Shown here one piece after another: positions 1-64,000 of a stretch of DNA of 64,000 nucleotides. Source of the stretch: Herbidospora yilanensis (lineage in GTDB: Bacteria > Actinomycetota > Actinomycetes > Streptosporangiales > Streptosporangiaceae). A program made the translations under genes and the position numbers. The stretch spans positions 172,381-236,380 of the forward strand of contig NZ_BBXE01000015.1 in NCBI RefSeq assembly GCF_001570565.1, in the 5' to 3' direction. The notes beneath the pieces are model-generated. The model did no database searches, was not told the origin of the DNA, and was given only the letters and a program-made list of their open reading frames with translations. Position 1 is the stretch's first letter. Every line of letters begins with the position of its first letter.

Positions 1-378
1 CCCGGAAAAGCGGCCACGCCCCAGAAAACCGCCCCCCATCCAGGCAGCGGCCGCGGCAACCCCCCGAGCCCCCCAAACCCCACAAGGGGAGGCGAACACA
101 CCCCCCAGGAGACCCGTCACCCCAGGACCCGACCCAAGAGAAGCAGCCAGGCAAGCCTGCCCTGACGAATGGACCGACACGTGGCTCTGGGAGATGTGCC
201 AGGAGGAGGCCCGCAAGCCGGCCTGAAAACCCCTGCGAACGGTCCACAAGGCGCACAGGGCACAAGACACGTGAATCGGTATGTAACGGCTCCTACGACT
301 CGGCCACGACCACGCATCCTGCTGTAGTAACGTGCGTCCCTGACCGAGGTCACGAATTCGCAAACGGAGGAGTCGAGC
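1..378. other. Intergenic leader, no gene seen
   Basis: No reading frame here looks like a gene, and the short antisense frame has no recognisable family. It ends in the ribosome-binding site GGAGG (366-370) of the peptidase gene. I looked for the c-di-AMP (ydaO-type) riboswitch often found ahead of actinobacterial cell-wall hydrolase genes and could not see it. Confidence 0.5.
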
Positions 379-1419
379 GTGCGATCAGCGGGACTGGTCG
401 CGGCCGTCATGCTGGCGCTCTCTATGACCGCGCCGGCTCAGGCCGCGCCGACGCAGACCGCGCCGAAGAAGGATCCTGCCACGCTGACCGAGCTCCGACG
501 GGATGCCGAAGAGGCGGCCAAGGGCATCGAGGCCGCCACCAAGGCGCTCGTGGCGCGACAGAAGGAGTTCGACACCTCCAACAAGCAGCTTGAGGCCAAG
601 CTGACGCAGCTTCGGGTGGCCGACCAGCAGCTCGCGCGCATCCGGCAGCCGTTGTCCGACCTGATCGAGGTCATGTACCAGAATCCGGCCAGCCGGAACC
701 TCGGGTCGCTCCTGACCAGCTCGAACGGTGAGGCGTCCCTGCGGGCGATGAGTGACGCCAACCAGCTCATCGCCGGGCGCAACATCGTGGTCGTCGACGC
801 CACGCGCCTCTTCCAGGAGCGGGAGCAGCTGGCCGCGGAGGCGCAGGAGCTGCGGGCCACGAAGCTCCTGCAGGAGGCTCAGCTCACGTTCGAGATCGAC
901 ACGCTGCGCAAGCAGTCGCAGAAGACGGTCAAATCGCTCACCACCGCCCTGGCCAAGCTCGGCGTGAAGCGGGGTGGGGGCGCGTGCGACCCGACGCGGG
1001 TCGTGCTGGCGGAGGAGTACGCGAACGGCCTGCTGCCCACGAACGTGCTCTGCCCGCTGCCCTTCAAGGGTGAGGAACTGCGCGCCGATGCCGCGATCGC
1101 CTTCGCCGACCTCAATCTGGCGTACAAGAAACGCTTCGGCCAGCCCCTCTGCGTCGTCGACAGCTACCGCAGCCTCCGTGACCAGCAGATCGTCTACTAC
1201 CAGCGTCCCGGCCTGGCGGCCATCCCCGGCCGTAGCAACCACGGCCTGGGGTTGGCGATCGACTTCTGCGGCCCGATCCGCGTGTACAAATCCACCGAAT
1301 TCGTCTGGCTCGAACAGAACGGCAAGAAATTCGGCTGGATCCATCCCGCCTGGGCCTACGTGAGCCCGTTCGAGCCCTGGCACTGGGAATACGACCCCAA
1401 GATCGGCTCCCTCCTCTAA
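379..1419 (+). CDS. Secreted M15-family D-Ala-D-Ala carboxypeptidase-like peptidase with coiled-coil N-terminus
   Basis: Predicted zinc peptidase of the VanY/M15B group acting on peptidoglycan stem peptides outside the cell. Residues 1-23 form a signal peptide ending in AQA-A. About 30-190 is a charged, heptad-rich region likely to be a coiled coil. The catalytic domain fills the C-terminus, with zinc ligands His288 and Asp295 in the SNHGLGLAIDF motif and His335 in EPWHWEY. The start is GTG with GGAGG 8 bases upstream. The coiled-coil plus hydrolase layout is typical of actinobacterial hydrolases activated by division or secretion partners, but no partner gene is adjacent. The next gene is convergent on the other strand. 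Confidence 0.9.
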   Translation: MRSAGLVAAVMLALSMTAPAQAAPTQTAPKKDPATLTELRRDAEEAAKGIEAATKALVARQKEFDTSNKQLEAKLTQLRVADQQLARIRQPLSDLIEVMYQNPASRNLGSLLTSSNGEASLRAMSDANQLIAGRNIVVVDATRLFQEREQLAAEAQELRATKLLQEAQLTFEIDTLRKQSQKTVKSLTTALAKLGVKRGGGACDPTRVVLAEEYANGLLPTNVLCPLPFKGEELRADAAIAFADLNLAYKKRFGQPLCVVDSYRSLRDQQIVYYQRPGLAAIPGRSNHGLGLAIDFCGPIRVYKSTEFVWLEQNGKKFGWIHPAWAYVSPFEPWHWEYDPKIGSLL

Positions 1420-1539
1420 AACCTTCCTGCTCCGTTACGGCTCCGCCCACCCCACCCCGCCCGCCGCCGAGCCCCCGCCCCGCACCCGGCGCCAACCGGC
1501 CGCGCTCCATCCGCGCCGCGACGCCGCGAAAACCCGCGT

Positions 1540-2130
1540 CTAACGTGGATGAATGGCGATCGACAACCGCGCCCCGGCCTGCGCCCGAGCCAGCGACGCG
1601 GCCTGACCGGTCGTCGTGGCCAGCACGAGCAACCCGCCCTCCTCCGACTGTGCCTTGGTCAACACGGTCACGCGTTCGGCCGCGGTCTCGGCATGCGTCT
1701 CATAGGCGGCCAGCACGTCGATCACATCCCCGGCCGTCACCAGCCCGGCCGCATCCGCGTCCTCGACCCGCACCGGCGTGGCCACCACCCCCCGCGCATC
1801 CGAGGCGAGCAACCCACCGCCCAACAGCCGGGCATCGGTGAGCACCTCCCCCCGCCGCGCGGGCGCGGTGAGCACCTTCCCGACGACAGGGGAACCGGCC
1901 GCCAGATAGCCATCAGGCAGCGCCGACGCGGGCACCCGGACCGTCGAAAGGTCCTCAGCCGCCAGGCGCCCGCCGGAAAGGTCGCGAGCCGCCACGAGAA
2001 CGGCCACACCCGACGGAGACCGTACGGAAACGAGCACCCCGGCCACCGCCAGCCCCAGCAGAACAGCCGAGATCAACCGCCGACGCCGGGCAAGCACACG
2101 AGTCCACCGCGCCGGCACCGCGACACGCAT
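1540..2130 (-). CDS. SAF-domain membrane-anchored protein (CpaB/RcpC-like)
   Basis: A 196-residue protein with a basic N-terminus, one membrane segment (about residues 18-36) and a SAF domain (about 45-105), followed by a CpaB/RcpC-like extracellular region. CpaB proteins assemble Flp/Tad pili, but SAF proteins next to fmdB are widespread in actinomycetes without pili and no tad genes are visible, so the pilus role is not supported. I chose ATG at 2130 because a GGAGA Shine-Dalgarno lies just upstream; the frame is open for 41 codons further. It lies 193 bases downstream of mtnP on the same strand. Confidence 0.75.
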   Translation of the reverse strand: MRVAVPARWTRVLARRRRLISAVLLGLAVAGVLVSVRSPSGVAVLVAARDLSGGRLAAEDLSTVRVPASALPDGYLAAGSPVVGKVLTAPARRGEVLTDARLLGGGLLASDARGVVATPVRVEDADAAGLVTAGDVIDVLAAYETHAETAAERVTVLTKAQSEEGGLLVLATTTGQAASLARAQAGARLSIAIHPR

Positions 2131-2323
2131 GACGCATCTCCAAGGGCAGAAGGGGAGCAGCACCGGGTCGGCGAGCTCTCGCTGTGGCGTAACGAACATC
2201 GCGGGAAGAAGCGAGCGGCTCCCGCAGAACAGACAGATCGCGCTCGCCCGCACCCCTACGGCAAGAAGTGGCCCAGTGAAGTCGTCAGCCCGGGGGAAGA
2301 TCTACGGCGATGGGACCGCACGG

Positions 2324-3130
2324 TCAGGGCAGTTCGAACGGCAGCTTGATCCCGTCCAGCGCGTTCCCGCAAGAACAGGCCCGTTCCTCCGGCAACGCCT
2401 GCACCACCTGCCCCACCAGTGACCGCATGCGTTCCACGTTGGCCGCGAAGAAGGCCAGCACCTCTTCATGGGTGACCCCTTCGCCGGTTTCCACCCCCGC
2501 GTCGTGATCGGTCACCAGGGACATCGACGTGTAGCAGAGCGCCAGTTCCCGAGCCAGCACCGACTCGGGGAAGCCCGTCATCCCGACGATCGAGCCCCCC
2601 ATGCCGGCGAACCACTTCGACTCGGCCCGGGTCGAGAACCGAGGGCCCTCGATCACGACGAGGGTGCCGCCGTCGGTCACGTCCCATCCGGATGCGCTCG
2701 CGACGGAGACGGCGGCCGAGCGCCCGTCGGGGCAGTAGGGGTCGGCGAGGGACACGTGGACCGCGCCGCCCGCGTCGTAGAAGGACTGGACGCGGCCGGA
2801 GGTGCGGTCGATGAACTGGTCGGGGACGACCAGCGCGCCGGGGCCGAGTTCGGGGCGGAGGGAGCCGACGGCGTTGGGGGCGAGGACCTGGCGCACGCCG
2901 AGGGAGCGCAGCGCCCACAGGTTGGCGCGGTAGGGGATGCGGTGGGGCGGGAAGCCGTGGTCCCGCCCGTGGCGGGGGATGAAGGCGACGGTGCGGCCGC
3001 CGATGCGCCCGACCGTCACCTTGTCGCTGGGGGGCCCGTAGGGGGTCGCGACATCGATCTCCTCGGCGTCGTCGAGCAGGGAGTAGAACCCTGAACCGCC
3101 GATGACACCGATGTCCACACGATTGACCAT
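2324..3130 (-). CDS. mtnP: S-methyl-5'-thioadenosine phosphorylase
   Basis: Purine nucleoside phosphorylase family 2 enzyme. It splits methylthioadenosine, a by-product of polyamine synthesis and radical chemistry, into adenine and methylthioribose-1-phosphate. Family marks are GGSGFY near the N-terminus (phosphate binding), the RHGRDH segment, the central APNAVGSL stretch, EGPRFSTRAE and the base-binding VTDHDAG. The 268-residue length is normal. Start ATG. It sits 78 bases after fmdB on the same strand, an arrangement shared by many actinomycetes. Confidence 0.95.
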   Translation of the reverse strand: MVNRVDIGVIGGSGFYSLLDDAEEIDVATPYGPPSDKVTVGRIGGRTVAFIPRHGRDHGFPPHRIPYRANLWALRSLGVRQVLAPNAVGSLRPELGPGALVVPDQFIDRTSGRVQSFYDAGGAVHVSLADPYCPDGRSAAVSVASASGWDVTDGGTLVVIEGPRFSTRAESKWFAGMGGSIVGMTGFPESVLARELALCYTSMSLVTDHDAGVETGEGVTHEEVLAFFAANVERMRSLVGQVVQALPEERACSCGNALDGIKLPFELP

Positions 3131-3208
3131 GGCGCCGACACTAGCGCCCTGGGCCCCACCCGGTGAGGCCCCATACGCCTTCCTGTGGACAACCCGCTTC
3201 GTCGCAGG

Positions 3209-3508
3209 TCAGGCCGCTGGAGTGCTCGCGGGGGCGGGGCTCGCGGGGGTGCTCGGGGTGCTCGTCTCGGCCGGCTTGCTCTCGGTGGCCGGCTTTGACG
3301 GCGACGACGAGGTCGTGGACGACGACGTCGACGAGCGGTTGTCGGTCCGGTAGAAGCCGGAGCCCTTGAACACGATGCCCACCGCGTTGAAGACCTTGCG
3401 GAGGCGGCCCTGGCACGCGGGGCACTCGGTCAGGGCGTCGTCGGTGAACTTCTGGACGACTTCGAGCTGCTCACCACAATTGGTGCAGGCGTACTGGTAG
3501 GTGGGCAC
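3209..3508 (-). CDS. FmdB family zinc-ribbon protein
   Basis: A 99-residue protein beginning with the FmdB zinc ribbon: MPTYQYAC, CxxC at Cys8/Cys11, then a second CxxC near residue 30 (CPAC). The tail is low complexity, rich in Ser, Thr, Pro and Ala. The function of the family is not established; a regulatory role was proposed from fmdB of methylotrophs. Start is GTG with a strong GAGGAGGA site; the open frame upstream contains no family sequence. The leader carries an imperfect inverted repeat (3521-3530 and 3539-3548, 9 of 10 matching), a possible operator. fmdB beside the cyclo-ligase and galU is also the gene order in mycobacteria. Confidence 0.9.
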   Translation of the reverse strand: MPTYQYACTNCGEQLEVVQKFTDDALTECPACQGRLRKVFNAVGIVFKGSGFYRTDNRSSTSSSTTSSSPSKPATESKPAETSTPSTPASPAPASTPAA

Positions 3509-3596
3509 GCGGTCCTCCTCAGTGACTTGGCACTCGACCCAAGTGACTGCTAAATGATAAGGCAATCGGCAAGCTGCAACGTTGCCGCAGGGGAGT

Positions 3597-5105
3597 TTAG
3601 TCCCCTCTCTCCCCATACCAGCCTGCGAGTTTGCCTCTGCGAGAGACCGCGCGCAGGCGCTTTTCGACGGTTCGGCGCTGGGCGGCCGTCGTCACGACGA
3701 GCAGTTGGTCGTCGCGGCGCAGGCGGGTGCTGCCGTCGGGGACGAACGAGTGGCCGTCTCTGACGACCATGGTGACCGCGGCGTCCGACGGCAGGCGGAG
3801 CTCGAAGACCTCGACGCCGTGCAGCCTCGACTCGGCCGGGATCCGCACCTGGAGCAGGTCGGCGTTCAGCTCCTCCAGGGGGGCGGCCTCCACGTCGAGG
3901 TCGCGGGCCTCGCCCTCGTTCGACAGGCGCAGCACGCGGGCCAGGAACGGCAGGGTGGGGCCCTGGAGCAGGGTGAAGACCACCACGATGACGAAGACCT
4001 CGTTGAACAGCGCCTTCGCCCCGGGGACCCCGGCCGCCCATGGGATGGTGGCCAGGACGATGGGCACCGCGCCGCGCAGCCCGGCCCATGACAGGAAGAC
4101 CTGTTCTCGCCAGCTGACCCGGTCGACGCGGGTCACCCGTACCGCCAGGGACGACAGGACGACCGAGATCGGGCGGGCCAGGAGCACCAGCGCCAGGCCG
4201 GCGACCAGGCCGGGGATGATCTGGCCGGGCAACTCGCCGGGGCTGACGAGGAGGCCGAGGATGACGAACAGGCCGATCTGGGCCAGCCAGGCCGCCCCTT
4301 CGGCGAACCCTCTCGTCGCGGCCCGGTGGGGGAGCCGGCTGTTGCCGATGATGAGCGCGGCCAGATACACCGCGAGGAAGCCGGAGGCGTGGAGCAGGAC
4401 CGCGCCGCTGTAGGCGATGAACGACACCGCCAGGACCGCGATCGGATAGAGGCCCGAGGCGGGCAGCGCGACCCGGCGCAGCGCGTAGGCGGAGATCGGG
4501 CCCACGGCGCAGCCGACCGCCGCGCCCGCGGCCAGTTCCCACAGGGCGGTGCCCAGAACGTTCCACGCCGACGGCATGGGCGCGCTGACCTGGCTCAGCA
4601 TCACGACGACGATCACCGTGGGGGCGTCGTTGAAGCCCGACTCGGCCTCCAGGGTGCCGGCCAGGCGGGGCGGCAGCGGGAGCCGGCGCAGCACGCTGAA
4701 GACCGCCGCGGCGTCGGTCGAGGCGAGGATCGCGCCCAGCAGCATGGCGGTGCGCCAGTCCATGCCGAGGAAGCCGAACACGGCCAGGGCCAGCACGATG
4801 ATGCTGACCGCGACGCCGAACGTCGCCAGGACCAGCGCGGTCGGCACGGCCGTGCGCACGTGTTCCCAGTTGGTGGTCAGGCCGCCTTCGGCCAGAATGA
4901 TCGCCAGCGCGATCATGCCGATCTGCTTGGCCAGCCCGGCGTCCTCGAAGTGGATGCCCAGGCCCGACTCGCCGAGGGCGACGCCCAGAGCGAGGTAGAG
5001 GAGCAGTGACGGCAGACCGGTGCGGTGCGCGATTCTGACCGATACCACGGCCGCGAGGACGATCACGGCGGACAGGAGGAGCCATCCGTCGATGTCCAGG
5101 CGCAC
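3597..5105 (-). CDS. Potassium/proton antiporter (CPA1, NhaP2/CvrA-like) with C-terminal TrkA-C domain
   Basis: A 502-residue membrane protein. Residues about 5-385 form the 12-13-helix Na+/H+ exchanger fold, with the conserved acidic pair region in ASTDAAAVFSVL and ESGFNDAPTVIVV. Residues about 400-490 form a cytosolic TrkA-C (RCK-C) ligand-binding domain, the usual NhaP2 arrangement. This suggests K+(Na+)/H+ exchange gated by a nucleotide such as c-di-AMP, but the ligand is inference. Start GTG is preceded by AAGGGGA. It is 18 bases after the cyclo-ligase gene and probably co-transcribed. A small hairpin, AGGGGA(N6)TCCCCT at 3589-3606, spans its stop codon. Confidence 0.9.
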   Translation of the reverse strand: MRLDIDGWLLLSAVIVLAAVVSVRIAHRTGLPSLLLYLALGVALGESGLGIHFEDAGLAKQIGMIALAIILAEGGLTTNWEHVRTAVPTALVLATFGVAVSIIVLALAVFGFLGMDWRTAMLLGAILASTDAAAVFSVLRRLPLPPRLAGTLEAESGFNDAPTVIVVVMLSQVSAPMPSAWNVLGTALWELAAGAAVGCAVGPISAYALRRVALPASGLYPIAVLAVSFIAYSGAVLLHASGFLAVYLAALIIGNSRLPHRAATRGFAEGAAWLAQIGLFVILGLLVSPGELPGQIIPGLVAGLALVLLARPISVVLSSLAVRVTRVDRVSWREQVFLSWAGLRGAVPIVLATIPWAAGVPGAKALFNEVFVIVVVFTLLQGPTLPFLARVLRLSNEGEARDLDVEAAPLEELNADLLQVRIPAESRLHGVEVFELRLPSDAAVTMVVRDGHSFVPDGSTRLRRDDQLLVVTTAAQRRTVEKRLRAVSRRGKLAGWYGERGD

Positions 5106-5123
5106 CAGGTCCCCTTTCGTGAT

Positions 5124-5720
5124 TTATGTAGATTCTTTCACAGGAATAACACGGATCCCGGACGGCAACGCCGCATACCTCACCCGCTGATCATGCGGTT
5201 CGGCGGGCACGCCCGGACGCAGTTCGCCCTCGTTGAGGAGGGCGACGGTCGGGACGTTGGGGCCCACCCTGGCCAGGGCGCGGTCGTAGGAGCCGCCGCC
5301 TCGCCCGAGGCGTACACCCGAATGGGGATCGACGGCGAGCGCCGGGACGATGACCAGCGCGGCCGTGCGGATCGTGTCGACGCCACGCCTGGTGTCGACC
5401 GGTTCCATGATCCCGTGGCGGCCGGGCGCGAGGGTGTCGGGACCGTCGTAGACCGCCCAGTCGAGGTCGTCGTCGTCGCGCAGCACCGGCAGGATCACGG
5501 TCGCGCCGTGTTTCCACAATGCGAACACCAGGCCCTCGGTGGCGGGTTCCGTTCCGGTCGACCAATAACAGGCGACGAGGCCGGCCATCTGGACCCATGG
5601 CTGGTCAAGCAGGTTTTCCCTGATCCGGCGAGCGCTCTCACGGCGGTCATCGACGTCCATGATGGAACGTTCACGCAGAATTTCACGCCTCAGCTCGAAC
5701 TTGTCCAAAGAGGCCTCCAC
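5124..5720 (-). CDS. 5-formyltetrahydrofolate cyclo-ligase
   Basis: ATP-dependent enzyme (MTHFS, YgfA family) that converts 5-formyl-THF to 5,10-methenyl-THF, recovering folate trapped as folinic acid. The ATP/Mg signature RLGRGGGSYDRAL is near residues 136-148, and the R-R-E near the N-terminus fits the family. Length 198 is normal. The best start is GTG at 5718-5720, only 12 bases from the divergent galU ATG, so the two promoters must overlap the opposite genes. Same gene order as mycobacteria. Confidence 0.93.
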   Translation of the reverse strand: MEASLDKFELRREILRERSIMDVDDRRESARRIRENLLDQPWVQMAGLVACYWSTGTEPATEGLVFALWKHGATVILPVLRDDDDLDWAVYDGPDTLAPGRHGIMEPVDTRRGVDTIRTAALVIVPALAVDPHSGVRLGRGGGSYDRALARVGPNVPTVALLNEGELRPGVPAEPHDQRVRYAALPSGIRVIPVKEST

Positions 5721-5726
5721 TAGCCT
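5721..5726 (+). promoter_or_regulatory. Candidate -10 hexamer of a leaderless galU transcript
   Basis: TAGCCT fits the actinobacterial -10 pattern TANNNT and ends 6 bases before the galU ATG, so transcription would start at the start codon. There is no Shine-Dalgarno, and only 12 bases separate the divergent start codons. Confidence 0.5.
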
Positions 5727-5732
5727 TCATCC

Positions 5733-6624
<892 letters not shown>

Positions 6625-6641
<17 letters not shown>

Positions 6642-7830
6642 CGATCTCAAACCGGTCGATCGGCACCTCGCCGACATCCTGGCGACCGTCCGCCCTCTCG
6701 CGCCCCTCGAACTGGACCTAGAGCGGGCGCTGGGGGCGGTGCTCGCCGAAGACGTGACCGCGCCGGTCGACCTGCCGCCCTTCGACAACTCGGCGATGGA
6801 CGGCTACGCGGTCGTCGCCGCCGACGTCGCGGACGCGCCGGTCACGCTGCCGGTCACCGAGGACGTCGCGGCGGGCGACCCGCTGATCCGCGCCATAGGG
6901 CCCGGTCTCACCGCACGGATCATGACCGGGGCGCCGTTGCCGGCGGGCGCCGACGCGGTCATACCGGTCGAATACACCGACGGCGGCACCGCCAATGTGG
7001 TTATCCACAAGCAGGTCGAGCGCGGCAACGCGATCCGCCGGGCCGGTGAAGATGTGCGGGTGGGAGATGTGGTCCTGGCCGCGGGCACGCGCATCGGCGC
7101 GGCCCAGATCGGCATCCTGGCGGGGGTTGGGCGGCGGCGCGTGCTGGTCCGGCCGGTGCCCCGGGTGGCCGTGCTCTCGACCGGCGCCGAGCTCGCCGAG
7201 CCCGGAACCCCGCTCGGCTACGGCCAGATCTGGGAGTCCAACAGCTTCATGCTGGCCGCCGCGGTCCGCGAGGCCGGCGGCGAGGCGTTCCGCGTTGGCT
7301 CGGTGACCGACGACCCGCGCGTCTTCATGGAGACGCTCGACGCGCAGCTCGTTCGCGCTGACGCCGTGATCACCAGCGGCGGCGTCTCGATGGGCGCCTA
7401 CGAGCCGGTGAAAGAGGGGCTGAGCCCGCTCGGCACGGTCCGGTTCGAGAAGGTCGCCATGCAGCCCGGCATGCCCCAGGGCTTCGGCGTGGTCGGCGAC
7501 GACCAGATCCCGATCTTCACCCTGCCCGGCAACCCGGTCTCGTCCTATGTCTCCTTCGTCCTGTTCGTGCGCCCCGCCCTCCGCCGGATGCAGGGCCTGC
7601 CCGCCTCGCTCCCCTCGACGGTCCAGGCCGTCTGCGGCGCGAGGCTGCGGTCCCCGCAGGGCCGCCGCTCCTACCTCCGCGCCGTGCTGACCGGCGGCAC
7701 GGTCACCCCCGCGCGCGGCCAGGGCTCCCACCAGCTCGCCGCGCTGGCCGCGGCCGACGCGCTGATCGTCATACCGGAAGACGTGACCGAGGTCCCGGAA
7801 GGGACGACTGTTGAGGTGATCCCGCTGTGA
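6625..7830 (+). CDS. moeA: Molybdopterin molybdotransferase MoeA / gephyrin-like protein Glp
   Basis: 401 residues with the complete MoeA fold: NSAMDGYAV (about 53-61), the MoCF domain with LSTGAEL (about 190) and TSGGVSMGAYE (about 249-259), LPGNPVSSYV (about 297) and a C-terminal MoeA-C domain. MoeA inserts molybdate into adenylylated molybdopterin. The order galU-moeA-(rimJ)-sepX matches the mycobacterial and corynebacterial locus where the MoeA paralogue Glp binds FtsZ and works with the membrane receptor GlpR in division. A cell-division role is therefore likely, possibly besides enzymatic activity. moaC and mogA follow directly, unlike in mycobacteria, so the cofactor role may be kept here. 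Confidence 0.93.
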
Positions 7831-8294
7831 ATCTCACCCATCTCGACGAATCGGGCCAGGCCCGCATGGTCGACGTGTCAGAAAAACCCGTCTCCGTCCG
7901 CACGTCCACCGCCTCCGGTCGTGTCCTGCTCTCCGAGGAGGCCGTGGCGATCCTGAGGTCGGGAGACACCCCGAAGGGCGACGCGCTCGGCGTGGCCCGC
8001 ATCGCCGGGATCATGGGCGCCAAGAAGACCCCCGACCTGATCCCGCTCTGCCACCCCATCGCCCTCCACGGCGTGAAGGTCTCCCTGGAGATCGTCGACG
8101 AGGGCGTGGAGATCACGGCCCGGGTGAAGACGGCCGACAAGACGGGCGTCGAGATGGAGGCCCTCACCGCCGTCACCGTGGCCGCCCTCGGCCTGATCGA
8201 CATGATCAAGGCCGTCGACCCCGCCGCCGTCATCACCGACGTCCGGGTCGAGGAGAAGACCGGCGGCAAGACCGGCGACTGGCGGCGCCCGTGA
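7827..8294 (+). CDS. moaC: Cyclic pyranopterin monophosphate synthase MoaC
   Basis: Second enzyme of molybdenum cofactor synthesis: forms cyclic pyranopterin monophosphate from the MoaA product. The family signature is complete, including LCHPIALHG (about residues 73-81) and the C-terminal DMIKAVDPAAV with KTGGKTGDWRR. 155 residues, normal length. The GTG start overlaps the moeA stop by 4 bases (GTGA) and its own stop overlaps the mogA start, giving a tight translationally coupled operon. No moaA, moaD or moaE in the window. Confidence 0.97.
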   Translation: MNLTHLDESGQARMVDVSEKPVSVRTSTASGRVLLSEEAVAILRSGDTPKGDALGVARIAGIMGAKKTPDLIPLCHPIALHGVKVSLEIVDEGVEITARVKTADKTGVEMEALTAVTVAALGLIDMIKAVDPAAVITDVRVEEKTGGKTGDWRRP

Positions 8295-8767
8295 TCCGCG
8301 CCCTGGTCATCACCGCCTCCAACCGCGCCGCCGAGGGGGTGTACGAAGACCGCTCGGGCCGGATCCTCTCCGCGCTCCTGGAGGAGCACGGCTGCACGGT
8401 CGACGGCCCGGTGGTGGTCCGCGACGGTGAACCGGTGTATGAAGCGTTGGTGAAGGGCCTTGAGTCGGCGTACCACGTCATCGTCACCACCGGCGGCACC
8501 GGGCTGACCCCCACCGACCTGACCCCCGAGATGACCCGGCGTGTCCTCGACCGCGAGATCCCCGGCATCGCCGAGGCGATCAGGCAGGTCAACCGGGAGA
8601 AAGTACCCACATCAGTGCTCTCCCGCGGCCTGGCCGGGCAGGCGGGCGCCACCCTGGTCGTCAACCTGCCCGGATCGACCGGCGGCGTACGCGACGGAAT
8701 GGCCGTCCTGGGCCCCGTCCTCAGGCACGTGGTCGACCAGATCCGCGGCGGTGACCATCGCGTCTGA
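8291..8767 (+). CDS. mogA: Molybdopterin adenylyltransferase (MogA/MoaB family)
   Basis: MoCF-domain protein that adenylylates molybdopterin before molybdate insertion. Recognised by TTGGTGLTPTDLTPE (about 63-77) and the NLPGSTGGVRD stretch near the C-terminus. 158 residues, close to the family norm. GTG start overlaps moaC by 4 bases. With moeA and moaC it gives three steps of molybdenum cofactor synthesis in one transcript. Annotated as MogA or MoaB in different genomes; sequence alone does not separate them here. Confidence 0.9.
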   Translation: MIRALVITASNRAAEGVYEDRSGRILSALLEEHGCTVDGPVVVRDGEPVYEALVKGLESAYHVIVTTGGTGLTPTDLTPEMTRRVLDREIPGIAEAIRQVNREKVPTSVLSRGLAGQAGATLVVNLPGSTGGVRDGMAVLGPVLRHVVDQIRGGDHRV

Positions 8768-8803
8768 TGGCGCGATTCGGTGAACAAGAGGGATGATTGA
8801 CAA

Positions 8804-9442
8804 GTGGATCGACTTCGCGGCTGGCCCGCGACCCTGGCGGAGGGCCCGACCGGCCTCCGGCCGCTCCGGCTCCGCGACGTGCGCGTCTGGCGGGAAACCC
8901 GCCTGCGCAACGCCGACTGGCTGCGCCCCTGGGAACCCAGCAACCCCGAGACGCCCCTGTTCCGCACCGGCCTCAGCCCTTACGTCTCCATGGTCGGCAC
9001 CCTCCGCCGCGAGGCCAGACAGGGCCTGGCCCTGCCGTGGGTCGTGACGTACAACGGCGCCTTCGCCGGCCAGCTCACCGTCGGCGCCATCGTCTGGGGC
9101 TCGGCCCGCTCCGCCCAGGTCGGCTACTGGGTCGACGGCGCCCTCGCCGGCAAGGGCATCATCCCCACGGCCCTGGCCATGGCCGTCGACCACTGCTTCT
9201 TCACCACCGGCCTCCACCGCCTCGAAGCCAACATCCGCCCCGAGAACCACGCCAGCCGCAGAGTCGTCGAAAAACTCGGCTTCCGCGAGGAGGGCGTACG
9301 CCGAAGGCAACTTCACATCGACGGAGCGTGGCGAGACCACATCTGCTACGCCCTGACCGTGGAAGACGTGCCGAGAGGCCTGCTCGTCCAGTGGCGCCGG
9401 GCCCGTGACTCATCGGCCGCACGTCACGGCGAGTCCCCGTAG
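8804..9442 (+). CDS. GNAT acetyltransferase, RimJ/RimL type
   Basis: 212-residue GNAT-fold acetyltransferase. The acetyl-CoA pyrophosphate loop region VDGALAGKGIIPTAL is near residues 108-122, followed by RLEANIRPENHASRRVVEKLGF, typical of RimJ/RimL ribosomal-protein N-acetyltransferases. The acceptor is unknown; the mycobacterial gene at the same place (rimJ between moeA1 and the sepX/glpR homologue) has the same family. GTG start 36 bases after mogA, with AGAGGGA about 13 bases upstream (weak). Confidence 0.88.
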   Translation: MDRLRGWPATLAEGPTGLRPLRLRDVRVWRETRLRNADWLRPWEPSNPETPLFRTGLSPYVSMVGTLRREARQGLALPWVVTYNGAFAGQLTVGAIVWGSARSAQVGYWVDGALAGKGIIPTALAMAVDHCFFTTGLHRLEANIRPENHASRRVVEKLGFREEGVRRRQLHIDGAWRDHICYALTVEDVPRGLLVQWRRARDSSAARHGESP

Positions 9443-9564
9443 GCGACAACAGCTTCGACGATCTCGCGACACACCGGACCGAATGCTCGTCAATCAGTGA
9501 CACGCCGCCTTACGGTGCGTGACGTGAGCATGCAGGCGGGCCGAGTCCGGGAGGAGAGCAGCCG

Positions 9565-10146
9565 ATGAGCAGCGTCCTCCTATATCTCGCCATCGTCGCA
9601 ATGTGGCTCGGCGTCCTCGTCCCGATGTGGCTACGCCGCGACCGCTATGTCCTAATGGACGAAGACAAGGACAACACCGAGGGCGACACCTTGATCGAAA
9701 CCCCCGATCAAGCCACCCCCTCGCCCGCGACGTCGGAAGAGGAGGCATCGGTGTCCGAACCCGCCGCCGCCTCCGACCCCCAGTTCGCGACCAACCGCCG
9801 CCGCGCCCGCATCAGGGTCCGCCGGCGCCGCACCCTGTTGTGGTGCGTGGCCATGGTCCTCGTCTCCTCGATCGCCGCCTTCCTCGGCGCGGTGCCGTGG
9901 TGGGGGGCCGCTCCGGCCGCGCTCCTCCTCGGGCTGTACGTGACGCTGCTGCGGGTGGCGTCCAAGCTGGAACACGAACAGCAGGACCTGGCGGCCCGGG
10001 TCCGGGCCGACCGGCTCCGGCGGGCTCGTGCGGAGGCCAGGCAGGCGGCTGCGGCGGCACTTGAGGCCGAGATCATCGAGCTGGAGAAGAAGCGCGGTGG
10101 CGTGTTCGACCAGTACGCGGATCACCGGCGAGCGGTTGGGGACTAG
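9565..10146 (+). CDS. sepX: Divisome membrane protein SepX/GlpR
   Basis: 193-residue membrane protein with one N-terminal helix (about 4-21), a low-complexity acidic linker rich in Pro, Ser and Glu (about 30-75), a strongly basic patch (RRRARIRVRRRR), two close membrane helices (about 92-130) and a C-terminal Ala/Glu/Arg-rich coiled coil (about 134-182). This topology and the position after galU-moeA-rimJ match GlpR of corynebacteria and SepX of Streptomyces, which act in cell division with Wag31/DivIVA, FtsZ and Glp. Good Shine-Dalgarno (GGAGGAGA) before the ATG. Identity rests on synteny and topology, since the family is poorly conserved in sequence. Confidence 0.82.
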   Translation: MSSVLLYLAIVAMWLGVLVPMWLRRDRYVLMDEDKDNTEGDTLIETPDQATPSPATSEEEASVSEPAAASDPQFATNRRRARIRVRRRRTLLWCVAMVLVSSIAAFLGAVPWWGAAPAALLLGLYVTLLRVASKLEHEQQDLAARVRADRLRRARAEARQAAAAALEAEIIELEKKRGGVFDQYADHRRAVGD

Positions 10147-10180
10147 AGCGCGGATGGCGCGAAGGGGTGCTGGAGTTTGG

Positions 10181-10186
10181 TAGCCT
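10181..10186 (+). promoter_or_regulatory. Candidate -10 element of tRNA-Ala
   Basis: TAGCCT (TANNNT) lies 13 bases before the mature tRNA 5' end, leaving a short leader for RNase P to remove. It is the same hexamer as the one before galU. Confidence 0.4.
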
Positions 10187-10199
10187 AGATCTCGTTCAC

Positions 10200-10276
10200 G
10201 GGGCTATAGCGCAGTCCGGTAGCGCACTTCGTTCGCATCGAAGGGGTCTGGGGTTCAAATCCCCATAGCTCCACCA
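10200..10276 (+). tRNA. tRNA-Ala (anticodon CGC)
   Basis: Folds as a complete cloverleaf. The acceptor arm GGGGCTA pairs with TAGCTCC and includes the G3:U70 wobble that identifies alanine tRNAs. The anticodon stem CTTCG/CGAAG encloses loop TTCGCAT, giving anticodon CGC for codon GCG. The T arm is GGGG-TTCAAAT-CCCC and the 3' CCA is encoded. An integrase remnant just downstream suggests its 3' end served as an attachment site. Confidence 0.97.
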
Positions 10277-10291
10277 CGTGATAGCAGGTCA

Positions 10292-10326
10292 GAAGGGGTT
10301 TCGGAGATAATCCGAGGCCCCTTTTT
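10292..10326 (+). terminator. Rho-independent terminator after tRNA-Ala
   Basis: A 13-bp stem (AAGGGGTTTCGGA with TCCGAGGCCCCTT, including two G-U pairs) closes a GATAA loop and is followed by a run of T. Confidence 0.92.
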
Positions 10327-10365
10327 CGATCTTTGAGGCCGTGGGGAGCCAAACGGGGAGCCACC

Positions 10366-10620
10366 TCACGCAGACTTACGCTTGCTCTTCTTGGCTGTGC
10401 CGAACACCTTGTTCATGGTGCCCGCGCCCGTGGCGATGACGGGCTTCAACTGGTGGCGGTAGACCTGTTCGGTGACGCGGGTGCCAGCGTGGCCTACGAG
10501 ATCGGCGATCGTCTCTAAGGGCACGTCGTTGTCACTCATGATCGAGACAAACGAGTGACGGAGTTCGCGGGGGACCCAGTCACCTTCAAGGTTCGCCCGC
10601 TTGATGATGGCGCGGAATGG
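10366..10620 (-). pseudogene. Tyrosine recombinase (integrase), C-terminal remnant cut by an IS element
   Basis: About 84 residues of the catalytic domain of an actinophage/ICE-type tyrosine integrase remain. Visible are the PRELRHSF box (catalytic Arg and His), LVGHAGTR (second His) and the nucleophile Tyr in EQVYRHQL, plus a basic tail. Everything upstream is missing: the frame enters the left end of the IS element at 10621 and the first 11 codons of the open frame are IS sequence. The matching 5' part is not on the other side of the IS. The gene points toward tRNA-Ala(CGC), the usual arrangement for an element integrated in a tRNA 3' end. Confidence 0.88.
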
Positions 10621-10680
10621 GCTTGATCCGGTTTGACGGACATCTGAGATCACGGGTTCGTCCCCGGAAGGATGTCCATT

Positions 10681-10986
10681 ATGGAGAGCATGGGGAAGAA
10701 AAAGCGTCCTCGCCGCTCGTGTACGCCGGAGTTCAAAGCCGAGATCGTCGAGCTGTGCCGGCGCGGTGACCGTTCGGTCGGCCAGGTGGCCAAAGACTTC
10801 GAGTTGACCGAGACCGCGGTGCGGGCCTGGGTCCGCCAGTCCGAGGTCGACACCGGAGCGCGGGAAGGGCTGACCAGCGCCGAGCGGGAGGAACTGGCCG
10901 CCCTGCGGCGGGAGAACCGCCGGCTGCGCGAGGACGTCGACGTCCTCAAGCGGGCCACGGCTTTCTTCGTGCGGGAGACCCGGTGA
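10681..10986 (+). CDS. IS3-family transposase OrfA
   Basis: About 101-residue helix-turn-helix protein that binds the IS ends. RRSCTPEFKAEIVELCRRG leads into the HTH (SVGQVAKDFELTETAVRAW), followed by a leucine-zipper-like segment (LAALRRENRRLREDVDVLK) used for OrfA/OrfAB oligomerisation. I prefer ATG at 10681, 9 bases after GGAAGG; the ATG at 10672 touches that site. It overlaps orfB by 4 bases. No A6G-type slippery run is visible, so coupling may be by termination-reinitiation at GTGA instead of frameshifting. Confidence 0.92.
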   Translation: MESMGKKKRPRRSCTPEFKAEIVELCRRGDRSVGQVAKDFELTETAVRAWVRQSEVDTGAREGLTSAEREELAALRRENRRLREDVDVLKRATAFFVRETR

Positions 10987-11855
10987 ACGTGGACCCGTTC
11001 ATCGAGGCGGAGAAGCAGGGCGGCCACAGCGTCAAACGGGCGTGTGAGCTGCTGGAGGTCTCCCGCACCGCCTTCTACGCACGCCGCGAGGCCGTTCCCG
11101 GCCCTCGCGCCGTCCGCGATGAGGAACTGAGCGAGCGGATCGGCGGCGTGCACCGCGAGTCGCGCGGAACCTACGGCGCGCCCCGGATCCATGCCGCTCT
11201 GCGGCAGGAGGATGAGCGGTGCGGGCGCCGGCGGGTGGCCCGGCTGATGCGCACGCTGGGGTTACAGGGCAGGCACCGGCGACGTCGGCAGATCACCACG
11301 ATCCCCGGCCCGGCCGCCGCGGAGCGGCCCGATCTGATCGGCCGAAACTTCGAGCCCGACGCCGGTGAGCTGGACGCGCGCTGGTGCGGCGACATCACCT
11401 ATGTCAGAACCGATGAGGGCTGGTTGTATCTGGCGACGGTCATCGACATCGCCTCCCGCCGGGTGGTGGGCTGGGCCACGGCCGACCATTTGCGCACCGA
11501 ACTGGTCAGTGATGCTCTGCGGCAGGCGTGGCGCAACCGCCGCCCGAGGGGCCCGGTGATCTTTCACTCCGATCGCGGCTGTCAATACGGCAGCGCCGCC
11601 TACGCCCGCCTGGCCGAGCGGCTCGGGGTTCGGCTGTCGGTCGGCCGCACAGGCCAATGCTGGGACAACGCCTTGGCCGAGTCGTTCTTCGCCACGATCA
11701 AGGGTGAACTCCTGGACGAACGCCGCTGGCCCACCCGGGCCGCCGCTCACAGCGCGATCTTCGAGTTCATCGAGAGCTGGTACAACCTGCGCCGTCTGCA
11801 CAGCAGTCTCGGCTACGTTAGCCCCGCCGCTTACGAGGAAACTCTCGCGGCCTGA
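10983..11855 (+). CDS. IS3-family transposase OrfB (DDE catalytic subunit)
   Basis: 290-residue integrase-core transposase. An N-terminal HTH_21 region (RGTYGAPRIHAAL) precedes the rve catalytic domain. The three acidic residues are visible in WCGDITY, IFHSDRGCQYG and DNALAESFFATIKGE. The end motif YNLRRLHSSLGYVSPAAYEE is typical. The frame is complete and undisturbed. The GTG start overlaps orfA by 4 bases in the -1 frame. Confidence 0.95.
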   Translation: MNVDPFIEAEKQGGHSVKRACELLEVSRTAFYARREAVPGPRAVRDEELSERIGGVHRESRGTYGAPRIHAALRQEDERCGRRRVARLMRTLGLQGRHRRRRQITTIPGPAAAERPDLIGRNFEPDAGELDARWCGDITYVRTDEGWLYLATVIDIASRRVVGWATADHLRTELVSDALRQAWRNRRPRGPVIFHSDRGCQYGSAAYARLAERLGVRLSVGRTGQCWDNALAESFFATIKGELLDERRWPTRAAAHSAIFEFIESWYNLRRLHSSLGYVSPAAYEETLAA

Positions 11856-11896
11856 CCACCACAACGACGGTGTCCGTCAAAGCGGAACAAGCTCAG

Positions 11897-12262
11897 TCAG
11901 GAAGACGTCAGGCAGAAGGGGTGGCCAGCCGGATCCAGGAGTACCCGCCAGCGTCCGTCGCCGGGCTGATGGGCCGGTTTGGCCGCGCCGAGTTCCAGCG
12001 CCAGCTCTTCCATCGCATCGAGGTCGTCAGCGCGGAAATCCAAGTGGAACTGTTGTGGCACGTCCTGACCCGGCCACTGCGGAGCCCGGTATCCGTCGAC
12101 CCTCTGGAATCCCAGATCACAGCCGGAGTCGTCCGTCAGAGCGGCGAACTCGTCCGTACTGAATAGCTCGCGCATCCCGGTCAGTGCACCGTAGAAGCCC
12201 GCCAGCACCTGCGGGTCGGCACAGTCCAGAGTCACCCCTCGCAGTACAGCGCCTGGCACCAT
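11897..12262 (-). CDS. VOC (glyoxalase/bleomycin-resistance) family protein
   Basis: 121-residue protein of the vicinal oxygen chelate fold with paired beta-alpha-beta-beta-beta modules: VTLDCADPQVLAGFYGALTGM at the N-terminus (written here only as the start of module one) and LLDPAGHPFCL at the end. Its substrate cannot be told from sequence. Start ATG at 12262 with AAGGAG upstream. The stop codon lies only 4 bases from the right end of the IS element, so the gene just escaped truncation and now has IS sequence as its 3' flank. Confidence 0.85.
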   Translation of the reverse strand: MVPGAVLRGVTLDCADPQVLAGFYGALTGMRELFSTDEFAALTDDSGCDLGFQRVDGYRAPQWPGQDVPQQFHLDFRADDLDAMEELALELGAAKPAHQPGDGRWRVLLDPAGHPFCLTSS

Positions 12263-12384
12263 TCGCTCCTTCGTGTCCGCGCGTCTGTCTCCGTGAGCCG
12301 CCGCTGCACGCGATCACCGGCCACAGCCACACCGTACCCGCCACCTCCACCGCTGAAGTAGCGGTTTACCCCTGCCTCAGAGCG

Positions 12385-12531
12385 CCCCAGAGACTCGGCG
12401 AACGCTCTGACCAGCGAACTCTTCCCGATGCCTGGGGCGCCCCAGAGGAAGACGGGACGCACCAGGGCGACGTTGAGCAACACCTCGGGAAGCGCGGCCG
12501 GCGTGACGGTGACGGTGGCCTGCATGCCCAC
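12385..12531 (-). pseudogene. MoxR/CobS-like AAA ATPase, N-terminal fragment
   Basis: The first 49 codons encode the start of an actinomycete MoxR-type AAA ATPase, including the Walker A loop GAPGIGKSSLV and the following helix RAFAESLG. The frame then runs into unrelated sequence until it overlaps the VOC gene. There is no Walker B, sensor or arginine-finger region, so this is a truncated remnant. It adds to the evidence that 10.3-12.5 kb has suffered deletions. Confidence 0.75.
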
Positions 12532-12648
12532 CAGCTTCTCGGATCACCTGATCTCCGGCCATCGGTTTACGAGCGCGCCCTTCGGGCCCGGCCCCGACGA
12601 CTTCGGGGCCGTTCCCTCAGGGCCGTGCCGCCCCTGCGACTGCCCCTG

Positions 12649-13062
12649 TCAGCCGCAGTTGGTGCCGCGTTTGCCGCCCTCGGTGCCCGTGATGCGGCCC
12701 ATCCAGTCGACGCAGCGGCCCGCCGCCGAGATGTAGATCGGGCCCGCGTAGGAGGTGTAGTTGCCTCCGTCGTACTGCGGCCAGTGGGTGCCGACCGGGT
12801 TGAGGCCCAGGCCCGCCTCGATCAGGACGCGGGAGCCGACGCTGTTGCGTTTGGCGACGACGCAGTTCTTGCCCGTCGAGGAGCTGTAGGTCAGGAAGAC
12901 GGTGCCTTTGGTGCCGATCGGGGCCGAGTTGACGACGCCGTAGCCCGCGCCGCACTCGCCGCCGTAGGAGGCGGCCAGGGCCGGCTGGGCCGAGGTGAGG
13001 GTCGCGGCGAGCACGGCGGTGGCGCACGCGGCGGTGACGGTGGCCTTCTTGACGAGTTTCAT
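12649..13062 (-). CDS. Secreted SapA-like (spore-associated protein A) family protein, copy 2
   Basis: 137 residues with a signal peptide (about 1-31, cut after ALA). The mature domain of about 105 residues has the pattern CGAGYGVVN, GTVFLTYSSSTGKNCVV, YAGPIYI, CVDWMG and a terminal NCG, matching proteins annotated as spore-associated protein A in streptomycetes. Four conserved Cys suggest two disulfides. Role in the spore coat or surface is taken from the family name and not shown here. It lies 46 bases downstream of its paralogue on the same strand. Confidence 0.8.
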   Translation of the reverse strand: MKLVKKATVTAACATAVLAATLTSAQPALAASYGGECGAGYGVVNSAPIGTKGTVFLTYSSSTGKNCVVAKRNSVGSRVLIEAGLGLNPVGTHWPQYDGGNYTSYAGPIYISAAGRCVDWMGRITGTEGGKRGTNCG

Positions 13063-13108
13063 TGGTCCCCTTCCAATGCCTTCGAGAACGGATGCTTCGA
13101 TGCCGGCG

Positions 13109-13519
13109 TCAGCCGCAGTTGGTGCCGTCGCGGCCCACGCTGTGGGTGCCGATCGTGCCGCCCCAGTCGACGCAGGAGCCCGGGGCCGAGAGGTAGACAG
13201 GGCCGGCGTAGGTGGTGAAGTTGCCGCTGTCTTTGAGCCAGGTGGTCGTGCCGGAGCGGCGGATGTAGGCCTCCATGAACGTGGCGGCGCCCGGGGTCTC
13301 GCGCAGGGTCACGACGCAGTTCTTCTTGGTGGAGGCGTTGTAGGTCAGGTAGACCGTGCCTCGGCCGTCGGGGAAGACGCGCACGTTGACGACGTTGTAG
13401 CCGGAGCCGCACTGGTTGCCGTAGAGCACGGCGGCCGCCGGCGAGGCGGAGACCATGACCGTGGCGGCGGCCGCCGCGGCGGTGATTCCCAGCGCGGCGA
13501 CCTTCCTCAGGATGCGCAC
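13109..13519 (-). CDS. Secreted SapA-like (spore-associated protein A) family protein, copy 1
   Basis: 136 residues, signal peptide about 1-30 (cut after PAAA). The mature domain repeats the motifs of the neighbour: CGSGYNVVN, GTVYLTYNASTKKNCVV, YAGPVYLSAPGSCVDWGG and terminal NCG. The two copies are clearly homologous but diverged through the whole mature domain, so the duplication is old. It is the upstream gene of the pair. A short palindromic stretch (TGTCCGTTGGACATTGGACA, 13607-13626) lies upstream and may be regulatory. Confidence 0.8.
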   Translation of the reverse strand: MRILRKVAALGITAAAAAATVMVSASPAAAVLYGNQCGSGYNVVNVRVFPDGRGTVYLTYNASTKKNCVVTLRETPGAATFMEAYIRRSGTTTWLKDSGNFTTYAGPVYLSAPGSCVDWGGTIGTHSVGRDGTNCG

Positions 13520-13640
13520 GACAGAGATCCCTTTCCGTTGAGAGGTCGGTGCGCTTCACGCTGGCACGGGCTTCCGCCCAACCGGTAGCGATCTCCGTCC
13601 AGCATTTGTCCGTTGGACATTGGACAAATGAATTCGCAGG

Positions 13641-14681
13641 TCAGCTCACTCGGACGTCAAGGAAGATCGGGCGTTTGTCGGGGAACAGGAGGCGGCCCTC
13701 GGCGTCCACCATCTTCCAGAAGATCTTGCAGGCGCCCGGCTTCTCCGGCGCCTCCACCGTGACCCGGATGTCGACGGAGCGTCCCGGCGGGGTGTGCGGG
13801 ATCTCGACCCTTCTGGGGGCGGCGCAGACGGTGTCGTTGACGCGCATGAGGAAGCGCCCGGCCCACTCGACCCCGCCGGTGTTCTTGATCCGCCAGACCT
13901 TCTCGAACGACTCGCCCTTCCCGACCAGGGTGCCGTCGGGAATCGTGACGTCTGCCTCGAACACGGACTCGTCGAGGGCGATGGGGGTCACCACCCGCGG
14001 CTTCGGCGACCCGCCGTTGAACAGGACCGCCCCGGCGACGGCGACCGCGACCGCGACGAGGGCGGCGGCGAGAACCTTCGGCCGGAACCGTCGCGGGCCT
14101 GGCGACCCCGGCTCGCGCAGGTCCCCCTCCGGCGAGGACGTGGCGTGGCCGTCGCGGGCGGTCGTGCCTGCGGAGAGCGGCGTGGAAAGAGCGGAGACAC
14201 CCGAGGCGGCGTCGTCGGGATGGCGCCACGAGGGCGGGGTGGCAGCGGATGTGCCGGACTGGGCCGAAGCCGGGCCCGAGCCGGTAGAGGTGCGTGGATA
14301 CGGCGGGGCGATGGTGTCGTCCGGACGGTCTTGGCCGCCCTCCGGAAGGAGGAGGGCCAGGTCGGCGAGGGCCTTCGCCCTGGTCCAGTGGGTTCGCCAC
14401 TCGCGTTCGGCTGCCGCCGGATCGTGCCCCAGCCGCGCCACCGCGAGAACGCGGACGAACTCCCAGGTCACGCCCCAGCTCGGCAAGGTCCGCCCCTGGG
14501 CCGCCGCGGCGAGGGACGACTTCGAGGCGGCGGCGCCCTGGGCGCACATCTCGGCGAACGACGGGTCACCTGCGGCGATCTTGAGCTGCCACAGCCGGTC
14601 GGCGAAGGCCTCGACCGGGCCCGAGTCGGGGTCGGGGCGGTTGGGTCTGCGTCCGCGCCTGTCTCCGCCTGCGTGTCTCAA
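13641..14681 (-). CDS. Membrane protein with N-terminal XRE-like domain and extracellular NBR1/FW Ig-like domain
   Basis: 346 residues from a TTG start preceded by AGGGGG; the frame is open upstream but that part looks non-coding. About 23-98 is the helical XRE-like module common in actinomycetes (EAFADRLWQLKIAAGDPSF, SLAAAAQGRTLPSW, EWRTHW). A Pro/Ser/Thr-rich linker leads to one membrane helix (about 202-221), then an NBR1 central (FW) Ig-like domain at the C-terminus (FEKVWRIKNTG, VEWAG, PHTPPGRSVDI, CKIFWKMVDAEG). The layout suggests an inside-to-outside anchored protein. The FW domain binds protein partners in eukaryotic autophagy; its bacterial role is unknown. Confidence 0.7.
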   Translation of the reverse strand: MRHAGGDRRGRRPNRPDPDSGPVEAFADRLWQLKIAAGDPSFAEMCAQGAAASKSSLAAAAQGRTLPSWGVTWEFVRVLAVARLGHDPAAAEREWRTHWTRAKALADLALLLPEGGQDRPDDTIAPPYPRTSTGSGPASAQSGTSAATPPSWRHPDDAASGVSALSTPLSAGTTARDGHATSSPEGDLREPGSPGPRRFRPKVLAAALVAVAVAVAGAVLFNGGSPKPRVVTPIALDESVFEADVTIPDGTLVGKGESFEKVWRIKNTGGVEWAGRFLMRVNDTVCAAPRRVEIPHTPPGRSVDIRVTVEAPEKPGACKIFWKMVDAEGRLLFPDKRPIFLDVRVS

Positions 14682-14901
14682 CTGGCCCCCTGCCCGGTTG
14701 GATCCCGGTCGGATCAACGACTCGGCCGCCGACACTACCCAACACCGAACTTGACCGGTCGCGGTGAAGAACCGGCCTGTGGAAATCCGGAGGCCACCCG
14801 TTCCCGTCCCGGGCGGTGTCGGCTTCTTATGCTGCAATGGTGACTATCCGTGTTCAAAGAGGCCGTGTCCATCACTCCGCGCAGTCGACGTGGGGGCCTC
14901 G

Positions 14902-15972
14902 ATGAACGCCCGGTTGCGGCTGGCTGCGTCGATCGTCCCGGCCGTGGCGATGCTGGCGCTCGTCCTCGTGTGGGGGCGCGGGCTGCCCGTGATCGTCGAG
15001 GTCGTGATCGTGTTGTTGCTGGCCGCGAGTGTGCTGGCGGCCGTGCACCACGCCGAGGTGGTCGCGCACCGGGTGGGGGAGCCGTTCGGGTCGCTGATCC
15101 TGGCGGTGGCGGTCACCGTCATCGAGGTCGGGCTGATCGTCACGCTGATGCTCGCGGGTGGTCCCGGCGTGGCCACGCTGGCCCGCGACACCGTCTTCGC
15201 CGCGGTGATGATCACCTGTAACGGCATCGTCGGGCTGTCGCTGCTGGTCTCGGCGCTGAAGAGGGGGACCGCGCCGTTCAATCCCGAGGGGACCGGTGCG
15301 GCGCTGGCCACCGTCATCACGCTGGCGACGTTGTCGCTGGTGCTGCCGACGTTCACCACCAGCAACCCCGGGCCGGAGTTCTCGGGGCCGCAGCTCGTCT
15401 TCGCCGCCGTGGTGTCTTTCGGGCTGTACGTCCTGTTCGTCTTCGTGCAGAGCGTCCGGCACCGGGACTACTTCCTGCCGGAGGGCGACGACGAACTCCA
15501 CTCCTGGGTTCCGGCCAAGAAGACGGCCCTGATCAGCCTCGGCCTGCTGATCCTGGCGCTGGTCTCGGTCGTCGGGCTGGCGAAGGTCGAGTCGAAGAGC
15601 ATCGAGGACGCCGTGGCCTTCGCGGGGCTGCCGCCCTCGGTGGTCGGGGTGGTGATCGCGCTGCTGGTGCTGCTGCCGGAGACCCTCGCCGCCGCCCGCA
15701 ACGCGCGGCGCGACCGCACGCAGATCAGCTTCAACCTCGCGCTCGGGTCGGCCATGGCCAGCATCGGGCTGACCATCCCGACCATCGCGGTGGCCTCGAT
15801 CTGGCTCTCGGGGCCGCTCATGCTCGGGCTGGGCGCGGTGCACATCGTGCTGCTGATGCTCACGGCCGTCGTCGGCACGCTCACCGTCCTGCTGGGGCGG
15901 GCCACGTTGCTGCAGGCGGGGGTGCACCTCGCGTTGTGCGGCAGCTACCTGTTCCTGGCGGCGGTGCCCTGA
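14902..15972 (+). CDS. chaA: Calcium:proton antiporter (ChaA/CaCA family)
   Basis: 356-residue membrane protein of the Ca2+/cation antiporter superfamily with about 11 helices. It has two copies of the alpha repeat: AVTVIEVGLIVTLML in the first half and LLPETLAAARNARRD with NLALGSAMASIGLTIP in the second, carrying the acidic cation ligands. Predicted to export Ca2+ (or Na+/K+) in exchange for protons. I use ATG at 14902, after GTGGGGGCC; the open frame begins 46 codons earlier but with non-membrane, atypical sequence. Divergent from the Ig-like protein gene. Confidence 0.9.
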   Translation: MNARLRLAASIVPAVAMLALVLVWGRGLPVIVEVVIVLLLAASVLAAVHHAEVVAHRVGEPFGSLILAVAVTVIEVGLIVTLMLAGGPGVATLARDTVFAAVMITCNGIVGLSLLVSALKRGTAPFNPEGTGAALATVITLATLSLVLPTFTTSNPGPEFSGPQLVFAAVVSFGLYVLFVFVQSVRHRDYFLPEGDDELHSWVPAKKTALISLGLLILALVSVVGLAKVESKSIEDAVAFAGLPPSVVGVVIALLVLLPETLAAARNARRDRTQISFNLALGSAMASIGLTIPTIAVASIWLSGPLMLGLGAVHIVLLMLTAVVGTLTVLLGRATLLQAGVHLALCGSYLFLAAVP

Positions 15973-15976
15973 CCGG

Positions 15977-17050
15977 TCACCGCAGGGCGTCCATGTCGAT
16001 GACGGTCACCGTGTCGCCCTGCCGGTAGTAGCTCGCCCTGTCGCCGAGCACGAGGCTCGGGAGGCCGCCGTCGGGGCCGCGGTCCAGGATGATGTGCCCG
16101 GCCCGGCCGCTGGCCAGGTCGTAGAGGGCCGAGCCGGGTTCGCCGTTCGAGTCGGGCTGGATGAGGTGGACGACGTGCCAGCCCCACAACCGGGCCGACG
16201 GGCGGCCGGGGAAGGGGCGGGCGGCGGTGCCGTCGCGCCGCCATGCCTCCACCAGGTCGGCGCACCATTCGGGGCCGCAGCCGAACCAGTCCGTCCGGCC
16301 GGGCGGCACGGGCGCCGTCGACCGCGTTCCGTGGCGGAGGTCGAGCAGCCGGTCGCGTCCCCGGCCGGCCCAGGGCCACTCCATCAGGACGTATCCCGTC
16401 GAATCCGGCACCTCGCTGACCGCGCCGCCGGTCAGCGGGACCCGCCTGACGGCCGCGTCGACCGTCGACCAGACCACCAGGCCGTCCGCGATGCCGAGCC
16501 CGGTGAGCGACACGGGTGACGGCTCCAGGGTGACGAGCCGCCGGGGTTCGCCGCCGGTCAGCGGCACCGACCAGAGGGCCCCCGCGCTCCACCAGACGGC
16601 GTGGCCGTCGCCCGCGACCAGATAGGTCGTGTACGCGTTCACGGTCGCCACCACGCTGAAGGCGCGGCGGGTCAGGTCGTACAGGAGGATCGTCTCCTGT
16701 TCGCCCTTGCCGACGACCAGGTCGCCGACGACGTCGGCCGGGGTGAACGCGACCCCGCCCGGCCCTTCGGCCGGGACCTGGTGGACGGCCCTCGGCCACA
16801 CCCGTTCGATGGGGGCGGCCGGCGGGGTGGCGTACGGCCCGGCGGGCGCCGGCCGGTCGGCGAGGCCGCGTACCGCCAGCATGATCCCGCCCGCCACGAC
16901 GACGAGGCAGACCGCGACGGCGAGGGGCGCGAGCCAGCGCACCGGGAACGACCGGCGGGGCGGCGGCACGGGACGGGTGAGGCCGTCGTCGGCGACGGTG
17001 GCGGCCTTCGCGGCGAAGGCGTCTTTCAGCAGGTCCTCGATGTCGCTCAT
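15977..17050 (-). CDS. Membrane-anchored beta-propeller-like protein, probable partner of the ECF sigma factor
   Basis: 357 residues. A short cytosolic N-terminus (MSDIEDLLKDAFAAKA, then a basic Pro/Arg stretch) precedes one membrane helix (about 38-60). The large outer part has repeated WS-V-PLTGG strands (ALWSVPLTGGEPRRL, AVRRVPLTGGAVSEV), suggesting a WD40/TolB-like propeller. It overlaps the sigma gene by 4 bases, the usual place of an anti-sigma factor or sensor. The N-terminus shows no zinc anti-sigma HxxxCxxC motif, so it may use another way to hold the sigma factor, or serve only as a sensor. Confidence 0.7.
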   Translation of the reverse strand: MSDIEDLLKDAFAAKAATVADDGLTRPVPPPRRSFPVRWLAPLAVAVCLVVVAGGIMLAVRGLADRPAPAGPYATPPAAPIERVWPRAVHQVPAEGPGGVAFTPADVVGDLVVGKGEQETILLYDLTRRAFSVVATVNAYTTYLVAGDGHAVWWSAGALWSVPLTGGEPRRLVTLEPSPVSLTGLGIADGLVVWSTVDAAVRRVPLTGGAVSEVPDSTGYVLMEWPWAGRGRDRLLDLRHGTRSTAPVPPGRTDWFGCGPEWCADLVEAWRRDGTAARPFPGRPSARLWGWHVVHLIQPDSNGEPGSALYDLASGRAGHIILDRGPDGGLPSLVLGDRASYYRQGDTVTVIDMDALR

Positions 17051-17571
17051 CCCGACGCCCTCAGCTCCCGTTCGAGGCGGTTCAGCGCCCGCGTGACAGT
17101 CGAGCGGACCGTGCTCTGGCGCAGGCCGGTCACGTCCGCGATCTCGGCGTCGGACAGGTCGAGGTAGTAGCGCAGCACCAGCGTCTCCCGCTGCCGGGCG
17201 GGCAGCCGGGTCACCGCGGTCAGCACCTCCTGGCGGGTCTCCCCGAGCAGCGCCGCCGCCTCGGCCGACTCCGCCGGAAGCGGCGCCGGGGGCGGTTTGT
17301 GCAGGGCCACCCTGCGGCGCCGTAACGTCGAGCGTGCCCCGTTGAGCACGCTCGACCGGACATAGGCCAAGGTCAGCACGTCTGGCCGGCGGCCGTGGAG
17401 CCGGGCGAAGACGTCTTGCACGATGTCTTCCGCGGTCTCCCGGTCGCCCACCAGCAGCAGCGCGAGCCGGATGAGTTCGAGCCGGTTGTCGCGATAGAGG
17501 GTGACCAGGGCAGCGCCCGACCCCTGGAGCATGTCACCCGTCATGTCTGTAGAACGCCCGACCCCCCGCAT
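17047..17571 (-). CDS. SigE-family ECF RNA polymerase sigma factor
   Basis: About 174 residues. Sigma-70 region 2 covers about 22-85 (LIRLALLLVGDRETAEDIVQDVF for core binding and -10 recognition). Region 4 covers about 110-170 (LPARQRETLVLRYYLDLSDAEIADVTGLRQSTVRS), a -35-binding HTH. Belongs to the large SigE-type group of actinomycetes. ATG at 17571 is the first start; ATGs at 17544 or 17532 are possible because none has a clear Shine-Dalgarno. Its stop overlaps the membrane partner gene by 4 bases. Confidence 0.9.
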   Translation of the reverse strand: MRGVGRSTDMTGDMLQGSGAALVTLYRDNRLELIRLALLLVGDRETAEDIVQDVFARLHGRRPDVLTLAYVRSSVLNGARSTLRRRRVALHKPPPAPLPAESAEAAALLGETRQEVLTAVTRLPARQRETLVLRYYLDLSDAEIADVTGLRQSTVRSTVTRALNRLERELRASG

Positions 17572-17597
17572 CCGCTGCGCGGGGTCAGGCTCCTATT

Positions 17598-18926
17598 TCA
17601 GCCGAGCCCCGCGTACCGCCGGGGCCGCAGGGCCTGGGTGCGCAGCGCCGACAATGCCGCCGCCTGCCCCACCGGGGTGAGCTGCCAGGTCGACCGCCAG
17701 TCACACGACACGCGCAGGTCGAGCGCGTCGAGGCGGCGCTGGAACTCGCCCATCGGGCCGCCCAGGTCGCGGGCGCTCACCTGGGCGCCCGCCGCCGAGC
17801 GCCAGCCCTCGCCGTTGACCACCTCGGCGACGCTCTCGCACAGGTCGGGATAGCTGTACGCCGCCCCGTCGGCCAGCAGCATCAGCGCCGATTCGCGGAT
17901 GGACACCTCGAAGTCGTGTTCGCCCTTGGCCGGGGTGAGCAGGGTCGCCGTGACGGCCGTCCAGAGAACGTCGGGGTTGTCGGCCAGCTTGCGGCCCGCC
18001 GAGGTCAGCACGAGCTTGCGGCCGGTCCGCCGGACCGCCTTCAACTCGCTCATCATGATCTCGCGCAGCATCGTCAGGGTCGGCACGTCGGCCTCGCCCC
18101 GGACGGTGCCCGAGGTCAGCGTGTCCCAGCCGAACAACTCGACCGACTCGACCACCAGGGCGCGGGCGACGTTGAACTTCTGGGTCAGCGGCACCCCGCC
18201 GGTCTCGGCCCAGTCGAGCAGCCACCACAACGACGCCAGATGGGGCTCCTCGGGCGCCGGGACGGGCGCGTGCAGCCGCACCTCGAACGGCTGCGCGAGC
18301 TCCCGGCGGGCCCGGCCGCGGCCGAGCACCCACCGGTTGAGGCGCTCGCCGTGGACGCGGTGGAGCCAGCAGTCGCCGCCGAGCTCGGGGCGCGGGCTGG
18401 TCAGCCAGCGCCGGGTGAGGTCGAGTCGACCCTTCATGAACGCCTTCGCGCCGGGCTGCGGCAACTCGCCCGACACCAAAGCCAGTTCGAGGGCGGCCGC
18501 GCAGGCCACGTGGGCGCCCAGTTCCTCCGGACCCATGATGGAGCTCCAACTGAGCTCCGGGACGTCGGGAGGGAGGACTCCGGTCGCCTCCACGGCGTCC
18601 TGGTAGGCGGCGGTGCCGGCCTCCTCGCCCTCGCGGGCGTAGACGCGCAGGATCCGGGTGGTGGTGGGCGAGTCGCAGAGGGCGGCATATCGCTCCATGC
18701 CGCCCAGCTCGAACAGGCGCCCGAGGGCGCGGGCTATCCCGTGGCGGTCGCCCGTCACCTTGATCGGGAGGGCGTACCAGAGGAACTCGCAGACGTCGAG
18801 CTGGCTGATCGTCTCAAGGGCCTCACCGCCGGTGAGCCACTCCACGGCGACACGAGCCGAGTCGGCGACATCCGGCTCGGCTCGCTCCAGCTCGGCGAGG
18901 AGGGCCGCCACGTCAGGTGCGGGCAT
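17598..18926 (-). CDS. Conserved hypothetical cytosolic protein
   Basis: About 442 residues from ATG at 18926 (an earlier ATG at 18977 adds 17 basic residues). No signal peptide, membrane helix or known catalytic motif. The sequence is alpha-helical in character, with a middle segment rich in Trp/Leu (ASLWWLLDWAETGGVPLTQ) and a C-terminal part (KLVLTSAGRKLADNPDVLWTAV, followed by ESALMLLADG) resembling winged-helix-like modules in actinobacterial hypothetical proteins. I do not recognise the family. It lies upstream of the sigma operon on the same strand but the 26-base gap does not prove co-transcription. Confidence 0.7.
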   Translation of the reverse strand: MPAPDVAALLAELERAEPDVADSARVAVEWLTGGEALETISQLDVCEFLWYALPIKVTGDRHGIARALGRLFELGGMERYAALCDSPTTTRILRVYAREGEEAGTAAYQDAVEATGVLPPDVPELSWSSIMGPEELGAHVACAAALELALVSGELPQPGAKAFMKGRLDLTRRWLTSPRPELGGDCWLHRVHGERLNRWVLGRGRARRELAQPFEVRLHAPVPAPEEPHLASLWWLLDWAETGGVPLTQKFNVARALVVESVELFGWDTLTSGTVRGEADVPTLTMLREIMMSELKAVRRTGRKLVLTSAGRKLADNPDVLWTAVTATLLTPAKGEHDFEVSIRESALMLLADGAAYSYPDLCESVAEVVNGEGWRSAAGAQVSARDLGGPMGEFQRRLDALDLRVSCDWRSTWQLTPVGQAAALSALRTQALRPRRYAGLG

Positions 18927-19026
18927 GACCCGCAGTCTGCCGTATGGCACCCACCGTTGACGACGACCGAGAGACACTCGGGACCACCCCCCTAGTGACT
19001 CACGATACGGACCGCCCCGCCAGAGG

Positions 19027-20631
19027 TCAGATCCAGCCCTTCTTGTACAACATCCGGTCGTACCAGTCCTGGTACGGCAGGAGCTCCGCCGACAACACCG
19101 GATAGAGCCACCAGAAGTTCAGCAGCGACAACAGGGCGAACACGCCGACCGCGATCGCGCCGGCGCGCCGCCGCTGCGACGGGGCGGTGGCCGGGCCGAT
19201 GAGCAGGCCCGCCGCCAGCACGATGGCCAAGATCATGAACGGCACCATCGGGATGGCGTAGAAGAGGAACATCGTGCGGTTGTCGGCCCAGGCGAAGTAG
19301 AACCAGGGCAACCAGCCCGCCGCGTAGCCCAGCAGGACCGCCCCGGCCCGCCAGTCGCGGGTGGCGACGTACCAGGCGATCATGGCGATGAGGGCGGCGA
19401 GACCGGCGTACCAGATGATCGGGGTGCCGGTGCCGAGCACCGCCCACGAGCAACTGTCGGCGCCGCAGCCCGAGGGCGACTCGTAGAAGAACGCGACCGG
19501 GCGGGTGAGCAGCGGCCACTGCCACGGCTGCGACTGGTAGGGGTGGGTGGTCTCCAGCCCGGTGTGGAACGACAGGATCTGGGTCTGGTAGTCGATCCAC
19601 GACCGCATCGAGCTGAACACGAAGTTCTGCCAGCCGCCCGTGGTGGCCTCGGCCCAGTTGCGGCCGTAGCCGCGTTCACCCGCGAACCAGCCGGCGAACG
19701 AGACGACGTACACGACCAGAGACAGGATCGCCACCCAGGCGAACGCGAGCGGCACGTCGAGCTTCAGCGTCGCCAGCACCGGGCGGCGCAGCCCGACCGC
19801 CCGGCGGGCGCCCAGATCCCACAGGACGGTCATGATCCCGAACGCGGCGATGAACAGGATGCCGGTCCACTTGGTGGCCAGCGCCGCGCCCAGGCACAAC
19901 CCGGCGGCCAGCCGCCACGGGCGCAGGCCCAGCTTGGGGCCCAGATCGCTGACGGGGGAGTTCTCGTACCAGTCGGCCAGCCGCTCGCGCGACTTGTCGC
20001 GGTCGACGACCAGGCAGGCGAACCCGGCCAGCAACCAGAACATCAGGAAGATGTCGAGCAGGGCGGTGCGCGACAACACGAAGTGGAGGCCGTCGACCGC
20101 CAGCAGGAACCCGGCCAGGCAGCCCAGGACGGTCGAGCGGGTCATCCGCCGGGCCAGGCGGGCCAGCAGGAAGATCGAGATCGTGCCGACCAGCGCGGCG
20201 GCGAACCGCCAGCCGAACGGGTTCAGCCCGAACATCCACTCGCCGAGGGCGATCATCCACTTGCCGAGCGGCGGGTGGACGACGTAGGAGCCGCAGTCGA
20301 CGACGTTCTGACACACCTTGAAGATGTTGTCGTCGCCGCGCAACATCGCCTGGTTGGCCGCGTCGCCGTCGAGGAACTGGGTCTCCACGCCGTATTTCAG
20401 CGTCGACCAGGCGTCTTTGGCGTAGTAGGTCTCGTCGAAGACCACCGCCTTCGGCACCTCAAGGCGGTCGAACCGCAGGAACCCGCCGAACAGGGCGAGG
20501 AGCGCGGGGCCGAGCCAGGCCCACAGCCCGTCGGCCGGCATCGGCGGCAACAGCCGCTCGCGCACGGAGAGCACCTGTTCCTTCGGCTCGGGCTGTTCGG
20601 GCGCCTTGTCAGTGAAATCTGTCACGGCCAC
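19027..20631 (-). CDS. pmt: Polyprenyl-phosphate-mannose:protein O-mannosyltransferase (GT39)
   Basis: 534-residue integral membrane enzyme with about 11 helices that moves mannose from polyprenol-phosphate-mannose to Ser/Thr of secreted proteins. The catalytic DE pair is Asp66-Glu67 in KAVVFDETYYAKDAW in the first outer loop; a second conserved block is VVHPPLGKWMIALGE. The C-terminal PMT membrane domain ends in WWLYPVL and LPYQDWYDRMLYKKGWI. GTG start. The nearby rsmI is divergent, and pmt next to rsmI is the conserved order in mycobacteria and streptomycetes. The array of intergenic repeats lies in the shared upstream region. Confidence 0.95.
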   Translation of the reverse strand: MAVTDFTDKAPEQPEPKEQVLSVRERLLPPMPADGLWAWLGPALLALFGGFLRFDRLEVPKAVVFDETYYAKDAWSTLKYGVETQFLDGDAANQAMLRGDDNIFKVCQNVVDCGSYVVHPPLGKWMIALGEWMFGLNPFGWRFAAALVGTISIFLLARLARRMTRSTVLGCLAGFLLAVDGLHFVLSRTALLDIFLMFWLLAGFACLVVDRDKSRERLADWYENSPVSDLGPKLGLRPWRLAAGLCLGAALATKWTGILFIAAFGIMTVLWDLGARRAVGLRRPVLATLKLDVPLAFAWVAILSLVVYVVSFAGWFAGERGYGRNWAEATTGGWQNFVFSSMRSWIDYQTQILSFHTGLETTHPYQSQPWQWPLLTRPVAFFYESPSGCGADSCSWAVLGTGTPIIWYAGLAALIAMIAWYVATRDWRAGAVLLGYAAGWLPWFYFAWADNRTMFLFYAIPMVPFMILAIVLAAGLLIGPATAPSQRRRAGAIAVGVFALLSLLNFWWLYPVLSAELLPYQDWYDRMLYKKGWI

Positions 20632-20701
20632 GGCGACACACTACTGGCGACACGCCGTCACGAACACGACGTACACCCCGATTCCTGACCCCGCCGCCCG
20701 A

Positions 20702-20994
20702 ACTGACGGAGCACCGCCACCACGGCGACCAGACCGGAGAAGACAAGACGCCGGATGCGAGGGCACGCCGGAGAGCGGAACGCCGCAGCGCGCCGACGCC
20801 CGGACTGAGGAAGTCGGCAGGGCGGCGACCAGAGCGGAGGAGGAAAGACGCCGGATGCGAGGGTACGGCGGAGACGCGGAACGCCGCAGCGCGCCGACGC
20901 CTGGACTGACGGAGCGCCGGGAGCGCAGCGACCAGAGCGGAGGAGGGAAGGCGTCGGACATGAGCGCGAGGACCGCCGCGCCGCAGGCGCGGCC
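20702..20994 (+). repeat. Tandem array of three copies of the dispersed hairpin repeat (locus A)
   Basis: Three successive, partly degenerate copies with unit length of about 100-103 bp; the landmark GCGACCAGAGCGGAGGAGG recurs at the same phase. The third copy (about 20890-20994) is complete: stem CCGACGCC/GGCGTCGG around the conserved core, then hairpin CCGCGCC-GCA-GGCGCGG. The first two have GACGCCGG as 3' arm and pair less well. The array fills the 409-bp space between the divergent pmt and rsmI starts, so it lies in the promoter region of both. Confidence 0.85.
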
Positions 20995-21040
20995 AATAGA
21001 CCCGCGCGGCACGACTTCCTGAAGCTTTCATACTGAGGGG

Positions 21041-21868
21041 GTGACGGACTACGGAACTCTCGTGCTGGCCGGGGCCCCCATCGGGCAGCCGGGCGACGCC
21101 TCACCACGGCTGCGGGCCGCCCTGGAGAGCGCCGACGTGATCGCCGCCGAGGACACCCGGCGGCTGCGCCGCCTGGCCGGCGACCTCGAAGCGGAGATCA
21201 CCGGCCGGATCGTCTCCTACTACGACCAGAACGAGGCCGCCCGCGCCCGCGAACTGCTCGGCCACCTGCTCGACGGGCAGAAGGTGCTGGTCATCACCGA
21301 CGCCGGCATGCCGGGCGTGTCCGACCCCGGCTACCGGCTGACCCGGCTCGCGGTCGAGGCCGGGGTGCGGGTGACCGCGCTCGCCGGTCCGTCGGCCGTC
21401 ACCACCGCCCTGGCCGTCTCGGGACTGCCCAGCGACCGGTTCTGCTTCGAGGGGTTCCCGCCCCGCAAGGCCGGTGATCGTGGACGCCGGCTGGAGAAGC
21501 TCGCCGGCGAGGAGCGCACCATGGTGTTCTTCGAGGCGCCCCACCGGCTGGAGGCCTCACTGCTGGCCATGGCCGAGGCGTTCGGCGCCGACCGGCCCGC
21601 CGCGGTGTGCCGGGAGCTGACCAAGACCTATGAAGAGGTGCGGCGCGGCACGCTCGCCGAACTCGCCGCGTGGGCGCCCGAGGCCAAGGGCGAGATCACG
21701 ATCGTGGTGGCCGGGGCGGCGCCCCGAGAGGTCTCCGTCGACGACCTGCTCGGCGAGGTGGCCCGCCTGGAGGCGACCGGGGTGACCCGCAAGCAGGCGA
21801 TCAGCGACGTCGCCCGCGACGCGGGCGTGTCGAAGCGGGACCTCTACAACGCGGTGCACTCCAGCTAG
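21041..21868 (+). CDS. rsmI: 16S rRNA (cytidine-1402-2'-O)-methyltransferase
   Basis: SAM-dependent tetrapyrrole-methylase-fold enzyme that methylates the ribose of C1402 in the ribosomal P site. The N-terminus LVLAGAPIGQPGD, IAAEDTRRLRRL, the SAM loop TDAGMPGVSDPGY and FEGFPPRK are family marks. 275 residues; the end is a small HTH-like helper segment. GTG start touches a GAGGGG run, too close for a normal Shine-Dalgarno; the upstream CATACT could give a leaderless mRNA. It reads away from the repeat array. Confidence 0.95.
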   Translation: MTDYGTLVLAGAPIGQPGDASPRLRAALESADVIAAEDTRRLRRLAGDLEAEITGRIVSYYDQNEAARARELLGHLLDGQKVLVITDAGMPGVSDPGYRLTRLAVEAGVRVTALAGPSAVTTALAVSGLPSDRFCFEGFPPRKAGDRGRRLEKLAGEERTMVFFEAPHRLEASLLAMAEAFGADRPAAVCRELTKTYEEVRRGTLAELAAWAPEAKGEITIVVAGAAPREVSVDDLLGEVARLEATGVTRKQAISDVARDAGVSKRDLYNAVHSS

Positions 21869-21876
21869 GACCCGAC

Positions 21877-23370
21877 TCAGGACACGACCGGCTCGGCCGC
21901 CGACGGCTCCCCCGCGTGCTTCCGGTTGATCCGCACGTGCCGCAACGCGATCGCCGCCGCCAGGCAGGCCAGCGGGACGGCCGGGAGCAGGTAGCGGTAG
22001 TCGAACTCGGCCGTGGCCGCCGGGGCCAGCACCAGGCCGGCCGCCCCCAGGAACGGCAGCAGCACCGGCCCGCCCAGGGTGCGCCAGCGCTGCACCACGC
22101 CGACCAGCCCGGCCAGCAGCAGCAGGCCGAGGATCGTGCCCGGCAGCCGCGCCACCGACTGGTAGCTCATCATGAACGTCGAGAACGGGGCGACCTTGAC
22201 CGTCGCGGCCTCGCCGTTCTCGTAGCGCGTGGCGTCGCCGTGGGTCGTGCCCCGGTAGGAGCTCCACTGGGGGAGCTTCGTGGTGGTGTTGTTGCTGAAC
22301 TCGTAGAGGCCGAAGGTCTTGTTGTCGGGGAAGACCGGGCGGCCCCACTGGAAGGCGCGGAAGAAGTCTTTGGCGATGGCGGCCAGGTAGTCGAGCGGCT
22401 GGGCCATGATCGCGCGTTTGGCGAACTCGCTGGCGATCTGGTTGGTCTCGGCGTCGAACTTGCGGCCCGCGCCGAAGACGTGGAGCTGGTTCTCGTTGTC
22501 CCACCAGAGATAGGCCTGCGCCGACTTCTCGCGCTCGGCCACCGGCGTGTTGATGCACAGCAGCGCCAGGTCGAGGTCTTCACGCGGGTCGAGGCCCATC
22601 TTGTCGCAGTCGGCGAACAGGGCGGTGCGCATGTAGAGGATCACGCCGTCGCTCTGGGTCATCGCGAAAGGGCCGTTGACCGCCTTGAACCAGCCCATGT
22701 AGCCGATGACCGGGATCACGCACGCGACCAGCATGGCCGCGACGGGCTTCCAGCCGACCCGCTTGATCAGCATGAACGCCACCACGAGGGCCAGGATCGG
22801 CAGCCCGATGCTGCGGGTCAGCGCGGTCAGCGCGAGCAGCCCGCCGACGGCCGCGCCGACCTTCCAGGTCATCGACCGGTGCCAGAGCACCAGCACGATC
22901 ACCCCGGTGACCAGCAGGGTGAACATGGCGTCGCTCATGATGAGCTGTTCGAGCTGGATCTGGTAGGCGTCGAACAGCACCGGCAGGGTGGCCAGGGTGG
23001 CCGCCCACCCGGCCATGGCGAACCTTTTGACCAGCAGCGCGTAGATCAGCCCGGCCGTCGCCAGGCCCATCAGGTGTTGCGTGAGGACAACGAGGCTGAA
23101 GCTGTGAAAGGGTCGGAGCAGCAGGAGCCAGAAGGCGTAGCCATCAGGCCTGATCGGGTGGGGCCTCGGGTGGAGCGCGACCGACACGTAGTCGTAGGAG
23201 TCGTTGAACCACATCGCCGGGCCGAAGCCGAGCATCGTGACGAGCCGCAGAAGCGCGCCGGCCGCGAGCGCGGCGGCGAACCAGCGATGATTGCGCAGCG
23301 TGACGACGAGACGCTCCTTCCAGGTGACCTGGGGGGCGCCTGTGACGGCGGGTTCCGCGACCGCGACCAT
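21877..23370 (-). CDS. GT-C type membrane glycosyltransferase
   Basis: 497 residues with about 11 helices. The first outer loop carries the acidic motif NDSYDYVSVALHPRPHPIRP, the position of the catalytic Asp in ArnT/PMT-like GT-C enzymes that use polyprenyl-phosphate sugars. A large outer region (about 255-390) contains WWDNENQLHVFG and aromatic clusters. Predicted to add sugar to a lipid-linked or cell-wall acceptor outside the membrane; donor and acceptor are unknown. The next gene, a GT2 polyprenyl-phosphate sugar synthase-like protein transcribed divergently, could supply the donor. Confidence 0.82.
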   Translation of the reverse strand: MVAVAEPAVTGAPQVTWKERLVVTLRNHRWFAAALAAGALLRLVTMLGFGPAMWFNDSYDYVSVALHPRPHPIRPDGYAFWLLLLRPFHSFSLVVLTQHLMGLATAGLIYALLVKRFAMAGWAATLATLPVLFDAYQIQLEQLIMSDAMFTLLVTGVIVLVLWHRSMTWKVGAAVGGLLALTALTRSIGLPILALVVAFMLIKRVGWKPVAAMLVACVIPVIGYMGWFKAVNGPFAMTQSDGVILYMRTALFADCDKMGLDPREDLDLALLCINTPVAEREKSAQAYLWWDNENQLHVFGAGRKFDAETNQIASEFAKRAIMAQPLDYLAAIAKDFFRAFQWGRPVFPDNKTFGLYEFSNNTTTKLPQWSSYRGTTHGDATRYENGEAATVKVAPFSTFMMSYQSVARLPGTILGLLLLAGLVGVVQRWRTLGGPVLLPFLGAAGLVLAPAATAEFDYRYLLPAVPLACLAAAIALRHVRINRKHAGEPSAAEPVVS

Positions 23371-23483
23371 GGTTACAGAATGCCAGGGGTTTTCGGGACT
23401 TGACCCGCCCCCCTTGGGGCAGACGGCATCATGGTCTGATTACTGACCGGTGATCACAGGTGTAAACGGCAGGGGTAACGAAC

Positions 23484-24701
23484 GTGGAACTGACAGTGGT
23501 CATGCCGTGCCTCAACGAGGCGGAGACCGTGGAGGTGTGCGTAACGAAGGCCCTGGCCTGCATGCGCGAGAACGGGATCGACGGCGAGGTGGTGATCGCC
23601 GACAACGGCAGCACCGACGGCTCGCAGCAGCTCGCCCGTGACGCCGGCGCCCGGGTCGTGCACATCGACCAGAAGGGCTACGGCAACGCCCTCATCGGCG
23701 GCATCCGCGCCGCCCGCGGCAAATACGTGATCATGGGCGACGCCGACGACTCCTATGACTTCACCAACCTGATGCCGTTCGTCGAGGAGCTGCGCAAGGG
23801 CGGCGAACTCGTCATGGGCAACCGCTTCAAGGGCGGCATCGCCCCCGGCGCCATGCCCCCGCTCCACCGCTACCTGGGCAACCCGGTCCTGTCGTTCGTG
23901 GGCCGTCTGTTCTTCCCCAGCGCGATCGGCGACTTCCACTGCGGCCTGCGCGGTTTCCGCCGCGACTCCATCCTCAAGCTGGGGCTCCAGACCGGGGGCA
24001 TGGAGTTCGCCTCCGAGATGGTCGTCAAGGCCACCCTCCAGGGCCTCGACGTACGCGAGGTGCCGACCACCCTGTCGCCCGACGGCCGCTCCCGTCCGCC
24101 GCACCTGCGCTCGTGGCGCGACGGCTGGCGCCACCTGCGCTTCCTGCTCCTCTACAGCCCCCGCTGGTTGTTCTTCATCCCCGGCCTGGCCCTGATGATC
24201 TTCGGCCTGGTCGTCGGCACCGCCCTGACCTTCGGCCAGGTCCGCATCGGCCAGCTCGCCTTCGACGTCGACACCCTCGTCGGCGCGTCGGCGATGGTGG
24301 TGATCGGCTTCCAAGCGGTCCTGTTCGCCCTGTTCACCAAGGTGTACGCGGCCGAAGAGGGCTTCCTGCCCGAGTCGCCGCGCATCAGGAAACTGATCGA
24401 CATCGTCACCCTCGAACGCGGCCTCATCATCGGCGGCCTGCTGGCCCTCGCCGGTCTGCTCGGCCTGGTGGCCTCGCTCGCCCACTGGGGCGGCAAGGGC
24501 TTCGGCGAGCTGATCCCGGCCGAGTCGCTGCGCCTGGTCGTGCCGTCGGCGACCGCGTTCATCATGAGCTTCCAGACGATCTTCGCCTCGCTCTTCATCT
24601 CGATCCTGGGCATCCGCCGCTCGCGCGAGACCCCGGTCGACATCGCCGCCTCGGCCGCGGAGGAGGCCGCCGAGGCCGTCAATAAGCAGCCAAGCCTGTA
24701 G
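23484..24701 (+). CDS. GT2 glycosyltransferase of the dolichyl/polyprenyl-phosphate sugar synthase type, with C-terminal membrane helices
   Basis: 405 residues. A cytosolic GT-A domain (about 1-225) has the start VVMPCLNEAETV, the metal site GDADDSYDF, MGNRFKGGI and GDFHCGLRGFRRD, close to DPM1/GtrB enzymes that transfer glucose or mannose from a nucleotide sugar to a polyprenyl phosphate. About 225-385 holds four membrane helices. GTG start with AGGGG about 13 bases upstream. Divergent from the GT-C gene: the pair could form a donor-synthesis and sugar-transfer unit. 24 bases before metG. Confidence 0.87.
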   Translation: MELTVVMPCLNEAETVEVCVTKALACMRENGIDGEVVIADNGSTDGSQQLARDAGARVVHIDQKGYGNALIGGIRAARGKYVIMGDADDSYDFTNLMPFVEELRKGGELVMGNRFKGGIAPGAMPPLHRYLGNPVLSFVGRLFFPSAIGDFHCGLRGFRRDSILKLGLQTGGMEFASEMVVKATLQGLDVREVPTTLSPDGRSRPPHLRSWRDGWRHLRFLLLYSPRWLFFIPGLALMIFGLVVGTALTFGQVRIGQLAFDVDTLVGASAMVVIGFQAVLFALFTKVYAAEEGFLPESPRIRKLIDIVTLERGLIIGGLLALAGLLGLVASLAHWGGKGFGELIPAESLRLVVPSATAFIMSFQTIFASLFISILGIRRSRETPVDIAASAAEEAAEAVNKQPSL

Positions 24702-24711
24702 TCGGATGCCT

Positions 24712-24717
24712 CTAGGC
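24712..24717 (+). promoter_or_regulatory. Candidate -10 hexamer of leaderless metG
   Basis: TAGGCT (TANNNT) ends 8 bases before the ATG. A GGAGG run touches the start codon too closely to work as a normal Shine-Dalgarno, so a leaderless message is plausible. The identical hexamer is found at the same place before ispE and the ABC-F gene. Confidence 0.45.
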
Positions 24718-24725
24718 TTGGAGGC

Positions 24726-26507
24726 ATGTCTCAGCACATCTTGACCGCCGTCGCGTGGCCCTATGCCAACGGGCCACGCCACATCGGGCACGTCTCCGGG
24801 TTCGGCGTGCCGTCCGACGTCTTCAGCCGCTACCAGCGGATGGCGGGCAACAAGGTGCTGATGGTCTCCGGCACCGACGAGCACGGCACGCCGATCCAGG
24901 TGCAGGCCGACAAGGAGGGCCTCTCGGCCCGGGAGCTCGCCGACCGCTACAACCGGATCATCGCCGAAGACCTGACGGCCCTCGGCCTCTCCTACGACCT
25001 GTTCACCCGCACGACCACGCTCAACCACTACGCCGTCGCCCAGGAGATCTTCCTCGGGCTGCACAAGAACGGCTACATCTTCCCGAAGACCACGATGGGT
25101 GCGATCTCCCCGTCCACCGGGCGCACCCTCCCCGACCGCTACATCGAGGGCACCTGCCCGATCTGCGGTTACGACGGCGCGCGTGGCGACCAGTGTGACA
25201 ACTGCGGCAACCAGCTCGACCCGATCGACCTGATCAACCCGAAGTCGAAGATCAACGGCGAGACGCCGAAGTTCATCGAGACCGAACACTTCATGCTCGA
25301 CCTGCCCGCCTTCGCCGACGCGCTCGGCACCTGGTTGCAGGGCAAGCAGGGCGAGTGGCGGCCCAACGTGCTGAAGTTCTCGCTCAACCTGCTGGGCGAC
25401 CTGCAGCCGCGCGCGATCAGCCGTGACCTCGACTGGGGGGTGCCGATCCCGCTCGACGGCTGGAGCGACCGCAACGACAAGCGCCTCTACGTCTGGTTCG
25501 ACGCGGTCATCGGCTATCTGAGCGCCTCGGTCGAGTGGGCCCGCCGGTCGGGCGACCCCGACGCGTGGCGGGCGTGGTGGCAGAACCCCGACGCCCGGGG
25601 TTACTACTTCATGGGCAAGGACAACATCGTCTTCCACTCCGAGATCTGGCCGGCGATGCTGCTCGGCTACAACGGAGAGGGCGCCCGGGGTGGTGCGGCC
25701 GGGTCGCTGGGGCGGCTCGACCTGCCCTCCGAGGTGGTGTCGAGCGAGTTCCTGACCATGGAGGGGCGCAAGTTCTCCTCCTCGCGGTCGGTCGTGATCT
25801 ACGTCCGCGACTTCCTGGAGCGCTATTCGGCCGACGCGCTGCGCTACTACATCGCGGTGGCCGGGCCCGAGAACCAGGACACCGACTTCACCTGGTCGGA
25901 GTTCCTCAACCGCAACAACGGCGAGCTCGTCGCGGCCTGGGGCAACCTGGTCAACCGGTCGATCTCGATGGCGTCCAAGAACTTCGGCAAGATCCCCGAC
26001 GCGGTCGACCTGACCGACGCCGACCGGGCGCTGCTCCAGCGGTCGAAGGCGGCCTTCCCGGCGGTCGGGGCCGAACTCGGGCGGTCGCGGTTCAAGAACG
26101 CGGTCACCGAGGCGTTCGACGTGGTGCGCGACGCCAACCGCTACCTGGCCGAGCAGGAGCCCTGGAAGATCAAGGACGACCCGGTGCGCCAGGGCAGCAT
26201 CCTCCACGTGGCGCTCCAGGTCGTCGACGACGCGAAGACGCTGCTCACCCCGTTCCTGCCGAACTCCTCCAACAAGATCCACGAGATGCTCGGCGGCCAG
26301 GGCGTCTGGTCCGGCATGCCGGAGATCCGCGAGGTCGACGAGCCGGGCGGGCGCTCCTACCCGGTCATCACCGGCTCCTATGAGGGCGCGGCGCAGTGGG
26401 AGCACCGGCCGATCCAGTCGGGGACCCCGCTGGCCCCGCCGAAGCCGCTGTTCGCCAAGCTCGACGCGAAGATCGTCGACGAAGAACTGGCCAGACTGGA
26501 AAGCTGA
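24726..26507 (+). CDS. metG: Methionyl-tRNA synthetase
   Basis: Class I aminoacyl-tRNA synthetase charging initiator and elongator tRNA-Met. HIGH signature at residues 19-22; zinc knuckle [18 protein letters not shown] at about 144-161; KMSKS-equivalent loop KFSSS at 349-353; then the anticodon-binding helical domain. 593 residues, without the C-terminal tRNA-binding (EMAP-like) extension, as usual in actinobacteria. Its stop overlaps the tatD start by one base, so the two are co-transcribed. Confidence 0.97.
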
Positions 26508-27355
26508 TGTCCGTCCCGCTCCCCGAGGCGCTCGGCGCCGAGGTGTTCGACAGCCACTGCCACCTCGACATCATGGTCGGGGAGCGCAAGGCGTCGTCAG
26601 GCGACCCCGTCGCCCTGGCCGCGCAGGCGGCCGGGGCGAGCGTCGACCGCATCGTCGACGAGGCCAGGTCCGTCGGGGTGACGCGCCTGGTGACGATCGG
26701 CTACGACCTGCGCTCCTCCGAGTGGGGCGCCGAGATCGCCCGCGACCACGAGGGCGTCTACGCGGGTGTGGCGATCCACCCCAACGAGGCCCACGCGGCG
26801 ACTCCGGAGGTGCTCGACCGCATCGAGGAACTGGCCCGGCTTCCGCACGTGCGGGCGGTCGGCGAGACCGGCCTCGACTTCTTCCGCGACTGGGCGTCCA
26901 AGGACGACCAGCACGCCTCGTTCCGGGCGCACATCGAGATCGCCAAGCGCACCGGGAAGGTGCTGGTGATCCACGACCGCGACGCCCACGACGCGGTCCT
27001 CGACGTGCTCGACGAGGTGGGCGCCCCCGACGTGGTGGTCTTCCACAGCTATTCGGGCGACGCCGAGATGGCCGAGCGCTGCGTCAAGGCGGGCTACTAC
27101 CTGTCGTTCTCGGGCCCGGTCACCTACAAGAACGCCGCCTACCTGCGCGAGGCCGCGAAGGTCGCGCCGGCGGAGCTGATCCTGGTCGAGACCGACGCGC
27201 CCTATCTGCCGCCGACGCCCCACCGGGGCAAGCCCAACGCGCCCTACCTGATCCCGCTGACGCTGCGCTGCCTCGCGGAGGTGAAGGACACGGCACCCGA
27301 GGCGCTCGCGGAGATCATTAACGCGAACGGTCCGCGCGTTTTCGGTGATTGGTAA
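26507..27355 (+). CDS. tatD: TatD-family metal-dependent hydrolase (DNase)
   Basis: 282-residue TIM-barrel amidohydrolase-type 3'-5' DNase. Metal ligands are visible in FDSHCHLD (near residue 17-19), GETGLDFFRD (Glu about 124), VIHDRDAHD, VVFHSYSGD and VETDAPYLPP (Asp about 230). ATG overlaps the metG stop (TGATG). The order metG-tatD-rpf-rsmA-ispE is conserved in actinobacteria. Confidence 0.95.
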   Translation: MSVPLPEALGAEVFDSHCHLDIMVGERKASSGDPVALAAQAAGASVDRIVDEARSVGVTRLVTIGYDLRSSEWGAEIARDHEGVYAGVAIHPNEAHAATPEVLDRIEELARLPHVRAVGETGLDFFRDWASKDDQHASFRAHIEIAKRTGKVLVIHDRDAHDAVLDVLDEVGAPDVVVFHSYSGDAEMAERCVKAGYYLSFSGPVTYKNAAYLREAAKVAPAELILVETDAPYLPPTPHRGKPNAPYLIPLTLRCLAEVKDTAPEALAEIINANGPRVFGDW

Positions 27356-27410
27356 TGCGGTGTCACGGTACGGTGTGAGTTGACCATGGCGCTTCCGGAA
27401 GGACGCATCC

Positions 27411-28376
27411 GTGTATTCCCCGACGTTGGAGAGCCCCGCGCGCGACACGGGCAGCCAACTGTCGGGCTGGGAACACCCGGTCGAGAAACCCGCTGAGACG
27501 CCGTCCCGGTTGAGGGCGCTGGTCCGTCCGTGGCTGGCCGTGTTGTGCGCCGCCGCGCTGGGGGTGTCGGTCGGGGTGGTCATCGGGGTCGGGCTGGCCC
27601 GCGAGATCACCCTCGACGTCGACGGCAAGCTGACCACCCACCGTTCGTTCGCGGCCGACGTGCGCGGCGCGTTGAAGGCCGCGGGGGTGCCCTACGAGAC
27701 GGGCGACATGGTCTCGCCCCCGCCGTCGGCCGAGATCGGCGACGACATGACGATCGTGGTCAGGCACGCCCGCCCGCTGACGCTGAACCTCGACGGGACC
27801 TCCAGCACCCATCTGACCACGGCGCTCAACGTCCAGGACGCTCTCCTAGAGCTCAAGATGAACCCCAACAAGCTGCAGCTCTCGACGACCCGGCTGCGGC
27901 AGATCCCGGTCGAGGGGTTCGAGCTCGACGCGCGCTCCCAGCGCAAGGTGACGATCGTGGCCGGCAGCATGCGCATCGAGACCACGACGATCGGCCGGAC
28001 GGTCGAAGAGGTGCTGAAGGAGTCGAACATCGAACTCGGCGAGGGCGACAAGGTGTCGCCCGGCCTGTCGACGTTCCCGCCGGAGGACACGGTGATCCGG
28101 GTGACCCCCGGCCTGCCGCCCCACACGATCCCGATCTCGGCCGACGTGGCCGCGCTGAACTGGGACGCGCTGGCGCGATGCGTGTCGGGGAACGACGCCA
28201 AGTCGGCGCCGGGAGGGCTCTACGGGTTCGGGCTGAAGATGTGGCGCGCGGTCGGCGGCGAGAAGCGGCCGGTCGACTGGCCGGAGGCCGAGCAGACCTA
28301 CCGGGCGCAGCTCCTCTACCAGCGGCTGGCGGGCGACTGGAAACGCGCCTGGCCGGACTGCGGCGACCGCCTCTGA
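27411..28376 (+). CDS. Rpf-like membrane-anchored protein with DUF348 repeats; catalytic Glu replaced
   Basis: 321 residues at the position of rpfB. One membrane helix (about 38-63) anchors three ubiquitin-like DUF348 repeats (about 64-120, 121-177, 178-235). The C-terminus (about 249-321) is an Rpf/lysozyme-like domain: NWDALARCVSGN, then LYGFGLKMWRAVGG and AWPDC. Active Rpf domains have CESG here, the Glu being the catalytic acid; this protein has Val258 (codon GTG at 28182-28184, one base from GAG). The G5 domain of mycobacterial RpfB is absent. It probably binds glycan or a partner (RpfB pairs with RipA) without cutting. GTG start with GGAAGGA 7 bases upstream. Confidence 0.87.
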   Translation: MYSPTLESPARDTGSQLSGWEHPVEKPAETPSRLRALVRPWLAVLCAAALGVSVGVVIGVGLAREITLDVDGKLTTHRSFAADVRGALKAAGVPYETGDMVSPPPSAEIGDDMTIVVRHARPLTLNLDGTSSTHLTTALNVQDALLELKMNPNKLQLSTTRLRQIPVEGFELDARSQRKVTIVAGSMRIETTTIGRTVEEVLKESNIELGEGDKVSPGLSTFPPEDTVIRVTPGLPPHTIPISADVAALNWDALARCVSGNDAKSAPGGLYGFGLKMWRAVGGEKRPVDWPEAEQTYRAQLLYQRLAGDWKRAWPDCGDRL

Positions 28377-28380
28377 CCGT

Positions 28381-29553
28381 TCAGCCGACGGCATGGCCGT
28401 AGTCGACCGCTCCCGCCGGGGCGGGGGTGGCCGCCGAGGTGTAGACCGCGCCGACGCCGTCGCGGTCGGGCGCGCCGATCAGCAGTCCGGCTGCCCCGTC
28501 GGCCGCCAGTGACCAGCCGTAACGCTGGCCCGGCTGGGGCGGGACCGGCAGCGGGGCCACGGTCCCGTCGACGGTGCTGGTGTGCACGCCCCCCGTCGCT
28601 CCCTTCGTATAGGGGTGGCCCATGGCGAGCCTCCCGTCGCCGGTGAACGCCAGCGACCAGCCGAGGCCCGTCGTGCCGGGCACGGTGATCGCCTTGACGG
28701 GGGCGAGGCCGGCCCAGAGCTGGACCATGCCGGCGTCGCGCGGCCCGGCGAGCGGGGCGCTCGCGGCCAGGTAGGAGGTGCCGCCGATCCGGGTGGCCGC
28801 CAACGTCCAGCCGAAGCGGTTGCCCGCCTCTTCGGGCACCTCCTCGGTGGCCTGGCCGAGGTCCCACTTCCTGGTCGTGTACGGCGCCCCCGACAACACG
28901 TCCTTGACGACGACGACCGTCCCGGCGTCGACGATGCCGCTGGCGACCTGGACCCCCGTGCCGTCGTTGTCCTCGTAGGGCACGCCGACGGCCAGGTCGG
29001 GCCGGGCGGGGTCGCCGTGGAAGGCCAGCGACCAGCCCCACATGTCGCCGACCTCGCCGTTGCCGATCACGCCGTCGGACTCCTGGTTGAGCCGCGTCCG
29101 CCCCCGAGGGGAGAACAGGTGTACCGCCCCGGCGTCGGTCAGCGGGTCGTCGGCGTGGGGTTCGCCGACCGCCAGCACCCAGCCGGCCGGCAGGTCGGCC
29201 GCCGCCAGCGACCAGCCGAAGTGGGCGTCCTTCTGCGGGTCCCGTGCGGTCAGGGTCCGCACGCCGCCCGCTGAGAACACGTAGACCGCGCCCTCGTCGT
29301 CGGCGCCGGCATAGGGGGCGCCCACGACGACGTCGAGGCAGCGGTCGCCGTCGATGTGGGCGGTGGCCACGGCCCAGCCGAAGCCGGTGCCGCTCTCGCC
29401 GCCCGGGGGTCTGAGGGTCTGGCCGCCGAAGGTCACGGTCTCGGCGAAGGGGTCGCCGACGGCGTGGGTCGCGGCGGGGCAGGGGGCGGCGGAGGCCGTA
29501 CCGGAAGGGACGAGCGCCGACCCGAGCAGGAGAGCGGTGAGCAGCCGGGTCAC
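28381..29553 (-). CDS. Secreted FG-GAP/integrin-alpha-like beta-propeller protein
   Basis: 390 residues. Signal peptide about 1-23 (cut after TASA). The rest consists of about six FG-GAP-type blades, each with FGWxxA followed by a V-V-GAPYA or AVGEPHA strand (GFGWAVATAHIDGDRCLDVVVG, quoted only in part here; HFGWSLAAADL; MWGWSLAFHGD; RFGWTLAATRI; GLGWSLAFTGD; RYGWSLAADGA). Such propellers bind ligands or proteins outside the cell. Its GTG start overlaps the kinase stop by 4 bases, so kinase and propeller are made together. The 3' end is 4 bases from the convergent rpf-like gene. Confidence 0.85.
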   Translation of the reverse strand: MTRLLTALLLGSALVPSGTASAAPCPAATHAVGDPFAETVTFGGQTLRPPGGESGTGFGWAVATAHIDGDRCLDVVVGAPYAGADDEGAVYVFSAGGVRTLTARDPQKDAHFGWSLAAADLPAGWVLAVGEPHADDPLTDAGAVHLFSPRGRTRLNQESDGVIGNGEVGDMWGWSLAFHGDPARPDLAVGVPYEDNDGTGVQVASGIVDAGTVVVVKDVLSGAPYTTRKWDLGQATEEVPEEAGNRFGWTLAATRIGGTSYLAASAPLAGPRDAGMVQLWAGLAPVKAITVPGTTGLGWSLAFTGDGRLAMGHPYTKGATGGVHTSTVDGTVAPLPVPPQPGQRYGWSLAADGAAGLLIGAPDRDGVGAVYTSAATPAPAGAVDYGHAVG

Positions 29554-31070
29554 AGAGCCACCTCCAGGCCGCCGCCGAACTGGAGCCGGGCGGGAACGCG
29601 GTCGCCGGGGAGGTCGAACACGAGCCTGCCGTCGGAGCGCCCGCCGGGCCGCAGCCCGCTCGGCAGCGGCGTGGAGAGGCGATGGGCCCGGTAGGCCGTG
29701 CCCGAGGTGTCGAGCAGCACCGGCGTGGCGTTGATCGCGACCAGCTCGCCGCCGGTGTTGACCATGCTCCACGGGATCACGCAGAACGCCCCCTGCGAGG
29801 CCGTGACCCCTTCGTAGTCGGGGAGCCCGCACCGTGGATCCCTGGTGATGACCAGGTCCACCCCGAACCCCGCGCCGACGCTGATCCGCTTGGCGACGTC
29901 GCCGCCGGCGGCCTCCCGCGCGGCGATCTGCACGGCGGTGCGCGGCTCGTTGTCCCCCGACACGACCAGCACCCCGACGCTGACCACGAACGCCACGAAG
30001 ATCACCACGGCCGCGACGAGCCACCGGTCCGAACGCGACCGTGGTGGTCTCATCGGTGGTCCCGTGGAGGTGTCGGGGCCGCTTGAGGCGACCACGGTGA
30101 CCGGTTCGGCGGTGCGGTCGATCCGCTCGCCGGAAGCCGGGATCTCGTCGGCGGGTTCGGGGAGGCTCTGCTGGAGGGTCCGGTTGAGTTCCTCCACCGG
30201 CATCAGCGGCTCGGCCCGCCGGACCTCCGGGTCGCGGGCCGAGACCGCCGGCAGGGCGCCGCCGACCAGGGCGATCAGCAGGTCCTGGGCGGTCGGGCGG
30301 CGGGTCGGGTCGGGGTCGGTCGCCAGGCGGACCAGCTCGTTCAACGGCTCGGGCAGCGCGCCCAGGTCGGGGCGGCCGTTCAGGACGCGGGCCGCCAGGG
30401 TCACCATGTTGCCCTGGCCGTAGGGGTGACGGCCGGTGCCCGCGTAGGCCACCAGGCAGCCCCAGGCGAAGACGTCGGTCCACGGGCTGACCGGCTCGCC
30501 GCGCACCTGTTCCGGCGCCCACCAGCCGGGGCTGCCGAGGAGCTCCCCGGCCTGGGTGAAGTCGTGGGAGGCGTCCAGGGCCCGGGCGATGCCGAAGTCG
30601 ATCACGCGGGGCCCCGACAGGGACAGGATCACGTTGGCCGGTTTCAGGTCGCGGTGCACCAGGCCCGCCACGTGGATGGCCGCCAGCGCCGCCGCCACGC
30701 CCAGGGCCACACCGTGGAGCGGTCCCGGCTCAAGCGGGCCCTCTTGGACGATCTGCCGGTTGAGCGGGGTTCCGGCGATGTACTCGGTCACCATGTAGGG
30801 CCGCCCGTCGGGGGTGTTCCCGTTGTCGAGCACCTGGGCGGTGCAGAACGACGCCACCTTGCGCGCGTTCTCGACCTCGCCGTGGAAGCGGGCCGCGAAG
30901 GCGTCGTCGGCCAGTTGGGAGCGGACCACCTTGAGGGCCACCAGACGGCCGTCGGCCACGGCCAGGTAGACCGTGCCCATGCCGCCCTCGCCCAGGCGGC
31001 CCAGAAGCCGGTAGGTCCCGATCGTGGCGGGATCGTCGGGGCGGAGCGGCTCGGCGCCGGTCGGTTCCAT
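29550..31070 (-). CDS. Transmembrane serine/threonine protein kinase
   Basis: 506 residues. Kinase domain about 18-270: glycine loop [11 protein letters not shown] (27-37), Lys47 in [14 protein letters not shown] (139-146), DFG 158-160 and APEQVRG. A Pro-rich linker leads to one membrane helix (about 349-371). The outer domain (about 378-506) resembles the DUF4352/telomere-repeat-factor-like fold, with Cys402 and Cys421 likely in a disulfide. Pkn-type Hanks kinase sensing an extracellular cue. ATG with GGAGAG upstream. Divergent from rsmA by 121 bp; coupled to the secreted FG-GAP protein, a candidate ligand or target. Confidence 0.93.
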
Positions 31071-31191
31071 CTGGGGGCTCTCCTACGGCCTGTGCAGGTT
31101 CGTGAACACTTCGAAGCGATCGCCAGCATGGATTGCCCGCGGGGGTCGCGAACAGGTAAATCGACGCGTTCGCATGCCCGACACTGGTTGC

Positions 31192-32034
31192 ATGAGTCTG
31201 CTCGGGCCCGTTGAGGTGCGCACGCTTGCGGAGAAGTTGAACATCCGGCCCACCAAGAAGCTCGGGCAGAACTTCGTGATCGACGGCGGCACCGTCCGCA
31301 AGATCGTCAGAGTCGCCGAGGTGTCGCCCGACGACGTGGTCATCGAGGTCGGCCCGGGGCTGGGGTCGCTGACGCTGGCGTTGTTGTCGGAGGTCGCCGA
31401 GGTCGTCGCGGTCGAGATCGATCCGGTGCTGGCGGGACAGCTCCCCGAGACGGTCACGGTCATGCTTCCTGACTACGCCGACCGGCTGAGGGTCGTCCAG
31501 GCCGACGCCTTGCGCATCACTCCGGACGACCTGTCGGCCCGGCCGACCGCGCTGGTCGCCAACCTGCCCTACAACGTGTCGGTCCCGGTTGTCCTGCACC
31601 TGCTGGAGATCCTGCCCGGGCTGCGCCGGGGCCTGGTGATGGTGCAGTCGGAGGTCGCCGACCGGCTGGCCGCCCGGCCCGGCTCCCGGGTCTACGGCGT
31701 GCCGTCGGTCAAGGCCGCCTGGTACGCCGACGTCCGCCGCGCGGGCCCGGTCGGGCGCAACGTCTTCTGGCCGGCCCCCAACGTCGACTCGGGCCTGGTC
31801 TCCCTGGTCCGCCGTGAGCCCCCGGCCACCACCGCCACCAGGAAAGAGGTGTTCGCCGCGATCGACGCCGCGTTCGCCCAGCGGCGCAAGACCCTGCGCG
31901 CCGCCCTGGCGGGCTGGGCGGGCTCCCCGGCGCTGGCCGAGGAGGCGCTCGTGAAGGCGGGCGTCGACCCGCAGGCCCGGGGCGAGCAGCTCGACGTGGC
32001 CGACTTCGCCCGAATCGCCGAACACCGCCGCTAG
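31192..32034 (+). CDS. rsmA: 16S rRNA (adenine-1518/1519-N6)-dimethyltransferase
   Basis: KsgA/RsmA dimethylates two adenosines in the 3' hairpin of 16S rRNA. Signature [10 protein letters not shown] near residue 22, SAM loop [10 protein letters not shown] and the catalytic NLPYNVS, then [11 protein letters not shown] and [12 protein letters not shown]. 280 residues. I chose ATG at 31192; an in-frame ATG at 31174 would add 6 residues. No Shine-Dalgarno is clear, so it may be leaderless. Conserved with rpf, ispE and tatD. Confidence 0.96.
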
Positions 32035-32037
32035 GCT
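32032..32037 (+). promoter_or_regulatory. Candidate -10 hexamer of leaderless ispE
   Basis: TAGGCT, identical to the metG and ABC-F hexamers, ends 8 bases before the GTG of ispE and overlaps the rsmA stop. It suggests ispE has its own leaderless transcript besides read-through. Confidence 0.42.
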
Positions 32038-32045
32038 CCCGTCAC

Positions 32046-32912
32046 GTGATTACCGTGCGTGTGCCCGCCAAGGTCAATCTTCAGCTCTCCGTCGGCCCGC
32101 TGCGCGACGACGGCTTCCACGACCTCGTCAACGTCTTCCAGGCCGTCTCCCTGTTCGACGAGGTCACCGCGGCGGAGTCAGACCGGGTCGAGGTCGTCTG
32201 CGACCACGCCGACGTGCCGCTCGGGGCCGACAACCTGGCCGTCCGGGCCGCCCACGCGCTCGCGCCCGGCAGGGGCGTCCGGCTGGAGATCAAGAAGACC
32301 ATCCCGATCGCGGGCGGCATGGCCGGGGGCAGCGCCGACGCCGCCGCCGCGCTCGTCGCGTGCAACGCCCTCTGGAAGCTCGGCAGGACGCGTGAGGAAC
32401 TGATGGAGATCGGCGGCACGCTCGGCAGCGACGTGCCGTTCGCGCTGCTCGGCGGCACCGCCGTCGGCGTCGGCAAGGGCGAGGTCCTGACGCCGATGGA
32501 GACTTCGGGCACCTTCCACTGGGTGTTCGCGCTGGCCGACGGCGGGCTGTCGACGCCGCAGGTCTACGGCGAGTGCGACCGCATCAGGGAGGCCACCGGC
32601 GAGCAGGCCGCCTGGCCGATTTTGAGCGACCCGCTGACCAGGGCGCTGGCCGACGGCGACGCCGCGGCCCTCGGGGCCGCGCTCGTCAACGACCTCCAGC
32701 CCGCCGCCATCATGTTGCGCCGCTCCCTCCACCGCACCCTCGACGAGGGCCGCGAGCTGGGCGCGCTCGGCGCGCTCGTGTCGGGGTCCGGGCCGACGTG
32801 CGCGTTCCTGGCCGCCGACGAGATGCACGCGCGGGAACTCGCCGTCGCGCTCACCAGTTGCCGCCAGGCCGTCATCGCCTCCGGACCGGTGCCGGGAGCC
32901 GCGATCGTCTAG
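32046..32912 (+). CDS. ispE: 4-diphosphocytidyl-2-C-methyl-D-erythritol kinase
   Basis: GHMP kinase of the MEP pathway for isoprenoid precursors. N-terminal VRVPAKVNLQLSVG (substrate binding), ATP loop PIAGGMAGGSADAAAAL (about 86-102) and the C-terminal LVSGSGPTCAF motif are all present. 288 residues, normal. GTG start 11 bases after rsmA. The MEP route supplies polyprenyl carriers for the glycan synthesis encoded elsewhere in the window. Confidence 0.96.
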   Translation: MITVRVPAKVNLQLSVGPLRDDGFHDLVNVFQAVSLFDEVTAAESDRVEVVCDHADVPLGADNLAVRAAHALAPGRGVRLEIKKTIPIAGGMAGGSADAAAALVACNALWKLGRTREELMEIGGTLGSDVPFALLGGTAVGVGKGEVLTPMETSGTFHWVFALADGGLSTPQVYGECDRIREATGEQAAWPILSDPLTRALADGDAAALGAALVNDLQPAAIMLRRSLHRTLDEGRELGALGALVSGSGPTCAFLAADEMHARELAVALTSCRQAVIASGPVPGAAIV

Positions 32913-32913
32913 A

Positions 32914-32919
32914 TAGGCT
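32914..32919 (+). promoter_or_regulatory. Candidate -10 hexamer upstream of the ABC-F gene
   Basis: TAGGCT ends 9 bases before the ATG at 32929, just after the ispE stop codon; third copy of this hexamer-start arrangement in the window. Confidence 0.4.
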
Positions 32920-32928
32920 TGGCAGGCG

Positions 32929-34719
<1,791 letters not shown>

Positions 34720-34731
34720 CGCCACAAATGA

Positions 34732-34768
34732 GAAGGAGCCCGGTTGGCCGACCGGGCTCCTTCTTTTT
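34732..34768 (+). terminator. Rho-independent terminator after the ABC-F gene
   Basis: Perfect 13-bp stem GAAGGAGCCCGGT/ACCGGGCTCCTTC closing a TGGCCG loop, followed by five T. It separates the rsmA-ispE-ABC-F run from the convergent secreted-protein gene. Confidence 0.97.
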
Positions 34769-34824
34769 GCTTCAGATGACTTGGGGCACCAACCGAGTCA
34801 TCTCAGCACTACGTGGTTGGAAGA

Positions 34825-36342
34825 TCAGACGATCTTGCCGGACCAGAGAGCCGCCGCCACCTTGTAGACGCCGAAGGTCTCACCGTCGAAGTACGGGGAA
34901 ACCGAGGTGTCGTAGCGCTTGTTGCCGTCGGTGTCAGCGACACCGATGGTCACGCCGTTCAGGTAGCCGAGGCGACGGGCGCTCTTGTACTGCGACAGCC
35001 ACGACGAGCCCAGCGAGCCCTCGCCCGTGAAGGACGACTTGACCCCGATGATCTCCTCGGCCTTGATGTCCGAGGCCTTCGCCGCGAACGTCTTGCCGTA
35101 GGTCCACTTCAGGGTGTGGCCGGTGAAGGCGTGGTTGCCGTCCGGGTGCTTCCCGCTCGGGTAGCCGAAGACGTAGACCGACTGGCCGACCTTCTGGTTG
35201 TACGCCAGACCCTGGCCACCGACGTTGTCACCGAGGCGACCGACGTCCTTGAGGCCGATGGACAGAACGATGCCCTTGACCTTGTAGTCGAGGTCGTAGT
35301 TGACCCAGAAGGTCCGCTTGACGTACTTCCAGGTGTTGCCGATCTTGTACGAGAAGACGAAGGTCTTGTCGTTCAGCCAGTAGCTGTCGCCGTCGTTCTG
35401 CGTGCCAGCCGGCGCGCGGAACTCGTTCTGGGTGATGAAGGCGTCGACCACGCCGGTGCCGGCCTTGTAGCTGTTGGCGGGCGCCTTGGGGTCGAGACCC
35501 TGCTTCGGCCAGTTCGCCTTCTTGAAGGCGTCCCAGTCGACGTCGACCTTCTTGCTCTCCGGGGTACCGACCGGAACGACCTTCCAGTGGTCCAGGTACT
35601 CGATGATCTCGAGCTTGGAGTAGCCGGTCTCCTTCTTCGCCTCCAGCTCAGCCTTGGCCTTCTCGGCCTGGGCCTTGGTGGGGTAAGGCTTGGAGACCCA
35701 GTCGACGTCGGTGCCGCCGGCGACGGGGAGCACACCGTTGTACACGTTCACGAACGCGTAGTTGCGGTCGCCGTCCTCGTAGACGTCGAAGTCGTAGTGC
35801 GTGAAGGCCTGCTTGCCGACGTAGATGCCCCACGGGGTCTTGCCCTGGTAGTAACCGGGGATGAAGACCCACTTGTCGAGGGTGGCCTTGTTGGACGCCG
35901 TGTCGTAGACACAGTGACCAGCGGTGGCGACGAGGTTCTTGTAGCTGCTCTGGAGCGAGGTGCCGGTGCACCAGTGCGGCTTGCCGTCAGCGCCGATGAA
36001 GAACACCTTGCCCGTGGTCTTGGGCAGGTTGACGTTCTTCGAGACGCTGGTGGTCTTCTTCTCGTCACCGATGGCCGGGACGACGCCAGGCTTCGTGTCG
36101 GCGGTGGGACCACCGGTCGACACGTGCTTGCCGACGACCTGAGTCTCGACGTTGTAGGGCGTGGCGCCGATCAGGTTGGCCTTCATCTCGCCGTACCAGA
36201 AGGCAGCGACCTGCTGCGCGGCGAGGTTGGTGCTGGCCAGGCTGTCGGAGGCGACGTCGCCAGCAGCCTGCGCCGGAGCGGCCACGACCGCGGAGGCAAG
36301 CAGCCCCGCGCTCAGACCGCCCAGAATGAGCGTGCGCTTCAT
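34825..36342 (-). CDS. Secreted trypsin-fold protein lacking catalytic Asp and Ser (predicted pseudoprotease)
   Basis: 505 residues with a signal peptide (about 1-27, cut after AQA). It follows the actinomycete trypsin-like peptidase family: CTGTSLQSSYKNLVATAGHCVYD contains His143 with Cys125/Cys144 (quoted as landmark positions). Where active members have DVGMV or DYAF, it has NYAFV (Asn194). Where they have GGSSGGPWL, it has EGSLGSSWL, putting Leu444 at the catalytic Ser. A Lys-rich insertion of about 100 residues (about 212-310) splits the domain. Codon use is strongly biased (AAG, TAC, ACC, CTC) and less GC-rich than its neighbours, suggesting high expression. ATG start after GGGAG. Confidence 0.75.
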   Translation of the reverse strand: MKRTLILGGLSAGLLASAVVAAPAQAAGDVASDSLASTNLAAQQVAAFWYGEMKANLIGATPYNVETQVVGKHVSTGGPTADTKPGVVPAIGDEKKTTSVSKNVNLPKTTGKVFFIGADGKPHWCTGTSLQSSYKNLVATAGHCVYDTASNKATLDKWVFIPGYYQGKTPWGIYVGKQAFTHYDFDVYEDGDRNYAFVNVYNGVLPVAGGTDVDWVSKPYPTKAQAEKAKAELEAKKETGYSKLEIIEYLDHWKVVPVGTPESKKVDVDWDAFKKANWPKQGLDPKAPANSYKAGTGVVDAFITQNEFRAPAGTQNDGDSYWLNDKTFVFSYKIGNTWKYVKRTFWVNYDLDYKVKGIVLSIGLKDVGRLGDNVGGQGLAYNQKVGQSVYVFGYPSGKHPDGNHAFTGHTLKWTYGKTFAAKASDIKAEEIIGVKSSFTGEGSLGSSWLSQYKSARRLGYLNGVTIGVADTDGNKRYDTSVSPYFDGETFGVYKVAAALWSGKIV

Positions 36343-36384
36343 GTGGAACTCCCAGGTCTGTCGTGGGACGTCACTTGCGCCCCA

Positions 36385-36440
36385 TGCGTCAGGAAAGGAA
36401 CGTTCAAGAAGCTATAAGACGGAATGAGGGTGTGAAAGCA
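36385..36440 (-). promoter_or_regulatory. Possible promoter of the secreted trypsin-fold gene
   Basis: On the minus strand TTGCTT and TTATAG are separated by 18 bases, about 60-90 bases before the start codon. The match is moderate; it is the best one downstream of the hairpin at 36440-36467. Confidence 0.35.
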
Positions 36441-36467
36441 AAAAGACCAACTGGCCGAGGCCGTTGG
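36440..36467 (-). terminator. Rho-independent terminator, minus strand, downstream of marR
   Basis: On the minus strand CCAACGGCC and GGCC-A-GTTGG form a stem with one bulged A, followed by TCTTTTTG. It would stop marR transcripts before the secreted-protein promoter, or act as an attenuator if that gene is transcribed from further upstream. Confidence 0.7.
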
Positions 36468-36539
36468 GGTGTGGAAAGTTGCTGTAAACCTGTGGGGTTC
36501 CTGTGAAGATTCCGTTATTTCCGCTGATCGTGGGGCATG

Positions 36540-36593
36540 CCGATCGGTCACTTCATGGATCGATCCAGCTCTGGCGTGTGATGTAAATCACAC
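36540..36593. promoter_or_regulatory. CRP-like operator and adjoining palindromes
   Basis: 36576-36593 is GTGTGAT-GTAA-ATCACAC, a perfect 7-bp inverted repeat that fits the CRP/GlxR consensus TGTGA-N6-TCACA. Two more perfect palindromes lie beside it: TGGATCGATCCA (36556-36567) and CCGATCGG (36540-36547). They sit in the 302-bp gap between the secreted-protein gene and marR. Which promoter they serve is unclear. Confidence 0.6.
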
Positions 36594-36644
36594 AGCCCTG
36601 AAGGGAACCGGAAAGAGGGTCAACCCCGTCTTAGTCCGTCACGA

Positions 36645-37154
36645 CTACGCGGAGTCGCTGGTGTCGAACGGCACGAGAAGGGTGCGCAGGAGCCCGGAAA
36701 GATCTTGTTGCTGCTGCCGGCCGAGGGCCGCGAGCAGGTCCTGCTCCCGCCTGAGCAGGTCGGCGAAGGCCGCGTCGACGCGTCCGAGCCCTTTGGTGGT
36801 CAGTCGCACCAGCACGCCGCGCCGGTCGTCGGGGTCGGGGTTGCGGGTGACGAGTCCGGCGGCGGCCAGCCGGTCGATGCGGTTGGTCATGGTCCCGGAC
36901 GTCACCAGGGTGGCCCGCAGCAGCGCCCCCGGGCTCATCTCGTAGGGGGAACCGGCGCGGCGCAGCGCCGTGAGGACGTCGAACTCCCAGGGCTCCAGCC
37001 CGTGTTCGGCGAAGGCGGCCCGCCTGGCCCGCTCCAGATGACGGCTCAGCCGCGACACGCGGCTCAGCACCTGGAGCGGCGTCACGTCGAGGTCGGGGCG
37101 CTCCTGCCGCCAGGCCGCGACGAGCCGGTCGACTTCATCCTCGGCTGAGCTCAT
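36645..37154 (-). CDS. MarR-family transcriptional regulator
   Basis: 169 residues with the winged helix of MarR: EFDVLTALRRAGSPYEMSPGAL, the recognition helix TSGTMTNRIDRLAAAGLV and the wing RNPDPDDRRGVLVRLT. Flanking helices form the dimer and ligand pocket. The start ATG has no Shine-Dalgarno; TAGACT (37162-37167, minus strand) ends 8 bases upstream, so a leaderless mRNA is likely. Two palindromes in the divergent intergenic space are probable operators, and the divergent methyltransferase gene is the likely target besides autoregulation. Confidence 0.93.
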   Translation of the reverse strand: MSSAEDEVDRLVAAWRQERPDLDVTPLQVLSRVSRLSRHLERARRAAFAEHGLEPWEFDVLTALRRAGSPYEMSPGALLRATLVTSGTMTNRIDRLAAAGLVTRNPDPDDRRGVLVRLTTKGLGRVDAAFADLLRREQDLLAALGRQQQQDLSGLLRTLLVPFDTSDSA

Positions 37155-37161
37155 GGATGAC

Positions 37162-37167
37162 GAGTCT
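37162..37167 (-). promoter_or_regulatory. Candidate -10 hexamer of leaderless marR
   Basis: Minus-strand TAGACT (TANNNT), 8 bases before the marR ATG. The 12-bp palindrome at 37175-37186 lies in the spacer to a -35, so repressor binding would block it. Confidence 0.45.
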
Positions 37168-37174
37168 AGCTTTC

Positions 37175-37206
37175 CTTGACGTCAAGACATCTCTCTTGAT
37201 ATCAAG
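37175..37206. promoter_or_regulatory. Paired MarR operators
   Basis: Two perfect 12-bp palindromes, CTTGACGTCAAG (37175-37186) and CTTGATATCAAG (37195-37206), share the frame CTTGA-NN-TCAAG. Their centres are 20 bp apart, two helical turns, so dimers would sit on one face. They lie between the divergent marR and methyltransferase starts. Confidence 0.8.
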
Positions 37207-37230
37207 TATCTCTATGTCGAGAGAAATGTG

Positions 37231-37273
37231 GCAGCGGATATGAGCGCGAGGACCGCCGCGCCGGAGGCGCGGC
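37231..37273 (+). repeat. Half copy of the dispersed hairpin repeat (locus B)
   Basis: Only the 3' half is present: GCGGATATGAGCGCGAGG followed by hairpin CCGCGCC-GGA-GGCGCGG. Its last bases touch the ATG of the methyltransferase gene. The triloop and first stem bases make GGAGG, at Shine-Dalgarno distance (8 bases). Confidence 0.85.
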
Positions 37274-37274
37274 A

Positions 37275-38030
37275 ATGACACAGTGGGATCCGGCCGTCTA
37301 CGGTCGGTACGCCGATGAACGTTCCCGGCCCTTCTATGAGCTCACCGCGCGGATCAGGGCCGACGATCCCGGCTACGTCGTCGATCTCGGCTGCGGCACC
37401 GGAGACCTGACCGTGTCGCTGGCGGTCCGCTGGCCCGACGCGCGCGTTCACGGGGTCGACTCCTCGCCCGAGATGATCGCCAAGGCCCCCGAGGGCGCCA
37501 CCTTCGAGGTCGCCGACGTGCGCGACTGGCGTCCGGCCGAGCCGGTCGACGTCATCGTGTCGAACGCGTTGCTCCAGTGGGTGCCCGAGCACCGGGAACT
37601 GCTCCTCGACTGGGCCGGGGAGCTGAACCAGGGCGGCTGGCTGGCCTTCCAGGTGCCGGGCAACTTCGCCGCGCCCAGCCACCAGGTCGTCAGGGAGCTC
37701 TGCCGGAGCCCCGAATGGGCCGCCGAGCTGGCCGACCTCGCCTGGCGCGACCCGGTCGACTCCGCCGGGGAGTATCTGGAGTTGCTGGCGGGCGCGGGCC
37801 TGATCGTGGACGCCTGGGAGACCACCTACGTCCACGTCCTCCAGGGCGACGACCCGGTGCTCAGATGGGTCACCGGCACGGCGTTGCGGCCCATGCTGAC
37901 CCGGCTGAACCCCGAACGCCGCGAACGTTTCCTCGCCGACGCCGGCCGTGCGCTCGCCGAGGCCTATCCCCCCCACGACTACGGCACCCCGTTCGAGTTC
38001 CGCCGCATATTCACCGTGGCACACAAATGA
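37275..38030 (+). CDS. tam: Trans-aconitate 2-methyltransferase
   Basis: 251-residue SAM-dependent methyltransferase that esterifies trans-aconitate, a spontaneous inhibitor formed from cis-aconitate. SAM motif VVDLGCGTGDLT (about 35-46), ALLQWVPEH (about 98-106) and WVTGTALRPML (about 198-208) match Tam proteins; N-terminal MTQWDPAVYGRYADER is also typical. The mRNA leader and Shine-Dalgarno come from a repeat half copy. Probably controlled by the divergent MarR. Confidence 0.92.
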   Translation: MTQWDPAVYGRYADERSRPFYELTARIRADDPGYVVDLGCGTGDLTVSLAVRWPDARVHGVDSSPEMIAKAPEGATFEVADVRDWRPAEPVDVIVSNALLQWVPEHRELLLDWAGELNQGGWLAFQVPGNFAAPSHQVVRELCRSPEWAAELADLAWRDPVDSAGEYLELLAGAGLIVDAWETTYVHVLQGDDPVLRWVTGTALRPMLTRLNPERRERFLADAGRALAEAYPPHDYGTPFEFRRIFTVAHK

Positions 38031-38107
38031 TCACCAGTATTCGTATTAAGGGCATTCATCGGTGATGGACGCAGACACGCCCAAGTGTCCTGGATCGGGG
38101 AAATCGC

Positions 38108-38221
38108 AGGCCGCAGCGCGCCGACGCCTGGACTGACGGAGCGCCGGGAGCGCAGCGACCAGAGCGGAGGAGGGAAGGCGTCGGATATGAGCGCGAGGAC
38201 CGCCGTGCCGAAGGCGCGGCC
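38108..38221 (+). repeat. Dispersed hairpin repeat (locus C)
   Basis: Complete copy. Hairpin 1 stem CCGACGCC/GGCGTCGG encloses the conserved core (GGACTGACGGAGCGCCGGGA then GCGCAGCGACCAGAGCGGAG). Hairpin 2 is CCGTGCC-GAA-GGCGCGG with one G-U pair. About 80 bases after the methyltransferase stop and 80 before the CYTH-CHAD start. Confidence 0.88.
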
Positions 38222-38299
38222 ATCGAATAGGCGATTTGTTCACCTTCAGGTGGCATCATGGCCGCAATTCGGCCGTGTCACGTTTACCTGGAGGTGCTG

Positions 38300-39742
38300 G
38301 TGGCGATCGAGATCGAGGACAAGTTCGATGTCCCAGACGAGTTCGTGGTGCCAGATCTGCTCGGCGTGAAAGGCGTCGAAGCGATCTCCGGGCCCAAATC
38401 CCACCAGCTCGTGGCCGTTTACTTCGACACTCCCGATCTGCGGCTCGCCGCTCGCGGCATCACCCTGCGGCGGCGCCGCGGCGGCGACGACCCCGGCTGG
38501 CACCTGAAACTGCCCAAGGCCGCCGGAGTGCGGCAGGAGATCCAGCTACCGCTCACCCGCAGCGCCAAGGTGGTGCCGGCCGACCTGGCCGCGCAGGTGC
38601 TCGTCTACACGCGCGGCCACGCGCTCGTGCCGGTCGCCGAACTCGACACGAAGCGGTCGGTGACCCGGCTGCTCGACGGGGACGAGCAGGTGCTCGCCGA
38701 GGTCGCCGACGACCGCGTCAAGGGGACCGTCTACGGCGACGCCCCGCGCGTCGAGCGGTGGCGGGAGGTCGAGGTCGAGCTCGTCAAGGGTGACGAGGCG
38801 CTGCTGAAGCGGGTGGGCAAGCGGGTGATCAAGGCGGGGGCTGCCACAGGCGGTTCCGCCAACAAGCTGGGGCGGTTGTTGGGCGAAGCCGTACAGAAAC
38901 TGCCGAAGTCGCCTGCCGAGGGGACGGTCGGCGCCGCGGTGTTCGCCTACCTGCGGAGCCAGACCGACGCGCTGATCGCGCAGGACGGCCGGGTGCGGCG
39001 GGCCGAGGAGGACGCCGTGCACAAGGCGCGGGTGGCGTGCCGGCGGATGCGCAGCGCGTTCAAGGCCTTCTCCTCGATCGTGACCGAGTCGGACGCGATC
39101 CAGGAGGAGTTGCGCTGGCTCGGCGCGGTGCTCGGCGAGGTGCGCGACCTCGAGGTCATCCAGGCTCGTTTCGGCAAGGAGCTCGACGGGCTCGACGACC
39201 ACCTGATCGTCGGCCCGGTCCGGGCCCGGCTGCTCGACGACCTCAAGCTCCAGGAGCAGGAGGGGTACGAGCGGGCCCGCGAGGCCATGAACGGGGAGCG
39301 CTACTTCGCCCTGCTCGACGCGCTCGACGAGCCCTACGTCTTCACCGGCCGGGCGACCCGCGAGGCCGGGCCCGAGCTGGCCAAGATCGTGGGCAAGGAG
39401 TGGAAGCGGGTCCTCCGGAGGCACGCGACCGCCCAGGCCATCGACGACCCGCACGAGCGCGAGATCGCCATGCACGACGTGCGCAAGGCGGCCAAGCGCG
39501 CCCGCTACACCGCCGAGGCGGCCGGCATGGGCGACGAGGCCGCCCGCGCCGAGGCGATCCAGGAGGCCCTGGGCCTCTACCAGGACGGCGTGGTCGCCCA
39601 GGAGACCCTGGAGAAGGAGGCCGCCAAGGCCCGGGAGGCCGGCGAGGACACCTTCACCTACGGCGTGCTGGCCGGCCTGGAGCGCGCCGCCGCCGACCGC
39701 GCCCGCGACCGCTTCCCCAAGTTGTGGAAAAAATTTACGTGA
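38300..39742 (+). CDS. CYTH and CHAD domain protein
   Basis: 480 residues from GTG at 38300, chosen for the GGAGG 5 bases upstream; a possible ATG at 38258 would add 14 unrelated residues. The N-terminal CYTH (triphosphate tunnel) domain, about 1-195, starts with the signature EIEDK (ExExK) and has basic and acidic strands for metal-triphosphate binding. The CHAD domain, about 210-480, has the conserved histidines in EEDAVHKARVACRRMRSAFK and MHDVRKAAKRARYTAEA. CHAD binds polyphosphate. ppk1 nearby makes that polymer. The 3' end overlaps the convergent Nudix gene by 8 bases. Confidence 0.93.
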   Translation: MAIEIEDKFDVPDEFVVPDLLGVKGVEAISGPKSHQLVAVYFDTPDLRLAARGITLRRRRGGDDPGWHLKLPKAAGVRQEIQLPLTRSAKVVPADLAAQVLVYTRGHALVPVAELDTKRSVTRLLDGDEQVLAEVADDRVKGTVYGDAPRVERWREVEVELVKGDEALLKRVGKRVIKAGAATGGSANKLGRLLGEAVQKLPKSPAEGTVGAAVFAYLRSQTDALIAQDGRVRRAEEDAVHKARVACRRMRSAFKAFSSIVTESDAIQEELRWLGAVLGEVRDLEVIQARFGKELDGLDDHLIVGPVRARLLDDLKLQEQEGYERAREAMNGERYFALLDALDEPYVFTGRATREAGPELAKIVGKEWKRVLRRHATAQAIDDPHEREIAMHDVRKAAKRARYTAEAAGMGDEAARAEAIQEALGLYQDGVVAQETLEKEAAKAREAGEDTFTYGVLAGLERAAADRARDRFPKLWKKFT

Positions 39743-40586
39743 CGTAGCGGTCGACGCTGACCAGTTCGCCCTCTGCGTGGTGGAGGACGGCGAAACCGCC
39801 CTTTCGTAGGTGAGTGTCGCCGATGCGCCCGTCGGAGAGGGCGTCGAGCAGGTCGGGGAGGACCTTGCCGTGGCTGCAGACCGCGGTCGGTTCGGTCAGT
39901 TTGCGGACCAGCCGGAGGGTGTCCTTCGGGTCGTAGCCGGGCTCGGAGAGCAGCTTCTCCTTGCGGATCGGCAGGCCCGAGGCGGTCGCGTAGGGCTTGA
40001 GGGTCTGGGTGCACCTGCGGCTGGGGGAGCTGACCAGGTGCCGCGGCGCGTAGGCGGCCAGGGCCTCGGCGAGTGTCTCGGCCTGGGCCAGGCCGAGAGC
40101 GTCGAGCGGACGCCGGTCGTCGTGGCCCTTCCACTCCGGGCGGTTGCCCGCCAGGCCGTGCCTGACCAGGATCAGCGGCACCGTCGCCAGTGGGGCCGCT
40201 GTCAGTGCCCGCAGCAGGCCCGCGTCCCACTCGTAGGTGAGCCGGTCGCGGGCCTCGCCGAGAGACATCCAGACGACCTCGTCGACCTCGTCGACCGCCG
40301 TCAGGTCGTTTTTCCCGCTGACCCGCGCGGCCCAGTAGTCGACCCGCTTGAGGCGGCCGTCCTTCAGGTAGTGGACGGGCGGCAGCGAGCGGCCCAGCAC
40401 GACCGACAGGCCGGTCTCCTCCCGGACCTCGCGCAGCGCGCCGGTGATGACGTGCTCGCCCGACTTGAGTTTGCCCTTCGGGAACGACCAGTCGTCGTAC
40501 TTGGGCCGGTGCACGACCGCGACCTCGGGGGAGGCCTCGTCGCCGCGCCAGATCACGGCGCCGGCGGCGTGGATCACGTCGGTCAT
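39735..40586 (-). CDS. mutT1: Nudix hydrolase-histidine phosphatase fusion (MutT1-like)
   Basis: 283 residues. The N-terminal Nudix domain (about 1-135) has the box [19 protein letters not shown]; the C-terminal domain (about 150-283) is a histidine phosphatase with RHG in [12 protein letters not shown] and [10 protein letters not shown] carrying the second His. Mycobacterial MutT1 has the same fusion and degrades 8-oxo-dGTP and dinucleoside polyphosphates. ATG overlaps the ppk stop (ATGA), as in many actinobacteria. It shares 8 bases of 3' end with the CHAD gene on the other strand. Confidence 0.92.
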
Positions 40587-42670
40587 TTGCCGTCGTCCAC
40601 GGTCCGCCAGCGTCGTGTGCCGATGAGGTGTTGTTGTAGATCGGCGCCGCCATTTTGGCGAAGCCAACGGCCATCTGAGGTGAGCCACCATGTGTCCGTC
40701 CCGTCGGAGAACGCGCGGTCGAGCAGGTCGGCGATGTAGGACCGGTGTTGTGCTCCGGTCACCTTCACCAGGGCCTCCACCCTTCGGTCGAGGTTGCGTC
40801 GCATCAGGTCGGCGCTGCCGATCCACATCTCGGGCCGTCGTCCGCCGCCGAACTCGTAGATGCGGGAGTGCTCCAGGAAGCGCCCAAGAAGGCTTCTGAC
40901 CCTGATCGTCTCGGACAAACCCGGTACGCCGGGCCGCAGCGTGCAGATGCCGCGCACCCACAGGTCGATCGGCACGCCCGCCTGCGAGGCGCGGTAGAGG
41001 GCGTCGATCACGGGTTCGTCGACGAGCGAGTTGGTCTTGATCCGGATCCGGGCCGCGCGGCCCGCCTTGTGGTGGGCGATCTCCCGGTCGATGCGGGCCA
41101 GCAGGCCGTGCCGCAGCGAGTGGGGCGCCACCAGCAGCCGCCGGTAGGCCGAGTGGTTGGAGTAGCCGGTGAGGTGGATGAACAGGTCGGTGACGTCCTC
41201 GCCGACGAGCGGGTCGGACGTCAGGAGGCCGAAGTCCTCGTACATGCGGGCGGTCTTCGGGTTGTAGTTGCCGGTGCCGATGTGGCAGTAGCGGCGCAGT
41301 TCGCCGTTCTGTTCCTGGCGCACGACCAGGGCCAGCTTGCAGTGGGTCTTCAGGCCCAGCACGCCGTAGACGACGTGGCAGCCGGCCTTCTCCAGTTTCC
41401 TGGCCCACGAGATGTTGGCGTGCTCGTCGAACCTGGCCTTGATCTCGACGACCACGACGACCTGCTTGCCCGCCTCGGCGGCGTCGATGAGGGCGTCCAC
41501 GATCGGGGAGTTGCCGCTGGTCCGGTAGAGCGTCTGCTTGATCGCCAGCACCTGCGGGTCGGCCGCGGCGTGCTCGATGAACCGCTGCACGCTGGTGGAG
41601 AAGCTGTCGTAGGGGTGGTGCAGCAGGATGTCCTTCTCCCGCAGCATCGCGAAGATGTCGTCGTCGGCGTGGATCACCTCGGCCGGCACGAACGGCCGGT
41701 AGCTGAGCTCGCCCCGGTTGTGGGTGGGCCCGAGGTCGGCGATGGTGTGCAGCCCCGACAGGTCGAGCGGGCCGGGCACCCGGTAGATCTCGTGGTCCTG
41801 TACGCCCAGCTCCTCGACCAGCAGGTCGAGCACCTCGGGCGTGATCGTGTCCTCGACCTCGATGCGCACCGGCGAGCCGAACCGGCGACGGCGCAGTTCG
41901 CGTTCGAGGGCCTGCATCAGGTTCTCGGTGACGTCCTCGTCGACGTCGAGGTCCTCGTTGCGGGTGACCCGGAAGACGTGGTGCTGGACGATCTCCATGC
42001 CCTTGAAGAGCTGGCCGAGGTGGGCCGCGATGACGTCCTCAAGGGGTACGAACCGGTCTTTGGCCACCTTCACGAAGCGGGGGAGCTGCTGGGGCACCTT
42101 CACCCGTGCGAAGACCGTGTTGCCGTTGACGGGGTTGCGGACCGTGACCGCCAGGTTGAGCGACAACCCCGAGATGTTGGGAAACGGGTGGGCCGGGTCG
42201 ACGGCCAGCGGCGTCAGCACCGGCCGGATGCGCTCCCGGAACAACTTCCGCATGACCGTGCGCTCGTCGCGCCCGAGGTCGGCCCAGCGGACGATCTCGA
42301 TGCCCTCGGCCACCAGTTCGGGCACGATCGTCTTGTGGAACAGGGCCGAATGGCGCTGCACCAGGACGTCGGCGATCCCGTTGATGCGCTCCAATTCGTC
42401 ACTGGGCTTCAGCCCGCTCTGCGCTCTGAGCAGGAGTCCCGTTGCCATCCGCCGTTTCAGGCCCGCGACCCGCACCATGAAGAACTCGTCCAGGTTGCTC
42501 GCGAAGATCGCCAGGAACCGCACCCGTTCGAGCAGGGGAAGCTGGGCGTCCTCAGCGAGTTCGAGCACACGTTCGTTGAACTGGAGCCAGCTCTCCTCTC
42601 GGTTGAGGAATCGCTCATGAGGGAGGGGGAGTTCCTCCGGGGAGATGGGCACGGAAATTTCGGCGGACAT
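40583..42670 (-). CDS. ppk: Polyphosphate kinase 1
   Basis: 695 residues. Makes inorganic polyphosphate from ATP. N-terminal PPK-N domain begins [17 protein letters not shown]; the catalytic C1/C2 domains contain the phospho-accepting His of the HxK motif in [10 protein letters not shown] (His443) and the [20 protein letters not shown] stretch, then [17 protein letters not shown] at 42670 with a weak CAGGA upstream. It is the first gene of the ppk-mutT1 operon, convergent with the polyphosphate-binding CHAD protein. Confidence 0.96.
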
Positions 42671-42733
42671 GTCCTGAATATGCCCGAGTTTGTTGAACGA
42701 CGTGTTAACTTCCCCGCAACGAAATCGCCAGTC

Positions 42734-43579
42734 TCAGCCTTCACTCTCGCGGGCACGTGCTAGCTTCTCGTTCTCCCTCGCCTCGCGGGCGCGGATCTTC
42801 TCCTGCTCCCGCCGGAGCTTCTCGGCCTCCTTGGCCTCGCGCTCGCGCTGCTTCTCGGCCTCGCGCCAGAGCCTCTCCTGCTCCTTGCGCTGACGGCTGA
42901 GCTCTTTGGGATCGGTCAGCGGGCCGGCGGGCAGTGGGGGCGCCAGCACCAGCCCCCGGGAGGCGTTGGTCAGCGCCGGGGCCGCGTCGAGGTCGCTCAG
43001 CCCGTTCCAGCACAGGTTCACCAGGTGGGCGGCGACCGCCTCACGGCTGGGTTTGCGCACGTCGAGCCACCACTGGCCGGTCAGTGCGACCATGCCGACG
43101 AGCATCTGGGCGTACATGGGGGCGGTCTTGGGGTCGTAGCCCCGGCCGGCGAACTCGTCGGCCAGCACGTCTTCCACCTGGCTGGCGATGTCGCTGATCA
43201 GGCTGGCGAAGGTGCCGGTGCCGGAGGCGGCGTGGGAGTCGCGGACCAGGATCCGGAAGCCCTCGCTGCTCTCCTCGATGTACTGGAGCAGCGCCAGGGC
43301 GGCCCGCTCCAGTTTCACTCGCGCGTGGGTGGCCGACAGGGCCTGCGTGACGAGGACGAGCAGGCGTTGCATCTCGCGGTCGATGACCACGGCGTAGATG
43401 CCTTCCTTGCCGCCGAAGTGCTCGTACACCACGGGCTTCGACACGCTGGCGTGTGCGGCGATCTCCTCCACCGAAGTGCCGTCGAAGCCCTTCTCCGCGA
43501 AGAGGGAGCGACCGATCTGGATCAGCTGCTCGCGCCGTTCCGCGCCCGTCATTCGCCTGCGGGATCTGGATTCGGTCAC
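42734..43579 (-). CDS. TetR-family regulator with C-terminal charged coiled coil
   Basis: 281 residues from GTG at 43579. HTH at about 10-55 (REQLIQIGRSLFAEKGFDGT, SVEEIAAHASVSKPVVYEHF). The ligand domain reaches about 200. The last about 55 residues are almost only Arg, Lys, Glu and Gln, an unusual single-helix/coiled-coil tail. The desaturase gene lies just upstream on the same strand, and the palindromes before that gene are likely its operators, suggesting control of membrane lipid unsaturation. The start lacks a Shine-Dalgarno; CATTAT ends 6 bases upstream. Confidence 0.9.
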   Translation of the reverse strand: MTESRSRRRMTGAERREQLIQIGRSLFAEKGFDGTSVEEIAAHASVSKPVVYEHFGGKEGIYAVVIDREMQRLLVLVTQALSATHARVKLERAALALLQYIEESSEGFRILVRDSHAASGTGTFASLISDIASQVEDVLADEFAGRGYDPKTAPMYAQMLVGMVALTGQWWLDVRKPSREAVAAHLVNLCWNGLSDLDAAPALTNASRGLVLAPPLPAGPLTDPKELSRQRKEQERLWREAEKQREREAKEAEKLRREQEKIRAREARENEKLARARESEG

Positions 43580-43585
43580 GGCACC

Positions 43586-43591
43586 ATAATG
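43586..43591 (-). promoter_or_regulatory. Candidate -10 hexamer of leaderless tetR
   Basis: Minus-strand CATTAT, 6 bases before the GTG start, resembles TANNNT in five of the informative positions. It would give a message starting at the start codon, independent of the desaturase promoter. Confidence 0.4.
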
Positions 43592-43645
43592 GCGGGCCGT
43601 GAGAGTGACGGCACAAGCACGCCCTCGCACGGCCCTCGGTATGGG

Positions 43646-44590
43646 CTAGGCAATGCGCTTCGCCGCCAGTCGCTCTGGATTGGGCCACCGCACGTCATAG
43701 GCCCAGCCGAAGCGCTCGAAGATCTTGATCAGACCGGCGCTGAGATCGATCTGGCCCTTCAGCACGCCGTGCCGCGCGCAGGTGGGGTCGGAGTGGTGCA
43801 GGTTGTGCCACGACTCGCCGAACGAGGGCAGCGCCAGCCACCAGACGTTGCGCGACTTGTCGCGCGACTCGAAGGCCTCGTCGCCGAACACGTGGCAGAT
43901 CGAGTTGATCGCCCAGGTGACGTGGTGGAGCAGGCCGATGCGGACCAGGGTGCCCCAGAAGAATGCCGTCGCGGCGCCCTGCCACGACCAGGTGATCAGG
44001 CCGCCGAGGACGCCCGGCAGCACCAGCGAGGTGATCGCCAGCACCGGGAACATCTTGTGGAACTTGACGATGTCCGGGTCTTTGACCAGGTCGGGGGCGT
44101 ACTTCTCGCGGTTGGCGCGCTCGGCTTCGAACAACCAGCCCATGTGGGCGTACAGGAGGCCCTTGGTGACCGCCCAGAACGAGGTGCCGAAACGCCACGG
44201 CGAGTGCGGGTCGCCGTCCTTGTCGGAGAACTTGTGGTGCTTGCGGTGGGTGGCGACCCAGTCGAGGACCGACATCTCCAGCGACATGCTGCCCGCGACG
44301 CCCAGGGCGATCTTCAGCGGGCGCTTGGCCTTGAAGGAGCCGTGGGTGAAGTAGCGGTGCAGGCCCACCGTCACCCCGAGACCGGTGAACATGTAGAAGA
44401 CGAACGCGATGGCGATGTCGACCCAGCTCAGCCAGCCCCAGGCCCAGGCCACCGGCACCGCGAGCGCCAGCGCCACCAGGGGCAGGCCCACCACCGCGCC
44501 GAAGGTGATGATCTCGGGGGTGGTCTTCCTCTCGGGATCCATGTCAGGTTTGGGCTGCTTGGGGCCCGGGCGCTCCGAGACTACGGTCAT
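43646..44590 (-). CDS. Acyl-CoA / fatty acid delta-9 desaturase
   Basis: 314-residue membrane di-iron desaturase. The three histidine boxes are present: HRYFTH (about 75-80), HRKHH (about 112-116) and HNLHH (about 252-256). About four membrane helices. Introduces a cis double bond in acyl chains; the electron donor is not in the window. ATG with GAGG upstream. Three phased palindromes lie 34-77 bases upstream, likely bound by the neighbouring TetR protein. Confidence 0.94.
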   Translation of the reverse strand: MTVVSERPGPKQPKPDMDPERKTTPEIITFGAVVGLPLVALALAVPVAWAWGWLSWVDIAIAFVFYMFTGLGVTVGLHRYFTHGSFKAKRPLKIALGVAGSMSLEMSVLDWVATHRKHHKFSDKDGDPHSPWRFGTSFWAVTKGLLYAHMGWLFEAERANREKYAPDLVKDPDIVKFHKMFPVLAITSLVLPGVLGGLITWSWQGAATAFFWGTLVRIGLLHHVTWAINSICHVFGDEAFESRDKSRNVWWLALPSFGESWHNLHHSDPTCARHGVLKGQIDLSAGLIKIFERFGWAYDVRWPNPERLAAKRIA

Positions 44591-44623
44591 GAAGTACCTC
44601 GCGATCTGTGATAAGTGGTCCGG

Positions 44624-44667
44624 TTACGCCACCGTAACCTACGCCATCGTAAGTTAGGAAGTCCTAA
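44624..44667. promoter_or_regulatory. Three phased palindromic operators upstream of the desaturase
   Basis: TTACGCCACCGTAA (44624-44637), CTACGCCATCGTAA (44639-44652) and TTAGGAAGTCCTAA (44654-44667) start exactly 15 bp apart. Each is a 5-4-5 inverted repeat, perfect except one end base in the second. Common frame: TA(C/G)G-N4-C(G/C)TA. Likely TetR sites. Confidence 0.75.
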
Positions 44668-44823
44668 GTCGAGAATGGGGAGAAGGTGTATCGTGGGCGG
44701 CCATCTCATGGCGCGAAACTGTCTTGCGGGAAAAGCCGCTGGTCTGCTATGGCGTGGCACGTTCCGGAAGTGACGCTTAACCACCACCCTTTCCGTGGGT
44801 GTGCCCGGTAAGCTTGGTGGCGA

Positions 44824-44899
44824 TCCGGCGTTGGGTAATTGGCAGCCCGCCAACCTTTGGAGTTGGTTTGTCCTGGTTCGAGTCCAGGCGCCGGAACCA
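44824..44899 (+). tRNA. tRNA-Gln (anticodon TTG)
   Basis: Complete cloverleaf. Acceptor TCCGGCG/CGCCGGA, discriminator A and encoded CCA; anticodon stem CCAAC/GTTGG with loop CTTTGGA, anticodon TTG for codon CAA; T arm CCTGG-TTCGAGT-CCAGG. A TAAGCT -10-like hexamer lies at 44808-44813. A glutamine tRNA ahead of glmU is conserved in actinobacteria. Confidence 0.97.
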
Positions 44900-44994
44900 A
44901 ATCGGGTCTCAGGTAAGCTCACGTTGTCGAGCGGGTGACCGTGCGGCATCCGTCAGCTGACCGTTTCGTTCGCGGATCCGAGGGAGCTCCCACA

Positions 44995-46428
44995 GTGAGT
45001 GCGCCGCGCCCGGCCGCCGTCATCGTCCTCGCCGCCGGCGAGGGCACCCGGATGAAGTCGGCCACACCCAAGGTCCTCCACGAGGTCTGCGGCCGCACAC
45101 TCGTCGGCCACATGCTCCACGCCTCTCGGGAACTCGACCCCGAGCGCCTGATCGTTGTGGTCGGACACGCCCGGGAGCAGGTCCAGGGCCATCTGTCCTC
45201 GGTGTTCCCCGGGGTCGTCCCGGTCGTACAGGAACAGCAGAACGGCACCGGCCACGCCGTGCGGGTGGTTCTCGAGAACGTCGGCGTGATCGACGGAACG
45301 GTCCTGGTCGTGTACGGCGACACGCCCCTCCTGCGCGGCTCCACGCTGGCCGGGCTGCTGGAGCGGCACGCGGCCGACGGCAACGCCGTCACCGTGCTCA
45401 CCGCCCACGTGCCCGACCCGACGGGATACGGCCGCATCGTCCGCGGCGACGACGGCGCGGTCCTCGCGATCGTCGAGCACAAGGACGCCACGCCCGAGCA
45501 GCTCGCCATCGACGAGATGAACTCCGGCGTCTACGCCTTCGACGGCGCCCTCCTGGCAGATGCCGTCAAGCGCGTGTCGACCGCCAACTCCCAGGGCGAG
45601 GAATACCTCACCGACGTGTTGTCGATCCTCCGCGAGGAGGGCCACCGCGTCGGCGCCCACGTCGCCGCCGACCACGTCGAGGTCGAGGGCGTCAACAACA
45701 AGGCCCAGCTCGCGTTCGTCCGGCGGGTGCTCAACGACCGCATCCTCCACGAACACATGATCAACGGCGTGACGATCGTCGATCCGGCCTCGACCTGGGT
45801 CGACGCCGACGTCACGCTGGAGGCCGACGCCGTGATCCACCCCGGCACCCAGCTCCACGGATCTTCCTCCGTGGGCGCCGGCGCCGAGGTCGGCCCGGCC
45901 ACCACCCTGACCGACACCGTCGTCGGCGCGGACGCCGTGGTCCGCAACGCCGTCTGCGACTCGGCCGAGATCGGCCCCGGAGCGTCGGTGGGCCCCTTCG
46001 CCTACCTGCGCCCCGGCACGCGGCTGGGCGCGAAGGGCAAGATCGGAACCTATGTCGAGACCAAGAACGCGGTCATCGGCACCGGCTCCAAGGTGCCCCA
46101 CCTCACCTACGTCGGCGACGCGACGATCGGCGAGGGCGCCAACATCGGCGCCGCGACCGTCTTCGTCAACTACGACGGAGTCGACAAGCACCACACCACC
46201 GTGGGCGACCACGCCCGCGTGGGCAGCGACACCATGCTCGTCGCGCCGCTGACGATCGGCGACGGCGCCTACACGGCCGCCGGCTCGGTGATCGTCAACG
46301 ACGTTCCCCCCGGCGCGATGGCCGTGGCACGCGGCCGCCAGCGCAACGTCGAGGGCTGGGTGATCCGCCGCAGGTCCGGCAGCAAGTCGGCCGAGGCGGC
46401 CCAGCGGGCCCTCGAAGAAGGTTCATAA
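44995..46428 (+). CDS. glmU: Bifunctional N-acetylglucosamine-1-phosphate uridyltransferase / glucosamine-1-phosphate acetyltransferase
   Basis: 477 residues. The N-terminal uridyltransferase (LAAGEGTRMKS at about 14-24, VYGDTPLL) makes UDP-GlcNAc. The C-terminal left-handed beta-helix of hexapeptide repeats (about 260-450; VVGADAVVRNAV, NIGAATVFVNYDG) carries the acetyltransferase. UDP-GlcNAc feeds peptidoglycan and other glycans. Start GTG at 44995 with GGGAG 10 bases upstream; the open frame starts 20 codons earlier without family similarity. Confidence 0.97.
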   Translation: MSAPRPAAVIVLAAGEGTRMKSATPKVLHEVCGRTLVGHMLHASRELDPERLIVVVGHAREQVQGHLSSVFPGVVPVVQEQQNGTGHAVRVVLENVGVIDGTVLVVYGDTPLLRGSTLAGLLERHAADGNAVTVLTAHVPDPTGYGRIVRGDDGAVLAIVEHKDATPEQLAIDEMNSGVYAFDGALLADAVKRVSTANSQGEEYLTDVLSILREEGHRVGAHVAADHVEVEGVNNKAQLAFVRRVLNDRILHEHMINGVTIVDPASTWVDADVTLEADAVIHPGTQLHGSSSVGAGAEVGPATTLTDTVVGADAVVRNAVCDSAEIGPGASVGPFAYLRPGTRLGAKGKIGTYVETKNAVIGTGSKVPHLTYVGDATIGEGANIGAATVFVNYDGVDKHHTTVGDHARVGSDTMLVAPLTIGDGAYTAAGSVIVNDVPPGAMAVARGRQRNVEGWVIRRRSGSKSAEAAQRALEEGS

Positions 46429-46493
46429 CAGTTCAAGGCGCGGGTAGACCCGCGTATCACTCGGTTTCCCCGGGGCCAGGAGGAGCAAGTCGC

Positions 46494-47471
46494 ATGAGCG
46501 GGATCCAGACCATGGGCCAGAAGAACCTGATGTTCTTCTCGGGCCGGGCATACCCACAGCTTGCCGAGGAGGTCGCGCGCAACCTGGGGGTGGAGATCAC
46601 CCCGACCTCCCTGCGTGACTTCGCCAACGGAGAGATCTACGTCCGCTACCTCGAATCGGTCCGGGGCTGCGACGCGTTCGTGATCCAGAGCCACACGGCT
46701 CCGATCAACCAGTGGATCATGGAACAACTGATCATGGTGGACGCGCTGAAGCGGGCGTCGGCCAAACGCGTGACCGTCATCATGCCCTTCTTCGGGTACG
46801 CCCGTCAGGACAAGAAGGGCCGCGGCCGCGAACCCATCACCGCGCGCCTGATGGCCGACCTGTTCAAGCAGGCCGGGGCCGACCGGCTCATGTCGATCGA
46901 CCTGCACACGTCGCAGATCCAGGGCTTCTTCGACGGCCCGGTCGACCACCTGTTCGCCATGCCGATCCTGATCGACTACCTGCGCGACAAGATCGACCCC
47001 GCCACCACGACGATCGTCTCGCCTGACACCGGGCGGGTGCGCCTGGCCGAACGGTGGTCCGACGCCCTGGGCACGCCGGTGGCCTTCATCCACAAGCGGC
47101 GGGACCTGGACGTGGCGAACCAGGTGAAGGTGAACGAGGTCGTGGGCAAGGTGCGCGGACGCACCTGCGTGCTGATCGACGACATGATCGACACGGGTGG
47201 GTCCATTTGCAAGGCGGCCGACGCGCTCTACGACCACGGGGCGACCAACGTGATCGTGGCGGCGACGCACGCCGTCTTCTCCGATCCGGCCGTCGACCGG
47301 TTGAAGAACTCGGCGATCTCCGAGGTCATCGTGACGAACACGCTGCCTATCTCGGAGGAGCAGCGCTTCGACAAGCTGACGGTGTTGTCGATCGCCCCGC
47401 TGATCGCGAGGGCCATCACCGAGGTCTTCACGGACGGTTCGGTGACAAGCCTGTTCGAAGGCGATTCGTAG
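46494..47471 (+). CDS. prs: Ribose-phosphate diphosphokinase (PRPP synthetase)
   Basis: 325 residues. Makes PRPP for nucleotides, His and Trp. Signatures: RDFANGEIYVR, the catalytic flexible loop GYARQDKKGRGREPITARL, SIDLHTSQIQGFFD and the PRPP loop VLIDDMIDTGGS. Strong GGAGGAG before the ATG. The run glmU-prs-rplY-pth is conserved in actinobacteria; here a repeat and tandem repeats separate prs from rplY. Confidence 0.97.
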   Translation: MSGIQTMGQKNLMFFSGRAYPQLAEEVARNLGVEITPTSLRDFANGEIYVRYLESVRGCDAFVIQSHTAPINQWIMEQLIMVDALKRASAKRVTVIMPFFGYARQDKKGRGREPITARLMADLFKQAGADRLMSIDLHTSQIQGFFDGPVDHLFAMPILIDYLRDKIDPATTTIVSPDTGRVRLAERWSDALGTPVAFIHKRRDLDVANQVKVNEVVGKVRGRTCVLIDDMIDTGGSICKAADALYDHGATNVIVAATHAVFSDPAVDRLKNSAISEVIVTNTLPISEEQRFDKLTVLSIAPLIARAITEVFTDGSVTSLFEGDS

Positions 47472-47479
47472 TTCGATTT

Positions 47480-47590
47480 GCGTGTGCTCCGCACACGCGG
47501 CCCGAGCGCTTTGATCCGGCGTCTTCCCTCCTCCGCTCTGGTCGCTGCGCTCCCGGCGCTCCGTCAGTCCAGACGCCGGCGCGCTCGGGC
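47480..47590 (-). repeat. Dispersed hairpin repeat (locus D, inverted)
   Basis: Read on the minus strand: outer stem CCCGAGCGC/GCGCTCGGG, hairpin 1 stem CCGGCGTC/GACGCCGG around the same core as locus C, then hairpin GCGTGTGC-GGA-GCACACGC. Begins 9 bases after the prs stop. Nearly identical to locus E. Confidence 0.9.
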
Positions 47591-47615
47591 AAGGCATGAC
47601 TAGACGTGGTTAGCC

Positions 47616-47676
47616 CGTCTGGCGTGGCTATGAGCGCGTCTGGCGTGGTTATCAGGGTGTCTGGCGTTTATCGGCG
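47616..47676 (+). repeat. Imperfect 21-bp tandem repeat, three units
   Basis: Units CGTCTGGCGTGGCTATGAGC(G), CGTCTGGCGTGGTTATCAGG(G) and a shortened TGTCTGGCGTTTATCGGCG follow without spacer. Preceded by the related TAGACGTGGTTAGC. No inverted symmetry; not a CRISPR. Confidence 0.7.
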
Positions 47677-47817
47677 CGTTTTCGTGGCTGGCGGCGGGTT
47701 TGGATGGGCCGGGGGTCTCGGAGGTTGCACTAAGCTGGAATGAGTGCCTGTAACGCCTTCCGCTAGGGCGGGTGAGGGGTGGCGCTACATCCGAATCGAG
47801 ATCCCTAGGAGATCGTC

Positions 47818-48450
47818 GTGTCCGAAGTCAAGATCGCTTCCGAGCTGCGTGACCAGTTCGGCAAGGGCGCCGCTCGTAAGATCCGCCGCGCCAACCAGGT
47901 GCCCGTCGTCCTCTACGGGCACGGGACCGAGCCGCGTCACCTCACGATGCCCGGGCACGACCTGCTCCTCGCGCTCCGCACGCCCAACGTTCTCATCCGC
48001 ATCGAGGGCGCGGTCAACGAGCTCGCTCTGCCCAAGGGTGTGCAGCGTGACCCGATCAAGGGTTTCCTGGAGCACGTCGACCTGATCCTGGTTCGCCGGG
48101 GCGAGAAGGTCACCATCGAGATGCCGGTCACCGTCACCGGTGACGTCGTCAACGGCGCCATCCTCGACCAGCAGCTCGTGCAGATCTCGGTCGAGGCCGA
48201 GGCCACCAGCCTGCCGAGCGGCGTCGAGATCGACGTCGACGGCAAGGACGTCGGCTTCACCGTCAACGCCGGTGACCTCGACCTGCCGAAGGGCACCACC
48301 CTCGCGGTCGAGCCCGACACGCTGGTGCTCCACGTCATCGCCGCGCCGACGGCCGAGCTGCCCGAAGAGGGCGAGGCCGCCGAGGCTCCCGCCGCCGAGG
48401 CCGCCGAAGAGGCCGCCGAGGGCGAGCCGGCCGCTGCCGCCGCCGAGTAA
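47818..48450 (+). CDS. rplY: 50S ribosomal protein L25/general stress protein Ctc
   Basis: 210 residues: an N-terminal L25 domain (about 1-92) that binds 5S rRNA, with the ARKIRRANQVPVVLYGHG stretch, and a C-terminal CTC/TL5 beta domain (about 95-185). The end is an Ala/Glu-rich acidic tail, common in actinobacteria. GTG start with AGGAGA 6 bases upstream. Followed by a strong hairpin before pth. Confidence 0.95.
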   Translation: MSEVKIASELRDQFGKGAARKIRRANQVPVVLYGHGTEPRHLTMPGHDLLLALRTPNVLIRIEGAVNELALPKGVQRDPIKGFLEHVDLILVRRGEKVTIEMPVTVTGDVVNGAILDQQLVQISVEAEATSLPSGVEIDVDGKDVGFTVNAGDLDLPKGTTLAVEPDTLVLHVIAAPTAELPEEGEAAEAPAAEAAEEAAEGEPAAAAAE

Positions 48451-48461
48451 GGCGTTTCTGT

Positions 48462-48496
48462 AAGGTCCCCCACAGGGAGATCCTGTGGGGGACCTT
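48462..48496 (+). terminator. Long hairpin terminator between rplY and pth
   Basis: Perfect 15-bp stem AAGGTCCCCCACAGG/CCTGTGGGGGACCTT with a 5-base loop and almost no T-tract (I-shaped type common in actinomycetes). Leaves 20 bases to the pth start. Confidence 0.8.
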
Positions 48497-48516
48497 TCCG
48501 TGTGAGGAGACATGCA

Positions 48517-49107
48517 GTGGACCGCTGGCTGATCGCCGGGCTGGGCAATCCCGGGCCCGAGTACGCCGGGAACCGGCACAACGCGGGCTTCATGGTGGCC
48601 GACGAGCTGGCCGCGCGGGTCGGCGGGCGGTTCAAGGCCCACCGGTCGCGCGCGGAGGTGCTCGAAGGGCGGCTGGCGGGGATGCCGGTGGTGCTGGCGA
48701 AGCCCATGACGTACATGAATCTTTCCGGCGGGCCGGTGAAGGCGCTCGCCGACTTCTACAAGACCGGGCTGAACCTCATCGTCGTCCACGACGAGCTCGA
48801 CGTGCCCTACGGCGCGCTGCGCGCCAAGAAGGGCGGCGGCGACAACGGGCACAACGGGCTGAAGTCGATCACGAAGGCGATGACCGCCGAATATCTGCGG
48901 TTGCGGTTCGGGATCGGGCGGCCTCCGGGGCGCATGGACACGGCCGTCTACGTGCTGAAGGACTTCGCGACCGCCGAGCGCAAGGACCTGCCGTTCCTGG
49001 TCGACCGGGCGGCCGACATGGTCGAGTCGCTGATGGTCAACGGGCTGGAGCCGACGCAGAACAAGTTCCACGCCGCCGACCTCAACCCGGTCAAGCCGCC
49101 GCGCTAG
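48517..49107 (+). CDS. pth: Peptidyl-tRNA hydrolase
   Basis: 196 residues. Recycles peptidyl-tRNA released from stalled ribosomes. N-terminal [21 protein letters not shown] contains the catalytic His; [22 protein letters not shown] with the catalytic Asp, and [11 protein letters not shown] follow. GTG at 48517 is favoured by GAGGAGA 6 bases upstream over the GTG at 48502. The 3' end overlaps the convergent LysR gene by 17 bases. Confidence 0.96.
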
Positions 49108-50014
49108 CCCATTCGGGCGTCCACGTGCCGGCTCCGGGCCTGACGGTGCCCAGATGGTCGCGCAGGTCGCCGAGCGCGGCGTGCGGGTTGCCGCGCCGCC
49201 AGATCAGCGAGTGGGGGTAGACCGGGGTCGGATCCTGTACGGATATGCGGCGCAACCCCTGGTCGGCCGGCCAGACCAGCCGGGTCAGCTCGCCCACGAA
49301 GGTCGCCAGCGACGGCGACCCGGCGAGTGTGTCGAGCAGGGGCTCGGTGCCGAAGCCGGGGCCGGTGACCTCGATGCCGAGCCCGAACGCGGCGGCGAGC
49401 GCGTCGTAGTAGGCGGCCCACTCGGTCCCGGCCACGATGCCGGGCATCCAGATCCGGTGCCCGGCCAGGTCGGCGGGGGTGACCGACGCGGCGTCGGCGA
49501 GCGGATGGCCGGGCCCGGTGAGCAGTTGGATGGGCTCGTCGAAGACCCGGGCGGCCGCGATGTCACCCGAGAGCCGCGACGGGTCGACGGCCCGGAACGA
49601 CGCGTCGATCGAGCCCGAGGCGAGCGCCTCGACGGCCGCGCCGACGTCGAACAGCGTGACGACGTCGAGTTCGACCTCGGGACGCGCCCGATGGAACCCG
49701 CCCAGCACCGACGCGGGCGCGAGCCGCCGGCCGATCACGTCGACCCGCAGCGCCCGGCGGCCGGGGCGGACGCTGGCGAGTGCCCGTTCCTCGGCCCGCA
49801 GCAGGTCACGCGCGTGGGGGAGGAACGCCTGCCCGTCGACGGTGAGCCGGGCGCCCCGCGCGGTCCGGGTGAACAGCCGCACCCCGAGCGTGCGTTCCAG
49901 CGCGGCGATGCGCTTGGACACGGCCTGCTGGGTGATCGACAGGTCGTCGGCGGCGTCCTGGAAGCGGCCCGCGTCGACGACCGCCACGAAGCTGCGCACG
50001 ACGTCCAGATCCAC
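49091..50014 (-). CDS. LysR-family transcriptional regulator
   Basis: 307 residues. N-terminal winged HTH (about 1-60: [31 protein letters not shown], quoted by its ends) and a periplasmic-binding-like effector domain (about 88-290). GTG start; TACCCT (50021-50026, minus strand) ends 6 bases upstream, so leaderless. The divergent MFS gene is the probable target. Its last 17 bases lie inside the end of pth. Confidence 0.92.
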
Positions 50015-50020
50015 CCCCGC

Positions 50021-50048
50021 AGGGTAGCGGCCACAACGTTCCGTTGTG
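50021..50048. promoter_or_regulatory. lysR -10 hexamer and LysR-type palindrome
   Basis: 50032-50048 is CACAACG-TTC-CGTTGTG, a perfect 7-bp inverted repeat between the divergent lysR and MFS genes. The lysR -10 candidate TACCCT is at 50021-50026, so a protein on the palindrome would cover the lysR -35 region, fitting autorepression. Confidence 0.65.
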
Positions 50049-50097
50049 CGGCTCGGGATCGATGGTTGTTTGAGCCGGTTCGGGCCGATCCGCTTCG

Positions 50098-51282
50098 ATG
50101 CTCAGCGTGGATCGGCGGTTCGGGTGGGTGTGGGCGGCGTACGCGGTGAGTGCCTATGGCACGTGGCTGGGGTTCGGGGCGTTTCCGCTGATCGCGGTGC
50201 TCGTGCTCGATGTCGGGCCGGCGTGGGTGTCGGCGTTGTCGGCCGCCGGGCTGGCCGTGGGCGCGGTGGTCGCGGTGCCGCTCGGGCCGTGGGTGGAGTT
50301 CCGGGGGAAGCGGCAGGTGATGGTCGCGGCGGACCTGGTCCGGTCCGCGGCGCTCGTGAGCGTGCCCGTCGCGTTCGTGTTCGGGTGGCTGAGCTTCGCG
50401 CAGCTCGTGGTCGTCTCGGTCGTCGCCGCGGCGGCGAAGATCGCCTTCAACGCCGCCGCCGGCGCCTACCTGAAGGGCCTGCTCTCGCCGCGGGACCTGC
50501 TCGTCGCGAACGGGCGGCTGGAGTCGACGATGTGGTCGGCGAGTGTGGTCGGCCCGCCGCTCGGCGGGGCGGCGATCGGGTTGTTCGGCCCGGTGGTGAC
50601 GGTGCTGGCCGACGCGGTCAGCTATCTGGTGTCGGCCGTGTGCGTGCGGGCGATCGGCGGCGGCGAGCCGCCTCCGGCGCCGCGTCCCGTGCGGCTGCGG
50701 CCCGCCGACCTGCTCGACGGGTGGCGCGAGATCTGGGCCCATCGGGCGCTGCGGCGGCTGTTCTGCGCCACGGTCCTGTTCAACGGCCTGCTGATGGCCA
50801 CCGAGCCGCTGCTGGCCGTGCTGCTGCTCGACCGGCTCGGCTTCACCCCGTGGCAGTACGGGCTGGTCTTCGCGCTTCCGTGCCTGGGCGGCCTGGCCGG
50901 GGCGAGGCTGGCCCGGCGTTTCGCGGCCCGGTTCGGCCAGGCCCGGGTGCTGCGCGTCGCCGGGATGCTGCGGACGTGCTGGCCGGTCTGGCTGGCGTTC
51001 GTCCAGCCGGGCGTGCCCGGGATCGTGCTGGTGATCGTCGTCCAGTTCGGGCTGGTGTTCTGCTGCGCGGTGTTCGCGCCGGTGCTGGCGACGTACCGGC
51101 TGGAGCACATCGCCCCCGACCGGGTCGCCCGCACCCTGACCGCCTGGTCGGTCACCGGCAGCCTCGCCATCGCGGGCCTGACCGCGATCTGGGGCCTGCT
51201 GGCCGCCGCCGTCGGCCCCCGCGAGGCCATCGCCGCAGCCGGGGCGCTCATTCTGCTCACCGGGTTGTCAGGGAAGCCCTGA
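50098..51282 (+). CDS. MFS transporter
   Basis: 394 residues with about 12 membrane helices. The loop between helices 2 and 3 carries PWVEFRGKRQVMVAADLVRS, a variant of the MFS motif A. Resembles the actinobacterial DHA-type exporters related to macrolide-efflux MefA. Substrate unknown; adjacency to a divergent LysR gene suggests substrate-induced export. ATG at 50098 or GTG at 50107; neither has a clear Shine-Dalgarno. Its stop codon lies inside the first of two palindromes preceding the next gene. Confidence 0.85.
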   Translation: MLSVDRRFGWVWAAYAVSAYGTWLGFGAFPLIAVLVLDVGPAWVSALSAAGLAVGAVVAVPLGPWVEFRGKRQVMVAADLVRSAALVSVPVAFVFGWLSFAQLVVVSVVAAAAKIAFNAAAGAYLKGLLSPRDLLVANGRLESTMWSASVVGPPLGGAAIGLFGPVVTVLADAVSYLVSAVCVRAIGGGEPPPAPRPVRLRPADLLDGWREIWAHRALRRLFCATVLFNGLLMATEPLLAVLLLDRLGFTPWQYGLVFALPCLGGLAGARLARRFAARFGQARVLRVAGMLRTCWPVWLAFVQPGVPGIVLVIVVQFGLVFCCAVFAPVLATYRLEHIAPDRVARTLTAWSVTGSLAIAGLTAIWGLLAAAVGPREAIAAAGALILLTGLSGKP

Positions 51283-51310
51283 CGCATTAATTTGTCAGGC
51301 AATCCCTGAC
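51267..51310. promoter_or_regulatory. Two 17-bp palindromes upstream of the zinc-finger HTH gene
   Basis: GTCAGGGAAGCCCTGAC (51267-51283) and GTCAGGCAATCCCTGAC (51294-51310), 27 bp apart, are inverted repeats with GTCAGG/CCTGAC arms. The first contains the MFS stop codon. They lie 16-59 bases before the start of the next gene, so are likely its operators. Confidence 0.65.
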
Positions 51311-51325
51311 GAGTAGGAGCGTCCC

Positions 51326-51697
51326 ATGACAGTGGAAGCCCGCCTCCGGTGTTCCTTCTGCGGAAAGCCCGACACCGAGGTCGAACGGATCGTCGCCGGT
51401 CCCGGCGTCTACATCTGCGACCAGTGCGTCGGCCTGGCCGTGACAGTGATCGAACAGAGCGCCGCCCTGGCTGAGGAGGGCGAGACGAAGCCGAAGCTCC
51501 CGATGTGGAGTTCCCTGTCGGACGACGAGATGCTGAACCACATCCCCAGAGTGGCCGCCCACATAGACGCAACCGAAGCCGACCTGGTCGCCTGGGTGCG
51601 CGAACTCCGCCGCCGAGGCGTCACGTGGACCAAGATCGGCGAGTCTCTCGGCATCACCCGCCAGTCGGCTTGGGAACGCTTCTCCGGCGAAGAGTAA
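51326..51697 (+). CDS. ClpX-type C4 zinc-finger protein with C-terminal HTH
   Basis: 123 residues. The N-terminus is the ClpX zinc-binding domain: Cys9-x2-Cys12 and Cys31-x2-Cys34 ([20 protein letters not shown]). No AAA module follows. The C-terminal [21 protein letters not shown] is a helix-turn-helix. In ClpX this zinc domain dimerises and binds adaptors or substrates, so this may be a small regulator or ClpXP adaptor-like protein. ATG with AGGAG upstream; two palindromes precede it. Confidence 0.85.
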
Positions 51698-51738
51698 GCA
51701 ACCCCGCCAGACGCAGGTGTCACGTCTACTCATGATCT

Positions 51739-51850
51739 GCCCGAGCGCGCCGGCGTCTGGACTGACGGAGCGCCGGGAGCGCAGCGACCAGAGCGGAGGA
51801 GGGAAGACGCCGGGTCAAAGCGCTCGGGCCGCGCGTGCGGAGCATGCGCC
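51739..51850 (+). repeat. Dispersed hairpin repeat (locus E)
   Basis: Complete copy: outer stem CCCGAGCGC/GCGCTCGGG, hairpin 1 CCGGCGTC/GACGCCGG, conserved core, hairpin 2 GCGCGTGC-GGA-GCATGCGC. Lies between the 3' ends of two convergent genes, where a bidirectional terminator would be expected. Confidence 0.9.
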
Positions 51851-51861
51851 ATCAAATGGTG

Positions 51862-52434
51862 TCATCCTCTCCATTCCATGATGTTCTGGAACAGCTCCGC
51901 CTGCTCGATCGCGTCATCCAAGGCGTGATGTGAGTGCGGATGCGTGGAACGTAGCTCTTTCGGCATCTGTCGTTTCGACGACCAGGTGAGGGGAACACCC
52001 GCTTTCGCGGCATACAAGGTCTTGATGTCGAGTGCCCTCGAATGCCCGAACGGTGAATCGCCCGCGAAATTGATGAAGTACCAGTACATCCACATCCAGT
52101 CAAAGGACAATGGAAACGCGACCAGCACCGGAGTCGTCCCCTCGCATACCTTACGCACCCACGCCGCCGCCGACTCCATCGCCTCTTTGGGGTCGCGGCC
52201 CTCACGTAGCAGCAGGTCACGGTCGAGGCCGCTGACCTCCAGCGCCGACGGCACAAATTCGTCGCTGATCGGGCGCAGTTCCGCGTAGAAGGTGGTCTGG
52301 GTCGGATCGTGCCGGGTGAACTCACGCCCGAGCCGCCGGCCCGCGACCGTCATCCCGAAACTCACCATGGAATATGGGCCGGGAATGGGGCCGTCCGCCT
52401 CGATGTCGACGGAAATGTACGTCTCGGCTTTCAC
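51862..52434 (-). CDS. DEDDh-type 3'-5' exonuclease (DnaQ/RNase T-like)
   Basis: 190 residues. Exo I: Asp10-x-Glu12 in SVDIEADG. Exo II: Asp in SFDWMWMYW. Exo III: HHALDDAIEQ with the His and Asp of the DEDDh class. Compact, single-domain nuclease; substrate (RNA or DNA) not predictable. GTG start with GGGAG 7 bases upstream. Divergent from the glycan locus, from which it is separated by 68 bases. Confidence 0.88.
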   Translation of the reverse strand: MKAETYISVDIEADGPIPGPYSMVSFGMTVAGRRLGREFTRHDPTQTTFYAELRPISDEFVPSALEVSGLDRDLLLREGRDPKEAMESAAAWVRKVCEGTTPVLVAFPLSFDWMWMYWYFINFAGDSPFGHSRALDIKTLYAAKAGVPLTWSSKRQMPKELRSTHPHSHHALDDAIEQAELFQNIMEWRG

Positions 52435-52469
52435 TGAATTCTCCCAGGAGCGGGCGCTAGCATTCCTGC

Positions 52470-52495
52470 GGTCGGTAAACGTTCGGTAAAGGGGG
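52470..52495 (+). promoter_or_regulatory. Direct repeats in the upstream region of the glycan operon
   Basis: CGGTAAA occurs twice (CGGTAAACGTTCGGTAAA) just before the GGGGG Shine-Dalgarno of the first glycan gene. A TAGCAT -10-like hexamer lies a little upstream. It may be a regulator site; no family is assigned. Confidence 0.35.
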
Positions 52496-52502
52496 CTTGT
52501 GG

Positions 52503-53933
52503 GTGACAGTCGTCGATCGGCCGAGAACGGCCGTGAAGCGCGTGGGTCCGGGGTGGGCGGCGCGATATCGGGCCACGGTGATCGTTTCCGACATTCTGTG
52601 TGCCCTTCTCGCCGGCGGTCTGGCGGTCGTCGTCCGGTTCGGTGAGGTTACTCCCTACGTCGAGCCTTACGCATTGTCAAGCGCGGCGTTGCCACTGTTG
52701 TGGGTCGTCGTCGTCGGGCTGAGCCGGGCCTACGAACCGCGCTTCGCGGGGGTCGGGTCGGAGGAGTTCCGGCGGGTCGCGCGGGCCGGGGTGATGCTCA
52801 CCGCCGCCGTCGCCGTGCTGGCGTACGTGACCAAGATCGACGTCGCACGGGGTTACGTTATCATCGCGTTACCACTGATGACGGTTTTAACGTTGCTTGC
52901 CCGATATGCCCTGCGGCGCAGGCTGCACCGTAAACGGACCAGGCTCCAGTGCATGCGGCGGGTCATCGCGGTGGGTCACCAGGGGTCGGTCGCCGACCTG
53001 GTGCGCCTCCTGCAGAAGGAGCGTTACCACGGCATGCACATCGTCGGGGCCTGTCTCCCCGACGAGAGCGCCTCCGCCCAGGAGGTGGGCGTGCCGGTTC
53101 TCGGCGGGTTCTCCGACGTGCCCCTCGTGGTGGCGCAGGCCCAGGCCGACACGGTCGCGGTGCTCGCCTGTCCCGAGCTCGACGGTTCGGCGCTGCGGCG
53201 GCTCGCCTGGCGGCTGGAGAAGTCGCGCACCGATCTGGTGGTGGCCCCGGCGCTGATGGAGGTCGCTGGGCCGCGTACGACGATCAGGCCGGTGGCGGGC
53301 ATGCCGCTGCTGCACGTCGAGCACCCCGAGCTGGCCGGCGGGCGACGGCTCGTCAAGAACGTCTTCGACCGCGTCGTCGCGGGGCTCGGCCTGCTGCTGG
53401 TCTCCCCGCTGTTCCTGCTCATCGCGGTCGCCGTGCGCGCGACCAGCCCGGGGCCGGCGTTCTTCCGGCAGACCCGGGTCGGCAAGGACGGCGCGACGTT
53501 CACCATCGTCAAGTTCCGCACCATGGGCGTCGACGCCGAGAGCCGCAAGGTCGAGCTGACCAGTGACATCGACGGCGTCCTGTTCAAGGTCAAACACGAC
53601 CCCCGCGTCACCCGCGTCGGCGCCTTCCTCCGCCGTCACTCGCTCGACGAGCTGCCCCAGCTCGTGAACGTGGTCAAGGGTGACATGTCCCTCGTCGGCC
53701 CCCGCCCGCCGCTGCCCGAGGAGGTCGCCCGCTATGGCGACGACGTCCGGAGGAGACTTCTCGTCAGGCCGGGCATGACCGGGTTGTGGCAGGTCAGCGG
53801 CCGATCGGATCTGTCGTGGGAGGAAGCGGTACGGTTGGACCTGCGCTACATGGAAAACTGGTCACTCACCCTCGACCTCCAGATCATGTGGAAGACGTGG
53901 TCGGCCGTGGCACGCGGATCGGGAGCCTACTAA
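52503..53933 (+). CDS. Polyprenyl-phosphate hexose-1-phosphate transferase (WbaP/CpsE-type initiating sugar transferase)
   Basis: 476 residues. Four or five N-terminal membrane helices, a CoA-binding-like middle domain (about 140-255) and the bacterial sugar transferase domain (about 280-476): FFRQTRVGKDGATFTIVKFRTM, SLDELPQLVNVVKGDMSLVGPRPP, RPGMTGLWQVSGRS (landmarks, abbreviated). It links a sugar-1-phosphate to undecaprenyl phosphate, the first step of a repeat-unit glycan. GTG at 52503 is 7 bases after GGGGG. First gene of a plus-strand operon with the sulfate genes. Confidence 0.93.
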   Translation: MTVVDRPRTAVKRVGPGWAARYRATVIVSDILCALLAGGLAVVVRFGEVTPYVEPYALSSAALPLLWVVVVGLSRAYEPRFAGVGSEEFRRVARAGVMLTAAVAVLAYVTKIDVARGYVIIALPLMTVLTLLARYALRRRLHRKRTRLQCMRRVIAVGHQGSVADLVRLLQKERYHGMHIVGACLPDESASAQEVGVPVLGGFSDVPLVVAQAQADTVAVLACPELDGSALRRLAWRLEKSRTDLVVAPALMEVAGPRTTIRPVAGMPLLHVEHPELAGGRRLVKNVFDRVVAGLGLLLVSPLFLLIAVAVRATSPGPAFFRQTRVGKDGATFTIVKFRTMGVDAESRKVELTSDIDGVLFKVKHDPRVTRVGAFLRRHSLDELPQLVNVVKGDMSLVGPRPPLPEEVARYGDDVRRRLLVRPGMTGLWQVSGRSDLSWEEAVRLDLRYMENWSLTLDLQIMWKTWSAVARGSGAY

Positions 53934-53936
53934 CCA

Positions 53937-54695
53937 GTGATGACGATCAGAGACGATCATTCGCTCGCCGGAGACCTCGCGACGGAGGCGGGTGAGAAAC
54001 TGCTCCGCCTGCGCGCCCAATTCGGGTTCGACGACGCCAAGGCGCTGAAGGACGCGGGCGACCGTTCGTCCCACGACTTCCTCGTCGAATCGCTCGAACG
54101 GCTGCGCCCGAGCGACCACATCCTGTCCGAGGAGGGCGAGCGCACCAACCCGGCGCGGTTGTCGGCCAACCGGGTCTGGATCGTCGACCCCCTCGACGGC
54201 ACCCGCGAGTTCTCCGAGGCCGGCCGCACCGACTGGGCCGTCCACGTGGCGTTGTGGGAAGACGGCAGGCTGGCCGCCGGGGCCATCGCGCTCCCGGCCC
54301 AGGGCGCGACGCTGACCACCGCCAACCCGCCGAAGCTGCCGGTCGCCGGCAACCAGCGCATCCGGATCGCGGTGTCCCGCACCCGCCCGCCGGAGTTCGT
54401 GCAGAAGCTCGCCTACCTGGTCGGGGCCGACCTCGTCCCCATCGGCAGCGCCGGCGCGAAGATCGCCGCCGTGCTGACCGGTCAGGTGGAGGCGTACGTC
54501 CACGCGGGCGGGCAGTATGAATGGGACTCGGCCGCCCCGGTGGCCGTGGCGCTGGCCGCCGGAGCCCATGCGAGCCGGATCGACGGGTCGGAACTGATCT
54601 ACAACCAGGCCGACCCCTCGTTGCCGGATATTCTTGTTTCCCTACCGGACTTGGCGCCGACCCTGCTCGCCGGGATCCGTGATCTTCACCAGTAA
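53937..54695 (+). CDS. cysQ: 3'(2'),5'-bisphosphate nucleotidase
   Basis: 252-residue inositol-monophosphatase-fold enzyme. Metal motif DPLDGTREFSE (about 83-93) and GGQYEWDSAAPVAVA near the C-terminus. It hydrolyses PAP, the product of PAPS-dependent sulfotransferases and an inhibitor of them. Starts 3 bases after the sugar transferase stop (GTG, with ATG directly after). Its place here, just before cysDN and upstream of sulfotransferase genes, fits PAP removal. Confidence 0.93.
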   Translation: MMTIRDDHSLAGDLATEAGEKLLRLRAQFGFDDAKALKDAGDRSSHDFLVESLERLRPSDHILSEEGERTNPARLSANRVWIVDPLDGTREFSEAGRTDWAVHVALWEDGRLAAGAIALPAQGATLTTANPPKLPVAGNQRIRIAVSRTRPPEFVQKLAYLVGADLVPIGSAGAKIAAVLTGQVEAYVHAGGQYEWDSAAPVAVALAAGAHASRIDGSELIYNQADPSLPDILVSLPDLAPTLLAGIRDLHQ

Positions 54696-54712
54696 CTCGA
54701 TAAGGAACCGTT

Positions 54713-55627
54713 TTGCTTCAGCATGACTACACGACGTCACAGCTTGACGTCCTCGAAGCCGAGGCGATCCACATCATGCGTGAGGTCGCGGCCGAATTCG
54801 AGCGACCCTGTCTGCTCTTCTCCGGCGGCAAGGACTCGATCGTCATGCTGCGCGTCGCGGAGAAGGCCTTCTGGCCGGCGCCGATCCCGTTCCCGCTCAT
54901 GCACGTCGACACGGGCCACAACTTCCCCGAGGTGATCGACTACCGCGACCGGCGGTCGGCCGAACTCGGGGCGCGGCTGGTGGTGGCGTCCGTACAGGAC
55001 TCGATCGACGCCGGACGCGTGGTCGAGGAGACCGGGCGGCGCGCCTCGCGCAACCGGCTCCAGACCACCACCCTCCTCGACGCGATCGAGGAGCACGAGT
55101 TCGACGCCGTGTTCGGCGGCGCGCGCCGCGACGAGGAGAAGGCCCGCGCCAAGGAGCGGGTGTTCTCCTTCCGCGACGACTTCGGCCAGTGGGACCCGAA
55201 GAACCAGCGGCCCGAGCTCTGGAACCTCTACAACGCGAAGATCCGCAAGGGTGAGCACATCCGCGTCTTCCCGCTGTCGAACTGGACCGAGCTCGACGTG
55301 TGGGACTACATCCGCCGCGAGGGCATCGAGATCCCGTCGATCTACTTCGCGCACACCCGCAGCGTCTTCGAGCGCGACGGCATGCTGCTGCCCGACGCCG
55401 ACGTGGTACAGCGCGGCGACGACGAGCCGCTGTTCGAGTCGCTGGTGCGTTATCGCACGGTCGGCGACATGACCTGCACCGGCGCCGTCTCGTCGAGCGC
55501 GGCGACGGTCGACGAGATCATCGCCGAGATCGCGGCCACCCGGATCACCGAGCGCGGCGCGACCCGCGCCGACGACCGCGCGTCCGAGGCCGCCATGGAG
55601 GACCGCAAGAAGGAAGGCTACTTCTAA
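54713..55627 (+). CDS. cysD: Sulfate adenylyltransferase subunit 2
   Basis: 304 residues. ATP pyrophosphatase-type subunit that forms APS from sulfate and ATP. PP-loop SGGKDS at 37-42, GARRDEEKARAKERVFSFRD and NWTELDVWDYI are typical. The start is TTG with AAGGA 8 bases upstream; the first ATG lies far inside. Its stop overlaps the cysN start by one base. Confidence 0.97.
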   Translation: MLQHDYTTSQLDVLEAEAIHIMREVAAEFERPCLLFSGGKDSIVMLRVAEKAFWPAPIPFPLMHVDTGHNFPEVIDYRDRRSAELGARLVVASVQDSIDAGRVVEETGRRASRNRLQTTTLLDAIEEHEFDAVFGGARRDEEKARAKERVFSFRDDFGQWDPKNQRPELWNLYNAKIRKGEHIRVFPLSNWTELDVWDYIRREGIEIPSIYFAHTRSVFERDGMLLPDADVVQRGDDEPLFESLVRYRTVGDMTCTGAVSSSAATVDEIIAEIAATRITERGATRADDRASEAAMEDRKKEGYF

Positions 55628-56871
55628 TGGACATCCTTCGTTTCGCGACGGCGGGCAGTGTCGACGACGGTAAGTCCACCCTGATCGGGCGCCTCCTGTT
55701 CGACTCCAAGGCGATCTTCGAAGACCAGCTCGAAGCGGTCGAGCGCACCAGCCGCGACCGGGGCACCGAATACACCGACCTGTCGCTGCTGACCGACGGC
55801 CTGCGCGCCGAGCGCGAGCAGGGCATCACGATCGACGTGGCCTACCGCTACTTCGCCACGCCGAAGCGGAAGTTCATCATCGCCGACACCCCGGGCCACA
55901 TCCAGTACACCCGGAACATGGTGACCGGCGCCTCGACCGCCGACCTGGCCATCATCCTGATCGACGCGCGCAAGGGCGTGCTGGAGCAGTCGCGCCGCCA
56001 CGCCTTCCTGACCACGCTGCTGCGGGTGCCCCACCTGGTGCTCGCCGTCAACAAGATGGACCTGGTCGACTACTCCGAGGAGCGGTTCGAGGAGATCCGC
56101 GAGGAGTTCACCCAGTTCGCGTCCAAGCTGAACGCGAGCGACCTGACCTTCATCCCGATCTCGGCCCTCCACGGCGACAACGTGGTCTCCCGCTCGGAGA
56201 GCATGCCCTGGTACCAGGGCCCGTCGCTGCTCCACCACCTGGAGCACGTCCACATCGCCTCCGACCGCAACCTGGTCGACGTGCGGTTCCCGGTGCAGTA
56301 CGTCATCCGCCCCCACAAGACCGAGTTCCACGACTACCGCGGTTACGCCGGTCAGGTCGCGGGCGGCGTGCTGAAGCCGGGCGACGACGTCATGCACCTG
56401 CCCTCCGGCCTGACCACGAAGATCGCCTCGATCGACACCTTCGACGGCCCGGTCACCGAGGCGTTCCCGCCCATGTCGGTGACCCTGCGGCTCGAAGACG
56501 ACATCGACATCTCGCGCGGCGACATGATCTGCCGGCCGAACAACCAGCCGCAGGTCGCGCAGGAGGTCGACGCGATGATCTGCTGGATGGCCGACACCGT
56601 GAAGCTGAGCCCCCGGGCCAAGCTGACCATCAAGCACACCACCCGCACCGCCCGCGCGCTGGTGAAAGACCTCCACTACCGGCTCGACGTCAACACCCTC
56701 CACCGCGACGAGACCGCCACGAGCCTGTCGCTCAACGAGATCGGCCGGGTGTCGCTGCGCATCACCCAGCCGCTGTTCGTCGACGACTACGCCCGCAACC
56801 GGCAGACCGGCGGCTTCATCCTGATCGACGAGGCCACCAACGGCACTGTCGGCGCGGGCATGATCCTCTGA
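55627..56871 (+). CDS. cysN: Sulfate adenylyltransferase subunit 1 (GTPase)
   Basis: 414 residues. EF-Tu-like GTPase that drives APS formation. P-loop GSVDDGKSTL, DTPGHIQYT, NKMDLV, followed by two beta-barrel domains. It ends after these domains, with no fused APS kinase (CysC), and cysC is not in the window, so PAPS must be completed by an enzyme encoded elsewhere. ATG overlaps the cysD stop. Confidence 0.97.
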   Translation: MDILRFATAGSVDDGKSTLIGRLLFDSKAIFEDQLEAVERTSRDRGTEYTDLSLLTDGLRAEREQGITIDVAYRYFATPKRKFIIADTPGHIQYTRNMVTGASTADLAIILIDARKGVLEQSRRHAFLTTLLRVPHLVLAVNKMDLVDYSEERFEEIREEFTQFASKLNASDLTFIPISALHGDNVVSRSESMPWYQGPSLLHHLEHVHIASDRNLVDVRFPVQYVIRPHKTEFHDYRGYAGQVAGGVLKPGDDVMHLPSGLTTKIASIDTFDGPVTEAFPPMSVTLRLEDDIDISRGDMICRPNNQPQVAQEVDAMICWMADTVKLSPRAKLTIKHTTRTARALVKDLHYRLDVNTLHRDETATSLSLNEIGRVSLRITQPLFVDDYARNRQTGGFILIDEATNGTVGAGMIL

Positions 56872-56894
56872 ACCCGGGCCTAGGTAGATCCTTG

Positions 56895-56911
56895 GGCGTT
56901 CGGTGAACGCC
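56895..56911 (+). terminator. Small hairpin after cysN
   Basis: GGCGTTC-GGT-GAACGCC, a perfect 7-bp stem, 23 bases after the cysN stop, with no clear T-run. It could be a weak terminator, attenuator or mRNA processing site between the sulfate genes and the sulfotransferase. Confidence 0.4.
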
Positions 56912-56968
56912 TAGTTACTCTCCGCTGTAGCGTCAGCACGTTCCGTATTCACTTCGGGGGTCGTGCAC

Positions 56969-57880
56969 GTGTCTGACGCTCAGCCGATGATCTTTGTTGG
57001 AGGGCTGGGGCGCAGCGGGACGACGCTGCTGGAGCGCCTTCTGGGGGAGCTTCCCGGTGTCGCGCCGCTCGGCGAGGTCGTCCATCTGTGGCACCGGGGG
57101 GTGCACGCCAACGAGCCGTGCGGTTGCGGGCGGCCGTTCGCGCAGTGCCGGTTCTGGCACGAGGTCGGCGACCGCGCCTTCGGGGGCTGGCGGCCGGCCA
57201 AGGCCGACCGGCTGCTCGAACTGCGCCACAAGGTCGACCGCACCCGCCGCGTCCCGGTCTTCGTGCTGGGCCTGATCAGCCGCGAAGCCCAGCTCACCGA
57301 GTACGTCGCCGCATACCACCGCATCTACGCGGCGGCGGCCGAGGTCGTCCGCGGCCATGTCGTCATCGATTCGAGCAAGCACGCCTCGCTGGCCTACTGC
57401 CTGTCGGCCATCCTCGACCTGACCGTCGTCCACGTCGTGCGCGATCCGCGTGCGGTGGCCGCGTCGTGGCGGCGCAAGGTGGCGCGGCCGGAAGACGGCC
57501 GGCCGATGGCCCGGTGGTCGCCGGCGCGCACCGCCGTCCACTGGTTCGTGCAGAACCTCGCCTACGAGGTGCTGCGTGGCAAGGGCGTGCCCATCGTGCG
57601 GGTCCACTACGAGGACCTCGTCGAGGAACCGGCCGACACGCTCCGTGTGCTGGCCGGCAAGCTCGGGTTGCCCGCCGACCACGAGGCGCTCGCCTTCATC
57701 ACCGGCCGCACCGCCCGGCTCGGCGTCGCCCACACCGTCTCCGGCAACCCGATGCGCTTCCACGTGGGCCGCGTGCGCTTCCGCGACCGGCGCCCCGACC
57801 TGCCCTTCCCCCATCGCTGGGCGGTCACCGCGCTGACTCTCCCCCTTCTTCTCTGGTACGGCTACCGCCTCAATTACTGA
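56969..57880 (+). CDS. PAPS-dependent sulfotransferase (family 1)
   Basis: 303 residues. The 5'-phosphosulfate loop GLGRSGTTLLERLL is at about 12-25 and the 3'-phosphate motif VVHVVRDPRAVAASW at about 153-167, with SKHASLAYC between. A Cys-rich stretch (NEPCGCGRPFAQCRFWH) near residue 50 is common in actinobacterial glycan sulfotransferases. GTG at 56969 is 8 bases after GGGGG; GTG at 56963 is the alternative. Begins 97 bases after cysN and is followed by two glycosyltransferases. Confidence 0.9.
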   Translation: MSDAQPMIFVGGLGRSGTTLLERLLGELPGVAPLGEVVHLWHRGVHANEPCGCGRPFAQCRFWHEVGDRAFGGWRPAKADRLLELRHKVDRTRRVPVFVLGLISREAQLTEYVAAYHRIYAAAAEVVRGHVVIDSSKHASLAYCLSAILDLTVVHVVRDPRAVAASWRRKVARPEDGRPMARWSPARTAVHWFVQNLAYEVLRGKGVPIVRVHYEDLVEEPADTLRVLAGKLGLPADHEALAFITGRTARLGVAHTVSGNPMRFHVGRVRFRDRRPDLPFPHRWAVTALTLPLLLWYGYRLNY

Positions 57881-57900
57881 CCTACCGATCGGAGGCAACG

Positions 57901-58776
57901 ATGACCTCGACCGTCGGCGTCGTCATCCCCACCCGTGGTGACCGTCCCCTGCGAGCGACGATCGAAGGCGTGCTCGCCAACCGCCCGGCCGCCGTCGTGG
58001 TCGTGGTCGACGGGGCGCCGTTAGATTCCGTCGACGACGACCGGGTGGACGACCGGGTGAAGGTGCTGCCCAACTGCCTGAGCCCGGGTCTGCCGGGGGC
58101 GCGCAACACCGGGATCGCGGCGCTCGACACCGACCTGGTGGCCTTCTGCGACGACGACGACGTGTGGCTGCCGGGCAAACTCGACGCCCAGGCCGGCCTG
58201 CTCCGGCAGACGGGGGCCGAGTTCGCGAGCTGCGGCATCGAGGTCGAATACGGTTCGCGCCGGGTGACCCGGCTGGCCGGGGCCGCCGAGATCACCGCCG
58301 CCGACCTGACCCGCTCGCGCATGGCGATGGTGCACGCCTCCACCTACGTCTTCCGGCGTGGTGCCCTGTGGGTCGACGAGAGCGCGCCCGCCGGCCAGAA
58401 CGAAGACTGGGACCTGGCCCTGCGGGCGGCCAAACGGCGGCCGATCGCCCACGTCGACCGGCCGCTCGTGCGGGTGCGGTGGGGCAGGTCCCACTACGCG
58501 ACCCGCTGGGCCGACCGGATCAGCGGCCTGGAGTGGATGCTGGCCCGGCACCCCGAGATCGCCGACGACGCCCGGGGGGCCGCCCGCGTCTACGGGCAAC
58601 TGGCCTTCCACCACGCCGCGCTCGGGCGGCGCAAGGAGGCCCGGCGGTTCGCCGCGCTCGCCTTCCACTCGCGGCACCGGGAGCCCCGGGCCGCGCTGGC
58701 GCTGGCCGTGGCGGCCGGGCTCGTCTCGGCTCCGGCCGTGTTGAGCGCGCTGCATACCCGCGGCCACGGAATCTGA
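57901..58776 (+). CDS. GT2-family glycosyltransferase
   Basis: 291 residues. GT-A fold: VGVVIPTRGDRPLRATI at the N-terminus, the LPGARNTGIAAL motif and the metal site FCDDDDVWLPGKL (about 81-93). The acceptor-side block PAGQNEDWDLALRAAKR is near 163-179. Predicted to extend the lipid-linked glycan. ATG with GGAGG 6 bases upstream, 20 bases after the sulfotransferase; its stop overlaps the next start by one base. Confidence 0.9.
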   Translation: MTSTVGVVIPTRGDRPLRATIEGVLANRPAAVVVVVDGAPLDSVDDDRVDDRVKVLPNCLSPGLPGARNTGIAALDTDLVAFCDDDDVWLPGKLDAQAGLLRQTGAEFASCGIEVEYGSRRVTRLAGAAEITAADLTRSRMAMVHASTYVFRRGALWVDESAPAGQNEDWDLALRAAKRRPIAHVDRPLVRVRWGRSHYATRWADRISGLEWMLARHPEIADDARGAARVYGQLAFHHAALGRRKEARRFAALAFHSRHREPRAALALAVAAGLVSAPAVLSALHTRGHGI

Positions 58777-59564
58777 TGCGCACGCGCATCGTCGCGCCGC
58801 CCAAACGGCGGCGCGTCTCCGTGGGCGGGGTGGTCATCGACCGGCTGACCGAGATCGAGGTGGTCGACCGGGTGATCGGCGCGATCCGCCGAGGGTCGGG
58901 CGGGCATCTCGTGACGCCCAACGTGGACATCTGCCGGGCGTGCGCGCGTGACCCCGCGTTGCGCGCCCTCGTCCTGCGGGCCTCCATCGCGGTGGCCGAC
59001 GGGATGCCGCTGGTGTGGGCGGCCCGGCTGCTCGGCAAACCGGTGCCGGCCAGGATCACCGGCGCCGACCTGATCTGGTCGCTCTCCGAGGCGGCCGCCT
59101 TCTATCGGGTGCCCATCTACCTGCTGGGCGGACCGCCCGGGGTGGGCGACCGGGCCGCCCGCGCGTTGTGCGAGCGTTATCCCGGGTTGTCGATCGCCGG
59201 GGTCGACGCGCCGCCGTGGGGGTTCGAGGACGACGCCGAGCAGTTCGCCGCCATGCGCGACGCGCTGACCTCGGCGCGTCCGCTGCTGGTGTTCGTCGGG
59301 CTCGGGTTCCCCAAGCAGGACCTGCTCATCGAGCGGCTGCGGGGCGACCTGCCCGAGACGTGGTTCGTCGGGTGCGGGTCGGCCATCGCGTTCGCCGGGG
59401 GCGCCGTGGCGCGCGCGCCCGTCTGGATGCGCGATCGGGGGCTGGAGTGGCTGTTCCGGCTGCTCAGCGAGCCGTCGCGGCTGGCCCGTCGTTATCTCGT
59501 CGACGACCTGCCGTTCGCGGTGCGGCTGCTGACGGTGTGCGCGGTGCGGCGGCTCTTCACCTGA
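58776..59564 (+). CDS. WecG/TagA/CpsF-family glycosyltransferase (GT26)
   Basis: 262 residues. Family marks are VTPNVDICRACARDP, VADGMPLVWAARLLG, RITGADLIW, the sugar-nucleotide region YLLGGPPGVGDRAA and VGLGFPKQDLLIER, then a basic C-terminal tail that docks to the membrane. TagA adds N-acetylmannosamine and WecG its uronic acid to a polyprenyl-linked GlcNAc; the sugar here is not known. ATG overlaps the preceding stop. The 3' end shares 8 bases with the convergent sulfotransferase gene. Confidence 0.92.
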   Translation: MRTRIVAPPKRRRVSVGGVVIDRLTEIEVVDRVIGAIRRGSGGHLVTPNVDICRACARDPALRALVLRASIAVADGMPLVWAARLLGKPVPARITGADLIWSLSEAAAFYRVPIYLLGGPPGVGDRAARALCERYPGLSIAGVDAPPWGFEDDAEQFAAMRDALTSARPLLVFVGLGFPKQDLLIERLRGDLPETWFVGCGSAIAFAGGAVARAPVWMRDRGLEWLFRLLSEPSRLARRYLVDDLPFAVRLLTVCAVRRLFT

Positions 59565-60414
59565 GGGTCAACCGGCTGACCCTCTCGGCGTCGGCGGCGG
59601 ACAGGCGCGACTTGGCCGCCGCCGTTCTGCTGTCGGTGGGGCGGAACGCCGTCTTCGACGCGCCCCGCCAGGCGAAGCCCGCCTCCCGGGCCGGGCCGGT
59701 GCACGACCGGGTGATCGTGGCGGCCGATCGGTCGGTCCAGGGGATGCCGCACCATTCGTACAGGCTCCGGAAACCGAAGTGCGGATCGGCGGCCAGCGCC
59801 TCGTAGCCGACCACGCGGATGTTGGGGTGGCGCATCCGGGCGACCGACTCGTGCGCGGCCTTCCACAGGGCCGCCGCCTTGGCCAGCCGGTCGGGCGGCG
59901 TGCCCGCCAGCGCCGACAGGTGGGGGTGGTCGCGCACGAGGAGGGGCTGGTCCAGCAGGTCGGCCGGGTTCGCGGTCCAGCCGAGGTGCTCCCAGCTCCC
60001 GACGAACGTGACCGGATCGCGGACGAGGATCACCACCCGGCAGTCGAGCCGGTCGGCGAACCACTCGGCCGACCAGAGGGCGAACGGGTCGTCGACGAGG
60101 GCCCGGCGGCCGGTCAGGCGGCCGTGGGCGAACGAGGTCGCGTATTTCAGGAAACGGGCGGGCGACGGAGGCCAGGGGAGCTCGGCGTGCCAGCGGAACC
60201 TCAGGCGCAGCGTGTCCTGGAACGGCTTCAGCCAGGCGGCCTCGTTGTCGCGGCAGATGTACTGGAACCGGTGCTCGACCCGCGCGTTCAGCACCCCCCG
60301 GTAGGGCCGTTCGGGGTTGAGCGGCTCGTTGACGTAGACGAGTTCGCCCGAGGCGCAGAGCATGCGGCCGGCCCACGAGGTGCCGCTGCGGGGGAGCCCG
60401 GTGACGAGGATCAT
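59557..60414 (-). CDS. PAPS-dependent sulfotransferase (family 2)
   Basis: 285 residues. 5'-phosphosulfate loop VTGLPRSGTSW (4-14) and 3'-phosphate region VVILVRDPVTFVGSW. YEWCGIPWTDRSAATI and the C-terminal Ser/Arg-rich tail complete the typical sulfotransferase fold. It is only distantly similar to the other two in this locus, so probably modifies another position or sugar. ATG overlaps the flippase stop (ATGA): last gene of the minus-strand operon. Confidence 0.88.
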   Translation of the reverse strand: MILVTGLPRSGTSWAGRMLCASGELVYVNEPLNPERPYRGVLNARVEHRFQYICRDNEAAWLKPFQDTLRLRFRWHAELPWPPSPARFLKYATSFAHGRLTGRRALVDDPFALWSAEWFADRLDCRVVILVRDPVTFVGSWEHLGWTANPADLLDQPLLVRDHPHLSALAGTPPDRLAKAAALWKAAHESVARMRHPNIRVVGYEALAADPHFGFRSLYEWCGIPWTDRSAATITRSCTGPAREAGFAWRGASKTAFRPTDSRTAAAKSRLSAADAERVSRLTLR

Positions 60415-61751
60415 GCCGTCGCCCTGGCGACCTGGGCGAATGGCAGCAGGTTCTTCACGAGCATCCCGCCCGCCCAGCCGAGCGCCGCGCCGAACGCGCC
60501 ATAGGCCGGGACCAGCAGCAGATCGAGCCCGACCGTGACGGCCAGCGCGGCGGCGACGTTGCCGAGACTGGCCCTGGTCCGCCCCGAGGCGATCACGACC
60601 ACGTCGGCCATCCCGCAGGCGGAGGCGACCATCATCGTGACGGCCAGCACGATCGCGACGTCGGCCGCGTGGGCGTAGCCGTCGCCGAAGACCTGGAGGA
60701 CCTGCGGTGCGAAGAGGGCGTACCCGATCCAGAACGGCCAGGTCAGGGCCATCTGGGTGCGGGCCGCCCGCCGATGGAGGGCCCGCGCCGCCCGCGGCTC
60801 TCCCCGGATGAACGCCCTGACCAGCTCGGCCTGTACGCCCTGCGCCAGCCCCTGCCCCACGAGTTGCCCGACCACCTTGAAGCGGGTCGCGGCGACATAG
60901 AACGCGGCCTCGGCGGGCCCGGCGAGCAGCGCGACGATCACGACGTCGAGCCGCTGGAAGACGGCCTGCAAGGCGGCGGCCAGCGACCGGGGCGACGTGT
61001 AGGCCCAGAACTCCCGCCACGACACCCGGGCGCCGGTACCCCGCAACCTGACGGCGGCCAGGATCGTCACCGGAACCGCCGGGATGCCCCACGCGACGAT
61101 CAGCCAGGGGGCGGAGAGCCCGGCGGCCAGCGCGCCGCCCACGAGAAGAAGCTGGCCGACCGGTTGAACCAGCCCGCTGAGCAGCAGCGTCTCCCGCATC
61201 CCTCCGGTGCTGCGGGTGGCGGCCACCAGAACATCGGCCACCACGACGAAGGGCAACACGAGGGCGAGGGCGGGCTCGGCGCCGGTGAGGACGACGGAGG
61301 CGGCAAGCGCGCCGAGGGCCACGGGCACCAGCGCCACGGTCAGGAGCGGCCGGGCGGTTGCCCCGGAATCTCCGGATGGGCGTGGCTCATGCCGCCCGCC
61401 GGTCGTGCGCCGAACAGGGACGAGGGCTTGCGCCGCGGCTCGGCGGCCACCGATCGTCTCGGTTCGGTCGTCGACGGTGGCGTGTGGATTCCGGTCGCCG
61501 GCCTCGGGACGGGTGGTCGGGGGGTCGCCGATCGGCTCTTCGGGTGGCCGGCGGGCCCGGAAGTAGATCAGGCCGTTGCCCGTGTCGAGGCGTAACACCC
61601 CCGCCAGCATCAGCCCCAGCGCCGTCGTGGTGAAGAACGCGCCCGCCTCGGCCGGGGGCAGGGCGCGGGTGATCAGCAGGGTGACGGCGAACTGGGCGGC
61701 CGCGCTGGTCCCGGCTCCCGCCAGGCCCGCCACCGACCTCAGGCGCGCCAT
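60411..61751 (-). CDS. Polysaccharide flippase (Wzx/MOP superfamily) with a hydrophilic insertion
   Basis: 446 residues with about 12-14 helices. The start MARLRSVAGLAGAGTSAAAQFAV and the FGAALGWAGGML end fit polysaccharide biosynthesis/MATE-like flippases. Residues about 65-135 form a Pro/Arg/Gly-rich hydrophilic segment between helices 2 and 3, where flippases normally have a short loop. Predicted to turn lipid-linked repeat units across the membrane. ATG lies within the end of the upstream sulfotransferase gene (13-base overlap). Confidence 0.87.
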   Translation of the reverse strand: MARLRSVAGLAGAGTSAAAQFAVTLLITRALPPAEAGAFFTTTALGLMLAGVLRLDTGNGLIYFRARRPPEEPIGDPPTTRPEAGDRNPHATVDDRTETIGGRRAAAQALVPVRRTTGGRHEPRPSGDSGATARPLLTVALVPVALGALAASVVLTGAEPALALVLPFVVVADVLVAATRSTGGMRETLLLSGLVQPVGQLLLVGGALAAGLSAPWLIVAWGIPAVPVTILAAVRLRGTGARVSWREFWAYTSPRSLAAALQAVFQRLDVVIVALLAGPAEAAFYVAATRFKVVGQLVGQGLAQGVQAELVRAFIRGEPRAARALHRRAARTQMALTWPFWIGYALFAPQVLQVFGDGYAHAADVAIVLAVTMMVASACGMADVVVIASGRTRASLGNVAAALAVTVGLDLLLVPAYGAFGAALGWAGGMLVKNLLPFAQVARATA

Positions 61752-62560
61752 GAAGGGGTCGCGTCGAGCCACGGCAGCAGCAGGGCGTCCCACGGCAGGA
61801 AGTGCTCCGACAGGCGGGTGCGCAGGTCGCGGGGGATCGGCGCGTAGGTCCGCGAGTTGTGCCGGTCGAAGACCGGGTCGGCCGCCGGTGGGAGGCCGAG
61901 GAAGGAGAGCACGTCGTCGTACACGGGCAGGGGGTCGGCGAAGAAGCGCCCGCTGTCGACGACCTTGATGCGGTCGCGGGCGATCAGCGGTTCGAGGCGG
62001 GCGAGTTGTTCGGCGTAGCGGCCCCTGGCCAGGTAGGCGTGGTGGCGGTGGGCGTGGCTGGCCGACAGCGGCGCGGCGCACAACCGGGCGCTCTCCCCGG
62101 CCAGGCGTTCGGGTTCCAGGTCGACGGCGCGGGCGAACGATGGCTCCGACTCGAAGCCGCGGGCCAGTTCGTGCGCGTGGGCGGAGATGGCACGTTCCAC
62201 CGGATCCCGGACCAGCACGATCAGCTTCACCTCGGGGAGGTCCCAGGCGATCCTCGGCACGGCCAGCGGGTGGAAGAGGTAGTAGGGGGAGGACTCGAAC
62301 GCCAGCATGCCGGGCCGCCGCAGCGGGAAGTGCGCCCGATACCAGGCCAGGCCGCGGCCGTAGGCCATGTCGAAGTAGTGCACGCCCTTGCGCAGCACCG
62401 GCTTGGCCACCATCGGGTGTCGCGACAGCGCCCGGTAGAGGGAGGTCGTGCCGCAGCGCTGCGCCCCCACGATGAGGAACGACGGGAGCATCCGGGCGCC
62501 TCCGGTGAGCCGCCCCGCCGTGATCGACACGGCGTGGGCGGTCGTCTTCAGGGCGTTCAC
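61739..62560 (-). CDS. PAPS-dependent sulfotransferase (family 3)
   Basis: 273 residues. 5'-phosphosulfate loop FLIVGAQRCGTTSLYRAL (about 28-45) and the 3'-phosphate motif KLIVLVRDPVERAISAH resemble heparan-sulfate/NodH-type sulfotransferases; a terminal domain has FLGLPP and NSRTYAPI. Third sulfotransferase of the locus and closest in form to those acting on polysaccharides. GTG overlaps the preceding stop (GTGA). Confidence 0.9.
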   Translation of the reverse strand: MNALKTTAHAVSITAGRLTGGARMLPSFLIVGAQRCGTTSLYRALSRHPMVAKPVLRKGVHYFDMAYGRGLAWYRAHFPLRRPGMLAFESSPYYLFHPLAVPRIAWDLPEVKLIVLVRDPVERAISAHAHELARGFESEPSFARAVDLEPERLAGESARLCAAPLSASHAHRHHAYLARGRYAEQLARLEPLIARDRIKVVDSGRFFADPLPVYDDVLSFLGLPPAADPVFDRHNSRTYAPIPRDLRTRLSEHFLPWDALLLPWLDATPSWRA

Positions 62561-63447
62561 GTCAGGGGTTCCAGCCCGTCGACGGCGGGGTTCAGCCACG
62601 TCGCGGGCGACCCCAGCGGCTCGTGGCCGTCGGCGCGGTGGCGTTCGGCCAGGGTCATCAGGTAGGCGGCGGCGGTCACCCGCGCCTCCTCGTAGGAGAT
62701 CCCGAAGGGCTCCAGCAGCCGCCCCGACCGCGCGACGCACGCCTTCGCCGCCGACGCCGGGCGCATCCGCCGCAGAGCCGTCTGGAAGAAGTAGTGCAGC
62801 GTGTCGAAGCCCGCCGGCACGCCCGTGCCGAACCGCTCCCAGTCCCAGACCAGCAGCCGGTCGCCCATCGGGGCGACGTTCCACGGCGAGAAGTCGCCGT
62901 GCCAGGCGCCCTTGCCGAGCGCGGCGATCTCCTGGGCGGCGGCCGCGAGCAGGTCGGCCGACGGCCGCCCCTTCGTCACCGGGAGCGGCGTCAGGACCAG
63001 CACGTCGAGGTCGCGCCACACCCCGTGGTGCATGGCCTTGGGCGCGACGACGACGTCGAACGCGTGGCGGGCGATGGCGCGCAGCGTGTCGGTCTCGTGG
63101 CGGATCAGGTCTCTGGTGTGCGGCTGGTCGCCGATCTTCACGAAGGCCAGGAGGCCGGCGTCGCCGTACAGCTCCAGGACGGGTTTGCGGTTCGCGCGGC
63201 GGGCGGGGCGGACGTGCAGCGTGGCCCGCACCCGGCGGCCGAGCACGTCGCCGAGGTGGGTCTCGATCGTGTCGGGCCCGTCGGGGATCAGCACCCGCCC
63301 GCCGACATGCCATGGCGCGCGCGGCACCAGCCGCCGGGGGACGAGCCGGCTCGGCACCAGAGTCCGGGCCGAAGAAGTGGTGGACGGCGGGAACAGCAAG
63401 GAGATCACCTCATCCAGGTAGCGCAGACGTATGCGGGAGTCCTTCAC
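62557..63447 (-). CDS. Phosphotransferase-family protein (APH/choline kinase fold)
   Basis: 296 residues from GTG at 63447, which overlaps the ligase stop by 4 bases in the pattern seen throughout this operon; GTG at 63462 is possible. The catalytic loop KGAWHGDFSPWNV and metal-binding VWDWERF place it in the aminoglycoside phosphotransferase/protein-kinase-like fold. In glycan loci such proteins may phosphorylate sugars or lipids. It is not evidence for antibiotic resistance here. Confidence 0.8.
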   Translation of the reverse strand: MKDSRIRLRYLDEVISLLFPPSTTSSARTLVPSRLVPRRLVPRAPWHVGGRVLIPDGPDTIETHLGDVLGRRVRATLHVRPARRANRKPVLELYGDAGLLAFVKIGDQPHTRDLIRHETDTLRAIARHAFDVVVAPKAMHHGVWRDLDVLVLTPLPVTKGRPSADLLAAAAQEIAALGKGAWHGDFSPWNVAPMGDRLLVWDWERFGTGVPAGFDTLHYFFQTALRRMRPASAAKACVARSGRLLEPFGISYEEARVTAAAYLMTLAERHRADGHEPLGSPATWLNPAVDGLEPLT

Positions 63448-64000
63448 GTCGCGTTCCGCCACAGGACCGCGAACGAGATCAGGTAGAGGGTCAGGGCACT
63501 GACGAGGCCGTCGTAGATGAACATGTAGAAGAGGACGAGGAGCATGACCAGGCTCCCCGCCTGCCCGATCGGCGACCGATCATGCCAGTGCCGCCTGACC
63601 GCCCCCGCGAAGAAGGCGACGTAGAGCGCCGCCCCGGTGAACCCCTGGGTGATGAGCAGCAGCCAGAGCTGCCCGTCGGAGCCCAGCGGCGGATGCCCGC
63701 ACGACCGGCACCAGTCGGTCCGGCCGGTGGTGATCGTGCGGTGGTTCCCGAACGCGTTGCGGGTGTTGCCGTAGCCGATGACCGGCGACGTCGCGGCGAC
63801 CTCGACGGTGGTGGCGACCGTGAAGGCGCGGATGTCGTTGGAGTGGGGCCGGTCGACCCGCGCCGCCACGACCTGGCCCAGCGGCGAGAACACGAAGGCC
63901 GCGGCGGTCACGGCCGCGAGGGTGAGCATCGCCGCCCGGTTGCGGTTCCTGACGATCAGGTACGCGATCCCGACGGCGATCGCGGCCCAGAGCCCCCGGT
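63444..64000 (-). CDS. O-antigen ligase/polymerase-type membrane protein, partial
   Basis: The gene continues past the window edge; 185 C-terminal residues are visible. The large outer loop has the Wzy/WaaL-type features VIGYGNTRNAFGNHR and WCRSCGHPPLGSDGQLWLLLITQG, followed by three membrane helices. The family polymerises or ligates lipid-linked glycan outside the membrane. Conserved Cys pair CRSC in the loop is notable. First visible gene of the minus-strand operon. Confidence 0.82.
   Translation of the reverse strand, partial: RGLWAAIAVGIAYLIVRNRNRAAMLTLAAVTAAAFVFSPLGQVVAARVDRPHSNDIRAFTVATTVEVAATSPVIGYGNTRNAFGNHRTITTGRTDWCRSCGHPPLGSDGQLWLLLITQGFTGAALYVAFFAGAVRRHWHDRSPIGQAGSLVMLLVLFYMFIYDGLVSALTLYLISFAVLWRNAT

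Follow-up and report, generated by a model that had tools for sequence, protein, structure and literature searches.

RpfB (resuscitation-promoting factor B) of M. tuberculosis and its relatives, a member of the cell-wall-cutting Rpf family, combines DUF348 repeats with a C-terminal Rpf domain and is encoded downstream of tatD in a tatD–rsmA (ksgA) neighbourhood. The protein of Herbidospora yilanensis described here has the same domains and is likewise encoded downstream of tatD. GST-RpfB alone shows minimal activity and acts in synergy with RipA, with which RpfB interacts (PMC2262848). The activity of Rpf2 is supported by its DUF348 repeats. Replacement of the catalytic glutamate of the M. luteus protein (E54A, E54K) essentially suppressed activity, as far as that work is cited in PMC6534110, and in Micrococcus KBS0714 the E54A replacement abolished resuscitation (PMC12090717). 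The question of whether Rpf proteins cut, or instead bind or signal, has thus far been argued mainly from such point mutants, and the soil actinomycetes considered here offer natural experiments, in which sister species, each carrying a single Rpf gene, differ in whether the catalytic residue is present.

The rpf Locus of Herbidospora yilanensis

Herbidospora is a genus of soil bacteria. The window (the whole stretch of 64,000 nucleotides that was analysed, from contig NZ_BBXE01000015.1) contains the following features of the rpf locus:

26507..27355, plus strand: tatD, directly 5' of rpf (Pfam TatD_DNase, 243.8 bits)
27397..27403, plus strand: GGAAGGA, Shine-Dalgarno-like and likely the rpf ribosome binding site, 7 nt 5' of the GTG start (read from the sequence)
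27411..28376, plus strand: rpf gene of the RpfB lineage, 321 aa from a GTG start (ORF list, translation, Pfam DUF348 and PF06737)
27528..27590, plus strand: predicted membrane or signal-anchor helix, residues 40–60 (low-confidence AlphaFold2 helix H40–60 and hydrophobic sequence)
27597..28118, plus strand: three DUF348 (ubiquitin-like) repeats, residues 63–236 (Pfam, three stretches)
28155..28373, plus strand: Rpf domain lacking the glutamate, residues 249–321 (PF06737, 31.8 bits; model match to RpfC/RpfE)
28179..28181, plus strand: Cys257, disulphide cysteine, retained (invariant in aligned orthologues)
28182..28184, plus strand: GTG, Val258 at the catalytic Glu position (sequence, PDB-chain alignment, relatives)
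28224..28226, plus strand: Gly272 at the conserved Gln of YYG(L/M)YQF, the second active-site residue (alignment columns)
28359..28361, plus strand: Cys317, second disulphide cysteine, retained (invariant in aligned orthologues)
28381..29544, minus strand: FG-GAP repeat protein gene, between rpf and rsmA (Pfam)
29550..31070, minus strand: Ser/Thr protein kinase gene, between rpf and rsmA (Pfam Pkinase, 126.9 bits)
31174..32034, plus strand: rsmA (ksgA) (Pfam RrnaAD)
32046..32912, plus strand: ispE (Pfam GHMP kinase domains)

The protein has a short N-terminus followed by the predicted helix, the three DUF348 repeats typical of the RpfB subfamily and the C-terminal Rpf domain. With DUF348 at 96.2 bits and the Rpf domain (Transglycosylas, PF06737) at 31.8 bits against a cut-off of 27, Pfam confirmed the claim of the first-pass annotation that both parts are kept, and the disulphide pair C257 and C317 is present and invariant across the aligned orthologues. 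No match to G5, a domain of the RpfB subfamily, was found by Pfam. Positions 28179–28187 read TGC GTG TCG, GTG being residue 258 directly after Cys257, and in alignments with the PDB chains of M. tuberculosis RpfE, RpfC and RpfB it is Val258 that pairs with the Glu of the CES/CEA motif. The catalytic Glu in the CE(S/A/T) motif of the PF06737 family is therefore absent, and the reported change from CESG to CVSG at the catalytic site is borne out by codon and alignment alike.

The gene order is metG–tatD–rpf–(FG-GAP gene, Ser/Thr kinase gene, both on the minus strand)–rsmA–ispE. It had been proposed that rpf occupies the exact rpfB position (tatD–rpf–rsmA–ispE); it does adjoin tatD, but two minus-strand genes separate it from rsmA. 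A similar gap of about 3–4 kb occurs at most Nonomuraea and Acrocarpospora loci and is absent in Actinomadura or Blastococcus. No Rfam match to an RNA element or riboswitch was found in the rpf neighbourhood.

Profile searches of the H. yilanensis genome with PF06737 and with DUF348 each returned this single locus, and no other Rpf gene, including the active RpfA-type paralogue for which a search had been suggested, was found with either profile. Two SLT-domain matches also occur in this genome and are not Rpf. NlpC/P60 matches number ten.

An AlphaFold2 model built with an alignment of 55 orthologues had a pLDDT above 90 for the DUF348 part and about 90 for the Rpf part, and the RpfB structure 5e27 was the top PDB match by both sequence and fold. 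The Rpf part matched the RpfC/RpfE structures with a TM of 0.79 on the target and an rmsd of 2.1–2.2, and a lysozyme-like Rpf fold is thus predicted. The model may lean to the fold of Glu-bearing relatives, as many such sequences stand in the alignment; a single-sequence AlphaFold2 run on the Rpf domain alone (pLDDT 53) was uninformative.

Origin of Val258 within Herbidospora

The nearest named genomes, by best-segment identity, are those of H. solisilvae (97%), H. sakaeratensis (92%), H. galbida (92%), H. daliensis (91%), H. cretacea (84%) and H. mongoliensis (83%). An alignment of orthologues had been suggested to see whether Val is conserved, and it divides the genus: Val (GTG) is found in H. 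yilanensis, H. solisilvae, H. sakaeratensis and H. daliensis, whereas H. galbida, H. cretacea and H. mongoliensis have Glu (GAG). Glu (GAG/GAA) is also present in all Acrocarpospora and Sphaerisporangium examined. In a DNA tree of metG, tatD and rpf, in which the Val site was left unmasked as one codon among 3668 columns, the four Val species form one clade (support 90/95) and one change is needed. The same arrangement was obtained, with weak support (55), in a protein tree of metG, tatD and rsmA, and the derived residues GLYGFGLK are also common to the Val-clade proteins. As three other species keep Glu and the four with Val form one clade, the change from Glu to Val arose inside Herbidospora, most likely as a single event in the common ancestor of those four.

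Recurrent Loss of the Catalytic Glutamate

Exactly one PF06737 gene was found in 43 of 55 Nonomuraea genomes and no match in the remaining 12. Glu is present in 31 of these 43 genes (one Glu-bearing duplicate, L039 being the same as L206, is left out of this count) and is replaced in 12, by V (4), M (3), A (2), L (2) or Q (1). On a DNA tree with the Glu site masked, the minimum number of changes is six, and every Nonomuraea genome with a Glu-less Rpf has one Rpf gene. Outside the family, Glu is kept in every one of 89 Rpf domains drawn from other families of the class (21 of these motifs, unparsed or misparsed by regex, were read by eye, all as Glu). The comparison of Glu-less proteins, 16/50 vs 0/89, gives a Fisher p of 1e-8 on counts that share ancestry and are hence not independent, so that seven events is the safer number. 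The PF06737 profile can miss very divergent Glu-less domains, and in one search it missed H. daliensis. That the cell's only Rpf was converted independently at least seven times in the Streptosporangiaceae into a conserved non-cutting protein is a real, if tentative, possibility. No published report of a naturally Glu-less Rpf was found among the open-access papers searched.

A number of unusual Rpf genes were also observed in the family. In a genome of another genus (G022; L046/L172), a short, divergent Rpf-domain protein with no recognisable DUF348 is encoded directly after tatD and reads CTSD, with Thr (ACC) at the catalytic position. In Nonomuraea wenchangensis (L138, ~3038–4327; L216), an Rpf domain with Val (GTG) stands in frame behind unrelated sequence resembling, by eye, the delta subunit of nitrate reductase (NarJ-like), and neither the DUF348 part nor tatD is present upstream; this represents either a rearrangement or an assembly join. 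The rpf frame of Nonomuraea candida (L104) and that of L198 stay open for several hundred codons beyond the Rpf domain. Three Rpf domains of 116–122 bits (L009, L010, L011), unlike the rest of the family, come from small contigs in incomplete genomes of the family and are possibly contamination.

Second Active-Site Residue, Loop, and G5 Domain

In R. erythropolis Rpf-1 the residue reported to matter most is a Gln, the Q69K mutant having lost 86% of activity (PMC6534110). Q69 was matched to the Gln column of YYG(L/M)YQF by motif, not by alignment. This column holds Q in 28 of the 31 Glu-bearing Nonomuraea and R in Glu-bearing Herbidospora. Gly is found there in the Val clade (Gly272) and in a Nonomuraea clade with Met at the Glu site (Met clade), and Gln is kept in the other Glu-less Nonomuraea; two Glu-less clades have therefore lost both residues and the others Glu only.

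The first-pass annotation had treated the absence of G5, the loop alteration and Val as parts of one change. Both features are indeed seen, but they are older than the Val or independent of it. The loop is shortened in all Herbidospora, those with Glu included, and so is not tied to Val; a further six-residue deletion in the loop is found in H. sakaeratensis and H. daliensis. G5 occurs in only 3 of 55 aligned orthologues, which makes its absence a lineage feature unrelated to Val. Given the shortened substrate loop, peptidoglycan binding may be weakened in the Val clade.

Truncation and Loss of rpf in Relatives

In Nonomuraea basaltis (L135, ~3899–4620) the reading frame is disrupted by a frameshift or indel directly ahead of the Rpf domain, and a remnant of that domain, ACEARADPQAYSPERP, is visible in another frame. 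In genome G034 (L075/L161) the DUF348 repeats are kept and the frame closes after TALSWQ, at the very point where an Rpf domain would start. At least seven other genera have rsmA directly after tatD and no rpf, with clean absence observed at L162, L163, L164, L166, L167, L169 and L174, and in several more genera rpf was not found in the 1.5 kb after tatD. Across the family, 70 of 151 genomes have no PF06737 match.

Selection and Conservation after Glutamate Loss

The Rpf domain of the Val clade has accumulated 16 synonymous changes and 7 replacements; without selection, replacements would be expected to make up 73%. The resulting omega is about 0.16 (p = 2.4e-5; 67 codons, four species), obtained by parsimony on the four sequences and assuming a single origin of Val, and indicates constraint; the DUF348 part has an omega of 0.26 in this clade. 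For the Nonomuraea Met clade the Rpf omega is 0.09–0.24. Pairs of Glu-less Nonomuraea range from 0.06 to 0.33, with one exception (L210/L042) at 0.57, indistinguishable from neutral, and Glu-bearing pairs from 0 to 0.33. Glu-bearing Herbidospora, at 0.28–0.39, lie above most Glu-bearing Nonomuraea pairs. A relative-rate test of Glu-less vs Glu-bearing Nonomuraea lineages was not significant (p = 0.10). As omega of the Glu-less pairs tends somewhat above that of the Glu-bearing ones, a mild relaxation of selection on Glu-less Nonomuraea Rpf is possible. Invariant in all 12 Glu-less Nonomuraea proteins are L249, W251, L254, A255, C257, G268, G269, Y271, F273, W278, P287, W290, the EQTYRAQ helix, W310, W314 and C317. 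This invariant core, together with the constraint, speaks against free decay and in favor of a fold retained for a non-catalytic function.

Possible Role of the Glutamate-Less Protein

On balance, and by a narrow measure, the sequence evidence favors an RpfB-lineage orthologue turned pseudoenzyme, in which a non-cutting Rpf domain on a membrane-anchored DUF348 stalk would bind the wall or a partner. A binding-only or regulatory Rpf, as had been suggested earlier, is partly supported and is the reading that agrees best with the sole Rpf found in the genome, the repeated loss, the kept core and the constraint. The N-terminal helix would anchor the protein in the membrane and the DUF348 stalk would reach into the wall. 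The Rpf domain would no longer cut glycan strands and may still bind peptidoglycan and/or a partner hydrolase, for which an RipA-type NlpC/P60 endopeptidase is a guess, and it could then act as a positioning or activating module for another wall hydrolase. The same conversion would have occurred independently at least six times in Nonomuraea. Since the loss recurs in proteins whose Rpf domain is otherwise conserved, the Glu-less proteins probably bind and do not cut. If so, RpfB could fulfil its biological function without cleaving peptidoglycan, through binding to the wall or to a partner hydrolase.

A less likely explanation, though one to be taken seriously, is that the gene is a decaying relic. 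Use of the Rpf domain would have been lost, with Glu among the first residues to go, the gene would be heading to truncation or deletion, and the DUF348 part, or nothing, would still matter. The genes of N. basaltis and G034, broken just before the Rpf domain, speak for such decay, as do the tatD–rsmA junctions lacking rpf and the genomes lacking a PF06737 match (in the family and in 12/55 Nonomuraea); the already degenerate loop and relatively high omega of Glu-bearing Herbidospora point the same way. Against decay stand the purifying selection after Glu loss in the Val clade and also the Met clade, a fold core and cysteines that are invariant in Glu-less proteins, and frames that have stayed intact across several speciations.

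It is improbable that the protein remains an enzyme, cutting peptidoglycan without Glu by means of another acid or a weakened mechanism. This explanation is kept alive by R. erythropolis Rpf-1, in which E51A lost only 11% of muralytic activity and kept 89% (PMC6534110), and E294, a Glu invariant in all members, could serve as the acid. E294 is, however, found equally in Glu-bearing proteins, and no acid is specific to the Glu-less ones. The Gln singled out in the Rpf-1 study is Gly in both the Val and Met clades, and the E54A/K proteins of other Rpf studies were essentially inactive.

A one-base sequencing or assembly error at Val258 is next to inconceivable, for although GTG and GAG are one base apart, the same GTG recurs in three other, separately assembled Herbidospora species, linked to the shared derived GLYGFGLK.

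Comparison with Known Systems

Degenerate LytM proteins of the EnvC type are activators of wall hydrolases, in which a catalytically dead hydrolase fold has been kept as a regulator. It is the idea alone that the Rpf domain of H. yilanensis may share with them by analogy, as fold and partners are unrelated. At the same locus in Firmicutes, YabE/SpsB is a DUF348 protein in which the C-terminal domain differs while the stalk stays (Ravagnani 2005, PMC1084345). Unlike in H. yilanensis, the Sps domain is unrelated and not a Glu-less Rpf, and G5 is present. The H. yilanensis protein differs from RpfB in lacking G5 and the catalytic Glu and in its altered loop, and its locus differs in the two minus-strand genes before rsmA and in a genome in which no other Rpf was found. 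Other close counterparts are the Glu-bearing RpfB-lineage proteins of H. galbida, H. cretacea, H. mongoliensis, Acrocarpospora and Sphaerisporangium, which are direct orthologues at the same locus. The Herbidospora orthologues share 83–93% identity within the genus, the Glu-bearing ones differing by GAG/GAA at the site, and the pair of H. galbida (Glu) and H. yilanensis (Val) makes the question of cutting or binding directly testable.
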